NCBI RefSeq assembly: GCF_002087085.1
Contig: NZ_MWQY01000015.1
Coordinates: forward strand, 1 to 64,000
Direction: 5' to 3'
Source of the DNA: Marispirochaeta aestuarii
GTDB lineage: Bacteria > Spirochaetota > Spirochaetia > JC444 > Marispirochaetaceae
DNA: 64,000 bases
Under the pieces are notes generated by a model. It was not told where the DNA came from. It did not search any database and saw only the letters and a list, made by a program, of their open reading frames with translations. The translations under genes and the position numbers were made by a program. This document shows positions 1 through 64,000 of the stretch, piece by piece; position 1 is the stretch's first letter, and each line of letters begins with the position of its first letter.

Positions 1-24
1 TAACCTATAGCACATGTAAATTTA

Positions 25-60
25 AAAAGGGACTGCCTACTTAATAGACAGCCCCTTTTA
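25..60. terminator. Intrinsic terminator, probably bidirectional
   Basis: An imperfect stem-loop has an A-run on its left arm and a CCCCTTTT right arm, so it ends in a T-tract on either strand. It probably ends a transcript entering from outside the window on the left. Confidence 0.65.
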
Positions 61-69
61 CTATATAGA

Positions 70-196
70 GAAGGGAATCGAAACAAGTGAGCGCGGGCCG
101 CACAGGCCCGGAAGCGCGGCACGATGCCGCGCGCCAGCGAACGCGGCGGCTCGAAGGGAGTCGTCACGATGACGACGACCGGAGAGGATTCCCTTC
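70..196. repeat. GC-rich nested inverted-repeat element
   Basis: A 127-bp block is bounded by a perfect 10-bp inverted repeat, GAAGGGAATC at 70-79 and GATTCCCTTC at 187-196. Three perfect inner hairpins lie inside: CGGGCC/GGCCCG at 94-110, GCGCGGCA/TGCCGCGC at 114-132 and GTCGTCA/TGACGAC at 161-177, the last two both closing on CGA. The block is much richer in GC than the flanks. It lies between two terminators and has no convincing gene. It could be a structured RNA with a closing stem, or a small palindromic mobile element of the REP/MITE kind. I could not match it to a known family. Confidence 0.6.
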
Positions 197-208
197 GCTC
201 GCTGACTT

Positions 209-234
209 AAAAGCCTCCCGTCAGGGAGGCTTTT
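209..234. terminator. Intrinsic terminator, bidirectional
   Basis: A perfect 11-bp stem, AAAAGCCTCCC with GGGAGGCTTTT around a four-base loop, gives a T-tract on both strands. It starts 6 bases past the stop of the enolase-superfamily gene on the minus strand and could also end any plus-strand transcript of the element at 70-196. Confidence 0.85.
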
Positions 235-239
235 ATTGT

Positions 240-1382
240 CTACATTCCCTTCGGCCGGTACTTCTCGAAAATTTCCTCGTTGATCCGCATTCCCAGGCCG
301 GGCTCATCAGGCACGGGCACATATCCATCCCTGGCTATACAGCAATCGCCGTAGAGTTCCCGCCGCAGCTTGTAGGAACCGCCGGAAGTAATGTACTCCG
401 CCGCCAGGGTATTTTCACAGGAGGCCAGCAGGTGGATGCTCGCAGGAACCCCCACTGTGGCATGGATATGGGGAGCCAGGGGAATGTTTGCCGCACTGGC
501 CATGGAAGCGATCTTCTTTGTTTCGGTTATGCCGCCTGCGTGGATGATGTCGGGCTGGATGATGTTGACCGCACGCTTTGAGAAGATTTCCCTGAACTCG
601 TAGCGGGTATAGTAGTTTTCTCCAGCCGCGATGGGGGTCGCCACGTTCTGTACCAGCGCTGCCATACCGTCAAGATCGTTTATGGGGAGGGGCTCCTCAA
701 GAAAGGTCAGATCAAAGGCCGCAAGTTCGCCGGCGATCTTGAGAACGTCGTGGTATGAGTAGCTCTGGTTGGCATCCACCATGATTCCCGGCTCGGGGCC
801 CAAGGCTTTTCTGACCGCCTCAAGGTTCTTCAGGTCTTCACTCCTGCCGAAGCCGACCTTCATTTTTACCCCCTTGAAGCCCTGGTCGGCGTAACTCTTA
901 GCCTCATCTGCACATTCCTGTGGTGTCAGAGGCCGCCCTTCCTTGCCGAAGAATCCCGAGGCGTAGGCTGGAATCTTATCGACCGCTTTACCCCCCAGGA
1001 GGTTCCAGACCGAGGTCTTGAGGATCTTCCCTGTCAGGTCCCAGAGGGCAATATCGATTCCCGCGACCGCAGTAACAACGGCGCCTTTCTGGCCCAGGGC
1101 GTAGGAGCCTGTGCCGCGGCCCAGCATCTTTTCATAAAGACCTTCCCGGTTGAAGGGATCTTCTCCCATTATGATGTGCTTGAGCTTGTGATCCACCATG
1201 GCTGTGAAGATGGGGATGCCTCCACCGTGGATGGGACCGATTTCTCCGTAACCTGAAGTCCCGTCGGATGCTGTTATTTTTACGATGACTGTATTCCAGC
1301 TGTCCCATACTCCGGTGGCGTCCCTTGCGGGAACATCCAGAGGAAAGGCAACCGGGAAAGCTTCTACCTTGGTAATGTGCAT
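240..1382 (-). CDS. Mandelate racemase/muconate lactonizing family enzyme (enolase superfamily)
   Basis: A sugar-acid dehydratase or racemase of the enolase superfamily, 380 residues. The KxK motif K173-M-K175 is present. Metal-ligand acids are seen at D203, E229 (in LEEPL) and E255 (in AAGENY), followed by D278 and H305/H307 (in APHIHA), as expected for the mandelate racemase subgroup with its His/Asp dyad. Family knowledge: these enzymes abstract the alpha proton of a carboxylate bound to magnesium. The exact substrate cannot be told from sequence. The start at 1382 is preferred over an upstream in-frame ATG at 1427 because it has a GGAG Shine-Dalgarno sequence and begins with the family's usual MxITKVE opening. 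The gene is divergent from the ThiF-AOR operon and ends at a strong terminator. Confidence 0.88.
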   Translation of the reverse strand: MHITKVEAFPVAFPLDVPARDATGVWDSWNTVIVKITASDGTSGYGEIGPIHGGGIPIFTAMVDHKLKHIIMGEDPFNREGLYEKMLGRGTGSYALGQKGAVVTAVAGIDIALWDLTGKILKTSVWNLLGGKAVDKIPAYASGFFGKEGRPLTPQECADEAKSYADQGFKGVKMKVGFGRSEDLKNLEAVRKALGPEPGIMVDANQSYSYHDVLKIAGELAAFDLTFLEEPLPINDLDGMAALVQNVATPIAAGENYYTRYEFREIFSKRAVNIIQPDIIHAGGITETKKIASMASAANIPLAPHIHATVGVPASIHLLASCENTLAAEYITSGGSYKLRRELYGDCCIARDGYVPVPDEPGLGMRINEEIFEKYRPKGM

Positions 1383-1490
1383 GCTTCTCCGCCTTTGTCG
1401 CTTTATGCTTAACGGGGATGATATCATACAAAAATATAATCTGAATAGTAATAAAATCAGCTATTTGGAGATATTGAGTCCAATTCTGGT

Positions 1491-1519
1491 TTGACAGCTG
1501 AAGATTGCACCACTATTAT
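1491..1519 (+). promoter_or_regulatory. Sigma-70-type promoter for the thiF-moaD-aor operon
   Basis: TTGACA at 1491-1496 and TATTAT at 1514-1519 are separated by exactly 17 bases, 20 bases before the thiF start. An imperfect palindrome, TTGGA-N9-TCCAA at 1465-1483, lies just upstream and resembles the half-sites of the operator before aor. Confidence 0.7.
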
Positions 1520-1539
1520 AAACGTAACGGATACATTTC

Positions 1540-2316
1540 ATGGGTGAACATTACTATCAGGGCAATATCTCGAAGGAACGGTATGACCGGCAGTTGAGTA
1601 TCCCCGGTTGGGGGTCCGAAGCTCAACGGAGGATTGCCGCCTCCCGGGTCGGAATCGCCGGAGCCGGAGGGCTCGGATCTCCCGCAGCCCTCTATCTGGC
1701 AGCCGCCGGAGTTGGAGCTCTGGTTATCTGCGATTCCCACACAGTGGATATCTCCAATCTTAACCGGCAGATTCTGTATAGCTCCGCCGATGTCGGAATG
1801 GAAAAAACCGGGCTTGCACAGGAGCGGCTCAGAGGCTTGAATCCCGAGGTAGAAGTGGAAAGATTCCAGGGACGGCTTAAGGACGAAAATATCGATGGAA
1901 TTTTTGCCGATTGTGATCTGATCCTTGACTGCCTGGACAACCTGGAATCCCGGCAGATGCTGAACCGCTACTGCTGGCGCACGGGAAAGCCACTGCTCCA
2001 TGCGGGAATCCGTGAATTTTACGGCGAACTGCTTCTGGTCGATCCCCCGGACACTCCCTGCCTTGCCTGTTTTCTTCCGGAAAGTGAAAAGAAAAAGGAG
2101 GGACCTCCCCCGGTAAGCGGTCCGGTGGCCGGGGTCCTTGGAAGCATGCAGGCCGTGGAGGCCCTCAAGTTTCTGGGGAAAATCGCTCCCACAGGCAGTA
2201 TGGGCAGGCTCCTGCTTGTAGATCTGGTCAGTATGAGTATGGACAGCGTTCCTATTTCCCGGCGCCACGGGTGTCCGGTGTGTTCCCCTGATTCTCATAT
2301 CAATACGGGAGACTGA
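1540..2316 (+). CDS. ThiF/MoeB/HesA-family adenylyltransferase
   Basis: An E1-like enzyme of 258 residues that activates the C-terminal Gly-Gly of a small sulfur-carrier protein by adenylation. Visible features are the RYDRQL opening, the nucleotide-binding GAGGLGSP motif near residue 40, the DNLNRQ-type adenylation loop (ISNLNRQ), and two Cys pairs (CLAC and CPVC) expected to bind zinc. There is no C-terminal rhodanese domain. The next gene, two bases on, encodes the likely partner, a small protein ending in Gly-Gly, and after it comes a tungsten/pterin oxidoreductase. I infer it serves molybdopterin or tungstopterin sulfur transfer (MoeB-like) rather than thiamine synthesis, because no thiamine gene is near. 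It starts the operon, under the promoter at 1491-1519. Confidence 0.85.
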   Translation: MGEHYYQGNISKERYDRQLSIPGWGSEAQRRIAASRVGIAGAGGLGSPAALYLAAAGVGALVICDSHTVDISNLNRQILYSSADVGMEKTGLAQERLRGLNPEVEVERFQGRLKDENIDGIFADCDLILDCLDNLESRQMLNRYCWRTGKPLLHAGIREFYGELLLVDPPDTPCLACFLPESEKKKEGPPPVSGPVAGVLGSMQAVEALKFLGKIAPTGSMGRLLLVDLVSMSMDSVPISRRHGCPVCSPDSHINTGD

Positions 2317-2318
2317 CT

Positions 2319-2582
2319 GTGTTACAGACTGATTTTGAACTCAGCTTTGCCGGAGCTTTTCGAATGATAACTAAAAAGCGGAGTACCGCAGTGAGTATTC
2401 CCCTCTCCGGCGATGTGAGGGATTACGAGCGCATCTGCAACGTCGTGAGCGGATACGTTACAGACAGCATTCCCTACATTATCCTGCGGGACGGTCAGAA
2501 CCTTGAGGAGCTGATCAAGTCCGGCGAAAGAATCCGCAGCAACGATTCCCTCACTGTCGTTCCCCTGATTCTCGGGGGCTGA
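2319..2582 (+). CDS. MoaD/ThiS-like sulfur-carrier protein
   Basis: An 87-residue beta-grasp-like protein ending in LILGG. A terminal Gly-Gly is the hallmark of ubiquitin-like sulfur carriers, which become adenylated by a ThiF/MoeB enzyme and then thiocarboxylated. It starts at a GTG two bases after the thiF stop, with GGGAG about 7 bases upstream, so the two are translationally coupled. Lying between a ThiF homologue and an aldehyde:ferredoxin oxidoreductase, it is most simply a dedicated MoaD-type subunit for the pterin cofactor of that enzyme. Small MoaD-like genes next to such oxidoreductases are a known arrangement. A ThiS role cannot be excluded from sequence alone. Confidence 0.8.
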   Translation: MLQTDFELSFAGAFRMITKKRSTAVSIPLSGDVRDYERICNVVSGYVTDSIPYIILRDGQNLEELIKSGERIRSNDSLTVVPLILGG

Positions 2583-2631
2583 CGACACAGATATTCTTCT
2601 TGACATCTCACTGGGATGCTGTACCATGGTT

Positions 2632-2657
2632 TATAATTGGTAAACCAATTACCAATT
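2632..2657 (+). promoter_or_regulatory. Internal promoter and palindromic operator before aor
   Basis: A TATAAT -10 box at 2632-2637 overlaps a perfect inverted repeat, AATTGGTAA-N5-TTACCAATT at 2635-2657. Its TGGT...ACCA character fits operators of FadR-type GntR repressors, and such a regulator is encoded downstream in the same operon. No good -35 box sits 17 bases upstream; a TTGACA at 2600-2605 is 26 bases away. Repression by the operon's own GntR protein is inference. Confidence 0.6.
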
Positions 2658-2687
2658 TCTTGTGATAAAACAATTCGGAGTAGAGCC

Positions 2688-4409
2688 GTGGAACGAAGAA
2701 TCATCGAGATCGATCTGTCCGCAAAAACAGTCAAGGAATCACCTCTGCCGGAAAATTACCGGCATCTGGGAGGCCGGGGGCTTACCTCCAGTATCCTGTC
2801 GGAGGAACTCGATCCCCTCTCTCATCCCCTGAGCGCTGCGAATACCTTTGTAATCGCCCCGGGATTGCTGGCTGGCACCGCTCTGTCCAGCTGCAACCGG
2901 CTGTCCGTGGGGGCAAAGAGCCCGCTGACGGGAGGAATAAAGGAGAGCAACAGCGGCGGAGTTACCGGCTATCGGCTGGGAAAACTCGGTATCGGTGCTG
3001 TCAAACTGACCGGGGTTTATGAGGACGGTGATTGTTCCTGGGGAATCAAAATTTCCGCCGACGGGGTCTCTTTTGAGGATCTGCAGGAAATTTCCGGCAG
3101 GGGTACCTACGACAGCGCCGGGTATCTGCTTGAAAAGTACGGAAAAAACGCCGGCCTCATCATAACCGGCCCCGCCGGGGAGATGCGCCTCGCCTCCGCC
3201 TGTCTCAGTGTTAACGATATGGAGGGTGAGCCCTGCAGGAACCTGGGACGCGGCGGTATGGGTGCGGTTCTCGGAAGCAAGGGGATCAAGGCTATTATCG
3301 TGGACGACAGTGCAGCCTTGCCTCCTGATGCGACGGATCCTGAGGCTCTCAAGGAACTGATCAAGAAGTTCGCGTCCATGCTCAGGGAACATCCGGTTAC
3401 AGGAGGCAAGTTCGCAGAGTACGGAACGGTCATGAACATCGCCGCCCTGGACGCCCTGGGGGGACTTCCGACCCGTAACTTCAGCAAAGGGAGCTTTTCC
3501 GGGGCTCAATCCATCAATGCAGAAACCCTGCGGGATACGATACGGGAACGCGGAGGCCTGGGAGCTCATGCCTGCATGCCCGGCTGCGTAATCCGCTGTT
3601 CCAACAAGTATGTGGCAGCCGACGGAACTCCCCTTGTGGGATCGGTGGACTATGAAACCGTCTGCCTTCTGGGGTCCAATCTGGAGATAGCCAGTCTTGA
3701 CCAGGTGGCTGAATTGAACAGGCTCTGTAATGATATCGGCGTGGACACTATCGAGACGGGGGTCGCCATTGGAGTTCTGGCCGAGGCTGGACTTGTCTCC
3801 TTTGGGGATTTTGAAGCCATCCGGTCGCTTCTGGAAGAACTGAAACAGGGAACTCCCCTTGGGCGTCTGGTGGGTTCAGGCGCGGAAATCTGCGGCCGGG
3901 TCTACGGCGTACGCCGGGTCCCCACGGTGAAGGGACAGGGGATGGCCGCCTACGATCCACGGGTTATAAAGGGGATGGGCCTTACATACAGCAGGTCCGC
4001 CATGGGTGCGGACCATACCGCCGGCAATGCCATTACCCTGGGAATTGATCATTCCGATCCGGACGTACAGCTGGAGCCGGTCAGGGAACTCCATGTGCGT
4101 ACCATGGTGCTGGACATGCTTGGGGCATGCATCTTCACCGGTCGGGTTTCCCTGGACAAAACAGAAATCCTGGAAGAGATGGTCCGGGTTCTTCACGGCT
4201 GGAACGCGGATTTTGACGATCTGCGGGGGATTGCCAGGGAAATTCTCCTCAAAGAAGAGGACTTCAACCGCAGGGCGGGACTCTCAAAACCCCACGACAG
4301 GCTCCCGCGCTTCATGTACGAGGAGAAGCTCGAACCCACCGGTGAGGTCTACAATATACCCGATGAAACCACGGACCGGCTCTTCGATTTTTCCGGCAGC
4401 GGAGCCTGA
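2688..4409 (+). CDS. Aldehyde:ferredoxin oxidoreductase (tungsten enzyme family)
   Basis: A 573-residue member of the AOR family, which interconverts aldehydes and carboxylic acids with ferredoxin as electron carrier and holds a tungsten bis-pterin centre and a 4Fe-4S cluster. The LGGRGL motif lies near the N terminus. Cluster-ligand cysteines appear as HACMPGCVIRC (C296, C300, C304) and a later C481 in LGACIFTG. The GTG at 2688 is chosen as start because it follows GGAG by 7 bases and gives the usual N terminus (ERRIIEIDLS). The longer frame would start at a TTG inside the promoter/operator at 2632-2657. Its stop overlaps the next start as TGAATG. The neighbours suggest an acid/aldehyde/alcohol pathway. 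The substrate is unknown. Confidence 0.9.
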   Translation: MERRIIEIDLSAKTVKESPLPENYRHLGGRGLTSSILSEELDPLSHPLSAANTFVIAPGLLAGTALSSCNRLSVGAKSPLTGGIKESNSGGVTGYRLGKLGIGAVKLTGVYEDGDCSWGIKISADGVSFEDLQEISGRGTYDSAGYLLEKYGKNAGLIITGPAGEMRLASACLSVNDMEGEPCRNLGRGGMGAVLGSKGIKAIIVDDSAALPPDATDPEALKELIKKFASMLREHPVTGGKFAEYGTVMNIAALDALGGLPTRNFSKGSFSGAQSINAETLRDTIRERGGLGAHACMPGCVIRCSNKYVAADGTPLVGSVDYETVCLLGSNLEIASLDQVAELNRLCNDIGVDTIETGVAIGVLAEAGLVSFGDFEAIRSLLEELKQGTPLGRLVGSGAEICGRVYGVRRVPTVKGQGMAAYDPRVIKGMGLTYSRSAMGADHTAGNAITLGIDHSDPDVQLEPVRELHVRTMVLDMLGACIFTGRVSLDKTEILEEMVRVLHGWNADFDDLRGIAREILLKEEDFNRRAGLSKPHDRLPRFMYEEKLEPTGEVYNIPDETTDRLFDFSGSGA

Positions 4410-5129
4410 ATGGCAGACAGGCAGAAGATTGAACATTTCAAACGGATCAATGTGGAGAAACCGGCGGATATCATTATCCGCCAGATCCGGGAACTGATCC
4501 TTAACGGCGTCTACAAAGCGGAGGAACGATTGCCCTCTGAGCGGGAATTGGCGGAACGCTTCGGAGTGGGGCGGGGACATGTGAGGGAGGCAATCCGTCG
4601 TCTGGAATTCTATGGAGTTCTAAGGACCGGTCCCCAGAGCGGAAGTTATGTTACCTCCCTGGGCATCAGAGCGCTGGACGGTCTTTTTACCAACATACTG
4701 GATCTGGAAAAGGAAGATTTTGCTTCACTGCTCGATACCAGGGAAATCCTGGAGATTCATGCAGCGGGACTCGCTGCTGAACGGGCGACCGAAGAAGAGC
4801 GTGAGACTCTGTCCGTAACTCATCGGGACTTTGAAGAGCGGGTTCGAAGAGGAGATGACGGTCTCGATGAGGATCTGCTGTTTCACATACGCATTGCCGG
4901 CGGCAGTCACAGCCCTGTTCTGCGATCCCTGATCAGTATTATGACGCCGGAAATACTCTCCCTTACCAGGGGACTGGAGGTGGCAGGGGGGATACGGAGC
5001 CGGGAAGCCCTGAGAGAACATGCGGCCATTCTCGATGCGATCATCTCCCGTGATCCCCGGGCCGCAAAGAAAACAATGGAAAATCATATGAAAGGGTCCC
5101 GGGTACGGGGCAATATACAGGAGAGATAG
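4410..5129 (+). CDS. GntR-family (FadR subfamily) transcriptional regulator
   Basis: A 239-residue repressor-type regulator. Residues 15-80 form the winged helix-turn-helix, with the signature LPSERELAERFGVGRGHVRE. The rest is an all-helical FCD effector domain, with DTREILE, HIRIAGGSHS and REHAAILDAI carrying the usual Asp/His metal-site residues. FCD domains bind small organic acids, often through a metal, so the ligand may be an acid handled by this operon. It begins directly at the aor stop codon and is followed one base later by the alcohol dehydrogenase. The palindrome at 2635-2657 is the best candidate operator, giving autoregulation of aor, the regulator and the dehydrogenase. Confidence 0.9.
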   Translation: MADRQKIEHFKRINVEKPADIIIRQIRELILNGVYKAEERLPSERELAERFGVGRGHVREAIRRLEFYGVLRTGPQSGSYVTSLGIRALDGLFTNILDLEKEDFASLLDTREILEIHAAGLAAERATEEERETLSVTHRDFEERVRRGDDGLDEDLLFHIRIAGGSHSPVLRSLISIMTPEILSLTRGLEVAGGIRSREALREHAAILDAIISRDPRAAKKTMENHMKGSRVRGNIQER

Positions 5130-5130
5130 C

Positions 5131-6300
5131 ATGGCAGTAACGATAATCAACATGCCGACCCGGATCTACAACGGAACAGGCGCCCTTGAAGTACTGGCGG
5201 AGGAGGGACGAAGGCTGGGAAAAAAAGCCCTGATCGTCACCACCGGAAAGGATATGGAGAATTTCGGGTTGCTTCGGAAGGTCACAAACCGGCTTGAAGG
5301 GACCGGGGTCTCCGCCTCGGTCTTCAGTGCCGTTACCCCAAATCCGAAGACCTCGGAAATAGAGGCGGGGGTCAGGGCTTTTCTGGATGAAAAATGCGAT
5401 TTTCTTGTTTCCCTGGGTGGGGGTAGTTCCATTGACGCGGCCAAGAACATCTCCATGTGCGCAGCCAACGGGGCCTCGATTCACGACTTTCTGCCCCAGG
5501 GAGACAAGGTAGGTCTTGAAAAGCGGCGTGCGGTTCCCCACATCGCCATTCCCACAACAGCCGGTACCGGTTCCGAGGCAACAAAGACTGCCGTGGTCAG
5601 CAACGAGCGGAACCGCCAGAAGTACGGGGTCCGGCATGACTGTATCTACCCGATGGTCTCCATTGTTGACCCGGAGCTCATGCTGACGGTGCCGAAAAGC
5701 GTTACCGTCGACACCGGTATCGATGTCTTCTTCCACGCCATGGAGGGATACCTTTCAAACAAGGCGACCCGCTTCTCGGATATGGTCGCCCTTGAGTCCA
5801 TGAGGCTGGTGCGGGAGCATCTCCCCCGGGTCTATGAGGACGGCTCGGACCTTGATTCCCGCGCAACCATGGCCTGGGCCAGTACCCTGGGAGGAATCGC
5901 CCTGGACAATGCTATCTGTGTGGGGATTCACGGCCTGGGGCAGCCGGCGGGAGGATACGTCGATGCGGTACATGGAAAAAGTCTCTGTGCCGTCTATTAT
6001 TCCTATATGAAGTACACCTGGCAGTCGGACATCCCCCGCTATGCCGAGGTTGCGAGGATCCTTGGCGGAAACGACGGCGCAGAACGTGAAGCTGAACTTG
6101 CAGCAGCCTCCGCGGACCGTCTGCGGGCCTTTATTCGGCCCCTGGGTCTGGAGATCCGGCTTCGGGACCTGGGGATCGAAGAGTCGATGATTCCCGCCAT
6201 TGCCGAATCGGTCCTCAATACTACCCGCAGGACCCTGGAATGCTGCAAGATGGAGATCGGTTACGACGATATAGTTGCCATCTACAAGGAAGCCCTCTGA
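5131..6300 (+). CDS. Iron-containing alcohol dehydrogenase
   Basis: A 389-residue group III (Fe-ADH) dehydrogenase interconverting an alcohol and an aldehyde or ketone with NAD(P). Visible motifs are the dinucleotide-binding GGGSSIDAAK, the PTTAGTGSEAT loop, and metal-ligand segments DVFFHAMEGYLS, GIHGLGQ and DAVHGKSL, which supply the Asp and His ligands. It is the last gene of the operon. Together with the aldehyde:ferredoxin oxidoreductase it could reduce a carboxylic acid to an alcohol through the aldehyde, or run in reverse to recover ferredoxin electrons. Its last 19 bases overlap the end of the convergent transporter gene, so no terminator fits between them. Confidence 0.9.
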   Translation: MAVTIINMPTRIYNGTGALEVLAEEGRRLGKKALIVTTGKDMENFGLLRKVTNRLEGTGVSASVFSAVTPNPKTSEIEAGVRAFLDEKCDFLVSLGGGSSIDAAKNISMCAANGASIHDFLPQGDKVGLEKRRAVPHIAIPTTAGTGSEATKTAVVSNERNRQKYGVRHDCIYPMVSIVDPELMLTVPKSVTVDTGIDVFFHAMEGYLSNKATRFSDMVALESMRLVREHLPRVYEDGSDLDSRATMAWASTLGGIALDNAICVGIHGLGQPAGGYVDAVHGKSLCAVYYSYMKYTWQSDIPRYAEVARILGGNDGAEREAELAAASADRLRAFIRPLGLEIRLRDLGIEESMIPAIAESVLNTTRRTLECCKMEIGYDDIVAIYKEAL

Positions 6301-7280
6301 ACAAGATGGACCCGTAAGATGCCGGAAGAGATCAGCTGAATATGGTAGTAGAAGATCAGCGGCAGAATGACAAAGGCGTAATGTTCCGGATCACCACCGA
6401 ATACCGCGGCAGTCAGGGGCAGACCGAGGGCCAAGGTCTTATGGGAACCCACAAAGAGGGCGGTAATCCTGTTCCGACGGTCAAGGCCTGTTGTCCGTCC
6501 AAAACTGTGAATCATCACCAGGACCAGGGCGTTCAGAACAGAGAGAAATACCAGGGGGCCGGCGAAGAGCTGGAGGCTGGCGGACTCCAGTATTGCCTTT
6601 GAGGAACGGGCTACCGCGAAGTAAACCAGCAGAAATATGATCAGGTTGCTCAGGTTACCGATAAGCCCCTTGAAGCGGTCCATGTTTTTCCGCAGGGGAT
6701 ACCTGGCGCCCTGTCCGACAAGGATGGGGAGGATAATTGTTTTAACCAGGGATGCGTAAACCTCCGTCGGGGAGACCGCGGCGGAGGCTGTTTCTCCTGC
6801 GGGAATAAGAAGGGCAAAAAGCAGGGGAGTAAGCAGCACTGCGGCAATATTCGATACCGCTGCATTAAATACGGCAGCGGTTGTGTTTCCTCCCGAGACC
6901 TGGGAAAAAAAGATGCAGCTCGAGATAGTCGATGGCAGACAGGAGAGGGCAAGTATCCCGATTTGAATTGACGGATCAATAAACGTCCCCAGGGGAAGCA
7001 GCAGCAGCCAGGTCAGAAGGGGATAGACAAGGAAAATGAAGCCCTGAATAAAAAGGTGAAGCCGGAAATCCCTGAGATCCCGGATAATACGCTCGGTGGG
7101 AATTGAAATCCCCGAGAGAAAAAGCAGGATAAAGATCAGGAGCGGTTTGGCGGTTCCCCGGGGATTCAGTAATCCTTCTCCCCGGGGAAGGTACAGTCCA
7201 AAGGCAAAGCTTGCCAGGATGGCGGCGATAAACCAGTTTTTACGCATTACGTGTAGTGTTTTTGCTATGGCTCCGGTCAT
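6282..7280 (-). CDS. Bile-acid:sodium symporter-like (SBF-like) membrane transporter
   Basis: A 332-residue integral membrane protein with about nine to ten hydrophobic segments. It has the SBF/SLC10A7-like pattern, including the LPSTISSCIFFSQVSGGN segment, a Gly/Asn-rich crossover expected at the sodium site, and the later GSHKTLALGLPL. Relatives in bacteria are annotated as bile acid:sodium symporters, though the real substrates are usually other organic anions. It is convergent and overlapping with the alcohol dehydrogenase. A pirin-like gene lies 23 bases upstream on the same strand, so the two are likely co-transcribed. The substrate is unknown. Confidence 0.8.
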   Translation of the reverse strand: MTGAIAKTLHVMRKNWFIAAILASFAFGLYLPRGEGLLNPRGTAKPLLIFILLFLSGISIPTERIIRDLRDFRLHLFIQGFIFLVYPLLTWLLLLPLGTFIDPSIQIGILALSCLPSTISSCIFFSQVSGGNTTAAVFNAAVSNIAAVLLTPLLFALLIPAGETASAAVSPTEVYASLVKTIILPILVGQGARYPLRKNMDRFKGLIGNLSNLIIFLLVYFAVARSSKAILESASLQLFAGPLVFLSVLNALVLVMIHSFGRTTGLDRRNRITALFVGSHKTLALGLPLTAAVFGGDPEHYAFVILPLIFYYHIQLISSGILRVHLVQRASL

Positions 7281-7303
7281 GGCCCACCTTTGTAGCCCTT
7301 CAT

Positions 7304-8080
7304 TCAGAGCTCTGTCAATGCCGTGCCTGTTCCTCCGATCAGCAGCAGACGGACCTCCTCGGTTTCGGTGCTCAGGGATATTTCTTCGCCGCGGCTGTAA
7401 CGGATAAGCTCTGAACTCCGAATTATGGAACCCGAGGAGAAGTCCCGCAGTCCGCTGCCTTCCAGACAGTAGAGGAGAACCAGGAATTTCTCGGGAATCG
7501 AGATGTTCAGCGGTGTCAGCGGCGGTATGCTCACATCAAGGAACAATACAGTACCGGATTTGGCATAGAGGGGACCCCGCAGTCCTTCATATTCTCCGGC
7601 TATTACCCGGACGATGATACCATCTTCGCCCCGGTGCATGGGTATGGTTGCGTCGCGAATCTGGCAGCTTAAAGGCGGGACCCTTTCGAGTCCGGGAGAG
7701 CCGCTTGCGCGGACATGTACGGACCAGAACTCCTGGGATGGAGGAGTGGTAGATTCAAATTCCACATCCTTTTCTCCGGCGCTGCTTATCCAGAGGCAGC
7801 TCCCCGGGGACATTGATTCCTGAATGCCGCCGCTGGTTGTAAACTTTAGAGAGCCGCACAACAGGTAGGTAACTGTTGTCTCTCCGGGCCGACGGGTAAA
7901 GGGAAGCCTTTCTCCGGGGTCTTTGAAGGGGATTCTGTAATGGTGGCACTCTTCAAGGTGAAACAGCAGTGGAGTGTTGCCGACTCCGGAGAAAAACCGG
8001 CTGTTAAATCCTGTGCCGGTCTCCTCCTTAGTCGCCGCCTGATGAGAGATTTTCCGTATTCTGCGCAGTCCGCTGATCAT
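7304..8080 (-). CDS. Pirin-like bicupin protein
   Basis: A 258-residue protein with two cupin-like halves. The first contains VTYLLCGSLKFTTSGG and SPGSCLWISSAGE, at the place of the pirin core. The second contains VIAGEYEGLRGPLYA and LFLDVSIPP, typical of the pirin C-terminal half. Pirins are iron-binding bicupins, some with quercetinase activity, but the N-terminal His-rich metal motif (HPHRG-like) is not evident here, so catalysis is doubtful. No strong ribosome binding site precedes the ATG at 8080, so the start is uncertain. It is probably co-transcribed with the transporter downstream. Confidence 0.65.
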   Translation of the reverse strand: MISGLRRIRKISHQAATKEETGTGFNSRFFSGVGNTPLLFHLEECHHYRIPFKDPGERLPFTRRPGETTVTYLLCGSLKFTTSGGIQESMSPGSCLWISSAGEKDVEFESTTPPSQEFWSVHVRASGSPGLERVPPLSCQIRDATIPMHRGEDGIIVRVIAGEYEGLRGPLYAKSGTVLFLDVSIPPLTPLNISIPEKFLVLLYCLEGSGLRDFSSGSIIRSSELIRYSRGEEISLSTETEEVRLLLIGGTGTALTEL

Positions 8081-8143
8081 GATTTAAAGTGTAGCTGATC
8101 GGAGCGGGGAGTGCAAAAAAAAGAGGGACAGTATCTGTGTGTT

Positions 8144-9532
8144 TCAGGCAAAAAACTCCCGGTCCTGTTCTTCCCTCAGTTTCCACAATATCGCGGAATC
8201 CGGTATTTCCAGCATATCCATGGTCAGCAGTGTTCCCGGTTCAAGGTCTCTTTTAAGGGTCGTTCCATGGGCAAGGTAATAGGGGAGCTGGGTGTTCTCG
8301 CTGATGCTCTTTGCCGGAAGCAGCAGTCCTTCAAAGCCGTCTATAACGTGATGATGTCCCCGGGCTTCCAGAAATGTCCCCGCCTTAAGCGGTTTTACTG
8401 CCCGGGCTGCCAGATCGTAGCGGGGCCGGGGGCTCCTGGAACTTGTCGGCATCCCGAGAAGTCCCACGGAAAGAACGCTGAAAAGAGATTCGAACCCGAG
8501 ATAGTGGGCGGGATAGTAGATCAGGGCGGACTTTCCACTTCTGCTTACGGGCACTCCCTTTTCGCGCAGGATATCCCAGGTCTCCCTGTCGTCGCATTCC
8601 ACCACCACGTATACTCCGCCCTCCATGCTCTGTTCGTCGGATCGACGCAGGCAGTTGACGACATCGATGCGCATTCCTCCGGAAAGAATACCTCCCATCT
8701 CGGAAGGAGACATGATCTCGGGGATCTCCAGGGTCCTGGCAATGGGAAAATGAAACTCAGGAATATCGGGGTCAAAGTCAGGAAGATGGTTGCAGACTAT
8801 TCCCATTTCCGACAGGTCCGGAAGGGCCCGCTGGCCGAAAAGGGAGAGCGCCTCGCTCCGTTTTTTCAGTGTATCCGCCGCGTTATTCTCAAGGTCCCAG
8901 AGAGAAGCAAAGTCCGGAACCGACATAGTGGTATCCAGCACTTTGACAGTTGAATCCCCGGGATTATAGATAAAGTCATACTCGCTGGATTTGCCGATGC
9001 TCAGAATCCGCAGCCCTGCGGCACGTGCCCAGGAAACAAGTCCTATGAGCAGGGCCGGCTGGTCGCCCTCGGCAAGAGAGTAGATAACACCCTGCTGCCG
9101 CGCCTTGAGGGCCAGAAGCGGGCCGGCGACGGAGTCGGATTCCTTGGTTACCATGATCACATGCCTGCGATTTTCAATGGCGGCGAGAACATGCACCGCC
9201 GAGGCTTCCGGGTTGCCCGTACCTTCGATTACGATATCGAAGGGCATGGACATGGCAAGGGGAACGTCATTGAAGATCAGGTATTTGCCTTCCCGGAAGG
9301 CCTCCAGGCCTTCTTCGGCGGAACTGCAGTGTACAATCTCAGACTCACTTACGCCGATTGACCTGTAGGCGGCCACGCATTTCTGAACCTTCCTGCCGCA
9401 GAGTATCCGGATCGATATATTCTCGTTCCTTGATCCATACAGAAAGAGGGAGTGATTAAAACCCTGAACGCCGATAACGGCAAGCTCCAGTTTCTTTTTC
9501 CTGTCCGTTGCAAACAGCAGATCATAGTTCAT
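8144..9532 (-). CDS. Homoserine-dehydrogenase-like oxidoreductase with C-terminal SAF domain
   Basis: A 462-residue protein of the COG4091 type. The N-terminal 200 residues form an NAD(P)-binding dehydrogenase-like region (AVIGVQGFNHS near residue 18, then VIEGTGNPEASAVHVLAAI and HVIMVTKESD). The C-terminal 80 or so residues (AARAVKPLKAGTFLEARG...LEPGTLLTMDML) look like an SAF domain, as in altronate dehydratase and sialic acid synthase. The family is not true homoserine dehydrogenase and is often found in sugar or sugar-acid pathways. GGAG lies 8 bases before the ATG. The gene stands alone, with about 450 bases upstream before the arabinose transporter. Confidence 0.75.
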   Translation of the reverse strand: MNYDLLFATDRKKKLELAVIGVQGFNHSLFLYGSRNENISIRILCGRKVQKCVAAYRSIGVSESEIVHCSSAEEGLEAFREGKYLIFNDVPLAMSMPFDIVIEGTGNPEASAVHVLAAIENRRHVIMVTKESDSVAGPLLALKARQQGVIYSLAEGDQPALLIGLVSWARAAGLRILSIGKSSEYDFIYNPGDSTVKVLDTTMSVPDFASLWDLENNAADTLKKRSEALSLFGQRALPDLSEMGIVCNHLPDFDPDIPEFHFPIARTLEIPEIMSPSEMGGILSGGMRIDVVNCLRRSDEQSMEGGVYVVVECDDRETWDILREKGVPVSRSGKSALIYYPAHYLGFESLFSVLSVGLLGMPTSSRSPRPRYDLAARAVKPLKAGTFLEARGHHHVIDGFEGLLLPAKSISENTQLPYYLAHGTTLKRDLEPGTLLTMDMLEIPDSAILWKLREEQDREFFA

Positions 9533-9980
9533 AAGCGAGTCTCCGGTTTAAATAAGCTACTCTGGTATTTGCAAGTATGGTGCCAAGAGCGGTTTTGGAG
9601 CCGCGAATCTCACGATTGAAATACGAGACAATTAATTTCTTGTATAACAAGGAATAGCGAGAAGATCGACAAATAACCGGAATCAACGAATATCATGGCA
9701 AGGATTACCGTTTTCATCTGAAATTGCAGGGTTGCAAAGAAACAGTTATCCGGTGCAAAGAAAAGACAGAGAGATGGGATTGCTGTTATGATAGGTGGCA
9801 TGGCCAGGATATCAATAAACAGTTAATTATTGATATGTATTAGACAAACTGATCTTGACAGATGCATAAACCGGGTTTATCCTTTTTTTGTATTGATTTT
9901 GTGTATCTATCAGTGTCTTTTCTGCTATCAATACCAAAAAGAATCACGGAATATGATTCTTAACATTTAGGAGGTTTTTT
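9533..9980. other. 448-bp intergenic region, AT-rich
   Basis: This gap separates divergent genes. Its right part (9855-9980) holds the promoter, a palindrome and the strong Shine-Dalgarno sequence of the sugar ABC operon. Its left end should hold the promoter of the SAF oxidoreductase, but no clear one is visible. A minus-strand reading frame at 9610-9801 has no ribosome binding site and I do not call it a gene. No repeat or RNA gene was seen. Confidence 0.6.
9855..9883 (+). promoter_or_regulatory. Promoter with palindromic operator for the arabinose ABC operon
   Basis: TTGACA at 9855-9860 and TATCCT at 9878-9883 are 17 bases apart. The spacer and the start of the -10 box are occupied by the 15-bp palindrome ATAAACC-G-GGTTTAT (9866-9880), well placed for a repressor. 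The ArsR-type regulator at 15007-15942 is the closest candidate; that link is inference. Confidence 0.65.
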
Positions 9981-11288
9981 ATGTATCGTACCGTTGTAAA
10001 ACGTATGATGGTCGTGATGGTGGTCGTATTCTTGATGATCACTCCCCTGCTTGCAGGCGGCCAGGGAGACAAGGCCGAGGGAGGGCCAACTAAACTGACA
10101 CTCTGGACATCGAATGCTATCCATGGGGAGTTCTACATGGATGCGGCGAATCGATGGAATTCTGAATATCCAGATCAGCAGATCGAGCTTGAAGTAGTCA
10201 CGACCCCGAATGTTGAAATGCATAATCAGTTGACATTGGCATTTCAGGCCGGGGTCGGTGCACCGGACATTGTTGATATCAATATCAACTTCTTTTCCAA
10301 CTTCCTGAAAGGGGATATCCAGCTGGTTCCATTGAACGATGTGGTTGATCCTGTTCGCGATTCCTTCGTTGAGTCCCGATTTGATATTTACTCCAAAGAT
10401 GGAAAAGTTTATGGACTGCCTCTGCACGTAGGCGCTACGGTCGTCTATTACAACATGGAGATGATGGACAAGGCAGGTGTTGATGTTGAAGCAATCAAAA
10501 CCTGGGACGATTTTGAAGCAGCAGGACGGAAGGTGAGAGACACCCTCGGGATTCCCATGACGATCATCGAAACTGCTGATCAGCGGCCTTTCTGGCCCAT
10601 GATTGTTCAGCGGGGAGGAGATTATCTTGGACCCGATGGAAGCGTGACGCTGGACAGCAAAATTAACATTGAGGTTCTTGAGCGCCTGCACAGTTGGATG
10701 TTCGAGCAGAAAATTGCAGTTGGAGCTCCCGGCGGGAAAACCTGGGCTGAAGAATTCTTTCCCTTCATGAACAACGGCGGATTTGCAGCACTTATCATGC
10801 CTACCTGGTATATGAGCCGATTTCTGGAATTTATGCCGGATATCGCCGGTAAGATTGCTGTGAGACCTATGCCTGTGTGGGAAGAAGGGGATGCGCGTTC
10901 CTGTGGTATCGGTGGTACCGGATCTTCTGTAACAACTCAGTCTAAGCACATTGAGCTGGCTAAAAAATTCAATGCCTATGCAAAACTTACTGTTGAGTCG
11001 AATAAAAAGCTGTGGGAAATCATGCGTTTTGATCCGCCCAGATGGGATGGCGTATGGGACAGTCCTGAGCTCCTTAAGCCGGACCCCTATTTCTATAATG
11101 AACCAATATTTGAAATGCTGATTGAACTTGCCGAAGCGGATCAGATTCCTTCACCGAATTCCGGGGAGCTGTTAGCTGATGCCCAGACAGTTGTACGTAA
11201 CTCAGTCAGTTATTGGGTATTCGAAGATCAGAGCCGGACTCCGGAAGAGGCGCTTCGAGAAGCCGCTGCTGAATTAAGAAGAAAATAA
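9981..11288 (+). CDS. Sugar ABC transporter substrate-binding protein
   Basis: A 435-residue family 1 extracellular solute-binding protein. A hydrophobic signal peptide (residues 1-26, ending LLAGG) precedes a mature part starting near GQGDKAEGG. There is no lipobox cysteine. The body shows the usual pattern of this family: LWTSNAIHGEF, AAGVGAPDIVDI-type segments, YGLPLHVGATVVYYN and GAPGGKTWAEEFFP. A strong AGGAGG lies before the ATG. It is the first gene of an operon with two permeases. No ATPase is encoded here, so a shared MsmX-type ATPase elsewhere is likely. With the GH51 gene downstream, the cargo is probably arabinose oligosaccharides or arabinosides. Confidence 0.9.
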   Translation: MYRTVVKRMMVVMVVVFLMITPLLAGGQGDKAEGGPTKLTLWTSNAIHGEFYMDAANRWNSEYPDQQIELEVVTTPNVEMHNQLTLAFQAGVGAPDIVDININFFSNFLKGDIQLVPLNDVVDPVRDSFVESRFDIYSKDGKVYGLPLHVGATVVYYNMEMMDKAGVDVEAIKTWDDFEAAGRKVRDTLGIPMTIIETADQRPFWPMIVQRGGDYLGPDGSVTLDSKINIEVLERLHSWMFEQKIAVGAPGGKTWAEEFFPFMNNGGFAALIMPTWYMSRFLEFMPDIAGKIAVRPMPVWEEGDARSCGIGGTGSSVTTQSKHIELAKKFNAYAKLTVESNKKLWEIMRFDPPRWDGVWDSPELLKPDPYFYNEPIFEMLIELAEADQIPSPNSGELLADAQTVVRNSVSYWVFEDQSRTPEEALREAAAELRRK

Positions 11289-11314
11289 ATAAAGTCTCTT
11301 GATATTGGTATAAT

Positions 11315-11350
11315 ATATCCGCTGGTTACCTCAGGGTTTCCAGCGGATAT
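11315..11350 (+). promoter_or_regulatory. Stem-loop between binding protein and permease genes
   Basis: A perfect 11-bp stem, ATATCCGCTGG with CCAGCGGATAT around a 14-base loop, lies 27 bases after the binding-protein stop. It has no T-tract. Such hairpins commonly protect the upstream mRNA and raise the level of the binding protein over the permeases. Confidence 0.6.
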
Positions 11351-11451
11351 TATCAGAGGGGTGTGCTCTGTTCTGTTTTGTAAAACCATTAATAATGGTG
11401 TTATTTAACAAGCAGGGTAACTAGTCGACTTCAGGCGACTGAGAGGTTTCA

Positions 11452-12357
11452 ATGAAATCGCGTTCAGTGTCCAAGCTTACCGGTATTTTTTATTCTGCCC
11501 GGCTTGCACCGTATGTTTTTGTTCTTCCTTTTTTACTTGTGTTTTTTGTATTTTTTCTTTACCCGACTATTTCCAGTATTATCATGAGCCTTCATGATGT
11601 TAAAGGTTTTGGAAACTGGGAATTTATTGGACTGAAAAACTATGAAAGATTAAATAATATTCATTTTTTTAATGCTCTTCGTACAAGTTCTCTTTATACA
11701 TTTTTGACAATTGTGATTCTGATTCCAGTCCCGATGATAATTGCGATATTCCTCAACTCAAAGCTTATGCTGGCCAGGAACTTCTTTCGCTCCGTTGTTT
11801 TTATGCCTGCACTCATTTCAGTTGTCGTAGCGGGAATAGCGTTCCGTCTTTTATTCGGCAATACGGAAGTTGCTCTTATCAACAGTATTCTGGCCCGCTT
11901 CGGAATTGAACCCGTGCGGTGGATGCTGAATAAATCAACAGGCATGTTCCTGATGGTAGTACTGGGAACATGGCGTTATGCTGGAGTTAACATGATTTAC
12001 TTTATGTCTGGATTACAGGCAATTCCAGTCGAATTATATGAGTCCGCAAGTATTGATGGAGCAGGGGTATTCAGAAAATTTTTCGGCATAACATTACCTT
12101 TACTGAAACCTATAGCTATATATGTTCTAACCATAAGTATCTACGGTGGATACGCTATGTTTACCGAGAGTTATGTTTTCTGGAATCAATCCATGCCCGG
12201 AGATATCGGCATGACGATTGTACGATACATGTATCAGGAAGGATTACTCCAGAACAGACTTGGTGTTGGTTCGGCAGTCGGGGTTACCCTTCTGGCTATT
12301 GTATTTGTGATAAATATAATCCAGCTGCGTTTATTCGGCATGTTCCGCAAGGAGTAG
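11452..12357 (+). CDS. Sugar ABC transporter permease (UgpA/MalF type)
   Basis: A 301-residue inner-membrane permease with six predicted transmembrane segments, the first at about residues 18-42. The EAA loop that docks to the ATPase is seen as ELYESASIDGAGVFRKFFGI. It lies 163 bases after the binding protein, behind a stem-loop, and 4 bases before the second permease. Base composition is more AT-rich than the metabolic genes further right, which may reflect strong hydrophobic coding or a different origin. GAGAGG precedes the ATG by a short spacer. Confidence 0.9.
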   Translation: MKSRSVSKLTGIFYSARLAPYVFVLPFLLVFFVFFLYPTISSIIMSLHDVKGFGNWEFIGLKNYERLNNIHFFNALRTSSLYTFLTIVILIPVPMIIAIFLNSKLMLARNFFRSVVFMPALISVVVAGIAFRLLFGNTEVALINSILARFGIEPVRWMLNKSTGMFLMVVLGTWRYAGVNMIYFMSGLQAIPVELYESASIDGAGVFRKFFGITLPLLKPIAIYVLTISIYGGYAMFTESYVFWNQSMPGDIGMTIVRYMYQEGLLQNRLGVGSAVGVTLLAIVFVINIIQLRLFGMFRKE

Positions 12358-12361
12358 GATA

Positions 12362-13222
12362 ATGAAAACAGCTTACGTCTTGAAAAAAAAGAAACGTGTA
12401 TCCCCGGGACAAATTATCGCCTTGGCTGGATTCGTTATTCTTGGTTTTATTTTAGTCTTTCCATTGTATTACCTGGTGCTTGCATCATTTCGTCAAACTC
12501 AGCTTCTGTTTCGCGAGGGTATGGCTCTGGGGATAAATCTCGAACAAATGACCCTGGAAAATTATGCATATATTTTCAGTGGTGCTTCAAAATACGCTTA
12601 CTGGTATTTTAACAGTATAGCAATAACCTCGCTCTATGCATTATCCGCGTTGATAGTGTGTTCCGTGGTTGGGTACGGACTCGCGGTTTATGATTTCAAG
12701 GGAAGAAACCTTATTTTTGGACTGGTTCTGTTTGTAATGATGATACCCCTCGAGATTCTGATGCTTCCATTGTATCAAATAATTATCAAACTTAAGATGG
12801 TCAATACGTATACTGGTGTAATCCTGCCGTATGTAGCTTTTCCTCTGGGAATATTCTTTTTTCGCCAATATGCAATAAGTCTTCCTCGGGACTATCTGGA
12901 TGCCGGAAGAATAGACGGCTGTACGGAATATGGCCTTTTCTTTCGTATCATGGCACCCCTCATGCTCCCTGCGTATGGAGCTATGGCGATTCTTTTAGCC
13001 AGGAAAGAGTGGAATAATTTTGTGTGGCCCCTGGTTGTATTGAGAACAAGTGACAAGTATACCCTTCCCATAGGTCTTGCAAGCCAGATAGACCCATACG
13101 GTACGGGATTTCAGGTCCTTCTTCCCGGCGCCGTCCTTGCGATATTGCCGCCTGTACTCGTATTTATTTTTGGGCAGAAATACTTCATATCAGGATTGAC
13201 TGTCGGAGGTATAAAAGGCTGA
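12362..13222 (+). CDS. Sugar ABC transporter permease (UgpE/MalG type)
   Basis: A 286-residue permease of the carbohydrate-uptake CUT1 class with six predicted membrane segments. Its EAA loop is DYLDAGRIDGCTEYGLFFRI, and the C terminus GQKYFISGLTVGGIKG is the usual ending of this subfamily. It pairs with the preceding permease to form the channel. The GH51 gene starts 97 bases downstream with no terminator between, so the glycosidase is probably on the same transcript. Confidence 0.92.
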   Translation: MKTAYVLKKKKRVSPGQIIALAGFVILGFILVFPLYYLVLASFRQTQLLFREGMALGINLEQMTLENYAYIFSGASKYAYWYFNSIAITSLYALSALIVCSVVGYGLAVYDFKGRNLIFGLVLFVMMIPLEILMLPLYQIIIKLKMVNTYTGVILPYVAFPLGIFFFRQYAISLPRDYLDAGRIDGCTEYGLFFRIMAPLMLPAYGAMAILLARKEWNNFVWPLVVLRTSDKYTLPIGLASQIDPYGTGFQVLLPGAVLAILPPVLVFIFGQKYFISGLTVGGIKG

Positions 13223-13319
13223 GGTTCATCACATTAACAATCTGAGAATTCATTCTATACGGTTAAATCATGCTTTTAAAACCTGATACTAAATGATCTT
13301 GAATCAAGGAGACAATTTC

Positions 13320-14816
13320 ATGCTAAACAAAATTATTGTTCAGACAGAGAGTGGAGACCACAAAATTGATAAGAATATCTATGGACATTTCGCTGAGCAT
13401 CTTGGCCGGTGTATCTACGATGGTATCTGGGTGGGAGAAAAGAGCAGTATCCCCAATATACGCGGAATGAGAAAGGATGTCGTCGAGGCATTGAAGGGCA
13501 TAAAAGCTCCGGTCCTGCGCTGGCCCGGCGGGTGCTTCGCAGATGAGTATCACTGGAAGGACGGTGTGGGCAGCAGGGAAGAGCGCCGTCCCATGGTAAA
13601 CAGCAACTGGGGCGGAGTGGTAGAAGACAACCAGTTCGGTACCCACGAATTCTTTGATCTGTGTGAACAGATCGGGGCGGAGCCCTATATCTGCGGTAAC
13701 GTAGGCAGTGGAACTATCCATGAAATGCAGGAGTGGATCGAGTATATGAACTGGCCCGATTCCACTCCCATGTCGGAAATGAGAATCAGGAATGGAAGAA
13801 AAGAACCATTTAATATCAAGTATTTCGGAATCGGGAATGAAAACTGGGGCTGCGGTGGAAAGATGACTCCGGAGTACTATGCGTCAGTCTATAAAAGATA
13901 TAATACCTTTGTCCGTGACTATAACGGACAAAAAATCTTCAGAATTGCCTGTGGTCCGCGAAACGATGATTATCACTGGACCGATGTCATGATGCGGGAC
14001 GCCCGGTGCTGCATGGATGGGCTTGCTCTCCATTATTATTCCAGAATGTTTTCCAGTGGAGAAAGTACCACTGAAGAAAGGGGCTCGGCAACCGATTTCC
14101 CGGAAGATGAATGGGCTCTCATTCTGAGAAAAGCCCATAATACCGAGGAGCTGGTCCATAGGCATTCGGCCATTATGGATCGCTATGATCCGGAGAAGAG
14201 GGTAGCACTGATCGTTGATGAGTGGGGTACGTGGTTCGAAGTAGAACCCGGAACACATCCCCGTTTTCTGTATCAGCAGAATACAATGAGAGATGCTCTC
14301 GTTGCTTCAATAAGCCTGAATATTTTCAATGAATACAGTGACCGGGTCAGAATGGCCAATATAGCGCAGACGGTCAATGTGCTGCAGGCCATGGTTCTCA
14401 CGGACGGTCCAAGAATGCTTCTCACCCCGACCTATCACGTTTTCGATATGTACAAGGGGCACCAGGATGCGACTTCTTTACCTGTTTATACTGAATCGGA
14501 ACAATACAGCTACGGTGAATACAGTATGGATAAAGTAAGCGCTTCTGCTTCGAGGGCCGATGACGGCAGCATCCTTGTAACCATGAACAACCTTGACACG
14601 AAAAAGCCGGCGGAAATAAGGACTGTACTCAGAGGTACCCGGATTAAAAATGTGAGCGGGCGGATCTTGTCCAGCTCATCGATGCATCTGCACAATACCT
14701 TTGATGAGCCGGACAGACTCAGCCCCCAAAACTTCGCTGAATTTAAAGCTGAATCTGATGAACTCAAGCTGACGGTTCCGCCGATGTCTGTTGTCGCACT
14801 TCGAATAGAATCCTAG
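13320..14816 (+). CDS. Alpha-L-arabinofuranosidase, GH51 family
   Basis: A 498-residue glycoside hydrolase that releases L-arabinose from arabinofuranosyl ends of oligosaccharides. The acid/base glutamate is E174 in FGIGNENWG and the nucleophile is E301 in [27 protein letters not shown] is another GH51 signature. There is no signal peptide, so it acts in the cytoplasm on oligosaccharides imported by the ABC system just upstream. The start at 13320 is chosen because AAGGAG lies 8 bases before it; an upstream ATG at 13293 has none. A strong terminator follows at 14834-14888. Confidence 0.94.
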
Positions 14817-14833
14817 TCGGTATGTATATGCCG

Positions 14834-14888
14834 CCGTGTCCGCACCAGTGACGGGGTAGCCCGGAGCTGGTGCGGCACGGTTTTTTTT
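14834..14888 (+). terminator. Intrinsic terminator after the arabinofuranosidase gene
   Basis: A 14-bp stem with one bulge (CCGTG-t-CCGCACCAG with CTGGTGCGGCACGG) is followed directly by eight Ts. It ends the ABC-GH51 transcript. Confidence 0.92.
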
Positions 14889-15006
14889 ATAACTGTGCTT
14901 TGAGAGCAGGAATTTGAAAGATTTTGTGTGCTTTACATTTTATAGCTCTGAGTATCATGGAAATTGATTTAAATTACTGATATAATCTGTGCTGAGACGT
15001 GAAGAG

Positions 15007-15942
15007 ATGAATAACCGAGAAAATAGAGCCATTATAATAGATCCCAGCGAAGATTTTGATAAAATCAAGGGGCTTGCCTCGAAGATACGCCTGAAGATAC
15101 TCGAGATCATTGACCAGGGCGCCAAAAACATCAATGAGCTATCCGCTGCTCTGGAGATGCCTCAGTCAACAATCGCGACAAACGTGATGATTCTTGAGGA
15201 GGCTGGACTGATTAAAACAGAGCAGATTAAGGGGAAGAAAGGGACACAAAAGATTTGTCACCCGATTTACTCCGAGATAGTGATTGAGTTCGCAAACCTG
15301 AAAAGAGAAGTGGAACAGGATAATGTCATTGAAGTTGAAATGCCAATCGGTTTGTATAACCGGTATGAGGTTTCCGCCCCCTGTGGACTTTGCTCGACGG
15401 AGAGTATAATCGGTTATCTCGATGTCCCTAACCATTTTCTCAATCCCGAGAGGGTAAAAGCCGGACTGATCTGGTTCGAAAAAGGTTACGTTGAGTACAA
15501 GTTTCCCAACAACAGCCTCTACAAGGATACCTCACTCAAGACTCTGGAACTGGTAACAGAACTTTCTTCAGAGGTTCCCGGCACCAACAAGGAATGGCTG
15601 TCGGATATCTCCCTGTGGTTGAACGACGTAAAAGTCGGTACCTGGACGTCCCCCGGGGACTATGGTGATAAAAGAGGAAAGCTGACTCCTTCCTGGTGGA
15701 AGCTCGAAGGATCACAATATGGTCTGCTCAAAAGCTGGAGGGTTACAAACAACGGTTCTTTTGTTGACGGCTTAAAAATATCTGATGTTAAGATTGCGGA
15801 TCTTGATCTTTCCGCCCACCACTCCATTACCGTCAAAATCGGTGTCGAAGATGACGCAAAACATGTGGGCGGAATAAATATCTTTGGACGTGGATTCGGC
15901 AACTACAATCAGGATATAGTCTTACGTCTCTACTTCTCCTAG
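15007..15942 (+). CDS. ArsR-type winged-helix transcriptional regulator
   Basis: A 311-residue regulator. Residues 12-85 form an ArsR-like winged helix ([40 protein letters not shown]). The long C-terminal part is beta-rich and aromatic, with [22 protein letters not shown] and KLTPSWWKL, which suggests a jelly-roll sugar-binding domain rather than the short dimer tail of typical ArsR proteins. Its location between arabinofuranosidase and arabinose genes fits a sugar-sensing regulator. The ATG at 15007 is preferred to the GTG at 14989 because a TATAAT at 14981-14986 would put the transcription start after that GTG. The 3' end overlaps the convergent kinase gene by 21 bases. Confidence 0.8.
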
Positions 15943-17541
15943 TGCCTTGACCGCCTCCCGCTCAATGGACAGACCATTATGATAGCGCCTGAAGAATTCG
16001 TTGAATCCCTTTACATCTTCAGGATCCGGTTTGACCGCCTGCCCCAGGCTGTCGGCTATCAGGGAATCGAGAAAATCCGGCAGGCTCGAGGTCTCCCTGC
16101 CTTTCAGCATATAGGCCGCAAGCAGAGCCATTCCCCAGGCTCCTCCCTCTCCGGCGGTTTCCGGGAGGCTTACCGGGGTCCCGGTGGCGGCTGCCATGAT
16201 GCGCTGCCCAACCTCCGGTGTCCTGAAAATCCCTCCGTGGCCGCGAATCTCGTCAACAGCGACCCCCTCTTTTTCGGTAAGAATATTCAGTCCCGTACGC
16301 AGGGCGCAGAAGGCGGTAAAAAGCAGGGCGCGCAGCAGGTTCGGCAGGGTAAAACTGCTTTCCGGTCTGCGGACTACAAGGGGACGGCCTTCACTGAACC
16401 CGGTTATATGTTCTCCGGAGACATAGCTTATGGCCAGGAGTCCCCCTGCATCGGGGTCTCCCTGCAGCGCCAGGGGCATCAGTTTCCCATAGAGGCTGTC
16501 CGCCGATGCATCCATACCCATGACCGAGGCAGCCTGGCCGAGGATTCCCATCCAGGCGTCAAAGTCGCTGGAGCAGTTGTTGGAGTGGGCCATGGCAACG
16601 GGTTTTCCGTCGGGAGTCGTCACGATGTCGATCTCCGGATGAACCTCTCTGAGGGGTTTTTCAAGTACGATCATGGCGAATACCGAGGTTCCCGCTGAGA
16701 CGTTTCCGGTCCTGGGACGTACACTGTTGGTGGCCACCATGCCTGTACCGGCGTCTCCCTCCGGGGGGCAGACGGGTATGCCCGCCTTCAGCCTGCCCGA
16801 GGGATCCAGGAGCTCAGCCCCCGACCGGGACAGAGTGCCGGCCTTTTCCCCGGCCATCAGAACTTTCGGCAGAATGTCTCTGAGCTTCCACGGATAGTTT
16901 TTTTCAGCCACCAGGCGATCGAATTTCTCTATCCTGGCCTTGTCATAGTCCAGGGTTTCGGGGTCGATGGGAAACATCCCTGAGCCTTCGCCGATGCCCG
17001 TGACCCGTTCTCCCGTCAGCTTCCAGTGGACGTAGCCCGCCAGGGTGGTGAGGTAGTCGATCTCTTTAACGTGTTCTTCCTTGTTCAGGATCGCCTGGTA
17101 CAGATGGGCGATGCTCCACCGCTGGGGAATGGCGAAACCGAAGAGCTTCGTGAGCTCTTGAGCAGCTTTTCCGGTTATGTTGTTGCGCCAGGTACGAAAG
17201 GGAGTAAGAAGTTCACCGTTTTTATCCAGGGCTACATATCCGTGCATCATGCCGCTGAAACCTCCGGCGCTGAAGGTTTCCAGTTCCAGGGCATAGCGTT
17301 TTTTGACATCCTCCGTCAGATCGGCATAGCAGCCGGCGATTCCCCGCCAGACCTCGTCCATGTCGTAGGTCCAGACACCCTTCTCAAACCTGTTCTCCCA
17401 GCCGTAGGAGCCGCCGGCAAGGGGAGATCCCTCCGGACTTATAAGACTGGCCTTGATTCGGGTGGAACCGAGTTCCATTCCCAGTATTGCTTTTCCGCTC
17501 CTGATTATCTGTGCCATGTTCTGCATGGATTCAGTGTTCAT
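15922..17541 (-). CDS. araB: FGGY-family kinase, probable L-ribulokinase
   Basis: A 539-residue sugar kinase that by context phosphorylates L-ribulose to L-ribulose 5-phosphate. The N-terminal phosphate motif is [15 protein letters not shown], the substrate region includes [14 protein letters not shown], and the C-terminal ATP-binding half has [12 protein letters not shown] and [15 protein letters not shown]. Sequence alone does not separate ribulokinase from xylulokinase-like FGGY enzymes; the araA and araD neighbours decide the call. The start at 17541 has GGGGGA just upstream and lies 31 bases after the araA stop. The longer upstream frame would run through the end of araA. It is last in the lacI-araD-araA-araB order. 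Confidence 0.85.
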
Positions 17542-17572
17542 TTCTTCCCCCTTCCTTCTGTGGGACCTCTGC

Positions 17573-19072
17573 TTACAGACCTTTGAGCCCGTAATAGGCT
17601 TCGTTCCAGCGGAGTTCCTGTCGAAAACTGCGCAGATCAGTGTTTTCGTCGATAAGTACCATCTCGATCCCGGCCATGGCAGCGAAATCCTCCAGGTGCT
17701 CCACACTGACTGCGGGACTGTAGGCGGTGTGATGGGCCCCTCCGGCGTGTATCCAGGCGGCAGCCGCGGTTTTAAGGTCCGGCAGGGGTTTCCACAGGAC
17801 CCGGGCTACCGGCAGCCGGGGCAGATCATCATCAGCGGTGACTGTTTCAACAGGATTGACCAGGAGGCGGAAGCGGTTCCCCATATCTATGATACTGGCG
17901 TTCACCGCCGGTCCGGGGTTTGTGTTGAACACCAGCCGGGCGGGGTCGTCTTTGCCGCCGATTCCCAGGGGGTGGACCTCCAGGGATGGCTTGTCCGCAG
18001 CGATGGATGAGCAGACCTCAAGCATATGGGCGCCCAGGACCCGTTCCTTGCCGGGTTCCAGGTGATAGGTGTAATCCTCCATAAAGCTGACTCCCCCGGG
18101 GCTTCCGAGGGCCATAACCTTCAGGCTGCGGACCAGGGCGGAGGTTTTCCAGTCCCCCTCCGCGCCGAAACCGTAACCCGATTCCATCAGTCGCTGTACA
18201 GCCAGGCCCGGCAGCTGTTTCATGCCGTAGAGATCCTCGAAGGTCGTGGTAAAGGCGGAGAATCCTCCTTCCTCCAGAAAGGCCCGCATCCCCAGTTCGA
18301 TCCGGGCTGATTCCCGTACCTTGTCGGATTTTTCGGCTCCGGGACCCATTCTGTAGCTGTTTGCATATTCGTCAACCAGAGAGGCGATTTCTCCGTCCCC
18401 CACGGCCTGTATATGCTCTACCAGTTCTCCAACCCCGTATCCGTTGACGGAATAACCGAAGCGGATCTGGGCTTCAACCTTGTCACCTTCGGTTACCGCG
18501 ACCTCCCGCATGTTATCGCCGAAACGGGCTATCTTCATGTGCCTGGAGTCGTACCAGGCGAGGGCAGCTCCCAGCCAGATGTCGAGTTTTTTCATGACCT
18601 CGGGGTCCTGCCAGTGTCCGACGATTACCTTGCGCTCGATACGCAGGCGGCTTCCGATGAAACCGAACTCCCTGCCGCCGTGGGCGGACTGATGCAGGTT
18701 CATGAAGTCCATATCGATCTGTGCCCAGGGGATGTCCCGGCCGAACTGGGTATGGAGATGCACAAAGGGTTTTTTGAGTCCCGAAAGACCGGCAATCCAC
18801 ATCTTTGCCGGCGAGAAGGTGTGCATCCAGGTAATGAGACCCACGCATTTTTCGCTTGCATCGGCCTCAATACATACCTTTGCCACCTCCTCCGCGGTTG
18901 TGGCCAGCGTTTTATATACAATCTTCAGGGGAAGTTTTGTGGCTTCCGCAAGTCCCGCGGCAATCTTCCTCGAATCCGATGCCACCTGCTTCAGGGTCTC
19001 TTCTCCGTACAGGTGCTGGCTTCCGGTGACAAACCATACTTCCAGCTGTTTAAAATCGTCTTTCTTCAGCAT
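17573..19072 (-). CDS. araA: L-arabinose isomerase
   Basis: A 499-residue enzyme converting L-arabinose to L-ribulose, using manganese. The opening ([18 protein letters not shown]) and segments such as [58 protein letters not shown] and [11 protein letters not shown] carry the conserved catalytic Glu and His residues. Length matches the family (about 495-500). The start at 19072 follows an AGAGGA by 8 bases; the longer frame would overlap araD. It is the middle gene of the arabinose operon. Confidence 0.96.
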
Positions 19073-19097
19073 TTTAAGTTCCTCTCTTTGTTTTATG

Positions 19098-19790
19098 TCA
19101 TGCCTGCCCATAGTAGGCGTCTTTACCGTGCTTGCGGTCATAGTGCTTTCGTTTCAGGGATTCCTTCAGCCTGGGAGTGCCCGGGCGCAGTATCCGTGTC
19201 AGCCAGGCCATTTTGGCGATCTCTTCCAGCACCGCCGCGTTATACACGCTTTTCCAGGCACTCTTTCCCCAGGCAAAGGGCCCGTGGCAGGCCACGAGTA
19301 CCATCTCGATCTCCAGGGGATTCAACCCCCTGAAGGCCTGGACTATCTGATTTCCCGTTTCGATTTCGTAGTTGTTCCTGATGGCCTCGTCCCGCATAAC
19401 CTCCGTGCAGGGAATGTCCTCCGTCAGGTGGTCCGCATGGGTGGTGCCGTAAATCGGAACTGCTTCGCAGGCCTGGGCCCATGCGACCCCGTAGGGACTG
19501 TGGGTGTGGGTAATACCCAGGACTCCGGAAAACTCACGGTAGAGGACTGCGTGGGTCGGGGTATCCGAGGAGGGGCGGAGGTCTCCTTCAACCACCTTAC
19601 CGTCAAGGTCAACCAGAACCATGGCCTGTGGGCTCAGTTCCGCATAGGGAACTCCCGAGGGCTTTATGGCGAATACGCCGGCTTCAGGATCAAAGGCGCT
19701 GGCGTTTCCGAAGGTATAGATGGCAAGCTTCTGCTTCTCGATCTCCATGTTGGCCTCGTAGGCCTCACGTCTCAGTTCTGTAAATTTCAT
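19098..19790 (-). CDS. araD: L-ribulose-5-phosphate 4-epimerase
   Basis: A 230-residue class II aldolase-fold epimerase making D-xylulose 5-phosphate from L-ribulose 5-phosphate. Zinc-binding histidines are seen in [14 protein letters not shown] and [10 protein letters not shown], and the catalytic region includes [12 protein letters not shown]. The N-terminal [10 protein letters not shown] is the phosphate-binding signature. Length equals that of known AraD proteins. It lies 25 bases before araA and begins 2 bases after the LacI-type regulator's stop, so all are in one transcript. Confidence 0.95.
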
Positions 19791-19792
19791 GA

Positions 19793-20860
19793 TTAAACAA
19801 TCTCCCTGATGTCGTTAAAGGGTTCAAAGGTTGTGTAGTAATGGATATTCTCAGCGGTCAGTATGTCTATGGGCATGACCACGTGATGCTCCGCAACGGG
19901 TTGCCGGTTCAAGGCGCGGAAGAGGGTCTGGATTCCAAGGTAGCCCTGGGTCTCCGGTCTCTGGCTTATCAGAAAATCTATTATCCCCCGTTCCAGATAC
20001 TCCCGGTTCCTGGGAATCAGGTCGTAGCCAATGAGGGCAATATCGGTTCTGCCGTGTTGCGAAAGGTATTCAGCGACCCGGTGAACAGATGCGTTGGCCA
20101 CGAAAAAACCGCCTATTGCGGGATTCCGTGAAAAAAGGGAGTCCAGAAAGGCAAAACAGGTATCTTTCGAGTCCAGGTGGACCTCCTCCAGGACCGGCGG
20201 CTTTTTGTCCTTCGGATAGTAGGAGCGGAAGCCTTCTTCCCGGCCTCGGATATGGTCGTCCAGGTTGACGGCCTGAATTATAACCGTCTCCATTTCCGGC
20301 GGAACAAGCATGCGCATCAGTTTTGCCGCCAGGCGGCCGCTCATGCGGGGATCCTGTCCTATGTAAGTGAGCTTGTGCATTTCCGGCAGGTCAGAATCGA
20401 AGCAGCAGAGGGGAAGATCCTCGGGCAGTTTTCGGACGAACTCTTCGGCAGGCTCCGGAAGGATAGGAGCAAGCAGGATGCCGTCGGGTGTGTCCGTCAG
20501 CAGTTCCTCAGCGGCTGTGCGGAATGAATCCGGGCTGAAGCGGTCGAAGCAGTGGAACAGCAGCTCCAGGGAGAAGGCGGAGAGCTCTTCAGCCGCGGTC
20601 TGCATGCCCCGGTGGGGAAGCTGCCAGAAGCCGGAGTCCTGGTCCGGTCCGGGGGTAAGTACGCCGATACGATAATTCCGTGACTGGGCCAGGTTACTGG
20701 CAAAGAGGTTCGGTTTAAAGCCCGTATCCCTGATTATTCCCAGTATCCTGCTTTTTGTGGCCTCCGCTACCCGCCCGCGATTGTGGAGTACCCGGTCCAC
20801 CGTTCCGATGGAAACCCCGGCGAGTCGTGCTATATCCTTGATGGTTACAGTATCGGCCAC
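19793..20860 (-). CDS. LacI-family regulator of the arabinose operon
   Basis: A 355-residue regulator. Residues 4-50 are the LacI helix-turn-helix and hinge (VTIKDIARLAGVSIGTVDRVL, with HNRGRVAEATK), followed by a periplasmic-binding-protein-like sensor domain. The start is the GTG at 20860; upstream codons in the same frame run through the promoter and operator and are not coding. It is transcribed first in the operon with araD, araA and the kinase. The palindrome CGTTAACG at 20887-20894, just after the predicted transcription start, is the likely autorepression site. The ligand is probably arabinose or a phosphorylated intermediate, by context only. Confidence 0.88.
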   Translation of the reverse strand: MADTVTIKDIARLAGVSIGTVDRVLHNRGRVAEATKSRILGIIRDTGFKPNLFASNLAQSRNYRIGVLTPGPDQDSGFWQLPHRGMQTAAEELSAFSLELLFHCFDRFSPDSFRTAAEELLTDTPDGILLAPILPEPAEEFVRKLPEDLPLCCFDSDLPEMHKLTYIGQDPRMSGRLAAKLMRMLVPPEMETVIIQAVNLDDHIRGREEGFRSYYPKDKKPPVLEEVHLDSKDTCFAFLDSLFSRNPAIGGFFVANASVHRVAEYLSQHGRTDIALIGYDLIPRNREYLERGIIDFLISQRPETQGYLGIQTLFRALNRQPVAEHHVVMPIDILTAENIHYYTTFEPFNDIREIV

Positions 20861-20886
20861 CGGGAAATACCTGTCACTTTCGCCTG

Positions 20887-20937
20887 CGTTAACGTACACA
20901 TGATTTGTATCATAGCAGTAAGCAGGGGTGAAGTCAA
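20887..20937 (-). promoter_or_regulatory. Promoter and operator of the lacI-araDAB operon
   Basis: On the minus strand, TTGACT (20932-20937) and TATGAT (20909-20914) are 17 bases apart. The centre-symmetric CGTTAACG (20887-20894) lies about 8 bases after the expected start, where a LacI-type protein would block transcription. Confidence 0.75.
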
Positions 20938-20938
20938 T

Positions 20939-20968
20939 AAAAAAGGCGAGACCTGTACGGCCTCGCCT
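20939..20968 (-). terminator. Terminator after the small secreted protein gene
   Basis: A stem AGGCGAG/CTCGCCT is followed by a T-run on the minus strand. It ends the gene at 21007-21498 and abuts the -35 box of the arabinose operon. Confidence 0.8.
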
Positions 20969-21006
20969 GAGTGCTGTTTCCTGTTGCTGATACAGCCTTT
21001 GAGTTT

Positions 21007-21498
21007 CTACCACCTGCTGCGGGGAGCGCGGGGATCACTGTACCCGTAACCGGGACCTCCCATCATGCCGCCTCTCCCGCCTCTGCCGCCGCGGGGGCCC
21101 CAGGCGCGGTCATCCCAGCAGGGACCGTAGGCATAGCGGCCTCCGGGACCGGGGCGGTCGATTTCGTACTCATTCCCGTCGATGACTGCCCTGGTAACGG
21201 CAATAACGGAACTGCCGGGTGCGGCAAAGCGTCCGTACCCCTGGTGTATGTATCCCTCCAGGGTGATTTCCTGACCATCGGTGATTTCGATATCATCCGC
21301 CGCCCAGGGTGGGACCATGACATAATATTCTTTGCCATCGGCTGTCAGCACCGGCGGAAAGGATGTGATTGAGATCGTCCCGGTAAGGGTCGCGGTTTCC
21401 GCGGGCTCAAAGCGGCCGGGGGCTTCCTGGGTGCCCTCGGCGATGACGGCAGCGCTCAAGGCTGCGGCAATAAAAAGAACAAGACCAATGCGTTTCAT
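21007..21498 (-). CDS. Secreted protein with Gly/Arg-rich tail, function unknown
   Basis: A 163-residue protein I do not recognise as a named family. Residues 1-20 form a signal peptide (MKRIGLVLFIAAALSAAVIA), followed by EGTQEAPG, the same post-signal pattern as the solute-binding proteins here. The middle part (TATLTGTISITSF, EYYVMVPPWAA, GQEITLEGYIHQGYG) is beta-rich and may be an OB-like fold. The last 40 residues are rich in Gly, Arg, Pro and Tyr, with the start of that tail at RPGPGGRYAYG. AGGAGG precedes the ATG. It is a single-gene unit between a terminator and a possible response-regulator box at 21560-21581. Confidence 0.7.
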   Translation of the reverse strand: MKRIGLVLFIAAALSAAVIAEGTQEAPGRFEPAETATLTGTISITSFPPVLTADGKEYYVMVPPWAADDIEITDGQEITLEGYIHQGYGRFAAPGSSVIAVTRAVIDGNEYEIDRPGPGGRYAYGPCWDDRAWGPRGGRGGRGGMMGGPGYGYSDPRAPRSRW

Positions 21499-21559
21499 AT
21501 ATCCTCCTGATATCGGCTGCCTGGTGCAGCCCTTTTGTTTACATGCCTATAGTAGAGGC

Positions 21560-21581
21560 AAATTATGAAGGAGTTATGAAG
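21560..21581 (-). promoter_or_regulatory. Tandem 11-bp direct repeat, Pho-box-like
   Basis: On the minus strand two adjacent 11-mers, CTTCATAACTC and CTTCATAATTT, lie upstream of the secreted-protein gene, with a possible -10 box (TACTAT, 21549-21554) just downstream. The spacing resembles sites of OmpR/PhoB-class response regulators. Which regulator binds is unknown. Confidence 0.35.
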
Positions 21582-21720
21582 CAATTCCGTTTATTTTATG
21601 ATTCCGCCATTTTACCCCGAGGTGCTGTCTGCACCGCTGCAAATTTGCTACACTCAGTTCAATCGGTGCAGGGGTCATCAGCTGATCCGTGAAAACGATA
21701 AACGAAAGGAGCTGTGCGGA

Positions 21721-23100
21721 ATGGCGTATCGAGTCGAACACGATTCCATGGGAGATATTCAGGTAGAGGATTCCCGTTACTGGGGATCTCAGACCCAGCG
21801 TTCCCTGGAGAACTTCCCTATCGGAGGAGAGAGGTTTTCTGACGATTTTATCCGGGCCTATGGATGTCTCAAAAAAGCCTGTGTACTGGCGAACGCCCCC
21901 TCGGCAGTCTGGAAAAAGGAGAAGCTTGAGGCTCTTCTTGCCGCCTGTGACGAGGTTATCGCAGGGAAACTGAAGGAGCATTTTCCCCTGGTGGTCTGGC
22001 AGACAGGCAGCGGTACCCAGACCAATATGAACCTGAACGAGGTTATCGCAAACCGGGCAGCGGAACTGCTTGGAGGCAAAAAAGGACAGAAGGAACTGGT
22101 GCATCCCAACGACGATGTAAACCGTTCCCAGTCCTCCAACGATACCTTTCCGGCGGCCATGCATATTGCCGCGGTCTCCATGGTCAGAGACCGTCTGCTC
22201 CCCGCCGTCGAGCTTCTCGCTTCGGAGCTGGAGGCAAAAGCCCGGATCTGGGCCCGGCTGATCAAGGTCGGCAGGACCCATCTGCAGGATGCCGTTCCCC
22301 TGAGCCTGGGGCAGGAGTTCTCCGCTTACGTGGCGCAGCTCCGTCAGGCGGCACGCCGCATCGACCTGGCTGCCGAGGAGCTGCTGGAACTCCCCATCGG
22401 CGGGACCGCCGTGGGGACCGGACTGAATGCTCCTGCCGGTTTTGACGATGCAGTCTGCGGGGAACTCGAGAAAATCACCGGAGAAAGATATACCAGTGCG
22501 CCCAACAAGTTCGCCCTCCTCGCGGCACATGACGGCATGGCGGGACTCTCCGGAGCCCTTTCCACGCTGGCCGCAGCACTCATGAAGATTGCCAACGATA
22601 TCCGCTGGCTCGGCTCGGGGCCCCGCTGCGGTATCGGAGAGCTGATCCTTCCGGAAAACGAGCCGGGGAGTTCCATAATGCCGGGCAAGGTGAATCCCAC
22701 CCAGAACGAGGCCCTTACCATGGTATGCGCCCAGGTAATGGGAAACCACAGTACCGTCGCCTTCGCCTGTTCCCAGGGTAATTTTGAACTGAACGTGTTC
22801 AAGCCGGTTATTATACACAACCTGCTTCAGTCGATCCGGCTGCTTTCCGACGGCATGGAGAGTTTCCGGCTGCGCTGTGTGGCAGGAATCGATGTAAACA
22901 GGGAAAAGCTGGCTGAGTACCTTGAGCGTACCCTCATGGTAGTTACGGCTCTGAATCCCCATATCGGCTATGACAAGTCCGCGGCAATAGCCAAGAAAGC
23001 CTACACCGAGAACATCACCCTCAAGGAGGCCGGAATCAGCCTGGGCTTTCTCTCCTCCGAAGAATACGACCGCTGGGTTGTCCCAGAACGGATGGTGTAA
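21721..23100 (+). CDS. fumC: Class II fumarate hydratase
   Basis: A 459-residue iron-independent fumarase interconverting fumarate and malate. The fumarase/aspartase signature [15 protein letters not shown] is present near residue 318, with [17 protein letters not shown] and [12 protein letters not shown] as earlier active-site blocks. Length matches FumC (about 460). The ATG at 21721 has AAAGGAG 7 bases upstream; an in-frame ATG at 21598 has no such signal and adds an unrelated N terminus. The DMT transporter gene follows after 9 bases. Confidence 0.95.
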
Positions 23101-23109
23101 ACAACAGCC

Positions 23110-24018
23110 ATGCACATAATGCTCGGGCAGATCTTCGCTCTGCTGACCGCGGCCTGCTGGGCCCACAACTCCATTGTCTATTCCGAAGCCGGAAAAAGGG
23201 TCGGCTCCAGAGCGGTGACCCATGTCAGGCTCTGGATAGCCCTGCCGGCAATGCTGGCGGTCCATTTTATTGTTCTCGGCAGATTCTTTCCCGCGGGATT
23301 CCAGTTCTCCGTCTACCTCTATCTGCTCCTGTCAGGATTTTTCGGTTTCTTTATCGCGGACCTGCTGATTTTCAAGGCCTTTGTGGATGCAGGGCCCCGG
23401 GAAACCCTGGTAATAATGACCCTGTCCCCGATTTTTGCAGCCCTCTTTTCGTGGGTGGTACTGGGGGAGGTTCTCAGCCCTTTACAGATCCTGGGAATAC
23501 TGGCTACCGTCGGCGGGGTCATCTGGGTCATTCTGGAAGAAGGGGCCCGGGGCAGGGGGGTTAAAAGCCCGGAGGCCTCCAGAAAACGGGTGGGCGCCCT
23601 CTTCGCCCTGGGAGGAGCTTTTACCCAGGCATTGGGGATGATGCTGGCCAAGGCGGGGCTGGTCTCGGGACTGCACCCGGTAAGCGCTAATCTTCTGCGT
23701 CTGGCGGCGGGCCTGGCGGGACTTATACTGTATGCCCTGATCAGGGGCTCCTTTGTGCGGGATTTTGCCGCCATGAAGGACCGTACGGCCCTGGGACTGA
23801 CTGCAAGCGGGGCTCTGATAGGTCCGGTTCTCGGGATTGTGCTCTCCCTTTATGCCCTCTCGTGGGCACCGGTGGGAATTGTCACAGCCCTCATGCAGAC
23901 CTCCCCCATACTGCTGCTCCCCCTGGACCATTATGTGTTTAAAAAGCGGGTCACCCCCGGGGCTCTTGCGGGTACCCTGGTTGCCGTAGGGGGGACGATC
24001 CTGCTTTTCAGTCTGTGA
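23110..24018 (+). CDS. EamA/DMT-family transporter
   Basis: A 302-residue membrane protein with ten predicted helices arranged as two EamA repeats. The first half covers residues 4-140 and includes GEVLSPLQILGILATVGGVIWVI; the second includes the similar RVTPGALAGTLVAVGGTILL at the C terminus. DMT exporters move amino acids, nucleosides or other metabolites; the substrate here is not predictable. It follows fumC closely on the same strand and ends 9 bases before the convergent VOC gene. Confidence 0.85.
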   Translation: MHIMLGQIFALLTAACWAHNSIVYSEAGKRVGSRAVTHVRLWIALPAMLAVHFIVLGRFFPAGFQFSVYLYLLLSGFFGFFIADLLIFKAFVDAGPRETLVIMTLSPIFAALFSWVVLGEVLSPLQILGILATVGGVIWVILEEGARGRGVKSPEASRKRVGALFALGGAFTQALGMMLAKAGLVSGLHPVSANLLRLAAGLAGLILYALIRGSFVRDFAAMKDRTALGLTASGALIGPVLGIVLSLYALSWAPVGIVTALMQTSPILLLPLDHYVFKKRVTPGALAGTLVAVGGTILLFSL

Positions 24019-24027
24019 GTGCTCCGT

Positions 24028-24435
24028 CTAGAGAATCTGGTTGAATTCCACCCTCTCATTGTCCGGACCGAGAATCATGAAGTAGCGTATGCCCTTTGCA
24101 TGAAGGGGGAGTTCGTTGATGCCCTCCACAATTTTAAAGCCGGCTTCCTGAACCGCCTTATGGGCGGTATCGATGTCCTGTACGTCCAGGGCGATGTGAT
24201 CGATGGTTCCGGTAGAACGGTCGTTTGCGACACCGGCAGCGGGTTGATAGAGTTCGAGGCGGAAAGCCTTCATATCAAGAAAAGCTACCTGTGTGGTTGC
24301 GCCATTTTCATCAAATTCATGCCTGCGGAATACGGAAAATCCCAATCTTCGATAGAAAGCGATGGATGCTTCGATGTCCCTTACAGGAAGTCCCAGATGC
24401 TGAAATCCGCTTATGGTGTCGCTGAGCGTACTCAT
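24028..24435 (-). CDS. VOC (glyoxalase/bleomycin resistance) family protein
   Basis: A 135-residue protein of the vicinal oxygen chelate fold. It shows the typical opening GFQHLGLPVRDIEASIAFYRRLGF with the metal-site His, and the second repeat DHIALDVQDIDTAHKAVQEAG and closing GPDNERVEF with the last Glu ligand. It may be a lactoylglutathione-lyase-like or epimerase-like enzyme; the exact activity is unknown. The start at 24435 follows GAGGAG by 7 bases. It lies 22 bases after the aconitase gene and is probably co-transcribed with it. Confidence 0.85.
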   Translation of the reverse strand: MSTLSDTISGFQHLGLPVRDIEASIAFYRRLGFSVFRRHEFDENGATTQVAFLDMKAFRLELYQPAAGVANDRSTGTIDHIALDVQDIDTAHKAVQEAGFKIVEGINELPLHAKGIRYFMILGPDNERVEFNQIL

Positions 24436-24457
24436 TAACAAGCTCCTCTCGGTATTT

Positions 24458-27094
24458 CTACTTTAATTCCTCCAGCACATGGAGCAGTACCCCGCCGCTT
24501 CGGATAAAATCGGCTTCCACGGAGGAGTAGATCTGCAGTGCCGCCTTGAATCGGGTGGTTTTCCCTTCCGGGCTCACGGCGGTTACCTCCGCAACAGTCC
24601 CCGGTGCAAAATCCCCCAGATCTCTTATGGCGCAGGTCTCAAAACCCGTAAGTCCCAGAGAGGCTATGGTATCTCCGCCAGTAAAGGTAAGGGGAAGAAC
24701 CCCCATCCCCACAAGATTGCTGCGGTGAATGCGTTCAAAGCTCTCTGCGATTACTGCCCGTACCCCCTGGAGTCGCGGCCCCTTGGCGGCCCAGTCCCTG
24801 GAAGACCCCGTGCCGTACTCCTTACCGGCGAGGATAATCAGAGGCGTTCCCGCCGCGGCATACTCCATTGCGGCGTCGTAGATAAACTCGATTTCCCCCT
24901 TGGGGGATCGGCGGGTGTATCCGCCGGTTTTCTCCGGTACAAGCTGGTTTTTTATGCGGATGTTGCCGAAGGTCCCACGCATCATGACCTCGTGGTTTCC
25001 CCGGCGGGAGCCGTAAGAGTTAAAGTCCTTCCGGGGTATTCCCTTCTCCTGGAGATAGCGTCCCGCGGGATAGTCCGCGGCAATGGTTCCTGCCGGAGAG
25101 ATGTGGTCGGTGGTTATGGAATCGCCGAAGACCCCCAGCGCCCGGGCGTTTTCCAGTATTCCGGGATCCCCTTCGGGGCTGTCGAAAAAGAGGTCCGGCT
25201 CCCGGATGTAGGTTGATTCCGGATCCCAGGGAAAGAGTTCGCTGCTGGTGACCTTCAGGGAGCGCCACGTATCATCCCCTTTGAAGACCTCAGTGTAGCG
25301 TTTAACGTAATCTTCCCCCTTAAGGGCTGAACTGAGTACCGATTCAATCTCCCCGGAGGAGGGCCAGATCTCTTTCAGAAAAACCTCGTTACCTTCCGCA
25401 TCTTTTCCGATGGGCTCATTCATTATGTCGACGTCTACCCGCCCCGCCAGGGCATAGGCTACAACATAGAGGGGAGAACCGAGAAAGTTGAACCGGACCT
25501 TCTGATGGATCCGGGCTTCAAAATTCCGGTTTCCCGAGCTGACCGAAGCGGTCAAAAGGCCATCGTTGTCCACGGCCTCCGTAATGTAGTCGGGAAGGGG
25601 TCCTGAATTTCCAATACAGGTTGCACAGCCGAAGGCGCTCAGGGTAAATCCGATGCCCTCCAGTTCTTCAACGAGATTGGCCCTTTCAAGATAGTCGAGA
25701 ACGACCTGGGACCCGGGAGCGAGGGAGGTCTTTACCCAGGCCGGGGGCTTGAGTCCCCGGGCCCGGGCTTTTTTCGCCAGAAGTCCTGCACCCACCATTA
25801 CAAAGGGGTTCGAGGTATTGGTGCAGGAGGTAATCGAGGCGATTGCCACCGCTCCCTGGGGAATCTGTACTTCGCTTCCGTTTACCCGTACCGAAACGGC
25901 CTTTCCCGCGGAGCCCGGCGCGTTTTTTTCAAGCTCGGCGCCGAATACTTTGGGCAGATCCGAGACATCTATGCGGTCCTGGGGGCGATAGGGCCCTGCA
26001 AGGGAGGGGCGTACGCTGCCGAGGTCGAGGTGAAGAACCTTGTTGTAGAGGGGTTCAGAATCAGGAGAGAAGAACATACCCGTCTCTTTGAGGTAGGCCT
26101 CGCTTAAAACAGCCGCCTCTTCTCTGCCGGTTTCTTTGAGATAACGGATTGTTTTCTCATCCACCGGGAAAAATCCCATGGTGGCGCCGTACTCGGGGCT
26201 CATGTTTGCCACCGTAGCCCGGTCGGGCAGAGGCAGGGCGCTCATTCCGGGACCGAAGTATTCAACGAATTTACCGACAACTCCCTCTTTCCGCAGCATC
26301 TCCGTAAGGGTCAGGACCAGGTCGGAGGCGCTTACTCCCGCGGGCAGCTTGCCGGTGAGTTTTACACCGATAACCTCGGGGACCGGCATTACGTAGGCCT
26401 GTCCCAAAAGAACGGCCTCCGCTTCGATGCCCCCTACGCCCCAGCCCATGATTCCGAGACCGTCAATCATGGTGGTGTGGGAGTCCGTACCGATAACGGT
26501 ATCAGGAATCAGCGTCGGTGTACCGCCTTCGTCGTTTTCCCGGACAATCCTGCCCAGGTTCTCGAAATTGATCTGGTGGCATATGCCGGAGTTGGGAGGA
26601 ACAACCCGGAAGTTGTCCATGCTCTCCGCGGCCCATTTTAACAGGCGATAGCGTTCGCTGTTGCGGGTGTATTCCATTTCCACATTCTTCTGCAGGGCGT
26701 TTTTTCCCTGCCAGAAGTCGATCTGCACCGAGTGGTCGATAACCAGATCAACCGGAATAAGAGGGTTTATTTTCCTGGGGTCTCCGCCCCGGGCGACCAT
26801 GGCATTCCGCATGGCGGCAAGGTCGACAACCGCAGGCACGCCGGTAAAGTCCTGCATCAGGACCCTGGCGGGATAATAGGGAATATCCTGTCCCGGTTTG
26901 CTCCGGTAGGCCAGCACCTTCTGTATGTCTCCGGCGGAAGCCTTTCCCAGCTTCTCTTTCCGCAGAACGTTCTCCAGAAGTATGCGGATGGAGTAGGGGA
27001 GGGACTCGTGTCCCTCCGTAATATCAGCCCTGGATACATCAAAAATTCGATATGTTTTTCCGTCTACTGTAAGGTTTCGTTCAGTCATTGCCAT
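24458..27094 (-). CDS. acnA: Aconitate hydratase (AcnA/IRP type)
   Basis: An 878-residue aconitase that isomerises citrate and isocitrate through a 4Fe-4S cluster. Cluster cysteines are in SCTNTSNP and GCATCIGNSGPL. DSHTTMIDGLGIMGWGVGGIEAE and the C-terminal swivel with YGTGSSRDWAAKG are also clear. The length matches the AcnA type (about 890), not AcnB. Two in-frame ATGs (27094 and 27088) lie after a GGGAAGG; either could be the start. The upstream extension to 27181 has no support. With fumC nearby, part of a TCA branch is encoded here. Confidence 0.95.
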   Translation of the reverse strand: MAMTERNLTVDGKTYRIFDVSRADITEGHESLPYSIRILLENVLRKEKLGKASAGDIQKVLAYRSKPGQDIPYYPARVLMQDFTGVPAVVDLAAMRNAMVARGGDPRKINPLIPVDLVIDHSVQIDFWQGKNALQKNVEMEYTRNSERYRLLKWAAESMDNFRVVPPNSGICHQINFENLGRIVRENDEGGTPTLIPDTVIGTDSHTTMIDGLGIMGWGVGGIEAEAVLLGQAYVMPVPEVIGVKLTGKLPAGVSASDLVLTLTEMLRKEGVVGKFVEYFGPGMSALPLPDRATVANMSPEYGATMGFFPVDEKTIRYLKETGREEAAVLSEAYLKETGMFFSPDSEPLYNKVLHLDLGSVRPSLAGPYRPQDRIDVSDLPKVFGAELEKNAPGSAGKAVSVRVNGSEVQIPQGAVAIASITSCTNTSNPFVMVGAGLLAKKARARGLKPPAWVKTSLAPGSQVVLDYLERANLVEELEGIGFTLSAFGCATCIGNSGPLPDYITEAVDNDGLLTASVSSGNRNFEARIHQKVRFNFLGSPLYVVAYALAGRVDVDIMNEPIGKDAEGNEVFLKEIWPSSGEIESVLSSALKGEDYVKRYTEVFKGDDTWRSLKVTSSELFPWDPESTYIREPDLFFDSPEGDPGILENARALGVFGDSITTDHISPAGTIAADYPAGRYLQEKGIPRKDFNSYGSRRGNHEVMMRGTFGNIRIKNQLVPEKTGGYTRRSPKGEIEFIYDAAMEYAAAGTPLIILAGKEYGTGSSRDWAAKGPRLQGVRAVIAESFERIHRSNLVGMGVLPLTFTGGDTIASLGLTGFETCAIRDLGDFAPGTVAEVTAVSPEGKTTRFKAALQIYSSVEADFIRSGGVLLHVLEELK

Positions 27095-27177
27095 TAGCCT
27101 TCCCTTATCTGGTTGTAGCGGTAAAAGTATAAAGGAAGAAGCTGAAAATAAACAGGGGGAAGGCTTTGGCTTTGCTG

Positions 27178-28506
27178 TCAAGTCCGGAGAAGGTCCCTGA
27201 TATGTACCGGTTTTCCCGTGGCAAAGGACCTGTTGGCCGCAATCCCCACCATTATGGAATTGACTCCGTCCTCCAGTCCGGCGGCTGTTTTTAAGGGGTC
27301 CTCCCTGCCTGGTTTAAACACGTCCTCCAGCAGAAGACCGTCACCGCCGCCGTGCCCCCCCTTGCCTTCGGTCCAGGTAATGGCTTCCCGTTCGCCCCAG
27401 ATCTGCTGCAGGCTTATGGATGCCTCGCTCTCGCCGCTTCTGCCGGTTACCGCCCCGTCTTCCCTCATGTTGTAGTCCGGATCGTTCTGGTCAATGGTGG
27501 AGCCCGATACGTAGGGCCGCTCGACAATCCGTACCTCGATGCGTCCCTTTGTTCCGTTGAAGCTGACATTGTAGCCTTCCATGGGACAGAAGGCGTTCAG
27601 GGAGTAGGTCATAACCGCCTTGTTCCGGTATTTGACCATGACGCTCATGCTGTCCTCGATGGAGATATTGTGACCGAAAACCGACTGGTCCCGTATGTAA
27701 CCGTCCTCGTGTTCCGCCTCCAGATAGAGGCCCTTCATCAGCTCATTTCCCGACATGTCCAGGGCAAAGGGATCCACGGCAGCTACCGGATTCTCCCTGC
27801 ATCGTTCATAGAACTCCGTTACCCCCCGCTGTTCGGCGTTTTCTCGTCCATAAAAGGCCAGGCGGCCCATGGCGAAAACGCTTTCCGCCTCGCTGTCCAG
27901 CCACCAGTTGACCAGGTCGAAGTGGTGAGTGGATTTGTGGACCATGAGGCCGCCGGAGTTGTTCTTGTCCCGATGCCAGCGCCGGAAGTAGTCGGCGCCG
28001 TGCCGGGTATCCAGCATCCACTCGAAGTGGACGGAAACCACATCGCCGATGGCACCGGAGTTGATCAGCTCCTTGATGCGGGTATTCCGGGGACTGTATC
28101 GGTAATTGAAGGTAACGCTTATCTTTTTGCTGTATTTTTCCCTGGCATCAAGGATGGCCCGGCATTTTTCGTCGTCCGTTGTGAGGGGTTTCTCGGTAAC
28201 CACGTCGCAGCCCAGCTCCATGGCGGCGATTATGTAGCGGTGATGGGTCCGGTCCCAGGTGAGGACAATCACCGTATCGGGTTTTTCCTCCTGTACCATC
28301 CGACGGAACTCCTCCGCCCTGTAGGTGGGGACCGGCGCATGCCTGAACTTTTCGCGGAGCCTCCGGTTCATAAAATCCATGCGGGTCTGATTGATGTCGC
28401 AAAAAGCGACCAGTTCGGCGGTATCGCTGAAATTCCCGGCAATGGCGTCTATGTACATCCGGCTGCGGCTTCCGGTGCCCACAAGGGCGTATCGTTTTCT
28501 GTTCAT
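27178..28506 (-). CDS. Gfo/Idh/MocA-family oxidoreductase
   Basis: A 442-residue NAD(P)-dependent dehydrogenase of sugars or cyclitols. The N-terminal Rossmann motif is VGTGSRSR near residue 9, and the catalytic EKPLTTDDEKC lies near residue 100. The central part has HWHRDKNNSGGLMVHKSTHHFD, where the conserved His of the family appears. AAAGGAG precedes the ATG. It is divergent from an AraC-type regulator 65 bases away, which probably controls it. The substrate is unknown. Confidence 0.88.
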   Translation of the reverse strand: MNRKRYALVGTGSRSRMYIDAIAGNFSDTAELVAFCDINQTRMDFMNRRLREKFRHAPVPTYRAEEFRRMVQEEKPDTVIVLTWDRTHHRYIIAAMELGCDVVTEKPLTTDDEKCRAILDAREKYSKKISVTFNYRYSPRNTRIKELINSGAIGDVVSVHFEWMLDTRHGADYFRRWHRDKNNSGGLMVHKSTHHFDLVNWWLDSEAESVFAMGRLAFYGRENAEQRGVTEFYERCRENPVAAVDPFALDMSGNELMKGLYLEAEHEDGYIRDQSVFGHNISIEDSMSVMVKYRNKAVMTYSLNAFCPMEGYNVSFNGTKGRIEVRIVERPYVSGSTIDQNDPDYNMREDGAVTGRSGESEASISLQQIWGEREAITWTEGKGGHGGGDGLLLEDVFKPGREDPLKTAAGLEDGVNSIMVGIAANRSFATGKPVHIRDLLRT

Positions 28507-28571
28507 ACTGTCTCCTTTACTATTCCCGCGTTATTGTAGAGGAGCTGTCCTTTGACCGCTGTGCCCGATCA

Positions 28572-29408
28572 ATGATAAACTGTGCAGAATCGCTCATGAT
28601 TGTTTATTGCAACAAAGGATTGAGACAGTACGATTCCTATCCGGAACGGGTCCGAAGGCGGAGGGTCTGGGAGTTCCAGGCGGTGCTGAGGGGTAAAATC
28701 CGTCCCCTGTTTGCCTCGGGAGCGGAAGAAGCCTCCTCGGATACCCTCTGGGTATTCGGGCCGGATAATCTCCACGGCTGGAGGGGCAGCGGCAGGAACG
28801 ATGAGGCGGAGATTGCCGTCTTTCACTACGATATCGTTCCCAGGGAGCTGGAGCAGTACTGCCGCAGGGACGGCTGGATTTCAGTCCCCCTGGAAAATGA
28901 CGAGCCGTCATGGCTCCGGGAGAACGTCAGTCAGGCCTGGGAGCACTTTTTTAATCCCCTCAAAATAACACCGGTCTATTTCCAGCATCTGCTTCTGGAG
29001 CTGAGCCTCTTTGTTCTGGGTAAAGCTGAGGATTTCCTGCTCCCCGATGAACGGCCTCAAGCTGCGAGAATTGTCGCCAGGGCCAGGAGCATCTATGATT
29101 CCCGGATGGAGTACGGCATCGGTACGGAACAGGTCGCCCGGGAGAGCGGTGTAAGCGTCAGTCACCTGCGGCGTCTGTTTCAGCAGCAGGAAGGAAAAAG
29201 TCCCGCTGCGGTTTTCACGGAGATGAGGGTACAACGGGCCCTGGAACTCCTGGTCCGGACCAATATACCCGTAACCGAAATAGCCCTGACCTGCGGGTTT
29301 TCTTCCCATAGCGCCTTCAGCCGTACCTTTCACCGGCAGACCGGCTTGAGCCCCCGGCAGGCCCGGAAGGAGGGCGCCAAAAAAACCCTCAAGGGCGAAG
29401 TAAACTAA
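28572..29408 (+). CDS. AraC-family transcriptional regulator
   Basis: A 278-residue regulator. The N-terminal 150 residues are an AraC-like cupin sensor (VFGPDNLHGWRGSG). The C-terminal 100 contain two helix-turn-helix motifs, GTEQVARESGVSVSHLRRLF and PVTEIALTCGFSSHSAFSRTF, ending LSPRQARKEG. It is divergent from the Gfo/Idh/MocA oxidoreductase and probably controls it. Neither the ATG at 28572 nor an in-frame ATG at 28593-28598 has a good Shine-Dalgarno sequence, so the start is uncertain. Its 3' end overlaps the convergent zwf gene by 4 bases. Confidence 0.88.
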   Translation: MINCAESLMIVYCNKGLRQYDSYPERVRRRRVWEFQAVLRGKIRPLFASGAEEASSDTLWVFGPDNLHGWRGSGRNDEAEIAVFHYDIVPRELEQYCRRDGWISVPLENDEPSWLRENVSQAWEHFFNPLKITPVYFQHLLLELSLFVLGKAEDFLLPDERPQAARIVARARSIYDSRMEYGIGTEQVARESGVSVSHLRRLFQQQEGKSPAAVFTEMRVQRALELLVRTNIPVTEIALTCGFSSHSAFSRTFHRQTGLSPRQARKEGAKKTLKGEVN

Positions 29409-30739
29409 TCCAGCCTGCAGGTGGACCCGTACTTGTCAAAATCAATCCAGTCGATGCCCAGGGGTGAGGGAGGAAGCGCTCCCCGTTTATACATCCCCGG
29501 AGTCTCCTGCTGCAGGGTGGGGGTAAATTTTTCCCAGGAGAGTTCCGTTTCTTCCGCACTGACAAAAAGCGTCCGGTCACCCCGGATGGCATCGAGCAGG
29601 AGCCTCTGGTAGGCTTCGGGGATCTCGGCATCCAGAAAACTCGAGGAATAACAGAAGGTCATGTTGGTTGAGCTGATCCTTCCGCTGCCTCCGGGTTCCC
29701 TGGCGATAAAATCCATTACAATCCCGGCATCGGGCTGAATATTGAAGATAATCTGGTTGGGCGGAATCTGCCCCTCGGTGTTATAGAGCAGATGGGGACC
29801 CGGCTTGAAGCGGATCCCTATTTCCGTACCCTTTCGATGGACCGCTTTACCGGTCCGGACGTAAATGGGAATTCCGGTCCACCGATAGTTGTTTATCGTC
29901 ATCTCAAGCTCGGCATAGGTTTCGGTTTTTGAATCCTCCGGAACACCCTTCTCGTCATGGTATCCCCGGTACTGCATCTTGGCCCAGCGTTTGACCTCCA
30001 GGGCTTTGAGAATCTGCATCTTCTGTATCCGGATCTCCTCCGCTTCGAGGTTTATGGGGGCTTCCATGGTCAGGAGGGACAGAAGCTGCATCAGGTGGTT
30101 CTGTACCATGTCGCGAATAATACCGGCTCCGTCAAAGTAGGCACCCCGGTCTTCCACGCCGATATCCTCCAGGGCGTTGATCTGGATCGATTCTATATAC
30201 CGGGAGTTCCATATGGGATAAAAAACAGCGTTGGCAAAGCGGAATACCAGAATATTCTGGACCGCCTCCTTGGCAAGGTAATGGTCGATCCGGAAGATCT
30301 GGAGTTCGTGGAAGTAGCGCTGAAGATCGGCGTTGAGCTTCCGGGCACTCTCCAGGTCGTAGCCGAAGGGTTTTTCTATGATCAGGGTCGTCTCGTCCCT
30401 GAATCCCTCGCGGTGGAGCTCCGCTGCTGTATGAGCGTACACCCTTGGGGGAAGGGAGAAGAAAATAATAACCCGCCTGAATTCCCGGAGGGAAAAGATA
30501 AAGTCCCGTATGCCCTCGGTGCCCTGGTGGTAGTAAAGGAGCTTGCTGAACTCTTTATCCCGGTTGAAATGAGCGCGGAACTCCTCGTGGCTGAAGGGGG
30601 TCCGCCCAGAGCCAATTACCCGGCAGGTGTCATCGATCTCCTTCTTCTGAAAAAGACGCTCTAATGCAGGAATGAGCTTGCGCTTTGCAAGGTCTCCAGA
30701 GGCTCCCAGTATGATTATGGCTGAATCTGAAACGGGCAT
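29405..30739 (-). CDS. zwf: Glucose-6-phosphate 1-dehydrogenase
   Basis: A 444-residue enzyme oxidising glucose 6-phosphate to 6-phosphogluconolactone, the entry to the oxidative pentose phosphate route. The coenzyme motif is LGASGDLAKRKLIPAL (start of protein), the active site is RIDHYLAKEAVQN, and the substrate Lys lies in EKPFG. It is somewhat shorter than most bacterial Zwf proteins (480-510). CAGGAGAG precedes the ATG by about 9 bases. No lactonase or phosphogluconate dehydrogenase gene is adjacent. Confidence 0.92.
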   Translation of the reverse strand: MPVSDSAIIILGASGDLAKRKLIPALERLFQKKEIDDTCRVIGSGRTPFSHEEFRAHFNRDKEFSKLLYYHQGTEGIRDFIFSLREFRRVIIFFSLPPRVYAHTAAELHREGFRDETTLIIEKPFGYDLESARKLNADLQRYFHELQIFRIDHYLAKEAVQNILVFRFANAVFYPIWNSRYIESIQINALEDIGVEDRGAYFDGAGIIRDMVQNHLMQLLSLLTMEAPINLEAEEIRIQKMQILKALEVKRWAKMQYRGYHDEKGVPEDSKTETYAELEMTINNYRWTGIPIYVRTGKAVHRKGTEIGIRFKPGPHLLYNTEGQIPPNQIIFNIQPDAGIVMDFIAREPGGSGRISSTNMTFCYSSSFLDAEIPEAYQRLLLDAIRGDRTLFVSAEETELSWEKFTPTLQQETPGMYKRGALPPSPLGIDWIDFDKYGSTCRLD

Positions 30740-30769
30740 AGGTAATCACTCTCCTGTAGAGATGTCTAT

Positions 30770-30798
30770 AAGATAGAAAGAAGAGGCAATACTGGCAA
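30770..30798 (-). promoter_or_regulatory. Probable zwf promoter
   Basis: On the minus strand TTGCCA (30793-30798) and TATCTT (30770-30775) are 17 bases apart, about 30 bases before the zwf start. Confidence 0.55.
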
Positions 30799-31008
30799 GG
30801 GGTGGATAAGGTATAAAGGGGAAAGGTCATAGAGCCCGCCGGAACGAGGTACGTTGATTCAGATTGAAGTGCAGCATGTACCCCGGAAGAGGAGCTGAAG
30901 GTGCGCAAGCTGCTCCGGCAAGCTCCCTGACTTCCGGCAGTATAGGTGAATTGTAAAAAAACATCAAGAGTAAATAGAGAAAATTTATAAATCGCTTAAA
31001 ACCCCTGT

Positions 31009-31698
31009 TCAGGCAAGGATGTGATAATAGATCCCCAGGTAAAAGAAAATCGAACCGGCCAGAACAAAGAGGTGCCATATTCCATGATGATAGGGAAGCC
31101 GCTTCTGGGCATAGAACGCGACGCCTATCGTGTAACTCAAGCCCCCGGCCAGGGCCCAGAAAAGGAATTCCCGGGGAATTCGCGTCACCACCGGCTGCCA
31201 GAAGAAGACGATAAGCCAGCCCATGGCCAGGTAGACCGCTACATGGAAGATTTTGAATCGGTTCCAGAAGAGCAGCTTTATTACAAAACCGACAGCTACT
31301 ATTGCCCAGAGAATGGTTAAAATGACGGGGCCTTCGGGCTCCCAGATCCGAAAAGCAACCGGGGTATAGGTACCGGCTATAAGGAGGTAGATGGCCAGGT
31401 GATCAAAGATGCGTCCAATGCGCTTTGCTGTGTCCTGTTTTACCCAGTGATACACGGCGGAGGAACCGTAGAGGACCAGCATGGAGAGGGAGTAGGCCGA
31501 AGCGCTGAAGATCATCCAGGGGCGACCCCCCTCAATGGCCCGCATAACGAGGGGTACTGTACCGATAAAGGCAAGAATGAAACCTGCAAGATGGGTAAGG
31601 GCGTTAATTTTTTCGTCCCGGGGGGACTGGTCTGATTTCAAGGGAATTCTGCTTGTAAGCCAGCGATGAAATCTGCCGGCATCTTCGTGATTATTCAT
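31009..31698 (-). CDS. Hemolysin III (YqfA/PAQR-like) family membrane protein
   Basis: A 229-residue protein with seven predicted membrane helices. Conserved histidines of the HlyIII/PAQR family are visible in GSSAVYHWV, FDHLAIYLLIAGTYTP and HHGIWHLFVLAGS. The family is usually described as hemolysin-like, but the bacterial proteins are probably membrane-homeostasis or metal-dependent hydrolase-type proteins. The start at 31698 is chosen over an upstream ATG because it removes an unconserved tail. The 269 bases downstream hold only the zwf promoter and an imperfect hairpin. Confidence 0.85.
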   Translation of the reverse strand: MNNHEDAGRFHRWLTSRIPLKSDQSPRDEKINALTHLAGFILAFIGTVPLVMRAIEGGRPWMIFSASAYSLSMLVLYGSSAVYHWVKQDTAKRIGRIFDHLAIYLLIAGTYTPVAFRIWEPEGPVILTILWAIVAVGFVIKLLFWNRFKIFHVAVYLAMGWLIVFFWQPVVTRIPREFLFWALAGGLSYTIGVAFYAQKRLPYHHGIWHLFVLAGSIFFYLGIYYHILA

Positions 31699-31808
31699 TG
31701 TCTCTATGCTACACGGATACGGCAATCAGTACAATTGCCTGTGTTAAATGATGCTCCCGTCGTCCAATTCTGTTGCAATTCCGGGCCTTCCGGATATACC
31801 CTTAAGGT

Positions 31809-33236
31809 ATGAAACAGTCTGTAAACCTGACAAAAACAAAGATTATCGGGACCATCGGACCTGCGTCCAACAGTGTTCCGGTGCTGGAAAAAATGATTGA
31901 AGCGGGACTCGATATCGTGAGACTGAATTTCTCCCATGGCGATCATGAGTTTCACGCCCAGGCTGTGGAGAACGTGCAGGCCGCGGTCGCCTCTACCGGA
32001 CGTCCCGTGGCGATCCTTGCCGATCTCTGCGGTCCGAAGATCAGGCTGGGGGACCTGGAAGCGGATATCCCGGTCACTGCCGGAGATGATCTTGTTATTA
32101 CAACCGAAAAATTCGTCGGTGTTCCCGGCAGGGTCCCCACCGCCTATAAAAGACTGGCGGAGGATGTAAACCCCGGAGATACTATTCTGATTGACGACGG
32201 GCTCATCCGGCTGGAGGTCCGCTCAACCTCGGGGAGCGACGTCCACTGCAAGGTGAAGAACTCCGGGGTTCTGAAGTCACGCAAGGGCATCAATCTTCCG
32301 GGCGTAAAGGTAAGCGCCTCCTCGATTTCTGAAAAGGACAAGAACGACCTGGAGTTTATAATCAGCCAGCCCATAGACTTTGTGGCCCTCTCTTTTGTCC
32401 GCAGCCGGGACGATATAAAGGAGCTCCGCTGGCTGCTGAAAGACCGGGGAAAACTGCTACCCATAATTGCCAAGATCGAAAAACCGGAAGCCGTGGCGGA
32501 TATTGACGGTATCGTCGCTGAAGCCGACGTGATCATGGTTGCCCGGGGCGACCTGGGGGTGGAGATGCCCACCCAGGACGTACCCCTTCTGCAGAAGATG
32601 ATTATCGAAAAGTGCAACATGCACAACACTCCGGTCATAACCGCGACCCAGATGCTGGAATCGATGATAACGAATCCCAGGCCGACCAGGGCTGAGGCCA
32701 GTGATGTTGCCAACGCTGTATTTGACGGTACCGATGCGGTCATGCTCTCCGCGGAGACCTCCGTGGGAATCAGCCCTGTGGATTCGGTGGGAATAATGGA
32801 CCAGATAGTCTCCGCCGCTGAAAGCAGGCCGGAGCTTCTTAAAAAGTCGTCTTTCCTGAAAAAGGACCATGTTCTCAGCGATGCGGAGAACATCTGCCGG
32901 GCGGCCTGTATCATGGCGGAAGAAGCCCATGCTTCGGCGATTATCGCCATTACCAAGAGAGGGAGAACCGCCCGGATGCTCTCCAAGTACAGGATCTCCC
33001 TGCCCATCATTGCCTTCACGGAAACAGAGGAGACCCTGCGCTACATGAAAATACTCTGGGGCGTACAGGGCGAAATCATGGACAATGTGGGTGAGACCGA
33101 TGCCACCCTCCAGAAGGCGCGAAAACTGGCCCTCGATCTGGGACATGTAAAGCGGGGTGACAAGGTTGTCTATGTAGCGGGGATACCCCTCATCGAGAGT
33201 CCCAGCGCCAACATGCTGAAAACCGAAACGGTATAA
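31809..33236 (+). CDS. pyk: Pyruvate kinase
   Basis: A 475-residue glycolytic enzyme making ATP and pyruvate from phosphoenolpyruvate and ADP. KTKIIGTIGPASNS opens the barrel, IIAKIEKPEAVADIDGIV carries the catalytic Lys and metal Glu, and VARGDLGVEMP and TATQMLESMITNPRPTRAE are further signatures. Length is standard. An AAGG lies almost directly before the ATG, a short spacing, but no other start is better. The pseudouridine synthase gene follows after 2 bases. Confidence 0.96.
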   Translation: MKQSVNLTKTKIIGTIGPASNSVPVLEKMIEAGLDIVRLNFSHGDHEFHAQAVENVQAAVASTGRPVAILADLCGPKIRLGDLEADIPVTAGDDLVITTEKFVGVPGRVPTAYKRLAEDVNPGDTILIDDGLIRLEVRSTSGSDVHCKVKNSGVLKSRKGINLPGVKVSASSISEKDKNDLEFIISQPIDFVALSFVRSRDDIKELRWLLKDRGKLLPIIAKIEKPEAVADIDGIVAEADVIMVARGDLGVEMPTQDVPLLQKMIIEKCNMHNTPVITATQMLESMITNPRPTRAEASDVANAVFDGTDAVMLSAETSVGISPVDSVGIMDQIVSAAESRPELLKKSSFLKKDHVLSDAENICRAACIMAEEAHASAIIAITKRGRTARMLSKYRISLPIIAFTETEETLRYMKILWGVQGEIMDNVGETDATLQKARKLALDLGHVKRGDKVVYVAGIPLIESPSANMLKTETV

Positions 33237-33238
33237 GC

Positions 33239-34186
33239 GTGTCGCCCAGGCTGACGATCATCGCCCCCCACGAGGAGGGGGGCACCCTGATCAGCTGGCT
33301 TTCAGGACGTTTCACCTACCGTGATCCTTCCGGATGGGAGACGGAGATACGGGACCGTCGGATACTGGTCGACGGAATGCCCGCCGAGGGTTCACTGGAG
33401 TTGCGCCGCGGCATGATCGTCAGCTACGAACCCCCGGCAATTCCGGAACCGGAAGTAAACAGGGCGTATCGGATTCTACTGGAGGACCCTGATTTTCTGG
33501 TGGTCAACAAACCCCCGGACCTGCCGGTCCATCCCGGGGGGATCTATCTGAATAATACCCTGCAGAGCATGCTGGCGGCGGAATACGGCCAGGTCTATCT
33601 GATAAGCCGCCTCGATCGGGAGACCTCCGGTCTTATGCTGGTCGCCTTGAACCCGGAAAGTGCCGATTACCTCTATCGCCGGCAGCGGGAGCGCCGGATT
33701 TACAAGGAGTACCTTTGTCTTGTACACGGGAGTTTTCCGGACTACCTGGATGCCACAGGCTGGCTGGTGAAATCCGGCACGAGCGCTGTGAGGAAAAAAC
33801 GAACCTTTCTCCCGGATTCCGCAGCGGAAGATCCCGGTGATGCCGGAAGCCCCGGAAGAAGCTACTGCCGTACCGAGTTCTTCTGCGAAGCCGTAAAAGA
33901 TGGATTCTCCCTGCTGCGCTGCAGGCTCCATACCGGCAAGACTCACCAGATCCGGGCAAGTCTCTGTTCCCTTGGATTCCCTGTGGCGGGGGATAAAATC
34001 TATGGCCTCGATGAGACGATGTTTCTTCGCTTTATCAAGGGCGTGCTGGATGACAGGGACCGGCGCCGCCTGATTCTGCCGCATCAGGCGCTTTTCAGCC
34101 GGCGACTTGTTTTTACTCCCCGGTCATCAGCGGAGACTGTGGATATATGCGCGGAAATCCCGTCCTGGGCTCAGGGACTCTCCTGA
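33239..34186 (+). CDS. RluA-family pseudouridine synthase
   Basis: A 315-residue RNA-modifying enzyme. The catalytic aspartate lies in SRLDRETSGLML, with the partner motif HTGKTHQIRASL and the FLVVNKPPDLPVHPGG opening of the RluA fold. An N-terminal S4-like region (residues 1-75) is possible. It begins with a GTG two bases after the pyk stop, so it is coupled to pyk translation. Its C-terminal 16 bases overlap the end of the convergent chemoreceptor gene. The target RNA (23S rRNA or tRNA) cannot be told. Confidence 0.9.
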   Translation: MSPRLTIIAPHEEGGTLISWLSGRFTYRDPSGWETEIRDRRILVDGMPAEGSLELRRGMIVSYEPPAIPEPEVNRAYRILLEDPDFLVVNKPPDLPVHPGGIYLNNTLQSMLAAEYGQVYLISRLDRETSGLMLVALNPESADYLYRRQRERRIYKEYLCLVHGSFPDYLDATGWLVKSGTSAVRKKRTFLPDSAAEDPGDAGSPGRSYCRTEFFCEAVKDGFSLLRCRLHTGKTHQIRASLCSLGFPVAGDKIYGLDETMFLRFIKGVLDDRDRRRLILPHQALFSRRLVFTPRSSAETVDICAEIPSWAQGLS

Positions 34187-36435
34187 AAATCACCTTTTTT
34201 GCGAATTTCAGATTCCGCTTCCGCCGGATCCTCTCCTTTTAACTTGAAGATCCCCATATTCTCATTGATCCGGGCAATACTCATTGCTGTATGCTCCGCC
34301 GATTCAACCGCCTTGTCCACGGTATGCCTGATTGCTTCGTTGTTGTTAAGGACATTTCCGATACTCTGCTGAATCTCTTCACTGTTTTTACTGAGAACCT
34401 CAACTTCTGTCGCAATCTTTCTGGCCAGCACGGAAACGCTCTCCGCTTCCCGGTCTATCTCGAGGGAGGCGGTTTCCATCTCTCCAAGGGAGGCAAGAAT
34501 CTGATTGCTCCCGGCCCCCTGCTCTTCCAGGGAGAGTTTAACCTCCTCCTCGATCCGGGTTATGGTTCCGATAAGCCCCTGGATTTCGCCGAAGTTCTTT
34601 CCCGCTTCCTGGGAAGATCTCGCGATGGCGCTTATGATGTCGACGATTTCCTTGAGGATCTTCTCGACTCCCCGGGACTGATCTGCGGTGTTTTCGGAGA
34701 GTTTTCGTATCTCGTCCGCTACTACCGCGAATCCCTTGCCGGCTTCCCCTGCATGGGCTGCTTCGATGGCGGCATTCATGGCGAGCATGTTTGTCTGGGT
34801 CGCAATGTTGGAGATAACCATGTTGGTTTCCAGGAGGGATTCGGACTGACTGTGTATCTCCTGGATACGGCGGATTACGGTAGTAAGGAGGTCTTCCCCC
34901 AGGGCGGATGATCTGTTCAGCTGACGGTAATATTCGCTGGATCGAACGACATTCTCCGTTACCGAGTGCAGTCCCGCCAGGGTCTCTTCTATGGCTGCCA
35001 CGGACTGGGAAATAAGCTGTGATTCGTTTCCTGACCGCTGTTCCAGGCTGGTAATATTTTCCAGGATCTTATCCAGAGACCGGGAGGTTTCCCCGAGTCC
35101 CCGGGTAATATCCGAGGCCTTCATCAGGACGCTGTTGATGGCCCGGGAATTATCCGCAAAGGCGCTGTCGGTATTCTCCGTTTCCCTGGCAAGTTCATCC
35201 GCCTCGTTCCGGAGTTCCGCCATCGCGCTTTTGATCTCCCGCAGGGTACTGCTGAGGGAGGCGGTAAAGCGGTTGAACCCCTGGGCGAGTCTTCCGGTTT
35301 CGTCCCGGGCGGTGATATGTACCTCCCGCCGCAGATCCCCGCCGGAAATGGTTTCGAACGCCCCAGTGAGGATTCCCAGGGGGCGGCTGACGCGGCTGGC
35401 AATGAGTATGATGATGAGGGTGAGTACCACAAGAATTACGGCGCTGGTTATCATGAGGCTGATATAAATCTGTCGTGGTACGGCGTATATATGCTCCCGG
35501 GGGATGGATACGATGTATATCCACGGTTCAATACCCTCCCCGATGTTTATGGGCTCGATCATCTGCAGGAACTCCTGATCCCCGATCTGTACCATTATCC
35601 GGGAATTTTCCGAACTGCTCTCCTTTTCACCGCCGGTGGCTTCAGAGGCTGCGCTTACGGTGTCCGTGGAGTGGGACTCCGACAGGTAGGTTCCTTCCTT
35701 CCCGGAAAGGCTGTCCGCCAGAAGCAGCCCCGTCTCCGTGGCTATGGTGGATTTACCCCGACTTTTACTGTCTATAGTGCTGAGGATCCGGTTAAAGAAA
35801 TCGATGGAAAAGTCCGCCCCCACCACGCCTATTACCTCCCCTTCGGGATTATGGACCGCCCGGGAGGCGGAGATCATCTGTACGGAATAACCCTCCCGTA
35901 TCTCTTCTTCGTAGGGATCGCTTATGCGGATTCCAGGGCTGTTCCGGGGAAGCGCATAGTAATCATCCTGATAGGACTCCGCTCCCCAGGCCTCGAGATT
36001 AAGCTCCACGCGGTTCGACGCGTTTCGATAAGCCCATACAGCGTAATTACCCAGCTCGTCATATTCTCCGGTGTTGGCGAACCGGGCGTCCCGTCCGTCC
36101 CAGGCATCGGGTTCGAAAAGGACCCACAGCGAGAAAATCGAGTCGTAGTCTTCCAGAATTCGTGCAAACAGAGGCGGAAGGATCTCCCGGTCCGTACGGT
36201 TTTCGCTTTTGAAAACCTCTATCAGGTCCCTGGAGCTGTTTAAGAGTCCCAGGGCCTTGTTCAGTTCCCCTTCGACGGCCGCGGCTCCTTCCCGGGAATA
36301 CTGAAAGGCACTCATGTAGGCGTACTCGTTCAGCACATTAACAATACGACTGCTGATCAGTCCGAAGAAGACGATTAACAGGGCGAGGGTACTCCCCAGA
36401 AGGAGTATAAGCATTTTGTTTCTCAATGTTTTCAT
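34171..36435 (-). CDS. Methyl-accepting chemotaxis protein with Cache-type sensor
   Basis: A 754-residue chemoreceptor. A transmembrane helix (residues 9-31) leads to a periplasmic dCache-like domain ([46 protein letters not shown]). A second helix ([18 protein letters not shown], near residue 325) is followed by HAMP and a long coiled-coil signalling domain whose tip carries [20 protein letters not shown]. Ligand specificity is unknown; many dCache receptors sense amino acids or organic acids. It stands alone, not with che genes. Confidence 0.95.
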
Positions 36436-36549
36436 AGAAGTTGATATATATAGTAATGATCTGTCTGTGTCGGTGCAAGAGATCTATCGCAGGGAGGATT
36501 TTTTGTCAGGAATCAGACCAATCCTCTCGAATAATAATTCGGATCATGA

Positions 36550-36555
36550 TATAAT
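36550..36555 (+). promoter_or_regulatory. -10 box of the clC gene promoter
   Basis: TATAAT at 36550-36555 has a weak -35 (TCGAAT) 17 bases upstream and lies 37 bases before the start codon. Confidence 0.45.
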
Positions 36556-36591
36556 AAGCGGTACTTAATCATTATCCGGGAAAGAATTGCC

Positions 36592-38343
36592 ATGTCAAAT
36601 GCACGCATCCCTGTAAGCCTTTCGGAGGAAAACTATCATTTAAACAAGACAATCTACGTAAGTCTTTTATCGGTTCTTGTCGGAATCGTCGCCGGTTTCG
36701 GCGCCATCGGTTTCCGGTACCTGATTGGATTTTTCCACAATCTCTTTTTTCACGGTACCCTTTCATTTATCTATGATTCGGAGGTCCCCTTCGTCAGCCG
36801 CTGGGGCTTCCTTGTAGTCCTCGTTCCCGCGGCGGGGATTGCCCTGGCCAACTGGATCACCGAAAAGTGGGCACCCGAGGCAAAGGGACACGGGGTTCCG
36901 GAGGTTATGGTGGCCGTCATGGAGCATCGCGGTGTAATCAGACCTGTCGTCGCGCTGATAAAGTCCCTTGCCTCGGCGATCAGCATCGGTGCAGGAGGCT
37001 CCGTGGGCCGGGAAGGGCCCATTGTGCAGATCGGCGCCAGCTTTGGATCCACCCTGGGGCAGGTGCTGAAACTCTCTCCCCGGGAGGTAATCATTCTCGT
37101 GGGTGCCGGTGTCGCCGGCAGCATCGGGGCCACCTTTAACGCCCCCATCGGCGGCATCATCTTTGCCATTGAGCTGATACTTCCGGAATACAGCATTATG
37201 ACTATAATGCCCCTGGTTATCTCTTCAACCATAGCTACCCATATCTCTCTGCTGATCCTTGGAAACAGCCCTGCATTCACCCTGCCCATGTATCAGTTTG
37301 TCTCATCCTATGAGCTCTCCTTCTACCTTGTACTGGGTATTCTGGCAGGTTTTGTCTCCATAGGATTTATCGCGGTTCTGTACAGAACCGAGGACTTTTT
37401 CGATGAATTACCCCTCAACTCCACAGTCAAGGCCCTTGCGGGCGGATTCCTTGTCGGCCTGATCGGGTATGTCCTTTTTCTCCTCTTCGGGGAGTACTAT
37501 GTATTTGGTGTCGGCTACGCCTTTCTTACGGAGGTTCTTGCCAACAGTGTCCCCGTTGTACTCCTTCTCGCTGCGCTGCTGGTGGCAAAGATCGCGGCAA
37601 ATGCCCTTACCCTGGCTGCCGGTGGATCCGGGGGTATCTTTGCTCCCTCCCTTTTTCTGGGGGCTGCAGTGGGGGGAGCTGTCGGTCTGACGGTCAACTC
37701 CCTGTTTCCCGAACTGACGGCCAGCCCGTCGGCCTATGCGATAGTCGGCATGGCTGCGGTTGTAGCGGGAACCACGGGGGCGAGTCTTACTGCGGTTATC
37801 ATGATTTTTGAGATGACACGAAACTACGAAATCATGCTGCCCCTGATGCTGAGCGTGGTGGTCGCCCATTTTATAACCGCAAAATTCTACCGTGAAACCA
37901 TCTATACCAAGAAGCTAACCCGGAGGGGGATAAAGATACAGCTGGATAAGCGCATACCGATTTTCCGGACAGTTCGGCTGGGGGACATCATGAAGACCAG
38001 CTTTGTTTCCTGTTCGCCCCTCTCCCGGGTCGGGGAAGTATCAAGGATGATGCATGAGAAGGCCATCGGACTGCTTCCGGTGCTCGATGGACAGAATGTT
38101 GTGGGTACCGTGAGCTATGAAGAACTTTTTCGCTCGGGCTGCCGGAAAGAGGAGACTATCGAAAAGCTATTTACCCCGAAGGACATTACAGTCGATCGAA
38201 ACAGCGACCTTTATGATGCCCTGAACAGAATGAAGAAGGAACGTACGAACCTGCTGGTCGTGACGGATTCTTCCGGAGCAGCTGGATTTGTGACCCGCAA
38301 CATGATTATTTCATCCTACCTGGCAAAACGGGAAGCCCTGTGA
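36592..38343 (+). CDS. ClC-family chloride channel/transporter with CBS domains
   Basis: A 583-residue membrane protein. Selectivity motifs are GHGVP (residues 99-103, in place of the usual GSGIP), GREGP (139-143, with gating glutamate E141) and GIFAP (348-352). The C-terminal 130 residues contain a CBS pair (IMKTSFVSCSPLSRVGEVS and FTPKDITVDRNSDLYDALN) that usually bind adenine nucleotides. At the position of the E. coli internal proton glutamate the sequence reads FAIEL, with Leu195 where antiporters have Glu, if my alignment is right. That would favour a passive channel over a H+/Cl- exchanger. Confidence 0.92.
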   Translation: MSNARIPVSLSEENYHLNKTIYVSLLSVLVGIVAGFGAIGFRYLIGFFHNLFFHGTLSFIYDSEVPFVSRWGFLVVLVPAAGIALANWITEKWAPEAKGHGVPEVMVAVMEHRGVIRPVVALIKSLASAISIGAGGSVGREGPIVQIGASFGSTLGQVLKLSPREVIILVGAGVAGSIGATFNAPIGGIIFAIELILPEYSIMTIMPLVISSTIATHISLLILGNSPAFTLPMYQFVSSYELSFYLVLGILAGFVSIGFIAVLYRTEDFFDELPLNSTVKALAGGFLVGLIGYVLFLLFGEYYVFGVGYAFLTEVLANSVPVVLLLAALLVAKIAANALTLAAGGSGGIFAPSLFLGAAVGGAVGLTVNSLFPELTASPSAYAIVGMAAVVAGTTGASLTAVIMIFEMTRNYEIMLPLMLSVVVAHFITAKFYRETIYTKKLTRRGIKIQLDKRIPIFRTVRLGDIMKTSFVSCSPLSRVGEVSRMMHEKAIGLLPVLDGQNVVGTVSYEELFRSGCRKEETIEKLFTPKDITVDRNSDLYDALNRMKKERTNLLVVTDSSGAAGFVTRNMIISSYLAKREAL

Positions 38344-38364
38344 GGGGAGAAAGGAACCGGATTC

Positions 38365-38392
38365 AAAAAAAGGGGCCTTGAGAAAGGCCCCT
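38365..38392 (-). terminator. Terminator of the amino acid ABC operon
   Basis: A perfect 9-bp stem (AGGGGCCTT/AAGGCCCCT, four-base loop) is followed on the minus strand by a T-run. It lies 10 bases after the ATPase gene stop. Confidence 0.9.
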
Positions 38393-38402
38393 GACGCTCG
38401 TC

Positions 38403-39134
38403 TTAAAAGTTCATAACCTGCTGAAGGAACTGCCTGGTCCGTTCCTCTTTGGGGTCCGAGAAGATGACTTCCGGCGGCCCTTCCTCGATAATCTGACCTT
38501 CGTCCATGACGACAACCCGATGGGCCGCTTCCTTGGCGAACCAGATTTCATGGGTAACTACGGCCATGGTCATTCCGTCTTTGGCAAGGTCCGCCATGAC
38601 ATTTATTACCTCCCCCACGAGTTCGGGGTCCAGTGCGGAGGTGGGTTCATCGAAGAGCATAACCCCCGGGTTCATTGAGAGGGCCCTGGCGATTGCAACC
38701 CGCTGTTTCTGCCCCCCCGAGAGCATGGAGGGGTAGGCCTCCGCCTTGTCGGAAAGTCCGACCTTCTCAAGCAGTTCAAGTCCTTCTTTTTCGGCTTTGG
38801 CTTTGGGTATACCCTTTACCTGGGTGGGCCCTTCGATAACGTTGCCCAGAACCGTCTTGTGGGGAAAAAGGTGAAAGTGCTGAAACACCATACCCACGTC
38901 CCGGCGGACTGCATTAATATCGTGTTTTTTTGCGTGGATAACCCGGCCGTTCATGCTGATGCTTCCTTTCTGGGGAATTTCCAGAAAATTGATGCATCGC
39001 AGCAGGGTGCTTTTTCCGGAACCACTGGGGCCGATGATTACCACCACCTCGTTTTCCCTGATGGTAAGATCTATCCCCTTGAGGACGTGCAGGTCGCCGA
39101 ACCATTTATGTATGTTCTTCAATTCCACTACCAT
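38403..39134 (-). CDS. Polar amino acid ABC transporter ATP-binding protein
   Basis: A 243-residue ATPase of the GlnQ type. Walker A is [18 protein letters not shown], the ABC signature is [15 protein letters not shown], and Walker B is [14 protein letters not shown] with the switch His in VVTHE. It is the last gene of an operon in the order binding protein, permease, ATPase, overlapping the permease gene by 7 bases. It powers uptake of an amino acid, probably a polar one. Specificity cannot be read from the sequence. Confidence 0.95.
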
Positions 39135-39835
39135 ATTTTCCCCTGCTCCCTGCTTCCCAGAGCGAAGCGTTTTTCCGTTTTGCTGACAATGACATAGAAA
39201 ATGGTGGTCAGAATAAGATAGTAGATTGCCACGATTACCAGCATCTCCATGTATTTGAAGGACGACGAACCCAGCTGACGTCCTTTGAGGAGCAGTTCGG
39301 GAACCGTTACCGTACTGGCCAGGGATGAGTCCTTCAATGCTATGATGAACTGATTTCCCAAAGGCGGAATGGCCCGTTTGAAGGCCTGGGGCATGATAAT
39401 CCTGCTCATTGCCTTGGAGTGGGTCATCCCGATTGAACGGGCGGCTTCCATCTGGCCGCGATCAATTGACTGAATGGATCCGCGGAAAATCTCGGCTATG
39501 TACGCCCCGTTGTGGACCGCCAGGGCAATTACCGCCGAGGGGAAAGGAGGAATCGTTACCAGGGCTGTCAGTCCGTAGTAGATAATAAAGAGCTGCAGCA
39601 AAAGGGGAGTTCCACGGATTACGAATATGTATATTTGGGCGGTATACTGGAAAAAACGATTGTGGGATATCCGAAAAAGGGCCATTACAAGGCCGATTAT
39701 CATACCGACGATGATCCCCATGGCGGTGATCGTCAGGGTTACCGCAGCGGCCTCCCAGAAGAAGGGAAACCGCTTGACGATAATTGACAGATCCCAGGGA
39801 AACTTCGAAATCAGCGTGTCCAACAGATCAGTCAA
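39128..39835 (-). CDS. Polar amino acid ABC transporter permease (HisMQ type)
   Basis: A 235-residue permease with about five membrane helices and the HisM/GlnP signature [14 protein letters not shown]... of the family, and the [22 protein letters not shown] loop that docks to the ATPase. The start is a TTG at 39833-39835 with AGAGGA 8 bases upstream. A single permease gene is present, so it probably forms a homodimer. It lies 12 bases after the binding-protein gene. Confidence 0.93.
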
Positions 39836-39847
39836 TGGCGTATCCTC

Positions 39848-40615
39848 TTAAGGGTTGGTGATATTCTCGCCGTTAAACCAGCTTTCGCTTATTCCGGCCA
39901 GTGTTCCGTCCGCCCTCATTTCTTTCAGGATTCCATTGACCGTATCCCGGAGGGGGTCATCCTTTTGAAAGGCTATGGCGCATTCTTCCTTCCGCAGGAG
40001 CTCTCCCGCCAGGGTGAGGCTGTCCCCGCCCTGTATCTTGCTCATGGCATTCAGACCGACCACCCTGTCGGTAATTACCGCATCGAGGCGTCCGTTTATC
40101 AGCTCCATGAGGGTCTGGTTGTCATCCTCGTAGTATTTTATGCTTACACCGAGTTTTTCCGCATCCTGGGCGAAGGTGGTTCCGGTTACAAGACCTACGT
40201 TATGACTTTTTGTCAGATCCGCCGGGGAGCTTATCCCGGAGTCTTTACTTACGATCAGCTGGGCCCCGGAGTAGTAGTAGGGTTCAGAAAAGTCCACCAC
40301 CTGCTGTCGTTCCGGGGTAATGGCCATACTGCCGAGGATTCCGTTGTAGCGTCCGGCCCTCAGTCCCTCGATTATGCCGTCCCAGGCGGTGGTTACATAA
40401 TCGAGTTCGTATCCGAGACGCTCGGCAATCTCTCTGGCTACATCAACATCAAAACCGATGACTTCGTTATTCTCATTAATAAAGTTGAAGGGCGGATAGC
40501 CTCCTGATCCTGCAAACTGAATGACAGTCTCCTCGTCCTGGCTTCCACCGGAAAAAACAGGCATGGCAAGAACCAGCATCAGCAGAATCAGGATTCCGTA
40601 CACAGATCTTTTCAT
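39848..40615 (-). CDS. Amino acid ABC transporter substrate-binding protein
   Basis: A 255-residue family 3 solute-binding protein. The signal peptide (residues 1-21, ending AMPVFS) is followed by GGSQDEE, without a lipobox cysteine. The mature part shows the family pattern: YPPFNFINENNEVIGFDVDVA, GILGSMAITPERQQVVDFSEPYY and the later DAVITDRVVGLNAM. AAAGGAG precedes the ATG by 8 bases. It is the first gene of the operon. The ligand is an amino acid, probably polar, but the exact one is not predictable. Confidence 0.93.
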   Translation of the reverse strand: MKRSVYGILILLMLVLAMPVFSGGSQDEETVIQFAGSGGYPPFNFINENNEVIGFDVDVAREIAERLGYELDYVTTAWDGIIEGLRAGRYNGILGSMAITPERQQVVDFSEPYYYSGAQLIVSKDSGISSPADLTKSHNVGLVTGTTFAQDAEKLGVSIKYYEDDNQTLMELINGRLDAVITDRVVGLNAMSKIQGGDSLTLAGELLRKEECAIAFQKDDPLRDTVNGILKEMRADGTLAGISESWFNGENITNP

Positions 40616-40948
40616 GAATTTATCTCCTTTGCTTACCCCTGGGCAAGCTAAATATTTAGTATACGATATAATTTCTGAGTTGTATAGTCAAGGGTTGAGG
40701 TATTCCCTGAAAACAGACCCGGCAGGACGATGCCAATTCCTCTATTAGCTCTTCTTTATCTACTTGCTGTTAGAGGAATTATTTCTTTACTATTTTATTA
40801 ATCTCAAATACATGTCTTTTCGATTCTTATCCGGGGAGTATAAGAAAAGTATTGTGCAGACAGATGGTTAGTGTTCTAATATACGCGGGGTAAAAAAGTC
40901 CGCCCAACGAGGGGCGGACCGACAGAAGGAAAAGAAAGAAGACCTCTT
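40616..40948. other. 333-bp intergenic region between the ABC operon and putP
   Basis: The region holds a candidate minus-strand promoter for the ABC operon (TTGACT then TATCGT, 17 bases apart, around 40668-40697). It also has a 12-bp palindrome CTAAATATTTAG (40648-40659), a perfect 10-bp inverted repeat AATTCCTCTA/TAGAGGAATT (40735-40780, 26-base loop) and the putP terminator at 40892-40919. No gene is visible. Confidence 0.6.
40892..40919 (-). terminator. Terminator of the putP gene
   Basis: An 8-bp GC stem (GTCCGCCC/GGGCGGAC) has an A-run on the left, read as a T-tract on the minus strand. It lies 30 bases past the putP stop. Confidence 0.88.
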
Positions 40949-42412
40949 TTAAACTCTGACCTCGTCGCGGAAGGCGTCAAAAAGATCGGAAAAATCCTTC
41001 TCGTCAACTTTTACAAAATGGTTGACAATGAGGATTGCGGCAAAGTTGGCGATAAATCCCGGTACGATTTCGTACATTACCGCCCCGAGCCCCAGGCGCT
41101 CCCACACTACCAGTACCAGGGTTCCGGTGATCATTCCGGAAAGAGCCGCCTGCCACCCGGTTCGCCGGGAAAACAGGGCCATCAGGATGACGGGTCCGAA
41201 GGCGGCACCGAATCCGCCCCATGCGTAGGAGACCAGACCCAGGATCGAGTTATTGGGATTCAGGGCCAGCAGCATGGCCACAATGGAAATGAGAATGACG
41301 CTGATCCGGCCGATCGCAATCAGTTCGGTCTCCGTGGCCTCCTTGCGGATGATCTTCTGATAAAAATCTTCGGTAAGCGCGGAGGATGAAACCAGCAGCT
41401 GGGAGTCGATTGTAGACATTATGGCGGAAAGAATTGCCGCCATCAGGATCCCTCCCAGCCAGGGGGTAAAAAGCTCACGGATCATCAGGATAAAGACCTT
41501 TTCATGGTCCCCTCCGGCCAGTTCCCCGAACATGGGAATACCGACAATACCCACCAGAACCGCAAAAAAGAGTGAGAAGGCCACCCATACAACGGCAATC
41601 ACCGTGGACGCCGGGAGTTCCCTGATGGATCGGATACTCATAAAGCGGGCCAGAATGTGGGGCTGCCCGAAATAGCCCAGACCCCAGGCCATGGTGGAGA
41701 TAATTGCCACCAGCGGAAGCGCCGTATCCGGAATCAGGCTCCCCGAGATCCCCTTGAGGGACATTGCTTCCAATATGGGAGTACTTCCCCCGACGGAAAA
41801 GAAGGCTATCAGGGGAACAATTATAACCGCGACAAACATCAGGGAGCCCTGAAAAAGATCGGTCCAGCAGACGGCGAGAAAGCCTCCCAGGAAGGTGTAG
41901 AGTACGATAACCGCACCGCCGATAAGGACGGCCACCCGGTAATCGATACTGAACATGGATTCAAAGAGTTTTCCCGCACCTACCAGTCCGGAACTGGCGT
42001 AGATGGTAAAGAAAATAAGAGTGATAATTGCGGATATGATTCTTAAGAGCCCTGTGGGGTCCTTGAACCTTTCTTCCAGAAAAGAAGATATGGTCAGGGC
42101 ATTGGTTTTCTCGGTGAAAACCCGCAGTCTGGGAGCTACAAGGATCCAGTTGACGACGGTTCCTATAAAAAGACCGATGGCGATCCAGCTCTGGTTGATA
42201 CCGTAAAGATATACCGCTCCGGGCAGACCCATCAGGAGCCATCCGGACATATCGCTGGCCTGGGCTGAGAGCGCTGTGACCCAGCGGCCCATTTTTCTGC
42301 CTCCCAGCAGGTAGTCTTCGATGTTGGATGTTTTTTTATAAAAGTAGTATCCAACCATCAGCAGAAGGACAAAATAGACGAGAAACGTGGTAAGTTCTGC
42401 AACATTGATCAT
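40949..42412 (-). CDS. putP: Sodium/proline symporter
   Basis: A 487-residue sodium:solute symporter with about 13 membrane helices. It closely follows the PutP pattern: YYFYKKTSNIEDYLLGGRKM at the N terminus, AQASDMSGWLLMGLPGAVY with the conserved sodium-site residues, GGFLAVCWTDLFQG, and SAIMSTIDSQLLVSSSALTEDFY in helix 8. It imports proline with sodium, for nutrition or osmotic balance. The start at 42412 follows AAGGAAT by about 7 bases; the upstream frame to 42478 has no support. Confidence 0.92.
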   Translation of the reverse strand: MINVAELTTFLVYFVLLLMVGYYFYKKTSNIEDYLLGGRKMGRWVTALSAQASDMSGWLLMGLPGAVYLYGINQSWIAIGLFIGTVVNWILVAPRLRVFTEKTNALTISSFLEERFKDPTGLLRIISAIITLIFFTIYASSGLVGAGKLFESMFSIDYRVAVLIGGAVIVLYTFLGGFLAVCWTDLFQGSLMFVAVIIVPLIAFFSVGGSTPILEAMSLKGISGSLIPDTALPLVAIISTMAWGLGYFGQPHILARFMSIRSIRELPASTVIAVVWVAFSLFFAVLVGIVGIPMFGELAGGDHEKVFILMIRELFTPWLGGILMAAILSAIMSTIDSQLLVSSSALTEDFYQKIIRKEATETELIAIGRISVILISIVAMLLALNPNNSILGLVSYAWGGFGAAFGPVILMALFSRRTGWQAALSGMITGTLVLVVWERLGLGAVMYEIVPGFIANFAAILIVNHFVKVDEKDFSDLFDAFRDEVRV

Positions 42413-42574
42413 CAGTATTCCTTGTTTTTTGGAGTGCTCTATGCTACCTATTTTTTTTCGATATTGCAGCTGTGTCAATTACTTTTTCCCTATTGATCAG
42501 GCTTTTACAATATGAGATTATGCGCCAATACGCGTGGCGTAGGAATAATTTGCAAAAACTTTCAGGAACATGCC

Positions 42575-45500
42575 ATGGCCAGTCTTGGAATTAATATAGG
42601 CTCCACCAGTGTAAAGGCAACGATGCTGGAGGAGGGCCGGATTCTCTGGAGTGCGGTGGAACCCCACGAAGGGAATTTTATTGATACTCTTAAAAATATT
42701 CTGTCTACCCGGGGTGTGGAGGCAGGTACTCGAACCATCGCTACCGGGACCGAAGGCCGACATCTGGTAAATGTAAATTCGGTTATAGAACCTCTCTGTA
42801 TCGAGGCTGCCCTGGAGAGCCTCGCCCTGGAGGATCTGCGGGCTGTGGTTACCATGGGTGGTGAAAACCTGGTTGTCTATACCGTCGGGAATGACAACAG
42901 GATTATAACCAGCTTTACCGGTAATAAATGCTTCAGCGGTACCGGTGAATTCTTCCGGCAGCAGCTGGGCCGCATGAATATGCATATTGAAGACATCAAC
43001 ACCATTCCCCAGGAGAGCAGGGTGTGCAAGCTCTCCAGCAGGTGCTCGGTTTTTATGAAATCCGACTGTACCCACCGCCTGAACAAAGGAGAAGCCTCCA
43101 AAGGGGATATCGTACTTTCCCTCTCTGATGTCATGGCCGGCAAGGTAATGGATTTTCTGAAACGGGCGCGGGTCAACTCCGGCAAGGTGCTTTTAACCGG
43201 CGGGATAACCCTCAACCGCCATATAGTGGCTTTCATTCGGGAAAAGCTGCCCCAGGTCGAGTTTATTGTACCCGCGGAAGCCGGGTACTTCGAGGCCTAT
43301 GGTGCAGCCCTCGTTGCGCGGACCTCGGGATCCATGCTGCCGGAGGCCGCCAACCTTGTCAAGGAAGCCCGCGTGGCTTTCCGGAGATTTAAAAGTCTCA
43401 AACAGGCGGAGGAAAAGGTCACATTTATTCCCAGTAAGAAAGGTACAGTGCGGCCCGGCAGGGAGTACATTCTCGGTGTCGACGGGGGGTCCACCACCAC
43501 CAAAGCCTGCCTCATAGATGCGGAGACCTACGAGATCGCCGCCAGTTATTACGGACGTACCCATGGGGACCCGGTCAAGGCCCTGAAGAACTGCATCGTT
43601 GAACTGAAAAAGCAGATCCATGGGGCCCTGGGGGATGAAAAGCTGAATATAAGCCTTGCCGCCGCCACCGGCTCGTCCAGGGAGATTCTGGGGGTATTCC
43701 TGGAGACCCCGGGGGTGTATAACGAGATTATCGCCCATGCCGTGGGTACCACCTATTACGACGAAGATATCGACACGATTTTTGAAATCGGCGGACAGGA
43801 TGCCAAATATGTGTACCTGCAGAACAAGGTGCCCATCGATTACGCCATGAACGAGGCCTGTTCCGCCGGTACAGGGAGCTTTCTGGAGGAATCCGCCGCG
43901 GGGGACCTGAATATCAAGCGGGTGGAGGATATCGCAGAAATCGCTGTATCCGCCGGTCAGCCCCTGAAGTTCGGGGAACATTGTTCAGCCTTCATCAACT
44001 CGGATATCCGTAACGCCATCCAGCAGGGCGCTTCCCGGGAAGACATTACCGCCGGACTGATTACCTCCATCGTCTCAAACTACCTGAACAGGGTGGTTGG
44101 AAACCGCAGCATCGGAAAAAGGATCGTACTGCAGGGCGGGGTAGCCAAAAACCGGGCAGTGCCAATGGCCTTCGCAATGCTCCTGAACAAGGAGATCCTT
44201 GTGCCGCCGGACCCGGAACTCATGGGCTGTTTCGGTGTCGCCCTTCTGGCCCGGCAGAAGTACAGGGACGGACTCCTGGAGAAGGGTTCCTTTGATCTGG
44301 ATACAGTTTTGAACACCGACATCGTCTACGAACGGGAGTTCAAGTGCAAAGCCTGCGACAATTACTGTCCCATCAAGGTCCTCTCCGTAAACGGACACAA
44401 GTACATGTTCGGCGGCCGCTGCAACATGTACGCCAATATGCGGAAAAAGAAGCAGGTCGATGAAGAGCAGGTGCGGGACTGGGTGGAGGAGCGGAACAAG
44501 CTCCTCTTTGAAACCTGCGTTCCCGATCCGGAAAGCCTGGAAAAACGCCGGGATTATGTCGTGGGAATTCCCAAAGCCTTCTCGGTGTACAGTCTTAATC
44601 CTCTCTACCGCTGGTTCTTTCATGAACTGGGAATCGAGACCCTACTCAGCGAGGATGTCTCCGCTGAAGGAGCTGCCCGGGTGGAGAGCGCCTACTGCTT
44701 TCCTGCGGAGATTGCCCACGGTGCGGTCCAGGATATGTTGAATAAGGGGGCGGATTATATATTCCTTCCCCATTTCCGGGACCTGGAGAGTCAGGAAGAG
44801 GACATGCCCGGAAACTTCTGCCCCATAACCCAGGCGCTTCCTTATTATATTCAGAAGGCCTTCCCGGAGATTTCGGAGGATCGTATCCTGCGGCCGGTGG
44901 TCAGCCTGATGTACGGCCTGAAAAAAGCCGCTGATTTCTTTGTTCAGCTTGCGGTGGATCTCGGTTTTACCCCCGCAGAGGGGCAGGCTGCCTTTGACAC
45001 AGCCCTGGAGCATCAGAACGAATACTTCGCCCGCACCGAAGCCCTGGGCGCCGAGGCTCTTGAATGGGCCCGGGGTCGAAAAGAGCCGGTAATAGCCATC
45101 CTGGGCCGGCCCTACAACGCCTTTACCCAGGACGCCAATATGGGTATCCCCCGGAAGTTCACCTCCCGGGGCTATACGGTCATACCCTTCGATATTCTGG
45201 CGGCGAAAGACCGGGAGATTTTTCCCAACATGTACTGGTACTACGGCCAGCTGGACATGAAGGCTGCGGAGCTCCTGAAGGATGAACCGAATATCTATGT
45301 TACATGGATAAGCAACTTCAGCTGCGCTCCGGACAGTTTCATGCTCCACTACCTGAAGTGGATCATGGGAATAAAGCCCTTCCTCATCCTTGAACTGGAC
45401 AGCCATTCCGCCGATGCCGGGGTAGACACCAGAGTGGAGGCTTTTCTCGATATAATCGAGGGCTATCGCTCCAAGATAAAGGACATCCGGGAACAGCGTT

Positions 45501-46945
45501 ACGATAACGGTCTGCGCTTCATCAATGAAGCGGGCAGGAAGATCCATGTCCTTAACCGGGAAAGCGGAGAGCGCATACCCATCCAGGGCAACCCACGGGT
45601 CAAGGTGCTCCTTTCCAACATGGGTCGTATCGGTACCGAGCTCACCGCTGCAGCCATGCGGGGGGCGGGATGGTCAGCGGAAGCCCTGCCTGTGGCAGAC
45701 CAGCTGACCCTGCAGATGGCCCGAAACTACGCCTCCGGCAAGGAGTGCGTGCCCAGCCATCTGGTTCTGGGGAGCGCGCTTAAGTTCTTTGCCTCGGAAA
45801 ACTATCGCAAGGACGAAATCTACCTCCTGTTTGTTCCCACAACGAAGGGGCCCTGTCGTACCGGTCAGTATTTCGTGTTTTTTCAGAACCTTTTCCGGGA
45901 CCTGAGACTGGAGAATGTCCTCGTGTTTACCCTGGACGCGGATAACTCCTACAATGAGCTGGGACCGGGCATGACCAAACAGATCTGGTGGGCCTTCGTC
46001 GCTTCTGATTACATGAAGGACGTGGAGACGGCCCTGCGAACCTGCGCGGAAAACCCCAGGGAGGCCCTGGAAACCTTCGATACCATCTGGACCCGGCTCA
46101 TCGAGGTAACTGAACAGGAAGGGGCGAATAAAATCATCCCCACCCTGGAGGGTATCGCCGCTGAGATATCCGCTATCCCGCTGAAAAGAGACCTTAAAGA
46201 GCTTCCCAAGGTGCTGGTAGTCGGGGAAATCTACGTTCGACGGGACGACTTCGCCGTTGACGAACTGGTGGGGGACTTCGCCCGTCATGGAATCATGGCA
46301 AAGGTGGCCGGCATAACCGAATGGATCTGGTACCTGGACTTTGTAAAGGAGTATGACCTCAAAAAACGGCTGAAGCTGCTCTCCTGGTACAGGCGCCCCT
46401 TCAGCAGGGTCCTTCGGCAGTTCATCATGTTTCACCTGGAGCGCCGGTATAAACTGTGGGTGGAGGGCCGTATCCTGAAAACCCTGAACAAAACCGGCCT
46501 GGTCCCCCATACCCCCCACGATATGTATGCGATAATGAAGAACGCGTCGAAACATTTTGTGAACCATGAGCTCAAATCGGAGATTACTATCTCCACCGCC
46601 GCGGCTGCCACCGCCATGGAGGACGATTACTCGGGTATTGTGAACATATCTCCCTTCGCCTGCCTCATCGGCCGGGTCATCGAAGGCCTCTATACCCCAT
46701 GGGCCAGGGAGAGGAACTACCCCGTCATGTCCGTGGAGATCGACGGCAATCTGCTGCCCCCCTCTACCCTGAGCAAACTGGAGATCTTCATGCTCAACGT
46801 GCTGCGCTTTCGCAACCGGGAGGCCGGGGAATCGATGATCGAGCATGAAGGCGTGGAAGAACTGAAGCTCTCCCGGATTATCGTCAAAGACCTGAAGCCC
46901 GCGGGCGAGAGGGAAGCGGAACTTATTCAGAGTAATCGAGGGTGA
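42575..46945 (+). CDS. Fused acyl-CoA dehydratase activase with two BadF/BcrA domains
   Basis: A 1456-residue protein of the CoA-substrate-specific enzyme activase family. Two ASKHA ATPase domains are visible (about residues 1-270, opening GINIGSTSVKATML, and 295-570, opening YILGVDGGSTTTKACL). Each keeps the two cluster cysteines: CFSGTGEF with SRCSVFM, and ACSAGTGSF with EHCSAFINSD. Next come CKACDNYCPIKV and CNMY (about 610-640), a DUF2229-like region (VGIPKAFSVYSLNPLYRWFF), and an HgdB-like half ending near 1440. Family role: ATP-driven low-potential electron transfer to a 2-hydroxyacyl-CoA dehydratase. No separate dehydratase subunits lie nearby. The start at 42575 has AGGA upstream. Confidence 0.9.
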   Translation: MASLGINIGSTSVKATMLEEGRILWSAVEPHEGNFIDTLKNILSTRGVEAGTRTIATGTEGRHLVNVNSVIEPLCIEAALESLALEDLRAVVTMGGENLVVYTVGNDNRIITSFTGNKCFSGTGEFFRQQLGRMNMHIEDINTIPQESRVCKLSSRCSVFMKSDCTHRLNKGEASKGDIVLSLSDVMAGKVMDFLKRARVNSGKVLLTGGITLNRHIVAFIREKLPQVEFIVPAEAGYFEAYGAALVARTSGSMLPEAANLVKEARVAFRRFKSLKQAEEKVTFIPSKKGTVRPGREYILGVDGGSTTTKACLIDAETYEIAASYYGRTHGDPVKALKNCIVELKKQIHGALGDEKLNISLAAATGSSREILGVFLETPGVYNEIIAHAVGTTYYDEDIDTIFEIGGQDAKYVYLQNKVPIDYAMNEACSAGTGSFLEESAAGDLNIKRVEDIAEIAVSAGQPLKFGEHCSAFINSDIRNAIQQGASREDITAGLITSIVSNYLNRVVGNRSIGKRIVLQGGVAKNRAVPMAFAMLLNKEILVPPDPELMGCFGVALLARQKYRDGLLEKGSFDLDTVLNTDIVYEREFKCKACDNYCPIKVLSVNGHKYMFGGRCNMYANMRKKKQVDEEQVRDWVEERNKLLFETCVPDPESLEKRRDYVVGIPKAFSVYSLNPLYRWFFHELGIETLLSEDVSAEGAARVESAYCFPAEIAHGAVQDMLNKGADYIFLPHFRDLESQEEDMPGNFCPITQALPYYIQKAFPEISEDRILRPVVSLMYGLKKAADFFVQLAVDLGFTPAEGQAAFDTALEHQNEYFARTEALGAEALEWARGRKEPVIAILGRPYNAFTQDANMGIPRKFTSRGYTVIPFDILAAKDREIFPNMYWYYGQLDMKAAELLKDEPNIYVTWISNFSCAPDSFMLHYLKWIMGIKPFLILELDSHSADAGVDTRVEAFLDIIEGYRSKIKDIREQRYDNGLRFINEAGRKIHVLNRESGERIPIQGNPRVKVLLSNMGRIGTELTAAAMRGAGWSAEALPVADQLTLQMARNYASGKECVPSHLVLGSALKFFASENYRKDEIYLLFVPTTKGPCRTGQYFVFFQNLFRDLRLENVLVFTLDADNSYNELGPGMTKQIWWAFVASDYMKDVETALRTCAENPREALETFDTIWTRLIEVTEQEGANKIIPTLEGIAAEISAIPLKRDLKELPKVLVVGEIYVRRDDFAVDELVGDFARHGIMAKVAGITEWIWYLDFVKEYDLKKRLKLLSWYRRPFSRVLRQFIMFHLERRYKLWVEGRILKTLNKTGLVPHTPHDMYAIMKNASKHFVNHELKSEITISTAAAATAMEDDYSGIVNISPFACLIGRVIEGLYTPWARERNYPVMSVEIDGNLLPPSTLSKLEIFMLNVLRFRNREAGESMIEHEGVEELKLSRIIVKDLKPAGEREAELIQSNRG

Positions 46946-47002
46946 TTTTTCCTTGTTTGAATATGTTTTTTTTCAGGGATTGTAACTACACTCTATAAGG
47001 GA

Positions 47003-48232
47003 ATGAATACACACGGAGCTTATATTTCAGAGGCAGAATCGCTGCGATTTGCAGACAAGGATGGGATTGAAAGTCTTATACAGCAGTGGTTCCGTTCTGA
47101 TTCTCTGGGGCTTACTTTTCCGGGAGTGCTGGAGGATCTGTTTGAAACGGATACCGGACGACGACGCGCGAATCGATTGTATTTGAGAGGAACCGCAGCG
47201 CTTCTCTTCTACCTGGTTTTTTTACTGGCCGATTACTATATGGTTCCGGATATTTTCCGGTCAGCCCTGGTTGTGCGTTTCGGAATCGTACTTCCCCTGT
47301 CCATTGTCGCGATTCTTTATCTGTCCCGTAATCCATCTCCCTTCAAAAGAGAAGTCGCCACGGTATTCATATTTTTAATTGCAGTATTGAGCTTGATTTA
47401 TCTGTTTTTTATAAGCAGACACCAGTATGCTTCTTCGTATCATCTGGGGCTGATTCTGATTCTGGTTTTCGCCAATCAGGTTACCCGATTGCGGTTTTAC
47501 TATGCCCTGGCTTTGTCCTTTCTCACTCTGGCGGCGTACTGTATTTTTTTACTCCTTCACCCGCTGATTCCCGGAGGCATCAAGATCCACAACACGCTGT
47601 TCCTGGGGGCGACGGCGGTAATGTCGCTGATCAGTAACTATTCTCTGGAAAAAGAAATTAGAATCAATTATCTTCTTGCACTGCAGGAAAAAATCAAGAT
47701 TCTGGATTTATCCGACCGAAACAAGCTGTTGCATGAGATATCGAGAATTGATCCGTTGACCGGAATCCCTAACCGGCGGCACCTTGAGATTTATCTGGAT
47801 ACTCTGCAACAGTCATCCAGTCTTAACAGACTGGCAATAATACTCATTGATCTGGACTTTTTTAAAAAGTATAACGATTATTACGGACATCAGCAGGGCG
47901 ACAACTGCCTGCAGAAAGTGGTGTCGGGAATTAAACAGGAGCTGCGTAATGGTGCTGATCTCTTTGCCCGATACGGCGGAGAAGAGTTCATCGTAGTGCT
48001 TCCGGACCTCGGGATTCATGAAGCCCGCAGTGTGGCTCTTCGTCTGTGTGAAAGAACGGAAAAACTTGCCATGCCCCATGAAGCAGCTCCTGCCCCCGGG
48101 TTGGTGACAATCAGCTGCGGAGTCGCTTCCGCTGAACGGCCGTTTTCCGCCGGGTTTAAGGATCTTGTTCGGCGTGCAGATCAGGCTATGTACCGGGCCA
48201 AGTCGGAAGGCCGGAACAGGGTCATGGAATAG
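47003..48232 (+). CDS. Membrane-bound diguanylate cyclase (GGDEF)
   Basis: A 409-residue protein making cyclic di-GMP. Residues 60-215 contain about six membrane helices of unassigned sensor type. The GGDEF domain runs from about 240 to 409, with DPLTGIPNRR, LIDLDFFKKYND and the active-site GGEEF at 325-329. The inhibitory RxxD site is degenerate (NGAD at 316-319). The start lies almost directly after an AAGGGA, a tight spacing. It follows the activase gene by 57 bases, with no clear terminator between. Confidence 0.92.
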   Translation: MNTHGAYISEAESLRFADKDGIESLIQQWFRSDSLGLTFPGVLEDLFETDTGRRRANRLYLRGTAALLFYLVFLLADYYMVPDIFRSALVVRFGIVLPLSIVAILYLSRNPSPFKREVATVFIFLIAVLSLIYLFFISRHQYASSYHLGLILILVFANQVTRLRFYYALALSFLTLAAYCIFLLLHPLIPGGIKIHNTLFLGATAVMSLISNYSLEKEIRINYLLALQEKIKILDLSDRNKLLHEISRIDPLTGIPNRRHLEIYLDTLQQSSSLNRLAIILIDLDFFKKYNDYYGHQQGDNCLQKVVSGIKQELRNGADLFARYGGEEFIVVLPDLGIHEARSVALRLCERTEKLAMPHEAAPAPGLVTISCGVASAERPFSAGFKDLVRRADQAMYRAKSEGRNRVME

Positions 48233-48289
48233 AACTGAAAATTCTGTTTGCTCTTGACTATCAATCAACGAGGGTCCAGAATTACTCCC

Positions 48290-49075
48290 ATGAACCATAA
48301 AGTTTTTTATTTTACCGGTACCGGAAACTCCCTCTGGGCAGCACGTCTGTTGAGTCGTGAACTCGGGAGCGCTGAGCCTGTTCCCATTATTTCCCCCGGG
48401 GCCTTTGATGGCATTAATGAGCTGGACAGTGTTGGTATTGTCTTCCCTGTCTATATGCACCGCATGCCCCATATCGTTGCAGAAACGCTGCGTCGTTTAC
48501 CAAAGGCCGGCTATCTCTACGCTGTTGCGGTAAATGGAGGAGATCCGGGCAAGGTCTTCCGCTTTTTTCGGAAACAGATCAGGCCGACAGGTAACATTCT
48601 GAACGCGGGCTTCAGCATTCTGACCCCAGGCAACTACCTCCCCATGGGAGAGGCGATTCAGGGTGAGGCCCTGGATGACCAGCTGCAGAGGGGAGCTGAA
48701 AAGGTGTCCCGTCTGGCCGGAATTGTAAAACGGGCGGAAGCGTATTTTGACGAAGAAGGCAGCTGGTTCAGACGCAACATATCTCCCGGACTCTTCTATT
48801 CCCTGGGATACAGATACATTGCAAAGCTCGACAGTTCCTTCAGTGTGGATGATTCCTGCACTTCCTGTGGAACCTGTCAGCAGGTATGTCCGGTGAATAA
48901 TGTGCGGCTGACGGATGGGAAACCCGTCTGGCACCAAAACTGCCAGTTGTGCATGGCCTGTCTTAACCTGTGTCCCGAGGGGGTTATACAGTTTGCAGAC
49001 AAGACCCGGGGGCTCAGGCGATACAGGAATCCTTTTGTTGTTGCAGCCGATATTGCCGCACAGAAAGGTGTATAA
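48290..49075 (+). CDS. EFR1-family flavodoxin/ferredoxin protein
   Basis: A 261-residue electron carrier. The N-terminal half is flavodoxin-like (VFYFTGTGNSLWAA, with the FMN phosphate loop). The C-terminal 60 residues hold two 4Fe-4S motifs, CTSCGTCQQVCP and CQLCMACLNLCP. EFR1 proteins probably pass electrons between flavin and clusters in anaerobes; the partner is unknown. The start at 48290 is preferred because the protein then begins MNHKVFYF, as relatives do. A hairpin follows at once. Confidence 0.88.
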   Translation: MNHKVFYFTGTGNSLWAARLLSRELGSAEPVPIISPGAFDGINELDSVGIVFPVYMHRMPHIVAETLRRLPKAGYLYAVAVNGGDPGKVFRFFRKQIRPTGNILNAGFSILTPGNYLPMGEAIQGEALDDQLQRGAEKVSRLAGIVKRAEAYFDEEGSWFRRNISPGLFYSLGYRYIAKLDSSFSVDDSCTSCGTCQQVCPVNNVRLTDGKPVWHQNCQLCMACLNLCPEGVIQFADKTRGLRRYRNPFVVAADIAAQKGV

Positions 49076-49080
49076 AAGAA

Positions 49081-49106
49081 CCGGGCAGATTGCTTGATCT
49101 GCCCGG
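49081..49106. terminator. Terminator between convergent genes
   Basis: A perfect 10-bp stem (CCGGGCAGAT/ATCTGCCCGG, six-base loop) lies between the EFR1 gene and the end of the UroD-like gene. A T-rich stretch follows it on the minus strand, so it mainly ends the TRAP operon. Confidence 0.75.
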
Positions 49107-49125
49107 CTTGAAACGTGAGGTTTCT

Positions 49126-50313
49126 CTAATCGACCGGACCGAATTCCTTGATCTTCCTGACGAATTTGCGGATACGTGAAAAATCTGCATCCGGAGGAGC
49201 GGTATCGGCAATAGACACTATAAGATTTTTACCATCCCCCGCATCGATAAGAAAATCATCGAGGAATTTTTCAAATTCGTATTCGGAAACGGAACTCGGC
49301 AGGAAAATAATCGAAGGCACCCCGCCATAGATTGTTACCGTATCCTTAAATGTTTCACGGTATTCCTTAAAGGAAACACTTGTCATGGGTGCGGGACAGA
49401 TTGAATCGGCAATATCTATTCCACATTCCAAATAAAGGTCCAGGAGCCCGCTGTTTTCTCCATCCGTATGAGACAGCAGGTATTTCCCTTTTTCGTGGGC
49501 TTTGTCTGCGCAGGTCTTGAGGTCCGGAAGAATGTGCTCCCGGAAAAAAGGCGGGTTTTCTATGGTGGAGTCATAATTGGCTCCTACACGGAGTATTTCC
49601 GCCTCTGAGTTCAGGCCGAGATCCAGAGCATCGTAAAAAGATTTACTGATTTTGTCCGCCAGTTCCTGCATTTTTTCCGGATGGTCGAACATTTCGTAGC
49701 AGAACAGCTCAAAGGGCATGAGATATTTCGATAACAGATGGTAGGGAGATCCCTCGGAGCTTACCCAGAAAATCATGGGTCCCCGGTCTCCCGCCCGTTC
49801 CCTCCATGTTTCCCAGGCTTCCGGCCGGGGTTCAACTTTCATGTGTTCATAAATGTACCCCAGAGCCTCGTAGTCCTTCTCCGACTTGAATGCCTTTTCC
49901 TGTATATGGGTATTGGTTATCCCGGCCTTGCGCATTTCCATGGTATAGAGGGTTTGAGTCCTTATGGTTCCGTAAGGAGTAAAGTACTCGGAGATATACA
50001 GGTCTCCTTCCCTCCGGCACCTTTGGTCGCATTCAACGACTACCCGGTAGGGAATGTCGCTTGACTGATACCGGCCCAGAGCACGGTGAGCTTCGTCATC
50101 CTCGGAAGTCCGTTCAAGAAAGTTCGGGTTCGTGGTGTTGAATCCGACCTCCAGGTCTTCCATGATTTCCAGCAATGTTGCATTCCGGTATTCCCTTGGC
50201 AGAGTTCCCCGGTAATAGTTGGAGAGATACCAGAGGTCCATTCTCGGGGCGCAGGGCAGTTCGGGAGTCGGTTCTCCCTTGATTGCCGAAAGTATAATTT
50301 CACTGTAATTCAT
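49126..50313 (-). CDS. Uroporphyrinogen-decarboxylase-like (URO-D domain) protein
   Basis: A 395-residue URO-D superfamily protein. It lacks the heme-pathway context and has the features of the cobalamin methyltransferase branch: LLSHTDGENSGLLDLYLECGIDI, where the His and following acidic residues can bind zinc. No corrinoid protein gene is nearby, so a methyltransferase role is inference. It is the last gene of a TRAP operon and starts 2 bases after the DctM stop, so it likely acts on the compound that the transporter imports, or on its product. The true activity is unknown. Confidence 0.82.
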   Translation of the reverse strand: MNYSEIILSAIKGEPTPELPCAPRMDLWYLSNYYRGTLPREYRNATLLEIMEDLEVGFNTTNPNFLERTSEDDEAHRALGRYQSSDIPYRVVVECDQRCRREGDLYISEYFTPYGTIRTQTLYTMEMRKAGITNTHIQEKAFKSEKDYEALGYIYEHMKVEPRPEAWETWRERAGDRGPMIFWVSSEGSPYHLLSKYLMPFELFCYEMFDHPEKMQELADKISKSFYDALDLGLNSEAEILRVGANYDSTIENPPFFREHILPDLKTCADKAHEKGKYLLSHTDGENSGLLDLYLECGIDIADSICPAPMTSVSFKEYRETFKDTVTIYGGVPSIIFLPSSVSEYEFEKFLDDFLIDAGDGKNLIVSIADTAPPDADFSRIRKFVRKIKEFGPVD

Positions 50314-50315
50314 AA

Positions 50316-51629
50316 CTAACCGCCAAACGCCTGGGCTACAACCCTGGGAAGAAACAGTACGAAGTCGGGAACGAATGTAATGATGAGGAGGGATATACCC
50401 AGGGGTACATAGAAATACCGCATTTCTTTAAGCAGGCTGCGAAAGGAAATTTTGGCAATATCCATCATTATAAAAAGAATTATACCGAAAGGCGGTGTAA
50501 TGGCACCGATAAGCAGGTTCAATACCAGTATAACCCCGAAATGCACCGGATCGACTCCAAGCATCTGAATCAGGGGAAGCAGCGCCGGCACGGAGATGAA
50601 AAGGATGGCATTTGTTTCCAGAAAGCAGCCGACGATTAAAAGCATTATGTTGATCAGAATAAGCACGACAAATTTGTTTGTTGAGATTGAAAGTATAAAG
50701 TTCGCTATATGCATGGGCAGGTTGTTTGCCGCGATTATCCAGCCAATCGGAAATGCGGCCGCCATAATGAAGATCAGGACGCCGAAGGTTACCAGACTGT
50801 CAAGGGATGCTTCCTTGATCTCCTTTAAACCCAGTCGTTTGTTTATTACACCCAGTACAACAGCGTAAAATACGGCGATCGCTCCCAGTTCCGTGGGCGT
50901 GGCAAAACCAAAAAGTATTCCGAATACCAGGATCATGGGAGCGAGAAGTGCCGGTAATGCCATGACAAAAGAAAGGAAAATCTCTTTCAATGTACTGGCA
51001 GGTTCTACCGGAGTGTCAGCCCTGTTTGTCAGAGACATCCAATAGACAAGAAGCATCAGCAAAACACCCATCAATATCCCCGGGAGGATACCCGCCAGGA
51101 ATAATTCCCCCAGGGAAACCTGGGCCAGAACGGCATACAGTACCATGATTACACTGGGGGGAATGATCGGACCTATTATGGATGAGGACGCTGTAACAGC
51201 CGCTGCAAAGGGAGCTTTGTATCCTTTTTTCATCATCTGTTCAATCTCAATGGTCCCAAGCCCTGCAGCATCAGCCTGGGCAACCCCGGACATCCCGGCG
51301 AATACTATACTTGCAGCGATATTCACGTGCGCCAGACCGCCTCTGATGTGCCCGAACAGGGAAGTCGCAAATTTGAAGATTGATTCGGCGATGCCGGAGC
51401 GGTTCATCAAATTTCCTGCAAGAATAAATAAGGGCATTGCGAGCAGGGGAAAACTGTCCAAACCGGGAGACATGCGGCGTGCGAGTATTGTCAAAGAGAC
51501 CGGAATACCCTGGCCGGTAAAGAAATCAACTGCCAGATATCCAATAGAAGCTCCCATTAACGAGAACGCCACCGGGAACTCAAAAATCAATAATATCGCT
51601 GCGGTAAGTAAGAGAACTATAAGACTCAT
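50316..51629 (-). CDS. TRAP transporter large permease (DctM)
   Basis: A 437-residue protein with about 12 membrane helices, the channel subunit of a tripartite ATP-independent transporter. It has the DctM signatures FPLLAMPLFILAGNLMNRSG and GMSGVAQADAAGLGTIEIEQM, and ENLTPPFGIILFIM-like TPPFG near the end. Transport is driven by a sodium gradient. It overlaps dctQ by 4 bases (ATGA). A GGAGG lies upstream. Confidence 0.93.
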   Translation of the reverse strand: MSLIVLLLTAAILLIFEFPVAFSLMGASIGYLAVDFFTGQGIPVSLTILARRMSPGLDSFPLLAMPLFILAGNLMNRSGIAESIFKFATSLFGHIRGGLAHVNIAASIVFAGMSGVAQADAAGLGTIEIEQMMKKGYKAPFAAAVTASSSIIGPIIPPSVIMVLYAVLAQVSLGELFLAGILPGILMGVLLMLLVYWMSLTNRADTPVEPASTLKEIFLSFVMALPALLAPMILVFGILFGFATPTELGAIAVFYAVVLGVINKRLGLKEIKEASLDSLVTFGVLIFIMAAAFPIGWIIAANNLPMHIANFILSISTNKFVVLILINIMLLIVGCFLETNAILFISVPALLPLIQMLGVDPVHFGVILVLNLLIGAITPPFGIILFIMMDIAKISFRSLLKEMRYFYVPLGISLLIITFVPDFVLFLPRVVAQAFGG

Positions 51630-52144
51630 TGTTTTCCGCCCTCCAGCTTATAGGCCATGTAGTCGTTGAGCATTAAATAGGGGATAGTTATTATCATGGA
51701 GAATAAAGAGACCAGGAGAGGCAAAGAGAATACATAAAATCGAGGAATGAAGGGTATGGCAATGATATTACTCCGGGTTTCTATTGCGTACAGTCCGGGA
51801 GCGTTTTTTACAATTAAAAAGAGTATGAGCAGCATAAGGGAGTAGGATATTTCCGCAATGATCAGCTGTTTTCTGTAATCCAGTCTGAATAAGAAAGTGG
51901 AAATCTTGATATGCCGCTGATGTTTCGTACCTATGGCGGCCCCCAGAAAGGCCGCCCAGATAAAACCGTAGGTACAGAGTTCTTCGACCCATATCTGGGA
52001 TTTGTTCCAGAACGCCCGGGTCATTACCTGAAAGCAAATACTCAGTACAATGAAGGCGAGCAGTGTCAATCCAAAAAATTTCTCAATGGCTTCGATTCTG
52101 CCCAGCATTCGGTTGTATTTGCTTAAAAATTTATCCAATGTCAC
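51626..52144 (-). CDS. TRAP transporter small permease (DctQ)
   Basis: A 172-residue protein with four membrane helices. FWNKSQIWVEELCTYGFIWAAFLGAAIGT is the family core, given here as its first and last parts FWNKSQIWVEE and AAFLGAAIGT, with KHQRHIKI following. It joins DctM to the binding protein. The start is a GTG at 52144 with GGAAGG 5 bases upstream. It lies 40 bases after dctP. Confidence 0.9.
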   Translation of the reverse strand: MTLDKFLSKYNRMLGRIEAIEKFFGLTLLAFIVLSICFQVMTRAFWNKSQIWVEELCTYGFIWAAFLGAAIGTKHQRHIKISTFLFRLDYRKQLIIAEISYSLMLLILFLIVKNAPGLYAIETRSNIIAIPFIPRFYVFSLPLLVSLFSMIITIPYLMLNDYMAYKLEGGKQ

Positions 52145-52184
52145 TGTCGCCTTCCTTTATGAAAAATAGTTTCCTGCCTGTCCT

Positions 52185-53204
52185 TTATTCAGCCAGGTCG
52201 CGGACTTCCTGCCAGAGGCCCTTTCGCCATTCCCCGTCGTTTTCCATGGTTTCAACAGCGGAGGTACTCTTCTTTACAAACTCCTCCCGAGCTGCGGGAC
52301 TCAGTTCAATCAGAGTTGCACCTTCATCTACCATTTTGTCGATGGTTTCAATGGTACCTTCCTCAGCGACCTTACGTGCAAGGTTGGCTGCTTCCTGTCC
52401 TGCTTCCAGAAGTATTTTCTGATACTCCGGAGACAGGCTCTCGAAAAGCTCGTTATTCATGGAAACCTGGTAGGTGGAAACAAGATGGTTGGTCAAGGTC
52501 ACGTTGGGGCCGCTTTCATGGAATTTCGCACCGTAGGCTGCACCGATTGGGCCTTCAGCCGCTTCGATAAGTCCCGTTTTCATGCCGAGATATACCTCTC
52601 CCCAGGCCACGCGGTTCGGATTTGTTTCGAAGGTTTGCCACAGGAGCATATATGTTCTTATGTCCGGTACTCGCATTTTGAGACCTTTCAGATCATTCAG
52701 TTTACGTACAGGTTTTCTGGAAAACAGGATTCTGGGCTGTGTAGGAGCTATACCCAGGATTTTTATTCCGGCGTTTTCAATCAGTTCATTGCTGAGGGCT
52801 TCAAATGAACTGCTGTCGAAGAAACGCTGTACATGGTCATTATCATCGAAGGTAAATCCCCAGTTGAGGATGGCGAGATCCTTTACCCAGTTTGCATACC
52901 AGCCCGCGACATCTCCGTAGAACTGGACCGAACCTTCCATCATCTGTTCTATTACCTGAATATCATTACCCAATGATTCACCGGCAATGTGGTTTACAGT
53001 GATCATTCCGTTGGTTCGTTCCGTTACAAGCTTGCAGAAAAGTGCATTTGCGAGGTTGATCGGCGTTCCCAGGGAATCTGCTTCGCCGAAGGTCATAACG
53101 ATTTTTTCTTCCCCGGCTGCTCCGCTTTCTTTGGAGCCTTCTGCAACAAGCGTTGTCGAGAAGCATAGAAATACAATTAGTACTGCGAGTAAACCCTTCT
53201 TCAT
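52185..53204 (-). CDS. TRAP transporter substrate-binding protein (DctP)
   Basis: A 339-residue exported binding protein. The signal peptide (residues 1-21) is followed by EGSKESG and no lipobox cysteine. The conserved arginine that holds a substrate carboxylate is in LKMRVPDIRTYM, and the family blocks GESLGNDIQVIEQM and MKTGLIEAAEGPIGA are present. The substrate is probably an organic acid or sugar acid. AAGGAGG lies before the ATG. The upstream AraC gene points the same way and probably controls this operon. Confidence 0.92.
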   Translation of the reverse strand: MKKGLLAVLIVFLCFSTTLVAEGSKESGAAGEEKIVMTFGEADSLGTPINLANALFCKLVTERTNGMITVNHIAGESLGNDIQVIEQMMEGSVQFYGDVAGWYANWVKDLAILNWGFTFDDNDHVQRFFDSSSFEALSNELIENAGIKILGIAPTQPRILFSRKPVRKLNDLKGLKMRVPDIRTYMLLWQTFETNPNRVAWGEVYLGMKTGLIEAAEGPIGAAYGAKFHESGPNVTLTNHLVSTYQVSMNNELFESLSPEYQKILLEAGQEAANLARKVAEEGTIETIDKMVDEGATLIELSPAAREEFVKKSTSAVETMENDGEWRKGLWQEVRDLAE

Positions 53205-53303
53205 GAGTTCCTCCTTATTGGATTTACGATAATTGTAGATTGGTTTATGTGAGTCATCCTCCGCAGTGATGAGAAGAAATTACAAAATAGTAAGCTTTTT
53301 GGT

Positions 53304-53319
53304 CTTTTTTTAAAAAAAG
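53304..53319. repeat. Perfect AT palindrome
   Basis: CTTTTTTTAAAAAAAG (16 bp) lies between the AraC and dctP genes, in a very AT-rich gap. It may be a weak terminator for araC or part of the dctP promoter region. Confidence 0.45.
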
Positions 53320-53355
53320 TTTAAAATGTTTAATTATAACAATAATAGTCTGAAA

Positions 53356-54219
53356 TTACAGTCCAATCGGAAAATAATGATGAGGACGGTAATGAAGGGG
53401 CTTCTCTCCAACGATTCGTCTGAAGGCTGAATAGAAACTGCTCAAGGTGGAAAAGCCGCAATCGAAAGCAATGTCCGCCACTTTCCTGTTGGTATGCATA
53501 AGCATTTTCTGGGCCTCGGAGATTCTCAGGAACAGAATAAAATCATTCAATGACATTCCGTATTTTCGTTTAAATAAAGAGATAAGATACTTGGGATGGG
53601 TATTGATGGCATCAGCGATCTTTTCTGCATCGAGATCAAAATCTCTGAAATTGTCAATAATATATTCACAGGCACGTTTAAACAGTTTTGTGGACTTTAC
53701 AGTTCCTTTACCATAGACAAGGTCCTGTAAAGAAAAATTGTTCGTCACTGGTGTTTTCCCGATATCCTCCAGAGTGCAACGTATCTGAGCGCATATGGAA
53801 AGCTGGGCCGCTTCACGTATTCTCTGGGAGGTATCGTTCAACTCCGCACTCCACAGGTAAAAAAGCGAGCTGTAGGCATTTACATGACGGTATATATCGG
53901 TGAGAATTAATCCATTCGTGAAGATATGACGAAATACCTGCGGGTTATCCACCCACTGGATGAACGAGGAAACCGGGACGCACATCCAGTACTGGGTCTG
54001 GTCAGGTTCAAGACTTTCGATGTAGTGAGGCATACCGCCCCAGAAGATCAGGAGTTTCCCCGGTTTTACCTCTATTTTCTGCCCCTGAAGTTCCAGATTG
54101 AAGGATCCTTTATCGACGAAAGTAATCTCGACCTCATTGTGACGATGGTAGTCGCCCCATTTGATTATGGGGGTGATCCCGCAATTGAAACCAAAATTAT
54201 ACTCTCGAATTTGGTTCAT
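53356..54219 (-). CDS. AraC-family regulator next to the TRAP operon
   Basis: A 287-residue regulator. An N-terminal cupin (WGDYHRHNEVEITFVDKGSF, with the HRHNE metal or ligand motif, and FWGGMPHYIESL) is followed by a helical linker and two helix-turn-helix motifs, DAEKIADAINTHPKYLISLF and RKVADIAFDCGFSTLSSFY. It lies 151 bases before dctP on the same strand and is the likely regulator of dctPQM and the URO-D-like gene. The sugar isomerase-like gene diverges from it. Confidence 0.9.
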   Translation of the reverse strand: MNQIREYNFGFNCGITPIIKWGDYHRHNEVEITFVDKGSFNLELQGQKIEVKPGKLLIFWGGMPHYIESLEPDQTQYWMCVPVSSFIQWVDNPQVFRHIFTNGLILTDIYRHVNAYSSLFYLWSAELNDTSQRIREAAQLSICAQIRCTLEDIGKTPVTNNFSLQDLVYGKGTVKSTKLFKRACEYIIDNFRDFDLDAEKIADAINTHPKYLISLFKRKYGMSLNDFILFLRISEAQKMLMHTNRKVADIAFDCGFSTLSSFYSAFRRIVGEKPLHYRPHHYFPIGL

Positions 54220-54425
54220 ATACTCCCAGTGGATCGACAGATCCTGACGTTTGTGCTTCAGCTTCCTGTTGTGGTGATTGACCTAAATCAGTACCGGAAG
54301 TTGTGTCCTGCTGATGCTGAGTTAAGGATACAATAGGACTACACTTAGGGTGCATTGTTCTGCCTTTAAACAAGATTAGGATACAAGAATGCTGCTGTCA
54401 AGAAAATTATTACGTCTGGATGTAA

Positions 54426-54454
54426 TTGCGACTTTGTTCATCCCATTTTATACT
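54426..54454 (+). promoter_or_regulatory. Promoter of the isomerase-like gene
   Basis: TTGCGA at 54426-54431 and TATACT at 54449-54454 are 17 bases apart, 26 bases before the ATG, which has AGAGGAG in front. Confidence 0.6.
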
Positions 54455-54480
54455 GTAGTTATTAGAAGAGGAGTAACACC

Positions 54481-55299
54481 ATGCGAATAGGCTGCTGTAC
54501 AAACATGCTCGCCAGAGAGGGCGATTCCGTCGGACAATGGGCGATCGAAGATATCGCGGACTTCGGCTACGAGTACCTGGACCTGCCGGTTGCCCAGATG
54601 ATGGAGCTGGACGATGGGGAATTCGGGAAGCTCAAACAGCGGATACAGGCTTCCGGTCTTGAATGTGAGGCCTGCAATAACCTGTTTCCGGCCTCCATTA
54701 AGATAACCGGGCCGTCGGTCGATCTTTCTGCGGTTCGAAACTACCTGGATACGGCAATCCGGCGTGTCGAGGAGCTGGGAGCCAAGCTTATCTGCTTCGG
54801 AAGCTCCGGTGCAAGGAATATTCCCGCAGGCTTCCCGGTGTCTGCCGCCTGGGAACAGATGGTCTCGATCTGCCGAATCATCGATGAGTATGTTTCTCCC
54901 GGGAACATTACAATCGTTATAGAGCCGTTGAACCGGGGTGAGAGCAACATAGTGAACAGTGCAGCCGAGGGGTATGAACTCAGCCGGGCCGCGGACAGGA
55001 AGTCGATCCAGCTGCTGGTGGACTACTATCATCTGGCCCTGGAGAACGAGTCGGTGGATATCATCCTGAAGGCCGGTAAATCGGTCCGCCATTGTCACAT
55101 CTCAAATCCTGATGGAAGAAGCTTTCCTTCCGGGAAGGACGGTGCGGTTTACGATGATTTCCTTCGTGCCCTGGGGAAAATCGGCTATACCGGACGACTC
55201 AGCGCGGAAGCCTTTACAAGTGATTTTACCCGGGATGGAAGGGAAGCTCTCCGCTTTCTGAAGGAGCGGACATCCCTTATAGAGGCCGGTGGGGCCTGA
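54481..55299 (+). CDS. Sugar phosphate isomerase/epimerase (xylose-isomerase-like TIM barrel)
   Basis: A 272-residue TIM-barrel protein of the AP endonuclease 2 family. Metal-ligand residues are seen as Glu in IVIEPLNRGES, Asp and His in VDYYHLALE, His in RHCHISNP and Glu in LSAEAF. Relatives include ketose 3-epimerases, inosose dehydratase-type enzymes and hydroxypyruvate isomerase; the exact reaction is not predictable. AGAGGAG lies before the ATG. It is convergent with the PIG-L gene, 5 bases apart. Confidence 0.87.
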   Translation: MRIGCCTNMLAREGDSVGQWAIEDIADFGYEYLDLPVAQMMELDDGEFGKLKQRIQASGLECEACNNLFPASIKITGPSVDLSAVRNYLDTAIRRVEELGAKLICFGSSGARNIPAGFPVSAAWEQMVSICRIIDEYVSPGNITIVIEPLNRGESNIVNSAAEGYELSRAADRKSIQLLVDYYHLALENESVDIILKAGKSVRHCHISNPDGRSFPSGKDGAVYDDFLRALGKIGYTGRLSAEAFTSDFTRDGREALRFLKERTSLIEAGGA

Positions 55300-55304
55300 C
55301 GCTG

Positions 55305-56048
55305 TTACTCCCTGCGTTCTGTCAGGGGAAATGTGCTTTCCACCAGAGGAAGATAACGCTTAAAACCTTCGGCGTACTCTATTTTGCGTTTGGCCCAGTT
55401 GGAAGCCTGGAAGCCCCGATGGGCTGCAAAGTGTCTGTAATAGAAGACCAGCTGGGGCTGACAGGCAAAACGTTTAATCGCTTCCGCCTTGGTTTCGTAG
55501 GTCTCATCTATGTCGATATAGGTATCGGGACTGAAGTTGTTGAACTCCGACATAGGGACCGTACTCTCGAAAAAATATAAATTCGGAAAGTAGTGGGCCG
55601 GAGTGTCGGGAAAAGAACCGATCTGCGCGGCATTTGTTGCGGCCCGCACTACCGCCCGGGATGTTACCTGATGGTCAACATTTGTAGGATCCTCAAGCCA
55701 GTGGGTAAGGACGATTTCCGGACGGATGTCGAGGATACGCCTGGTCAGCATCCTGGTACGCTCCTCGTCAAAAATCAGAGGATAATCCCTGTATCCCCAG
55801 AACTCTATTTCCGCTCCCAGGAAGTCCGCGGCCGCCTGGGACTCCCTGTGCCTGATTCCCTCGCACTCCTCCACGCTGCCGCCGGGGCTGTTGTTCCAGT
55901 AACCCCCGGATTCGCCCCTGGCCCCGTAAGTCAGGGCTATAATGTGAACATTCCAGCCCTCTTTTACGTATTTTGCGATTGTTCCGCCGGCCCGGGTGCA
56001 GTAGTCTGCGGCATGGGCACTTATTACCAGCATGTCCGTTTTTCCCAT
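55305..56048 (-). CDS. PIG-L/LmbE-family protein, GalB-like
   Basis: A 247-residue zinc-dependent PIG-L fold protein. The usual AHPDDE motif reads SAHAADYCTRAGG, so the catalytic first Asp of deacetylases is replaced by Ala, while His and the second Asp (zinc ligands) stay. Further blocks YGARGESGGYW, YRDYPL, LTHWLEDPTNVDHQ and HFAAHRGFQA match my recollection of GalB, the 4-oxalomesaconate hydratase of gallate breakdown, which belongs to this fold. A hydratase or lyase role is therefore as likely as deacetylation. It is a single gene with AGGAGG before the ATG. Confidence 0.75.
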   Translation of the reverse strand: MGKTDMLVISAHAADYCTRAGGTIAKYVKEGWNVHIIALTYGARGESGGYWNNSPGGSVEECEGIRHRESQAAADFLGAEIEFWGYRDYPLIFDEERTRMLTRRILDIRPEIVLTHWLEDPTNVDHQVTSRAVVRAATNAAQIGSFPDTPAHYFPNLYFFESTVPMSEFNNFSPDTYIDIDETYETKAEAIKRFACQPQLVFYYRHFAAHRGFQASNWAKRKIEYAEGFKRYLPLVESTFPLTERRE

Positions 56049-56117
56049 GGTCTGCCTCCTTTCTGGTGTTGCATGGGCATTATACTGTATTCCCTTCCGT
56101 GACGCAATGAAGAACCG

Positions 56118-56157
56118 GCCCGGCAGGAACGATCCTGATGATCGGTACGTGCCGGGC
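56118..56157 (-). terminator. Hairpin after leuA, probable terminator
   Basis: A perfect 8-bp outer stem (GCCCGGCA/TGCCGGGC) encloses an inner GATC pairing, 20 bases past the leuA stop. The T-tract on the minus strand is short (TTCTTCATT). Confidence 0.55.
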
Positions 56158-56176
56158 AGCCTTTATGGATTTCTTT

Positions 56177-57853
56177 TCAGCCGACCCTGTTTATCGCGCT
56201 CAGAATTGCCTTGTAGGAGGCAAAGGTTATATCCGTATCGATTCCGGCGCCGAATACCCTTCGGTTGTCCCCGGTAATGACGGAAATATATGCCACCGCC
56301 TGGGCGTCGGCCCCTTCCTTGATGGCATGTTCATCGAAGGACTCAAACTGAAAGTCAAAATCCACATACTGTTTGAGGCCGTGAACGAATGCATCGATGG
56401 GACCGTTTCCCCGGCCTTCGATATCCAGTGCCTTTCCGTTTTTCAGGATTTTCCCCGTCACATTCGCCATATGCTTCCCGGAGGCTTTGTCTGTTTCCAT
56501 CCGAACATTTACGTCTTCGAGAGCGAAGGGCACGGTTGTATTCAGGTAGTTTTCTTCGAAGACTGCCCAGATCTCTTCCGGAACCAGCTCTTCTTCCCGT
56601 TTATCCGTCTCCTTCTGAATTAACAGACCGAATTCGGGATGCATTGCCTTGGGCAGGCTGAAGCCGAACTCGGTATCCATGATGTAGGCGACACCGCCTT
56701 TTCCCGACTGGGAGTTTATACGGACGATGGATTTGTAGGAACGTCCGACATCCCGGGGATCGATGGGCAGATAGGGAACATCCCAGATTTGTGATTCACC
56801 ATCCGTGCGGGCATGCATGCCTTTATTGATGGCATCCTGATGTGAACCGGAAAAGGCAGTGTATACAAGCTCGCCCACATAGGGATGCCGCGGATGAACA
56901 TCCATTCCGGTGCAGTAACGATAGACATCCCGAACATAGTTGATGTCGGTAAAATCGAGTCCCGGGTCAATTCCCTGGGAGAACATGTTCAATGCGATGG
57001 TCACCAGGTCGGCATTCCCCGTCCTCTCGCCGTTGCCGAAGAGCGTCCCCTCGACACGGTCCGCTCCCGCCAGGAGTGCAAGCTCCGTTGCGGCGATGCC
57101 GGTACCCCGGTCGTTGTGAGTGTGGAGGCTTACCTGCACGCTGTCTCTTTTATCCAGATGCCGGCACATCCATTCTATCTGATCGGCGTGAATATTCGGC
57201 GTGTGGGCCTCCACCGTTGCAGGCAGGTTTATTACCATCTGATGGTCCGGGGTCGGCTGCAGGACATCTATTACGGCGTTGCAGATCTCAGCGGCAAAAT
57301 CCATCTCGGTTCCGGTAAAGCTCTCCGGACTGTACTCATAACGGATTCCGGGATTTTCTTCGGCGTCTCCCAGCTCCTTCACCAGTCGTGCTCCGCTTAC
57401 CGCGATATCGATGATCTCTTTCCGGCTTTTTTTGAAAACCAGACGCCGCTGAGAAGTGGAGGTGGAGTTGTAAATATGTACAACGGCGTTTTTAACCCCT
57501 TTAAGGGAATCAAAGGTACGTCTGATCAGATGTTCCCTGGCCTGGACAAGGACCTGTACGGTAACATCCTCGGGAATGAGCTTGTCCTCGATCAGCTTCC
57601 GCATGAAATTGTATTCGATTTCAGCCGACGAGGGAAAGCCTACTTCAATCTCCTTGAAACCGATATCCGTCAGAAGTTTGAACATCATCAGTTTCTTTTC
57701 CATGTTCATGGGTACACTCAGTGCCTGGTTCCCGTCCCGCAGGTCGACGCTGCACCAGATAGGAGCTTTTTCAATAATTCTGTCCGGCCATGTTCTGTCC
57801 GGCAGGGGGATAGGCTCGTAACGCCGGTACTTGGTGTAATTCATGGTTTTCAT
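56177..57853 (-). CDS. leuA: 2-isopropylmalate synthase (LeuA type 2)
   Basis: A 558-residue enzyme joining acetyl-CoA and 2-ketoisovalerate, the first step of leucine synthesis. It opens with YTKYRRYEPIPLPDRTWP, the mark of the type 2 (actinobacterial and some other) LeuA. Active-site blocks are CSVDLRDGNQAL, SLHTHNDRGTG (HxH metal site) and GERTGNADLVTI. The C-terminal 130 residues form the leucine-binding allosteric domain. GGAGG lies 6 bases before the ATG at 57853 and touches the T-tract of a terminator, so expression is controlled by attenuation. Confidence 0.94.
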   Translation of the reverse strand: MKTMNYTKYRRYEPIPLPDRTWPDRIIEKAPIWCSVDLRDGNQALSVPMNMEKKLMMFKLLTDIGFKEIEVGFPSSAEIEYNFMRKLIEDKLIPEDVTVQVLVQAREHLIRRTFDSLKGVKNAVVHIYNSTSTSQRRLVFKKSRKEIIDIAVSGARLVKELGDAEENPGIRYEYSPESFTGTEMDFAAEICNAVIDVLQPTPDHQMVINLPATVEAHTPNIHADQIEWMCRHLDKRDSVQVSLHTHNDRGTGIAATELALLAGADRVEGTLFGNGERTGNADLVTIALNMFSQGIDPGLDFTDINYVRDVYRYCTGMDVHPRHPYVGELVYTAFSGSHQDAINKGMHARTDGESQIWDVPYLPIDPRDVGRSYKSIVRINSQSGKGGVAYIMDTEFGFSLPKAMHPEFGLLIQKETDKREEELVPEEIWAVFEENYLNTTVPFALEDVNVRMETDKASGKHMANVTGKILKNGKALDIEGRGNGPIDAFVHGLKQYVDFDFQFESFDEHAIKEGADAQAVAYISVITGDNRRVFGAGIDTDITFASYKAILSAINRVG

Positions 57854-57864
57854 TCTCTACCTCC

Positions 57865-57903
57865 AAAAAAAAATGCCATGGACCGTTTTTCGGCCCATGG
57901 CAT
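57865..57903 (-). terminator. leuA attenuator terminator
   Basis: On the minus strand a 13-bp stem (ATGCCATGG-G-CCG with CGG-T-CCATGGCAT, one G-U pair, loop AAAAA) is followed by nine Ts that end at the leuA Shine-Dalgarno sequence. It lies between the leader peptide and leuA and would stop transcription before leuA. Confidence 0.92.
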
Positions 57904-57956
57904 GCAGGTTACCTCTTCAAGGTTCTGAAGCTAACTTCCACCTTGCAGGCTGCATG
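57901..57956 (-). promoter_or_regulatory. Candidate antiterminator region of the leuA leader
   Basis: CATGCAG (minus strand, 57950-57956) can pair with CTGCATG (57901-57907), which takes the first three bases of the terminator arm. A separate CAAGGT/ACCTTG hairpin (57918-57945) lies between. The alternative fold is 7 bp only and is inference. Confidence 0.45.
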
Positions 57957-58029
57957 ATCCGGGCCCTGTTCCCAGTAGGAGGAGAGCGAGTAGGGATAGC
58001 AGCAGGCTGCGCAGAAGGTTAATCTTCAT
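57931..58029 (-). CDS. Leucine-rich leader peptide of leuA
   Basis: A 32-codon reading frame upstream of leuA encodes a peptide with 12 leucines, including the runs LLRSLLL, SLLA and LLLL, with three CTA codons. Its stop lies about 27 bases before the terminator stem. The likely role is to sense charged leucyl-tRNA: a ribosome stalled at the Leu codons would let the antiterminator form and leuA be read. The peptide also resembles a signal peptide with a Cys (GPGSC), so a tiny lipoprotein is the main alternative. No clear Shine-Dalgarno sequence is seen before the ATG at 58029. Confidence 0.75.
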   Translation of the reverse strand: MKINLLRSLLLSLLALLLLGTGPGSCSLQGGS

Positions 58030-58045
58030 AGTAAAAACCAAAGTA

Positions 58046-58058
58046 GTGCATAATGCAC
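58046..58058. promoter_or_regulatory. Palindrome upstream of the leuA leader
   Basis: GTGCAT-A-ATGCAC, 13 bp, lies 16 bases before the leader start. It may be an operator or the edge of the leuA promoter. Confidence 0.4.
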
Positions 58059-58224
58059 AGTTATTCAAGTAGAAATACTGTAATTCGCGAAAAAAATGAA
58101 TAAACATTACTGATTATTTTGATCGCAAAGACGAAAAATCTGCAAAAAATACAAAAACTGCAGGCGATTGTAATATTGTGCAGAAACTTCGTAATTCTCT
58201 ACAGCCGCCTCCCCTGGTTTTTGT

Positions 58225-58254
58225 TTGACAGCTCAGAATGGCCGACCCTATGAT
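58225..58254 (+). promoter_or_regulatory. Promoter of the second TRAP operon
   Basis: TTGACA at 58225-58230 and TATGAT at 58249-58254 are 18 bases apart, 35 bases before the dctP start, which follows AAGGAGAG. Confidence 0.7.
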
Positions 58255-58289
58255 TTTTTCAAGCGTTTAACTTTAATAAGGAGAGAAAA

Positions 58290-59297
58290 ATGAAACGTGT
58301 CCAGTTATTTCTTGTTCTTGTTGTTGCACTGATGCTTCTTCCCGCATCTGTCTTTGCAGGCGGGCAGGATGAAGCCGCTTCCTCAGGGAAGATCACTGTG
58401 ACCTTTGCCGGGACCGAGGCAGCCACCACAACCCAGAGTAAGATGATGCAGGCTGTGGCTGATGTTCTTAATGCCGATGGGCGCTTCGATGCTGAGGTCC
58501 TCGTTGCCGGCGCATTGTCCGGAGATACGGATGCTCTGGTAACCCAGGCTAAACTCGGGGTACCCCTTGTCGTTCCCTCGGATCCCGGTCGTCTTGCAAG
58601 CCAGTTCAATATCCCCGATATGAACATCCTTATGGCTCCCTACATTCTTACCGATCCGGCGGTTCTTGAAAAGCTGCCTGATACCGAGCTGTTCAAAACC
58701 TGGTCGTCTCAGCTCGAGAAGCAGGGCATTGTACTTATCGCCGACATGTACAACGGGTTTCGTAACTTCTATACCGTAGAGAAAGTAGAACATGTGGAAG
58801 ATCTTTCCGGAATGCGGATTCGAGGATTCGGTAATGATATCGGAAACGCCCTGGCAAAACACTTTGGCTTTGCGAATATCGCCATTCCCTTCGGAGAGGT
58901 TTTCCCCGCCATTCAGCAGGGCGCTCTTGACGGGACGGAAGTACAGGTATCAGCCGCGGCCGGAAATGCCTTCTGGGATGTTACACCGTATATTGCCATT
59001 ACAAAGCACTATATGCTTCAGACCGCCTTTGTCTGTTCCACCAGACTGCTTAATGGTATGCCCGATGATGCCAGGGAATTTTTCCTGAAAACCATCCGCG
59101 AAAAGGCCCTGGAATACGGAAAAACCGGCGAGGAAGCGGAAGACGGGCTGTACCAGAAGATGGCAGATAACGGTGTTACCATCACAGAAGTTGATCTAAA
59201 GGAGTTTCAGGACGCTATTGCTCCCCTCTATAAAAACAACGACCTGAAATTCTCTCCGGGTCTGAAGGAAAAACTCTTCGACCAGCTTGGTATGTAA
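58290..59297 (+). CDS. TRAP transporter substrate-binding protein (DctP), second system
   Basis: A 335-residue exported binding protein. The signal peptide (residues 1-21, ending ASVFA) leads to GGQDEAAS without a lipobox Cys. The conserved Arg is in LSGMRIRGFGNDIG, and GEVFPAIQQGALDGTEVQ is the family's hinge block. It begins an operon with dctQ and dctM. The cargo is probably an organic acid; leuA next door, divergent, gives no firm hint. Its gene is followed by a terminator hairpin at 59316-59346. Confidence 0.92.
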   Translation: MKRVQLFLVLVVALMLLPASVFAGGQDEAASSGKITVTFAGTEAATTTQSKMMQAVADVLNADGRFDAEVLVAGALSGDTDALVTQAKLGVPLVVPSDPGRLASQFNIPDMNILMAPYILTDPAVLEKLPDTELFKTWSSQLEKQGIVLIADMYNGFRNFYTVEKVEHVEDLSGMRIRGFGNDIGNALAKHFGFANIAIPFGEVFPAIQQGALDGTEVQVSAAAGNAFWDVTPYIAITKHYMLQTAFVCSTRLLNGMPDDAREFFLKTIREKALEYGKTGEEAEDGLYQKMADNGVTITEVDLKEFQDAIAPLYKNNDLKFSPGLKEKLFDQLGM

Positions 59298-59315
59298 ATC
59301 ACAGGAGATTTCTCA

Positions 59316-59346
59316 GGGGGAGGATCCCGTGACCCTCCCCCTTTTT
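59316..59346 (+). terminator. Intra-operon terminator between dctP and dctQ
   Basis: A perfect 8-bp stem (GGGGGAGG/CCTCCCCC) is followed directly by five Ts, 19 bases after the dctP stop and 37 before dctQ. It probably lets only some transcripts continue, giving more binding protein than membrane subunits. Confidence 0.85.
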
Positions 59347-59382
59347 GTAATACTTCCTTGCGCATCTTAATCGGGAGAATCT

Positions 59383-59883
59383 ATGAATAAACTATTTAGC
59401 TGGCTCGATAAGGCTGAGAAAGTGGTCTGTGGAACCGGATTCGTATTCCTCATTGCCTTCGTATTCCTGTCCGCCTTCCTCAGGTTTTTCAGGGTCTCGA
59501 TGTCCTGGAATATCGATCTGGCAATGCTTCTGCTGGCCTGGACCGCTTTTCTCGGGGCTGATGTTGCCTGGAGAAGCGGTCAGATTATCGGTGTGGACAT
59601 TCTTACCCGGACTTTTCCGGAAAAACTGCAGCGGCTTATTGAACTTGTCGTTTATCTTATTATTCTGACAGCCCTTGGATTCATGTTTGTATACAGCCTC
59701 AGACTAGCCTGGACGGAACGTATCGCCAGGTATCAGTCCATGCCGATTCCCTATTCCCTGGTAATACTCAGTCTGGCGGTGGCCTCCCTGTCCATGATCT
59801 TTTCTACACTGCAGAAAATACGGAGGGTCTCTCTTCAGCTGTTCGGAAAAGATTCTTCTCCGGACCGGAGGAGTCCCGAATGA
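59383..59883 (+). CDS. TRAP transporter small permease (DctQ), second system
   Basis: A 166-residue protein with four membrane helices. SMSWNIDLAMLLLAWTAFLGADVAWRSGQIIGVDIL is the family core (here cited by its ends, SMSWNIDLA and WRSGQIIGVDIL). It overlaps the following dctM by 4 bases (ATGA). GGGAG precedes its ATG. It joins the binding protein to the large channel subunit. Confidence 0.9.
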   Translation: MNKLFSWLDKAEKVVCGTGFVFLIAFVFLSAFLRFFRVSMSWNIDLAMLLLAWTAFLGADVAWRSGQIIGVDILTRTFPEKLQRLIELVVYLIILTALGFMFVYSLRLAWTERIARYQSMPIPYSLVILSLAVASLSMIFSTLQKIRRVSLQLFGKDSSPDRRSPE

Positions 59884-61166
59884 ACCTGGTGTTAATCTGC
59901 TTCGTTATTTTTCTTCTCATGGGGATGCCCATTGCCTTTGTGATCGGTATCGCGGCGTTTACCTTTTTTATTACCCGGCCGATGCTGCCCTTCGAGGGTG
60001 CGGTCCAGATGGTTATTCTGCAGAGTCAGTCCTTCGCGTTTCTGGCGGTTCCTTTTTTCATTTTCGCTGGCAACCTGATGAATGTTTCCGGAATCACCAG
60101 CCGCTTGCTCGGACTGGCGCGCCTTTTGACCCGTCGCATGTACGGAGGTACCGCCCAGATCAGTGTTGTTATGAGTACCCTTATGGGAGGAGTCTCCGGT
60201 TCCGCTACTGCAGATGCCGCAATGGAAACCCGGATACTCGGTCCCGAAATGATGCGGATCGGCTATAAGAAAGGCTACATCTGTTCCGTGAACTGTGTTT
60301 CCGCCCTTATAACAGCGACGATTCCTCCAAGTCTGGGTCTGATCATTTTCGGGTTTGTGGGTGAAGTCTCCATCGGACGTCTTTTTGCAGGGGGGATCAT
60401 TCCCGGTTTTCTGATGATGTTGTTTCTTATGATAACCACCTCCCTGACCAGCCGGTTCAAAAAGTATGATCCGCCCCAGGCTGATGCACCCCGGCTGACC
60501 TTCCGGGAGATAGGAGAAAACCTGAAGGAGTCTGTCTGGGCCCTCATGTTCCCGGTAATCCTTATAGTGGGAATACGCTTCGGTCTGTTCACCCCCTCGG
60601 AATCCGGTGCCTTTGCTGTTGTATATGCGGTCATTATCGGAAAATTCGTCTACAGGGAGCTGACCTGGGAGAATTTCAAGGACGCCCTGGTGACCAGCTT
60701 CAAGGATAACGGCGCCATCATGCTGATCATCGCAATGTCGGGACCCTTCAGTTATGCCATTACATGGGTGAAGCTTCCGGTAATCCTGAGCAACTTCATC
60801 TTCGGTATCAGCAGCAATCCCCAGGTACTCGTTCTGATAATGCTGGGCTTTCTCTTCGTTACCGGTATGATTGTGGACAGCAATGTCAACTTCATACTGC
60901 TTACCCCGATTTTTCTGCCCATGGTGCAGAGCCTCGGTTTTGATCCCATTCATTTTGGTGTATTGATGGCCACCGTGGTGACCCTGGGCGTAATGACACC
61001 GCCGATAGGGGCAGCCCTGTACACGGTCTGCGGCATCATTGACTGCCCGCCCGAAGAGTATACCAGGGAATCCATTCCCTTCATGGCGGCTGTTCTGCTT
61101 GAGCTGGCGGTGCTGGTGTTTATCCCGGAAGCCGTTACCTTTATTCCAAATCTGATTTTCGGATAG
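59880..61166 (+). CDS. TRAP transporter large permease (DctM), second system
   Basis: A 428-residue channel subunit with about 12 membrane helices. Signatures are FLAVPFFIFAGNLMNVSG, GGVSGSATADAAMETRIL and VTLGVMTPPIGAALYTVCGI. It forms the translocation path of a sodium-driven uptake system with the dctP and dctQ products just upstream. The convergent membrane-anchored AraC regulator ends 40 bases further. Confidence 0.93.
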   Translation: MNLVLICFVIFLLMGMPIAFVIGIAAFTFFITRPMLPFEGAVQMVILQSQSFAFLAVPFFIFAGNLMNVSGITSRLLGLARLLTRRMYGGTAQISVVMSTLMGGVSGSATADAAMETRILGPEMMRIGYKKGYICSVNCVSALITATIPPSLGLIIFGFVGEVSIGRLFAGGIIPGFLMMLFLMITTSLTSRFKKYDPPQADAPRLTFREIGENLKESVWALMFPVILIVGIRFGLFTPSESGAFAVVYAVIIGKFVYRELTWENFKDALVTSFKDNGAIMLIIAMSGPFSYAITWVKLPVILSNFIFGISSNPQVLVLIMLGFLFVTGMIVDSNVNFILLTPIFLPMVQSLGFDPIHFGVLMATVVTLGVMTPPIGAALYTVCGIIDCPPEEYTRESIPFMAAVLLELAVLVFIPEAVTFIPNLIFG

Positions 61167-61175
61167 TCCGCACTT

Positions 61176-61204
61176 CGTCAGTCACGGGTTTCCCGTGGCT
61201 GACG
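61176..61204. terminator. Hairpin between the TRAP operon and the AraC gene
   Basis: A 13-bp stem with one wobble (CGTCAGTCACGGG/CCCGTGGCTGACG, loop TTT) lies between convergent genes. The T-tract is poor, so its role as terminator is probable but not certain. Confidence 0.55.
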
Positions 61205-61205
61205 G

Positions 61206-63134
61206 CTATTCTGTTCTCGCCAGGGGGTGGTCGGATCGTACCCTGTAATCCCTGGCCCGTATCCCTACGATTCTTTTGAAGAGTCTGCTGAAATAATTGG
61301 AATTGTTAAAACCCGTTTTATCCGCTATCTGGGTGATTGTCATATCCGTGGTCAGCAGCATCTCCTTTGCCCGCTCTATTCTCAGCATGGTCAGGTAGTC
61401 GACAAAGGTGTACCCTGTCTCCTGTTTGAAGAGGGAGAGAAAATACGAGGGGCTGATGAACACCTCATTGGCGACATCCTTGTAGCTGAGCTGGGAGTGA
61501 TAGTTTTCTTCCATACAGCGGATTGCCTTTTTTATAAGGGTTTTGGAGCGGCTTTCATATACCTTGGCAACCGTATCAGCTATTTCCACTACTACGCTGG
61601 ACATCCACTTTTCAACGGTTTCCATGTCTGTGATATGGTTGATGTCACTGAAAAACTCTTCCATTCGTTCATTCAGTCTCCTTTCGTCTCCTCCTCCGAG
61701 TATGGCGGAATCGATAATGGAACCTATGAACTCATACAGGCGCACCTTCAGGGCCTCAGGCTTTTCGGCGATGAAGGCTTTGAATTTCTCGATAAAAGCA
61801 GAAAAGGCCTTCCTGCTGTTATTCGTATCCCCCACTTTTATCAGGGACAGAAGTTTTTCCTTCTCCTTTACCGGGTAGGTGTTGGTGTGGTGGTCCAGCT
61901 CATTTATATTGTCCACATGTATAATATTTGAGTTTTCCAGATGCTCGGCGTATTCCTGGGCATTCAGGGCCTCGTGATAGGAAATCCGCAGGTCCTCGAT
62001 GTTTTCATAGGTTCTGCCGATGCCAACGGCAAGGCTGCACCTCTGGGTGCTGCAGATCTCGCTTTGAATTCCCTCCAGTATTTCCATGAAGGAGATACGG
62101 TTTTCCGAACCGGTATCACTATTCAGCTTGAGGGCTATTCCAATCCGGTAGTTGGAAAGGGGGAGAAGTATATAGCACTCTTCCTCATAATAACTCTGAA
62201 GAATTTGATCTGTGGTATGCAGGACCTCATCTATCATTTTCAAATCATGGAGGACTTTCGATTTCCCGTCCTTTATTTTTACAACCACAAAGGTATTCAG
62301 GTCGCTGTTTTTTCCCAGGCAGTCGAGCATCTCTGTCAGCTTGGTTTTTGAGAAGCCGCTGAAGGCAACATTATGGATGATATCCTCCTTGATAAAAGGA
62401 ATCAGTTTTTCATAGTAGTGGTATACCTCCTTGACATCTATCAATACGCTTACACCAAAAAGCAGGGCGCTGATTATGGATACCACGTAGTAGATTCCCC
62501 ACTGTTTGGCCAGGGAACCAATGATGAAGGAGAGGGCAAAGATAAAAACCCCGCTGTTAAAGAGAAATATCTTGTTCGTCAGAAGCTCATTCAGGGATGT
62601 ATCGAGCTTGAGTTTGATGAGTTTGATTAAAGAAAACAGCGCAAGCAGCAGTCCGGTCACAACCTGAACGACGATAGTTACCTCCCTTCCGTAAAAGGGG
62701 GCCTGCATGTTGGGGGTAAGGTTGTCCTGGGCGATGATTCCGGCAAACTGAAAAAGAACGCGGCTTTCCCGGGTACCCAGGGTATTGAAAACGACGTAAA
62801 CAAGACCCAGAAGGGCACAGAAGCTGATAATTACTGCCTGAAACCTCTTTCTTCTTTTTCTGTTGAAAAGATCGGAGGCCAGTATTATCACGGGGGAAAT
62901 AACACCGCAGAGAATTATCATACGGATGTTCACGATTATAAGGGGTATGGGATGCGGGCCAAGAATCAGTTGCAGGGGGCGCCCCAGGGCGAAAAGACTG
63001 ATTCCGATGAGAAAAATTACAAAGTATTTATAGGATGTCGCTTTTGAAGGATTGGCGATGCTGAAATAGATAAAGTACAGGAGAAAAAAGAGCCCTGCTA
63101 TTAACGGAGCGATGATATTGGAGAACAAAGACAT
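61206..63134 (-). CDS. Membrane-anchored AraC-family regulator
   Basis: A 642-residue protein. About seven membrane helices occupy residues 8-235, a sensor-like arrangement. A middle region (about 255-400, with SLAVGIGRTYENIEDLRIS) looks like a degenerate GGDEF-like or CdaR-type fold, and the last 100 residues carry two helix-turn-helix motifs, SYKDVANEVFISPSYFLSLF and TITQIADKTGFNNSNYFSRLF. Such proteins sense a signal in or near the membrane and act directly on DNA. It is convergent with the TRAP operon and may control it. AAGGG lies 8 bases before the ATG. Confidence 0.88.
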   Translation of the reverse strand: MSLFSNIIAPLIAGLFFLLYFIYFSIANPSKATSYKYFVIFLIGISLFALGRPLQLILGPHPIPLIIVNIRMIILCGVISPVIILASDLFNRKRRKRFQAVIISFCALLGLVYVVFNTLGTRESRVLFQFAGIIAQDNLTPNMQAPFYGREVTIVVQVVTGLLLALFSLIKLIKLKLDTSLNELLTNKIFLFNSGVFIFALSFIIGSLAKQWGIYYVVSIISALLFGVSVLIDVKEVYHYYEKLIPFIKEDIIHNVAFSGFSKTKLTEMLDCLGKNSDLNTFVVVKIKDGKSKVLHDLKMIDEVLHTTDQILQSYYEEECYILLPLSNYRIGIALKLNSDTGSENRISFMEILEGIQSEICSTQRCSLAVGIGRTYENIEDLRISYHEALNAQEYAEHLENSNIIHVDNINELDHHTNTYPVKEKEKLLSLIKVGDTNNSRKAFSAFIEKFKAFIAEKPEALKVRLYEFIGSIIDSAILGGGDERRLNERMEEFFSDINHITDMETVEKWMSSVVVEIADTVAKVYESRSKTLIKKAIRCMEENYHSQLSYKDVANEVFISPSYFLSLFKQETGYTFVDYLTMLRIERAKEMLLTTDMTITQIADKTGFNNSNYFSRLFKRIVGIRARDYRVRSDHPLARTE

Positions 63135-63199
63135 GTCTGTTGCCCTTCTCGATTCGGATAAGGGTACCTCTGTTTTCTGGGGTGCCCATAAGCAGATAA

Positions 63200-63228
63200 A
63201 TGGTAGGAGATAAAGTTTGAGACGTCAA
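63200..63228 (-). promoter_or_regulatory. Promoter of the membrane AraC gene
   Basis: On the minus strand TTGACG (63223-63228) and TACCAT (63200-63205) are 17 bases apart, in the gap after the YwaF-like gene. Confidence 0.55.
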
Positions 63229-63238
63229 GAATAAAAAA

Positions 63239-64000
63239 TCATCCCGAACCTGACCGCCTGACCAGGCCCTTGACCCCGAAGGGCAGCCACATGGTCAGAA
63301 ACAGCGCCAGTCCAAGAATTTCAAGCCCCAGGGCGTACCAGGGAGCAGGGCCGAAGATTCCGGCAAGGATATCTACAATGGAGCCTGTGGGCGGCGGAAA
63401 ACCGATCACAAAGTAGTTTCCCCGTTGAAAAGGGGGAATATGCTCCAGGGCAAGGTTAATCCACCAGGCAAAGAACACGACAATATTACTGATCAGGATT
63501 ACACGGAAAACCGACATCAGCGTCGGTCTGAACCCCCTCCCCGCCACAAGGTACAATCCGCAGGCAATTATGAGCCCATGGGAGATAAAGAATGAGAAGT
63601 ACTTGTATTCCGGAAAACCCCGATACCCGATATCCGGGGCCAGAAGGGCCTGGAGGGCTCCGCCGATCCCCCAGAAGAAGATGAGCTCAAAGAGGACTTG
63701 CCGCAGTTTCCCGGCTGGCAGGGCAAAAACGAAGCAGAGAATCAGTATTGATAGACCACACATCTGTACCATCAGGGCCCAGGCGGCGTGCCACCCGCCG
63801 GTAAAATACCAGTAGAACTGATAGATTATCTCGTTCAGCCAGAGACTCGCCACAAGAAGAAATTCGATTATATGTCGTTTCTCTTCGGTACTCCTGCGGG
63901 CGGCGGTGACCACCAGTATCCATAAAAGTACCAGTCCCGCCAGCCCGGCGTAATGCTGGGCGGAAAAGTGACGGAATTCACCGCTCAGGCGGCCGGTCCC
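63239..64000 (-). CDS. YwaF-like (TIGR02206-type) membrane protein, 5' end cut
   Basis: A multi-helix membrane protein of which at least 253 codons lie in the window. The frame has no stop up to base 64000, so the start is outside. A GTG at 63911-63913 is an internal Val codon, because the upstream reading (FRHFSAQHYAGL, with the typical His) is conserved in the family. Blocks such as ELIFFWGIGGALQALLAPD and INLALEHIPPFQRGNYF are present. The family's function is unknown. Confidence 0.8.
   Translation of the reverse strand, partial: GTGRLSGEFRHFSAQHYAGLAGLVLLWILVVTAARRSTEEKRHIIEFLLVASLWLNEIIYQFYWYFTGGWHAAWALMVQMCGLSILILCFVFALPAGKLRQVLFELIFFWGIGGALQALLAPDIGYRGFPEYKYFSFFISHGLIIACGLYLVAGRGFRPTLMSVFRVILISNIVVFFAWWINLALEHIPPFQRGNYFVIGFPPPTGSIVDILAGIFGPAPWYALGLEILGLALFLTMWLPFGVKGLVRRSGSG

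Follow-up and report, generated by a model that had tools for sequence, protein, structure and literature searches.

A putative leucine-responsive leader-peptide attenuator upstream of type 2 leuA in Marispirochaeta aestuarii and related spirochaetes

The leuA gene of Marispirochaeta aestuarii is preceded, on the same strand, by a short reading frame rich in leucine codons and by a hairpin with a T tract, raising the question of whether translation of this frame controls leuA. A first-pass annotation of the window (the whole 64,000-nt stretch analysed here, positions 1 to 64,000 of contig NZ_MWQY01000015.1) proposed that the locus is a leucine attenuator acting on a type 2 leuA in a spirochaete-like genome. 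That proposal is supported by the recurrence of the leucine-rich frame and terminator in relatives, and the taxonomic placement also holds, the sampled class including the Spirochaetaceae assembly WGCU01000096.1 (locus L096, the same place as L009). Analysis of the sequence and its relatives makes it very probable that the element is a leucine-responsive, ribosome-mediated transcription attenuator of leuA.

The gene and all elements of the leader lie on the minus strand of the window. leuA (56177-57853) encodes a 558-aa 2-isopropylmalate synthase with HMGL-like, IPMS_D2 and LeuA_dimer domains, the last of these being the allosteric domain. Profile scores bore out its assignment to type 2: NF002991 (848 bits) and TIGR00970 (735 bits) both exceeded their cut-offs, whereas TIGR00973, which models type 1, scored far below. 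The enzyme catalyses the first committed step of leucine synthesis, which places the gene in the pathway of the amino acid that dominates the upstream frame. The upstream neighbours are dctPQM-type transporter genes, from 58290 onwards; since they are divergent, the terminator described below serves no other transcript. The other HMGL-like genes of the same genome (L002, L003 and L004) have no such leader.

The leader frame, MKINLLRSLLLSLLALLLLGTGPGSCSLQGGS followed by a TAG stop, occupies 57931-58029, with the stop codon at 57933-57931. The earlier count of 32 codons, 12 of them for leucine, is correct, as are its coordinates. Homologous leaders are found at L006 and L007, and the leaders of the two congeners read MKHNLLLSLLLSLLALLLLGTGPVSCSRQGGS and MKRELLLNLLLSLLGLLLLGEAPEPCRGTRGSA. 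A further in-frame ATG, at 58107, is situated upstream of the promoter; the congener sequences line up with the ATG at 58029. Codons 5-19 (57973-58017) form the predicted control region, in which 11 of 15 codons specify leucine. The frame is followed by an intrinsic terminator hairpin (57873-57903; 13 pairs, one of them G-U; −23.1 kcal/mol), whose arms ATGCCATGGGCCG (57903-57891) and CGGTCCATGGCAT (57885-57873) flank AAAAA. Nine T follow (57865-57873), the first being paired in the hairpin, and the tract abuts the leuA Shine-Dalgarno sequence GGAGG (57860-57864), exactly as first described.

An attenuator of this type also requires an alternative structure, and the first-pass annotation had pointed to a 7-bp pairing between 57956-57950 and 57907-57901. 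This pairing is exact and does enter the terminator arm, but the overlap amounts to just 3 nt (57901-57903), and the stems on either side of it had been missed. Folding of the leader RNA (z −4.3) places the pairing in an antiterminator that spans 57965-57892 and consists of three stems and a top hairpin. The outer stem joins GGCCCG (57960-57965) to TGGGCC (57892-57897), the latter within the 5′ arm of the terminator, and 94% of cells are paired across three congeners. The middle stem, which is the pairing noted earlier, joins CATGCAG (57950-57956) to CTGCATG (57901-57907); here all cells are paired in the three congeners, with two G-U changes. The inner stem joins CAAGGT (57940-57945) to ACCTTG (57918-57923) and is 83% paired. 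The top hairpin, GAAG-TTAG-CTTC (57927-57938), holds the leader stop codon inside its loop. With the outer stem included, the antiterminator covers most of the 5′ arm of the terminator. The pair changes in the three congeners were not above those in shuffles, the congeners being too few and too alike for covariation.

These elements suggest a switch that would be set by the first ribosome on the RNA. Transcription would begin some 3 nt ahead of the leader AUG, and the ribosome, with no Shine-Dalgarno sequence to bind, would load at the 5′ end. With charged Leu-tRNA ample, it would pass the leucine codons as far as the stop and mask the 5′ side of the antiterminator, such that the terminator would form before leuA. 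With Leu-tRNA scarce, the ribosome would stall in the leucine run, where rare CUA codons would raise sensitivity; the antiterminator (57965-57892) would then form first and sequester the 5′ arm of the terminator, and polymerase would continue into leuA. In folds with a ribosome placed on leucine codon 9 or 14, an antiterminator of about −37 kcal/mol forms before the 3′ arm of the terminator exists; when it sits at the stop codon, the terminator alone remains. If the whole leader is present and the ribosome is stalled, the terminator still forms at equilibrium, meaning that antitermination must be kinetic.

Whether the arrangement is conserved was addressed with a search using the LeuA of the window, which covered 395 genomes of the class and found a type 2 LeuA in 125 of them, with 118 readable upstream regions. 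Leader frames were picked automatically except for nine that were set by hand; one, at L049 in family f26, is doubtful. A leucine frame followed by an intrinsic terminator, with the terminator lying between the frame and the first gene as in the window, was present in 83 of the 118 regions. These come from 34 of the 42 genera and 17 of the 18 families sampled, with family f26 counted partly on the strength of the doubtful case. The gap between the leader stop and the terminator is short in these 83 regions (median 24 nt, interquartile range 21-32). The leader and a strong terminator occurred together in 70 regions, neither occurred in 23, and one only in 25 (Fisher test, 5.5e-8, with relatedness uncorrected). 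An alternative stem was found in many relatives: the 5′ arm of the terminator pairs with the sequence upstream better than shuffles do, at z −4.8 in the window, and 41% of the 83 leaders reach p ≤ 0.05. The excess is weak in many others (p 0.13 in the congener G001, and near zero in several genera).

The same comparison bears on the step at which leuA is controlled. Attenuation could in principle act on leuA translation, by masking of the Shine-Dalgarno sequence, instead of on transcription termination. As such a mechanism would have it, the T tract of the hairpin in the window abuts the Shine-Dalgarno sequence, where ACCT is paired with AGGT in the minimum-energy fold. In relatives, however, the distance from hairpin to leuA is often tens to more than 100 nt and a T tract follows the hairpin, an arrangement that fits termination and does not fit masking. 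We consider control by masking improbable and retain transcription attenuation as the preferred reading.

Two sets of loci from the same survey are of separate interest. In an assembly named Treponema sp. (L163), MIYTTLLLTLRVSACQASGVV lies 260 bases before leuA; this leader carries four CTA codons, its ATG directly follows a TTGACA-type promoter, and a terminator is present as well. At L008, L035, L036, L039, L040, L042 and L046-L048 (family f26, genera g27 and g54), the type 2 leuA has neither the leucine frame nor the terminator, and these genes offer a natural comparison for leuA control lacking both parts.

Among frames of 80 codons or fewer on both strands of the window, the leader is the only one to reach 7 leucines per 10 codons (it has 8); Markov copies of the window yielded about 0.1 frames per strand at 7 leucines per 10 codons and none at 8. 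In the upstream regions, frames with at least 5 of one residue per 10 codons were leucine-rich on the sense strand in 70 cases versus 2 on the antisense strand, the runner-up on the sense strand being alanine, with 7 regions. Codon choice is skewed too. Of the leucine codons in the leaders, 28.4% are CTA, compared with 2.9% of those in the leuA genes that they precede (p 2e-31). In the window, it provides 3 of the 12 leucine codons of the leader versus none of 36 in leuA, and 0.9% of the 1742 leucine codons across 38 open reading frames.

These data weigh heavily against the view that the frame is a short gene in its own right, ended by the hairpin, whose product would be a membrane peptide or a small secreted lipoprotein. 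A leucine-rich stretch followed by Cys does resemble a lipoprotein signal sequence, and the first-pass annotation had counted this Cys as a weak point. It is not conserved in relatives, being absent from many, and is best ascribed to chance. Outside the genus, the peptides have little in common beyond the leucine run, as the examples MNSGLSRILGLLLSLLLLLGTRGAGGPEPA, MKGTAFLLNLLLTLLLSLVKEVYGTELRSR and MKKTALLLLLGLLLDSQR from other families illustrate; many have no lipobox, and those of the Treponema type are only 16-20 aa long. Enrichment of the rare codon CTA is not something that protein function would demand, and the frame, the terminator and leuA occur together across 17 families. A pattern in which relatives keep a conserved lipoprotein with neither leucine run nor terminator is excluded by these observations, and we regard the lipoprotein explanation as very unlikely. 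A T-box or riboswitch that senses uncharged tRNA or leucine directly, with an incidental leucine frame, has a negligible chance of being correct: T-boxes are a common alternative in Firmicutes, where they precede leu and ilv genes, but the CTA enrichment and strand bias show that the frame is not incidental, and an Rfam search with the window leader matched no family, including T-box and RF00512, even at E 5. Searches of the window itself and of leaders from other families gave nothing at the gathering score.

The attenuator reading must also account for how the leader is translated, since its start in the window has no Shine-Dalgarno sequence. This had been noted correctly at the outset and listed as a weak point; absence is the rule in the class, however, and leaderless mRNA is its probable explanation. 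A Shine-Dalgarno-like sequence precedes the leader start in 9 of 76 cases, with 7 expected by chance, and precedes leuA in 72 of 76. In 58 of the 83 leaders, the end of the best promoter of the sigma-70 type is 3-12 nt from an in-frame start codon downstream, versus 10 expected at random. Together, the promoter geometry and the chance level of Shine-Dalgarno sequences suggest that leaderless mRNAs are the probable templates for most leaders, the leader AUG or GUG most likely being no more than a few nucleotides from the RNA 5′ end. In the window, a −35-like hexamer, TTGAAT (58063-58068), is separated by a 17-nt spacer from a −10-like hexamer, TACTTT (58040-58045), which ends 10 nt before the leader ATG; congeners and relatives have the same geometry, and the RNA start is predicted to be near 58032. 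The two hexamers together agree with the consensus at a modest 7 of 12 positions, so that the case for a leaderless start at this locus relies on the congeners and on the pattern seen throughout the class. Among other spirochaetes, Leptospira interrogans commonly has leaderless mRNAs, with about 440 reported (PMC5243855).

Similar arrangements were seen at other amino acid genes. In the same genome, the acetolactate synthase gene ilvB (L239; G000 contig C3, around 42000) has an isoleucine-rich leader, MLFNILSLIIILPIILIISPQSRGEYA, whose ATG directly follows a TTGACA-type promoter; a terminator is also present. Leaders rich in isoleucine, valine and leucine precede acetolactate synthase genes in both congeners and in about a dozen other genomes; at L238 and L286-L305, many of these short frames have a TTGACA-type promoter adjoining the start codon and, downstream, the T tract of a terminator. 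In some relatives, trpE is preceded by WW or WWW leaders with a downstream T tract (L244/L260 in G049, L247/L261 in G029, L262, L269 and L272), and Trp attenuators of the same design probably exist there. Two type 1 leuA genes (L025 and L031) have isoleucine- and leucine-rich leaders, MKTNSTRGLSLIIILLALVPAGRQEE and MNQLQGPIYLSLDILIIIEIIILSLGSFQKPGGE, followed by terminators. In other phyla (Chlorobi, Desulfobacterota, Opitutales and Deferribacteres), too, type 2 leuA sometimes has a leucine frame before it, as in the leucine-rich frames at L108, L112, L103 and L099 (Chlorobaculum, Opitutales, Desulfocapsa and Deferribacteres, respectively), with a TTGACA-type promoter close to the ATG in Opitutales. 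The trait is thus not confined to spirochaetes, though it is denser there.

On balance, and with some reserve, we favour the idea that these putative leu, ilv and trp attenuators form an old, class-wide regulon in which the leaders stand at the 5′ end of leaderless mRNAs and loading at the 5′ AUG is part of the timing of the switch. Recurrence before leu, ilv and some trp genes suggests that this is a main mode of amino acid control in the class. The leaderless design makes the coupling between loading of the first ribosome and transcription directly testable, and the pattern of promoter, frame and terminator supplies a simple rule by which annotation pipelines could catch small frames that they now miss.

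One close parallel to the proposed mechanism is the enterobacterial leu attenuator (leuL; RF00512, Leu_leader), which shares with the window a leucine-rich leader, rare CUA control codons and a terminator before a leucine gene; its antiterminator has a predicted counterpart in the window. The enterobacterial leader has a Shine-Dalgarno sequence, a longer 5′ UTR and a type 1 leuA within leuABCD; the leader of the window, by contrast, has no Shine-Dalgarno sequence and precedes a type 2 leuA. Only two leaders, both of the Treponema type, score against RF00512, at 28.6 and 24.1 bits, below its cut-off of 50. In Salmonella, changing the three CUA codons to CUG lowered the sensitivity of the leu attenuator, according to the account of Carter et al. 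given in PMC1183508. Rare leucine codons are also a feature of the Epsilonproteobacterial LeuL of Campylobacter jejuni, a 28-aa leader with 5 such codons before leuABCD, for which a short terminated RNA was seen by RNA-seq (PMC3847290); the phylum is a different one.

The termite hindgut is rich in spirochaetes, and one RNA motif from that habitat deserves comparison. The termite-leu motif (RF01730) is a candidate RNA known from termite hindgut only, and the main text of the paper describes no leader peptide (PMC2864571). It may have been an earlier glimpse of such terminators. A sub-threshold RF01730 match lies just upstream of leuA in G003; identity with the element described here was rejected, since RF01730 scored above the cut-off in none of the 395 genomes of the class. 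The LEU element upstream of actinobacterial leuA is a pseudoknot without the classical parts of an attenuator (PMC1262725).

A 2010 account named Proteobacteria and Actinobacteria as the only groups with demonstrated leader-peptide attenuation, and added a new case from Firmicutes (PMC2965389). In agreement with the first-pass annotation, the open-access literature, outside which older comparative surveys largely fall, yielded no relevant account of leader-peptide attenuation in spirochaetes. Precedents for the leaderless form come from actinobacteria: the ilvBNC attenuator of Corynebacterium glutamicum has a leaderless leader peptide, as PMC4046766 reports from Morbach et al. (2000), and PMC13236596 describes the mycobacterial polycysteine frames of Canestrari et al. 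(2020) as leaderless leader peptides. As proposed for the leader of the window, these are translated without a ribosome binding site and control amino acid genes; they concern other amino acids and belong to another phylum. Leader-peptide attenuation, and its leaderless form in actinobacteria, are thus already known; the apparent novelty lies in finding it in spirochaetes, throughout a class, in front of type 2 leuA and probably leaderless in most cases.
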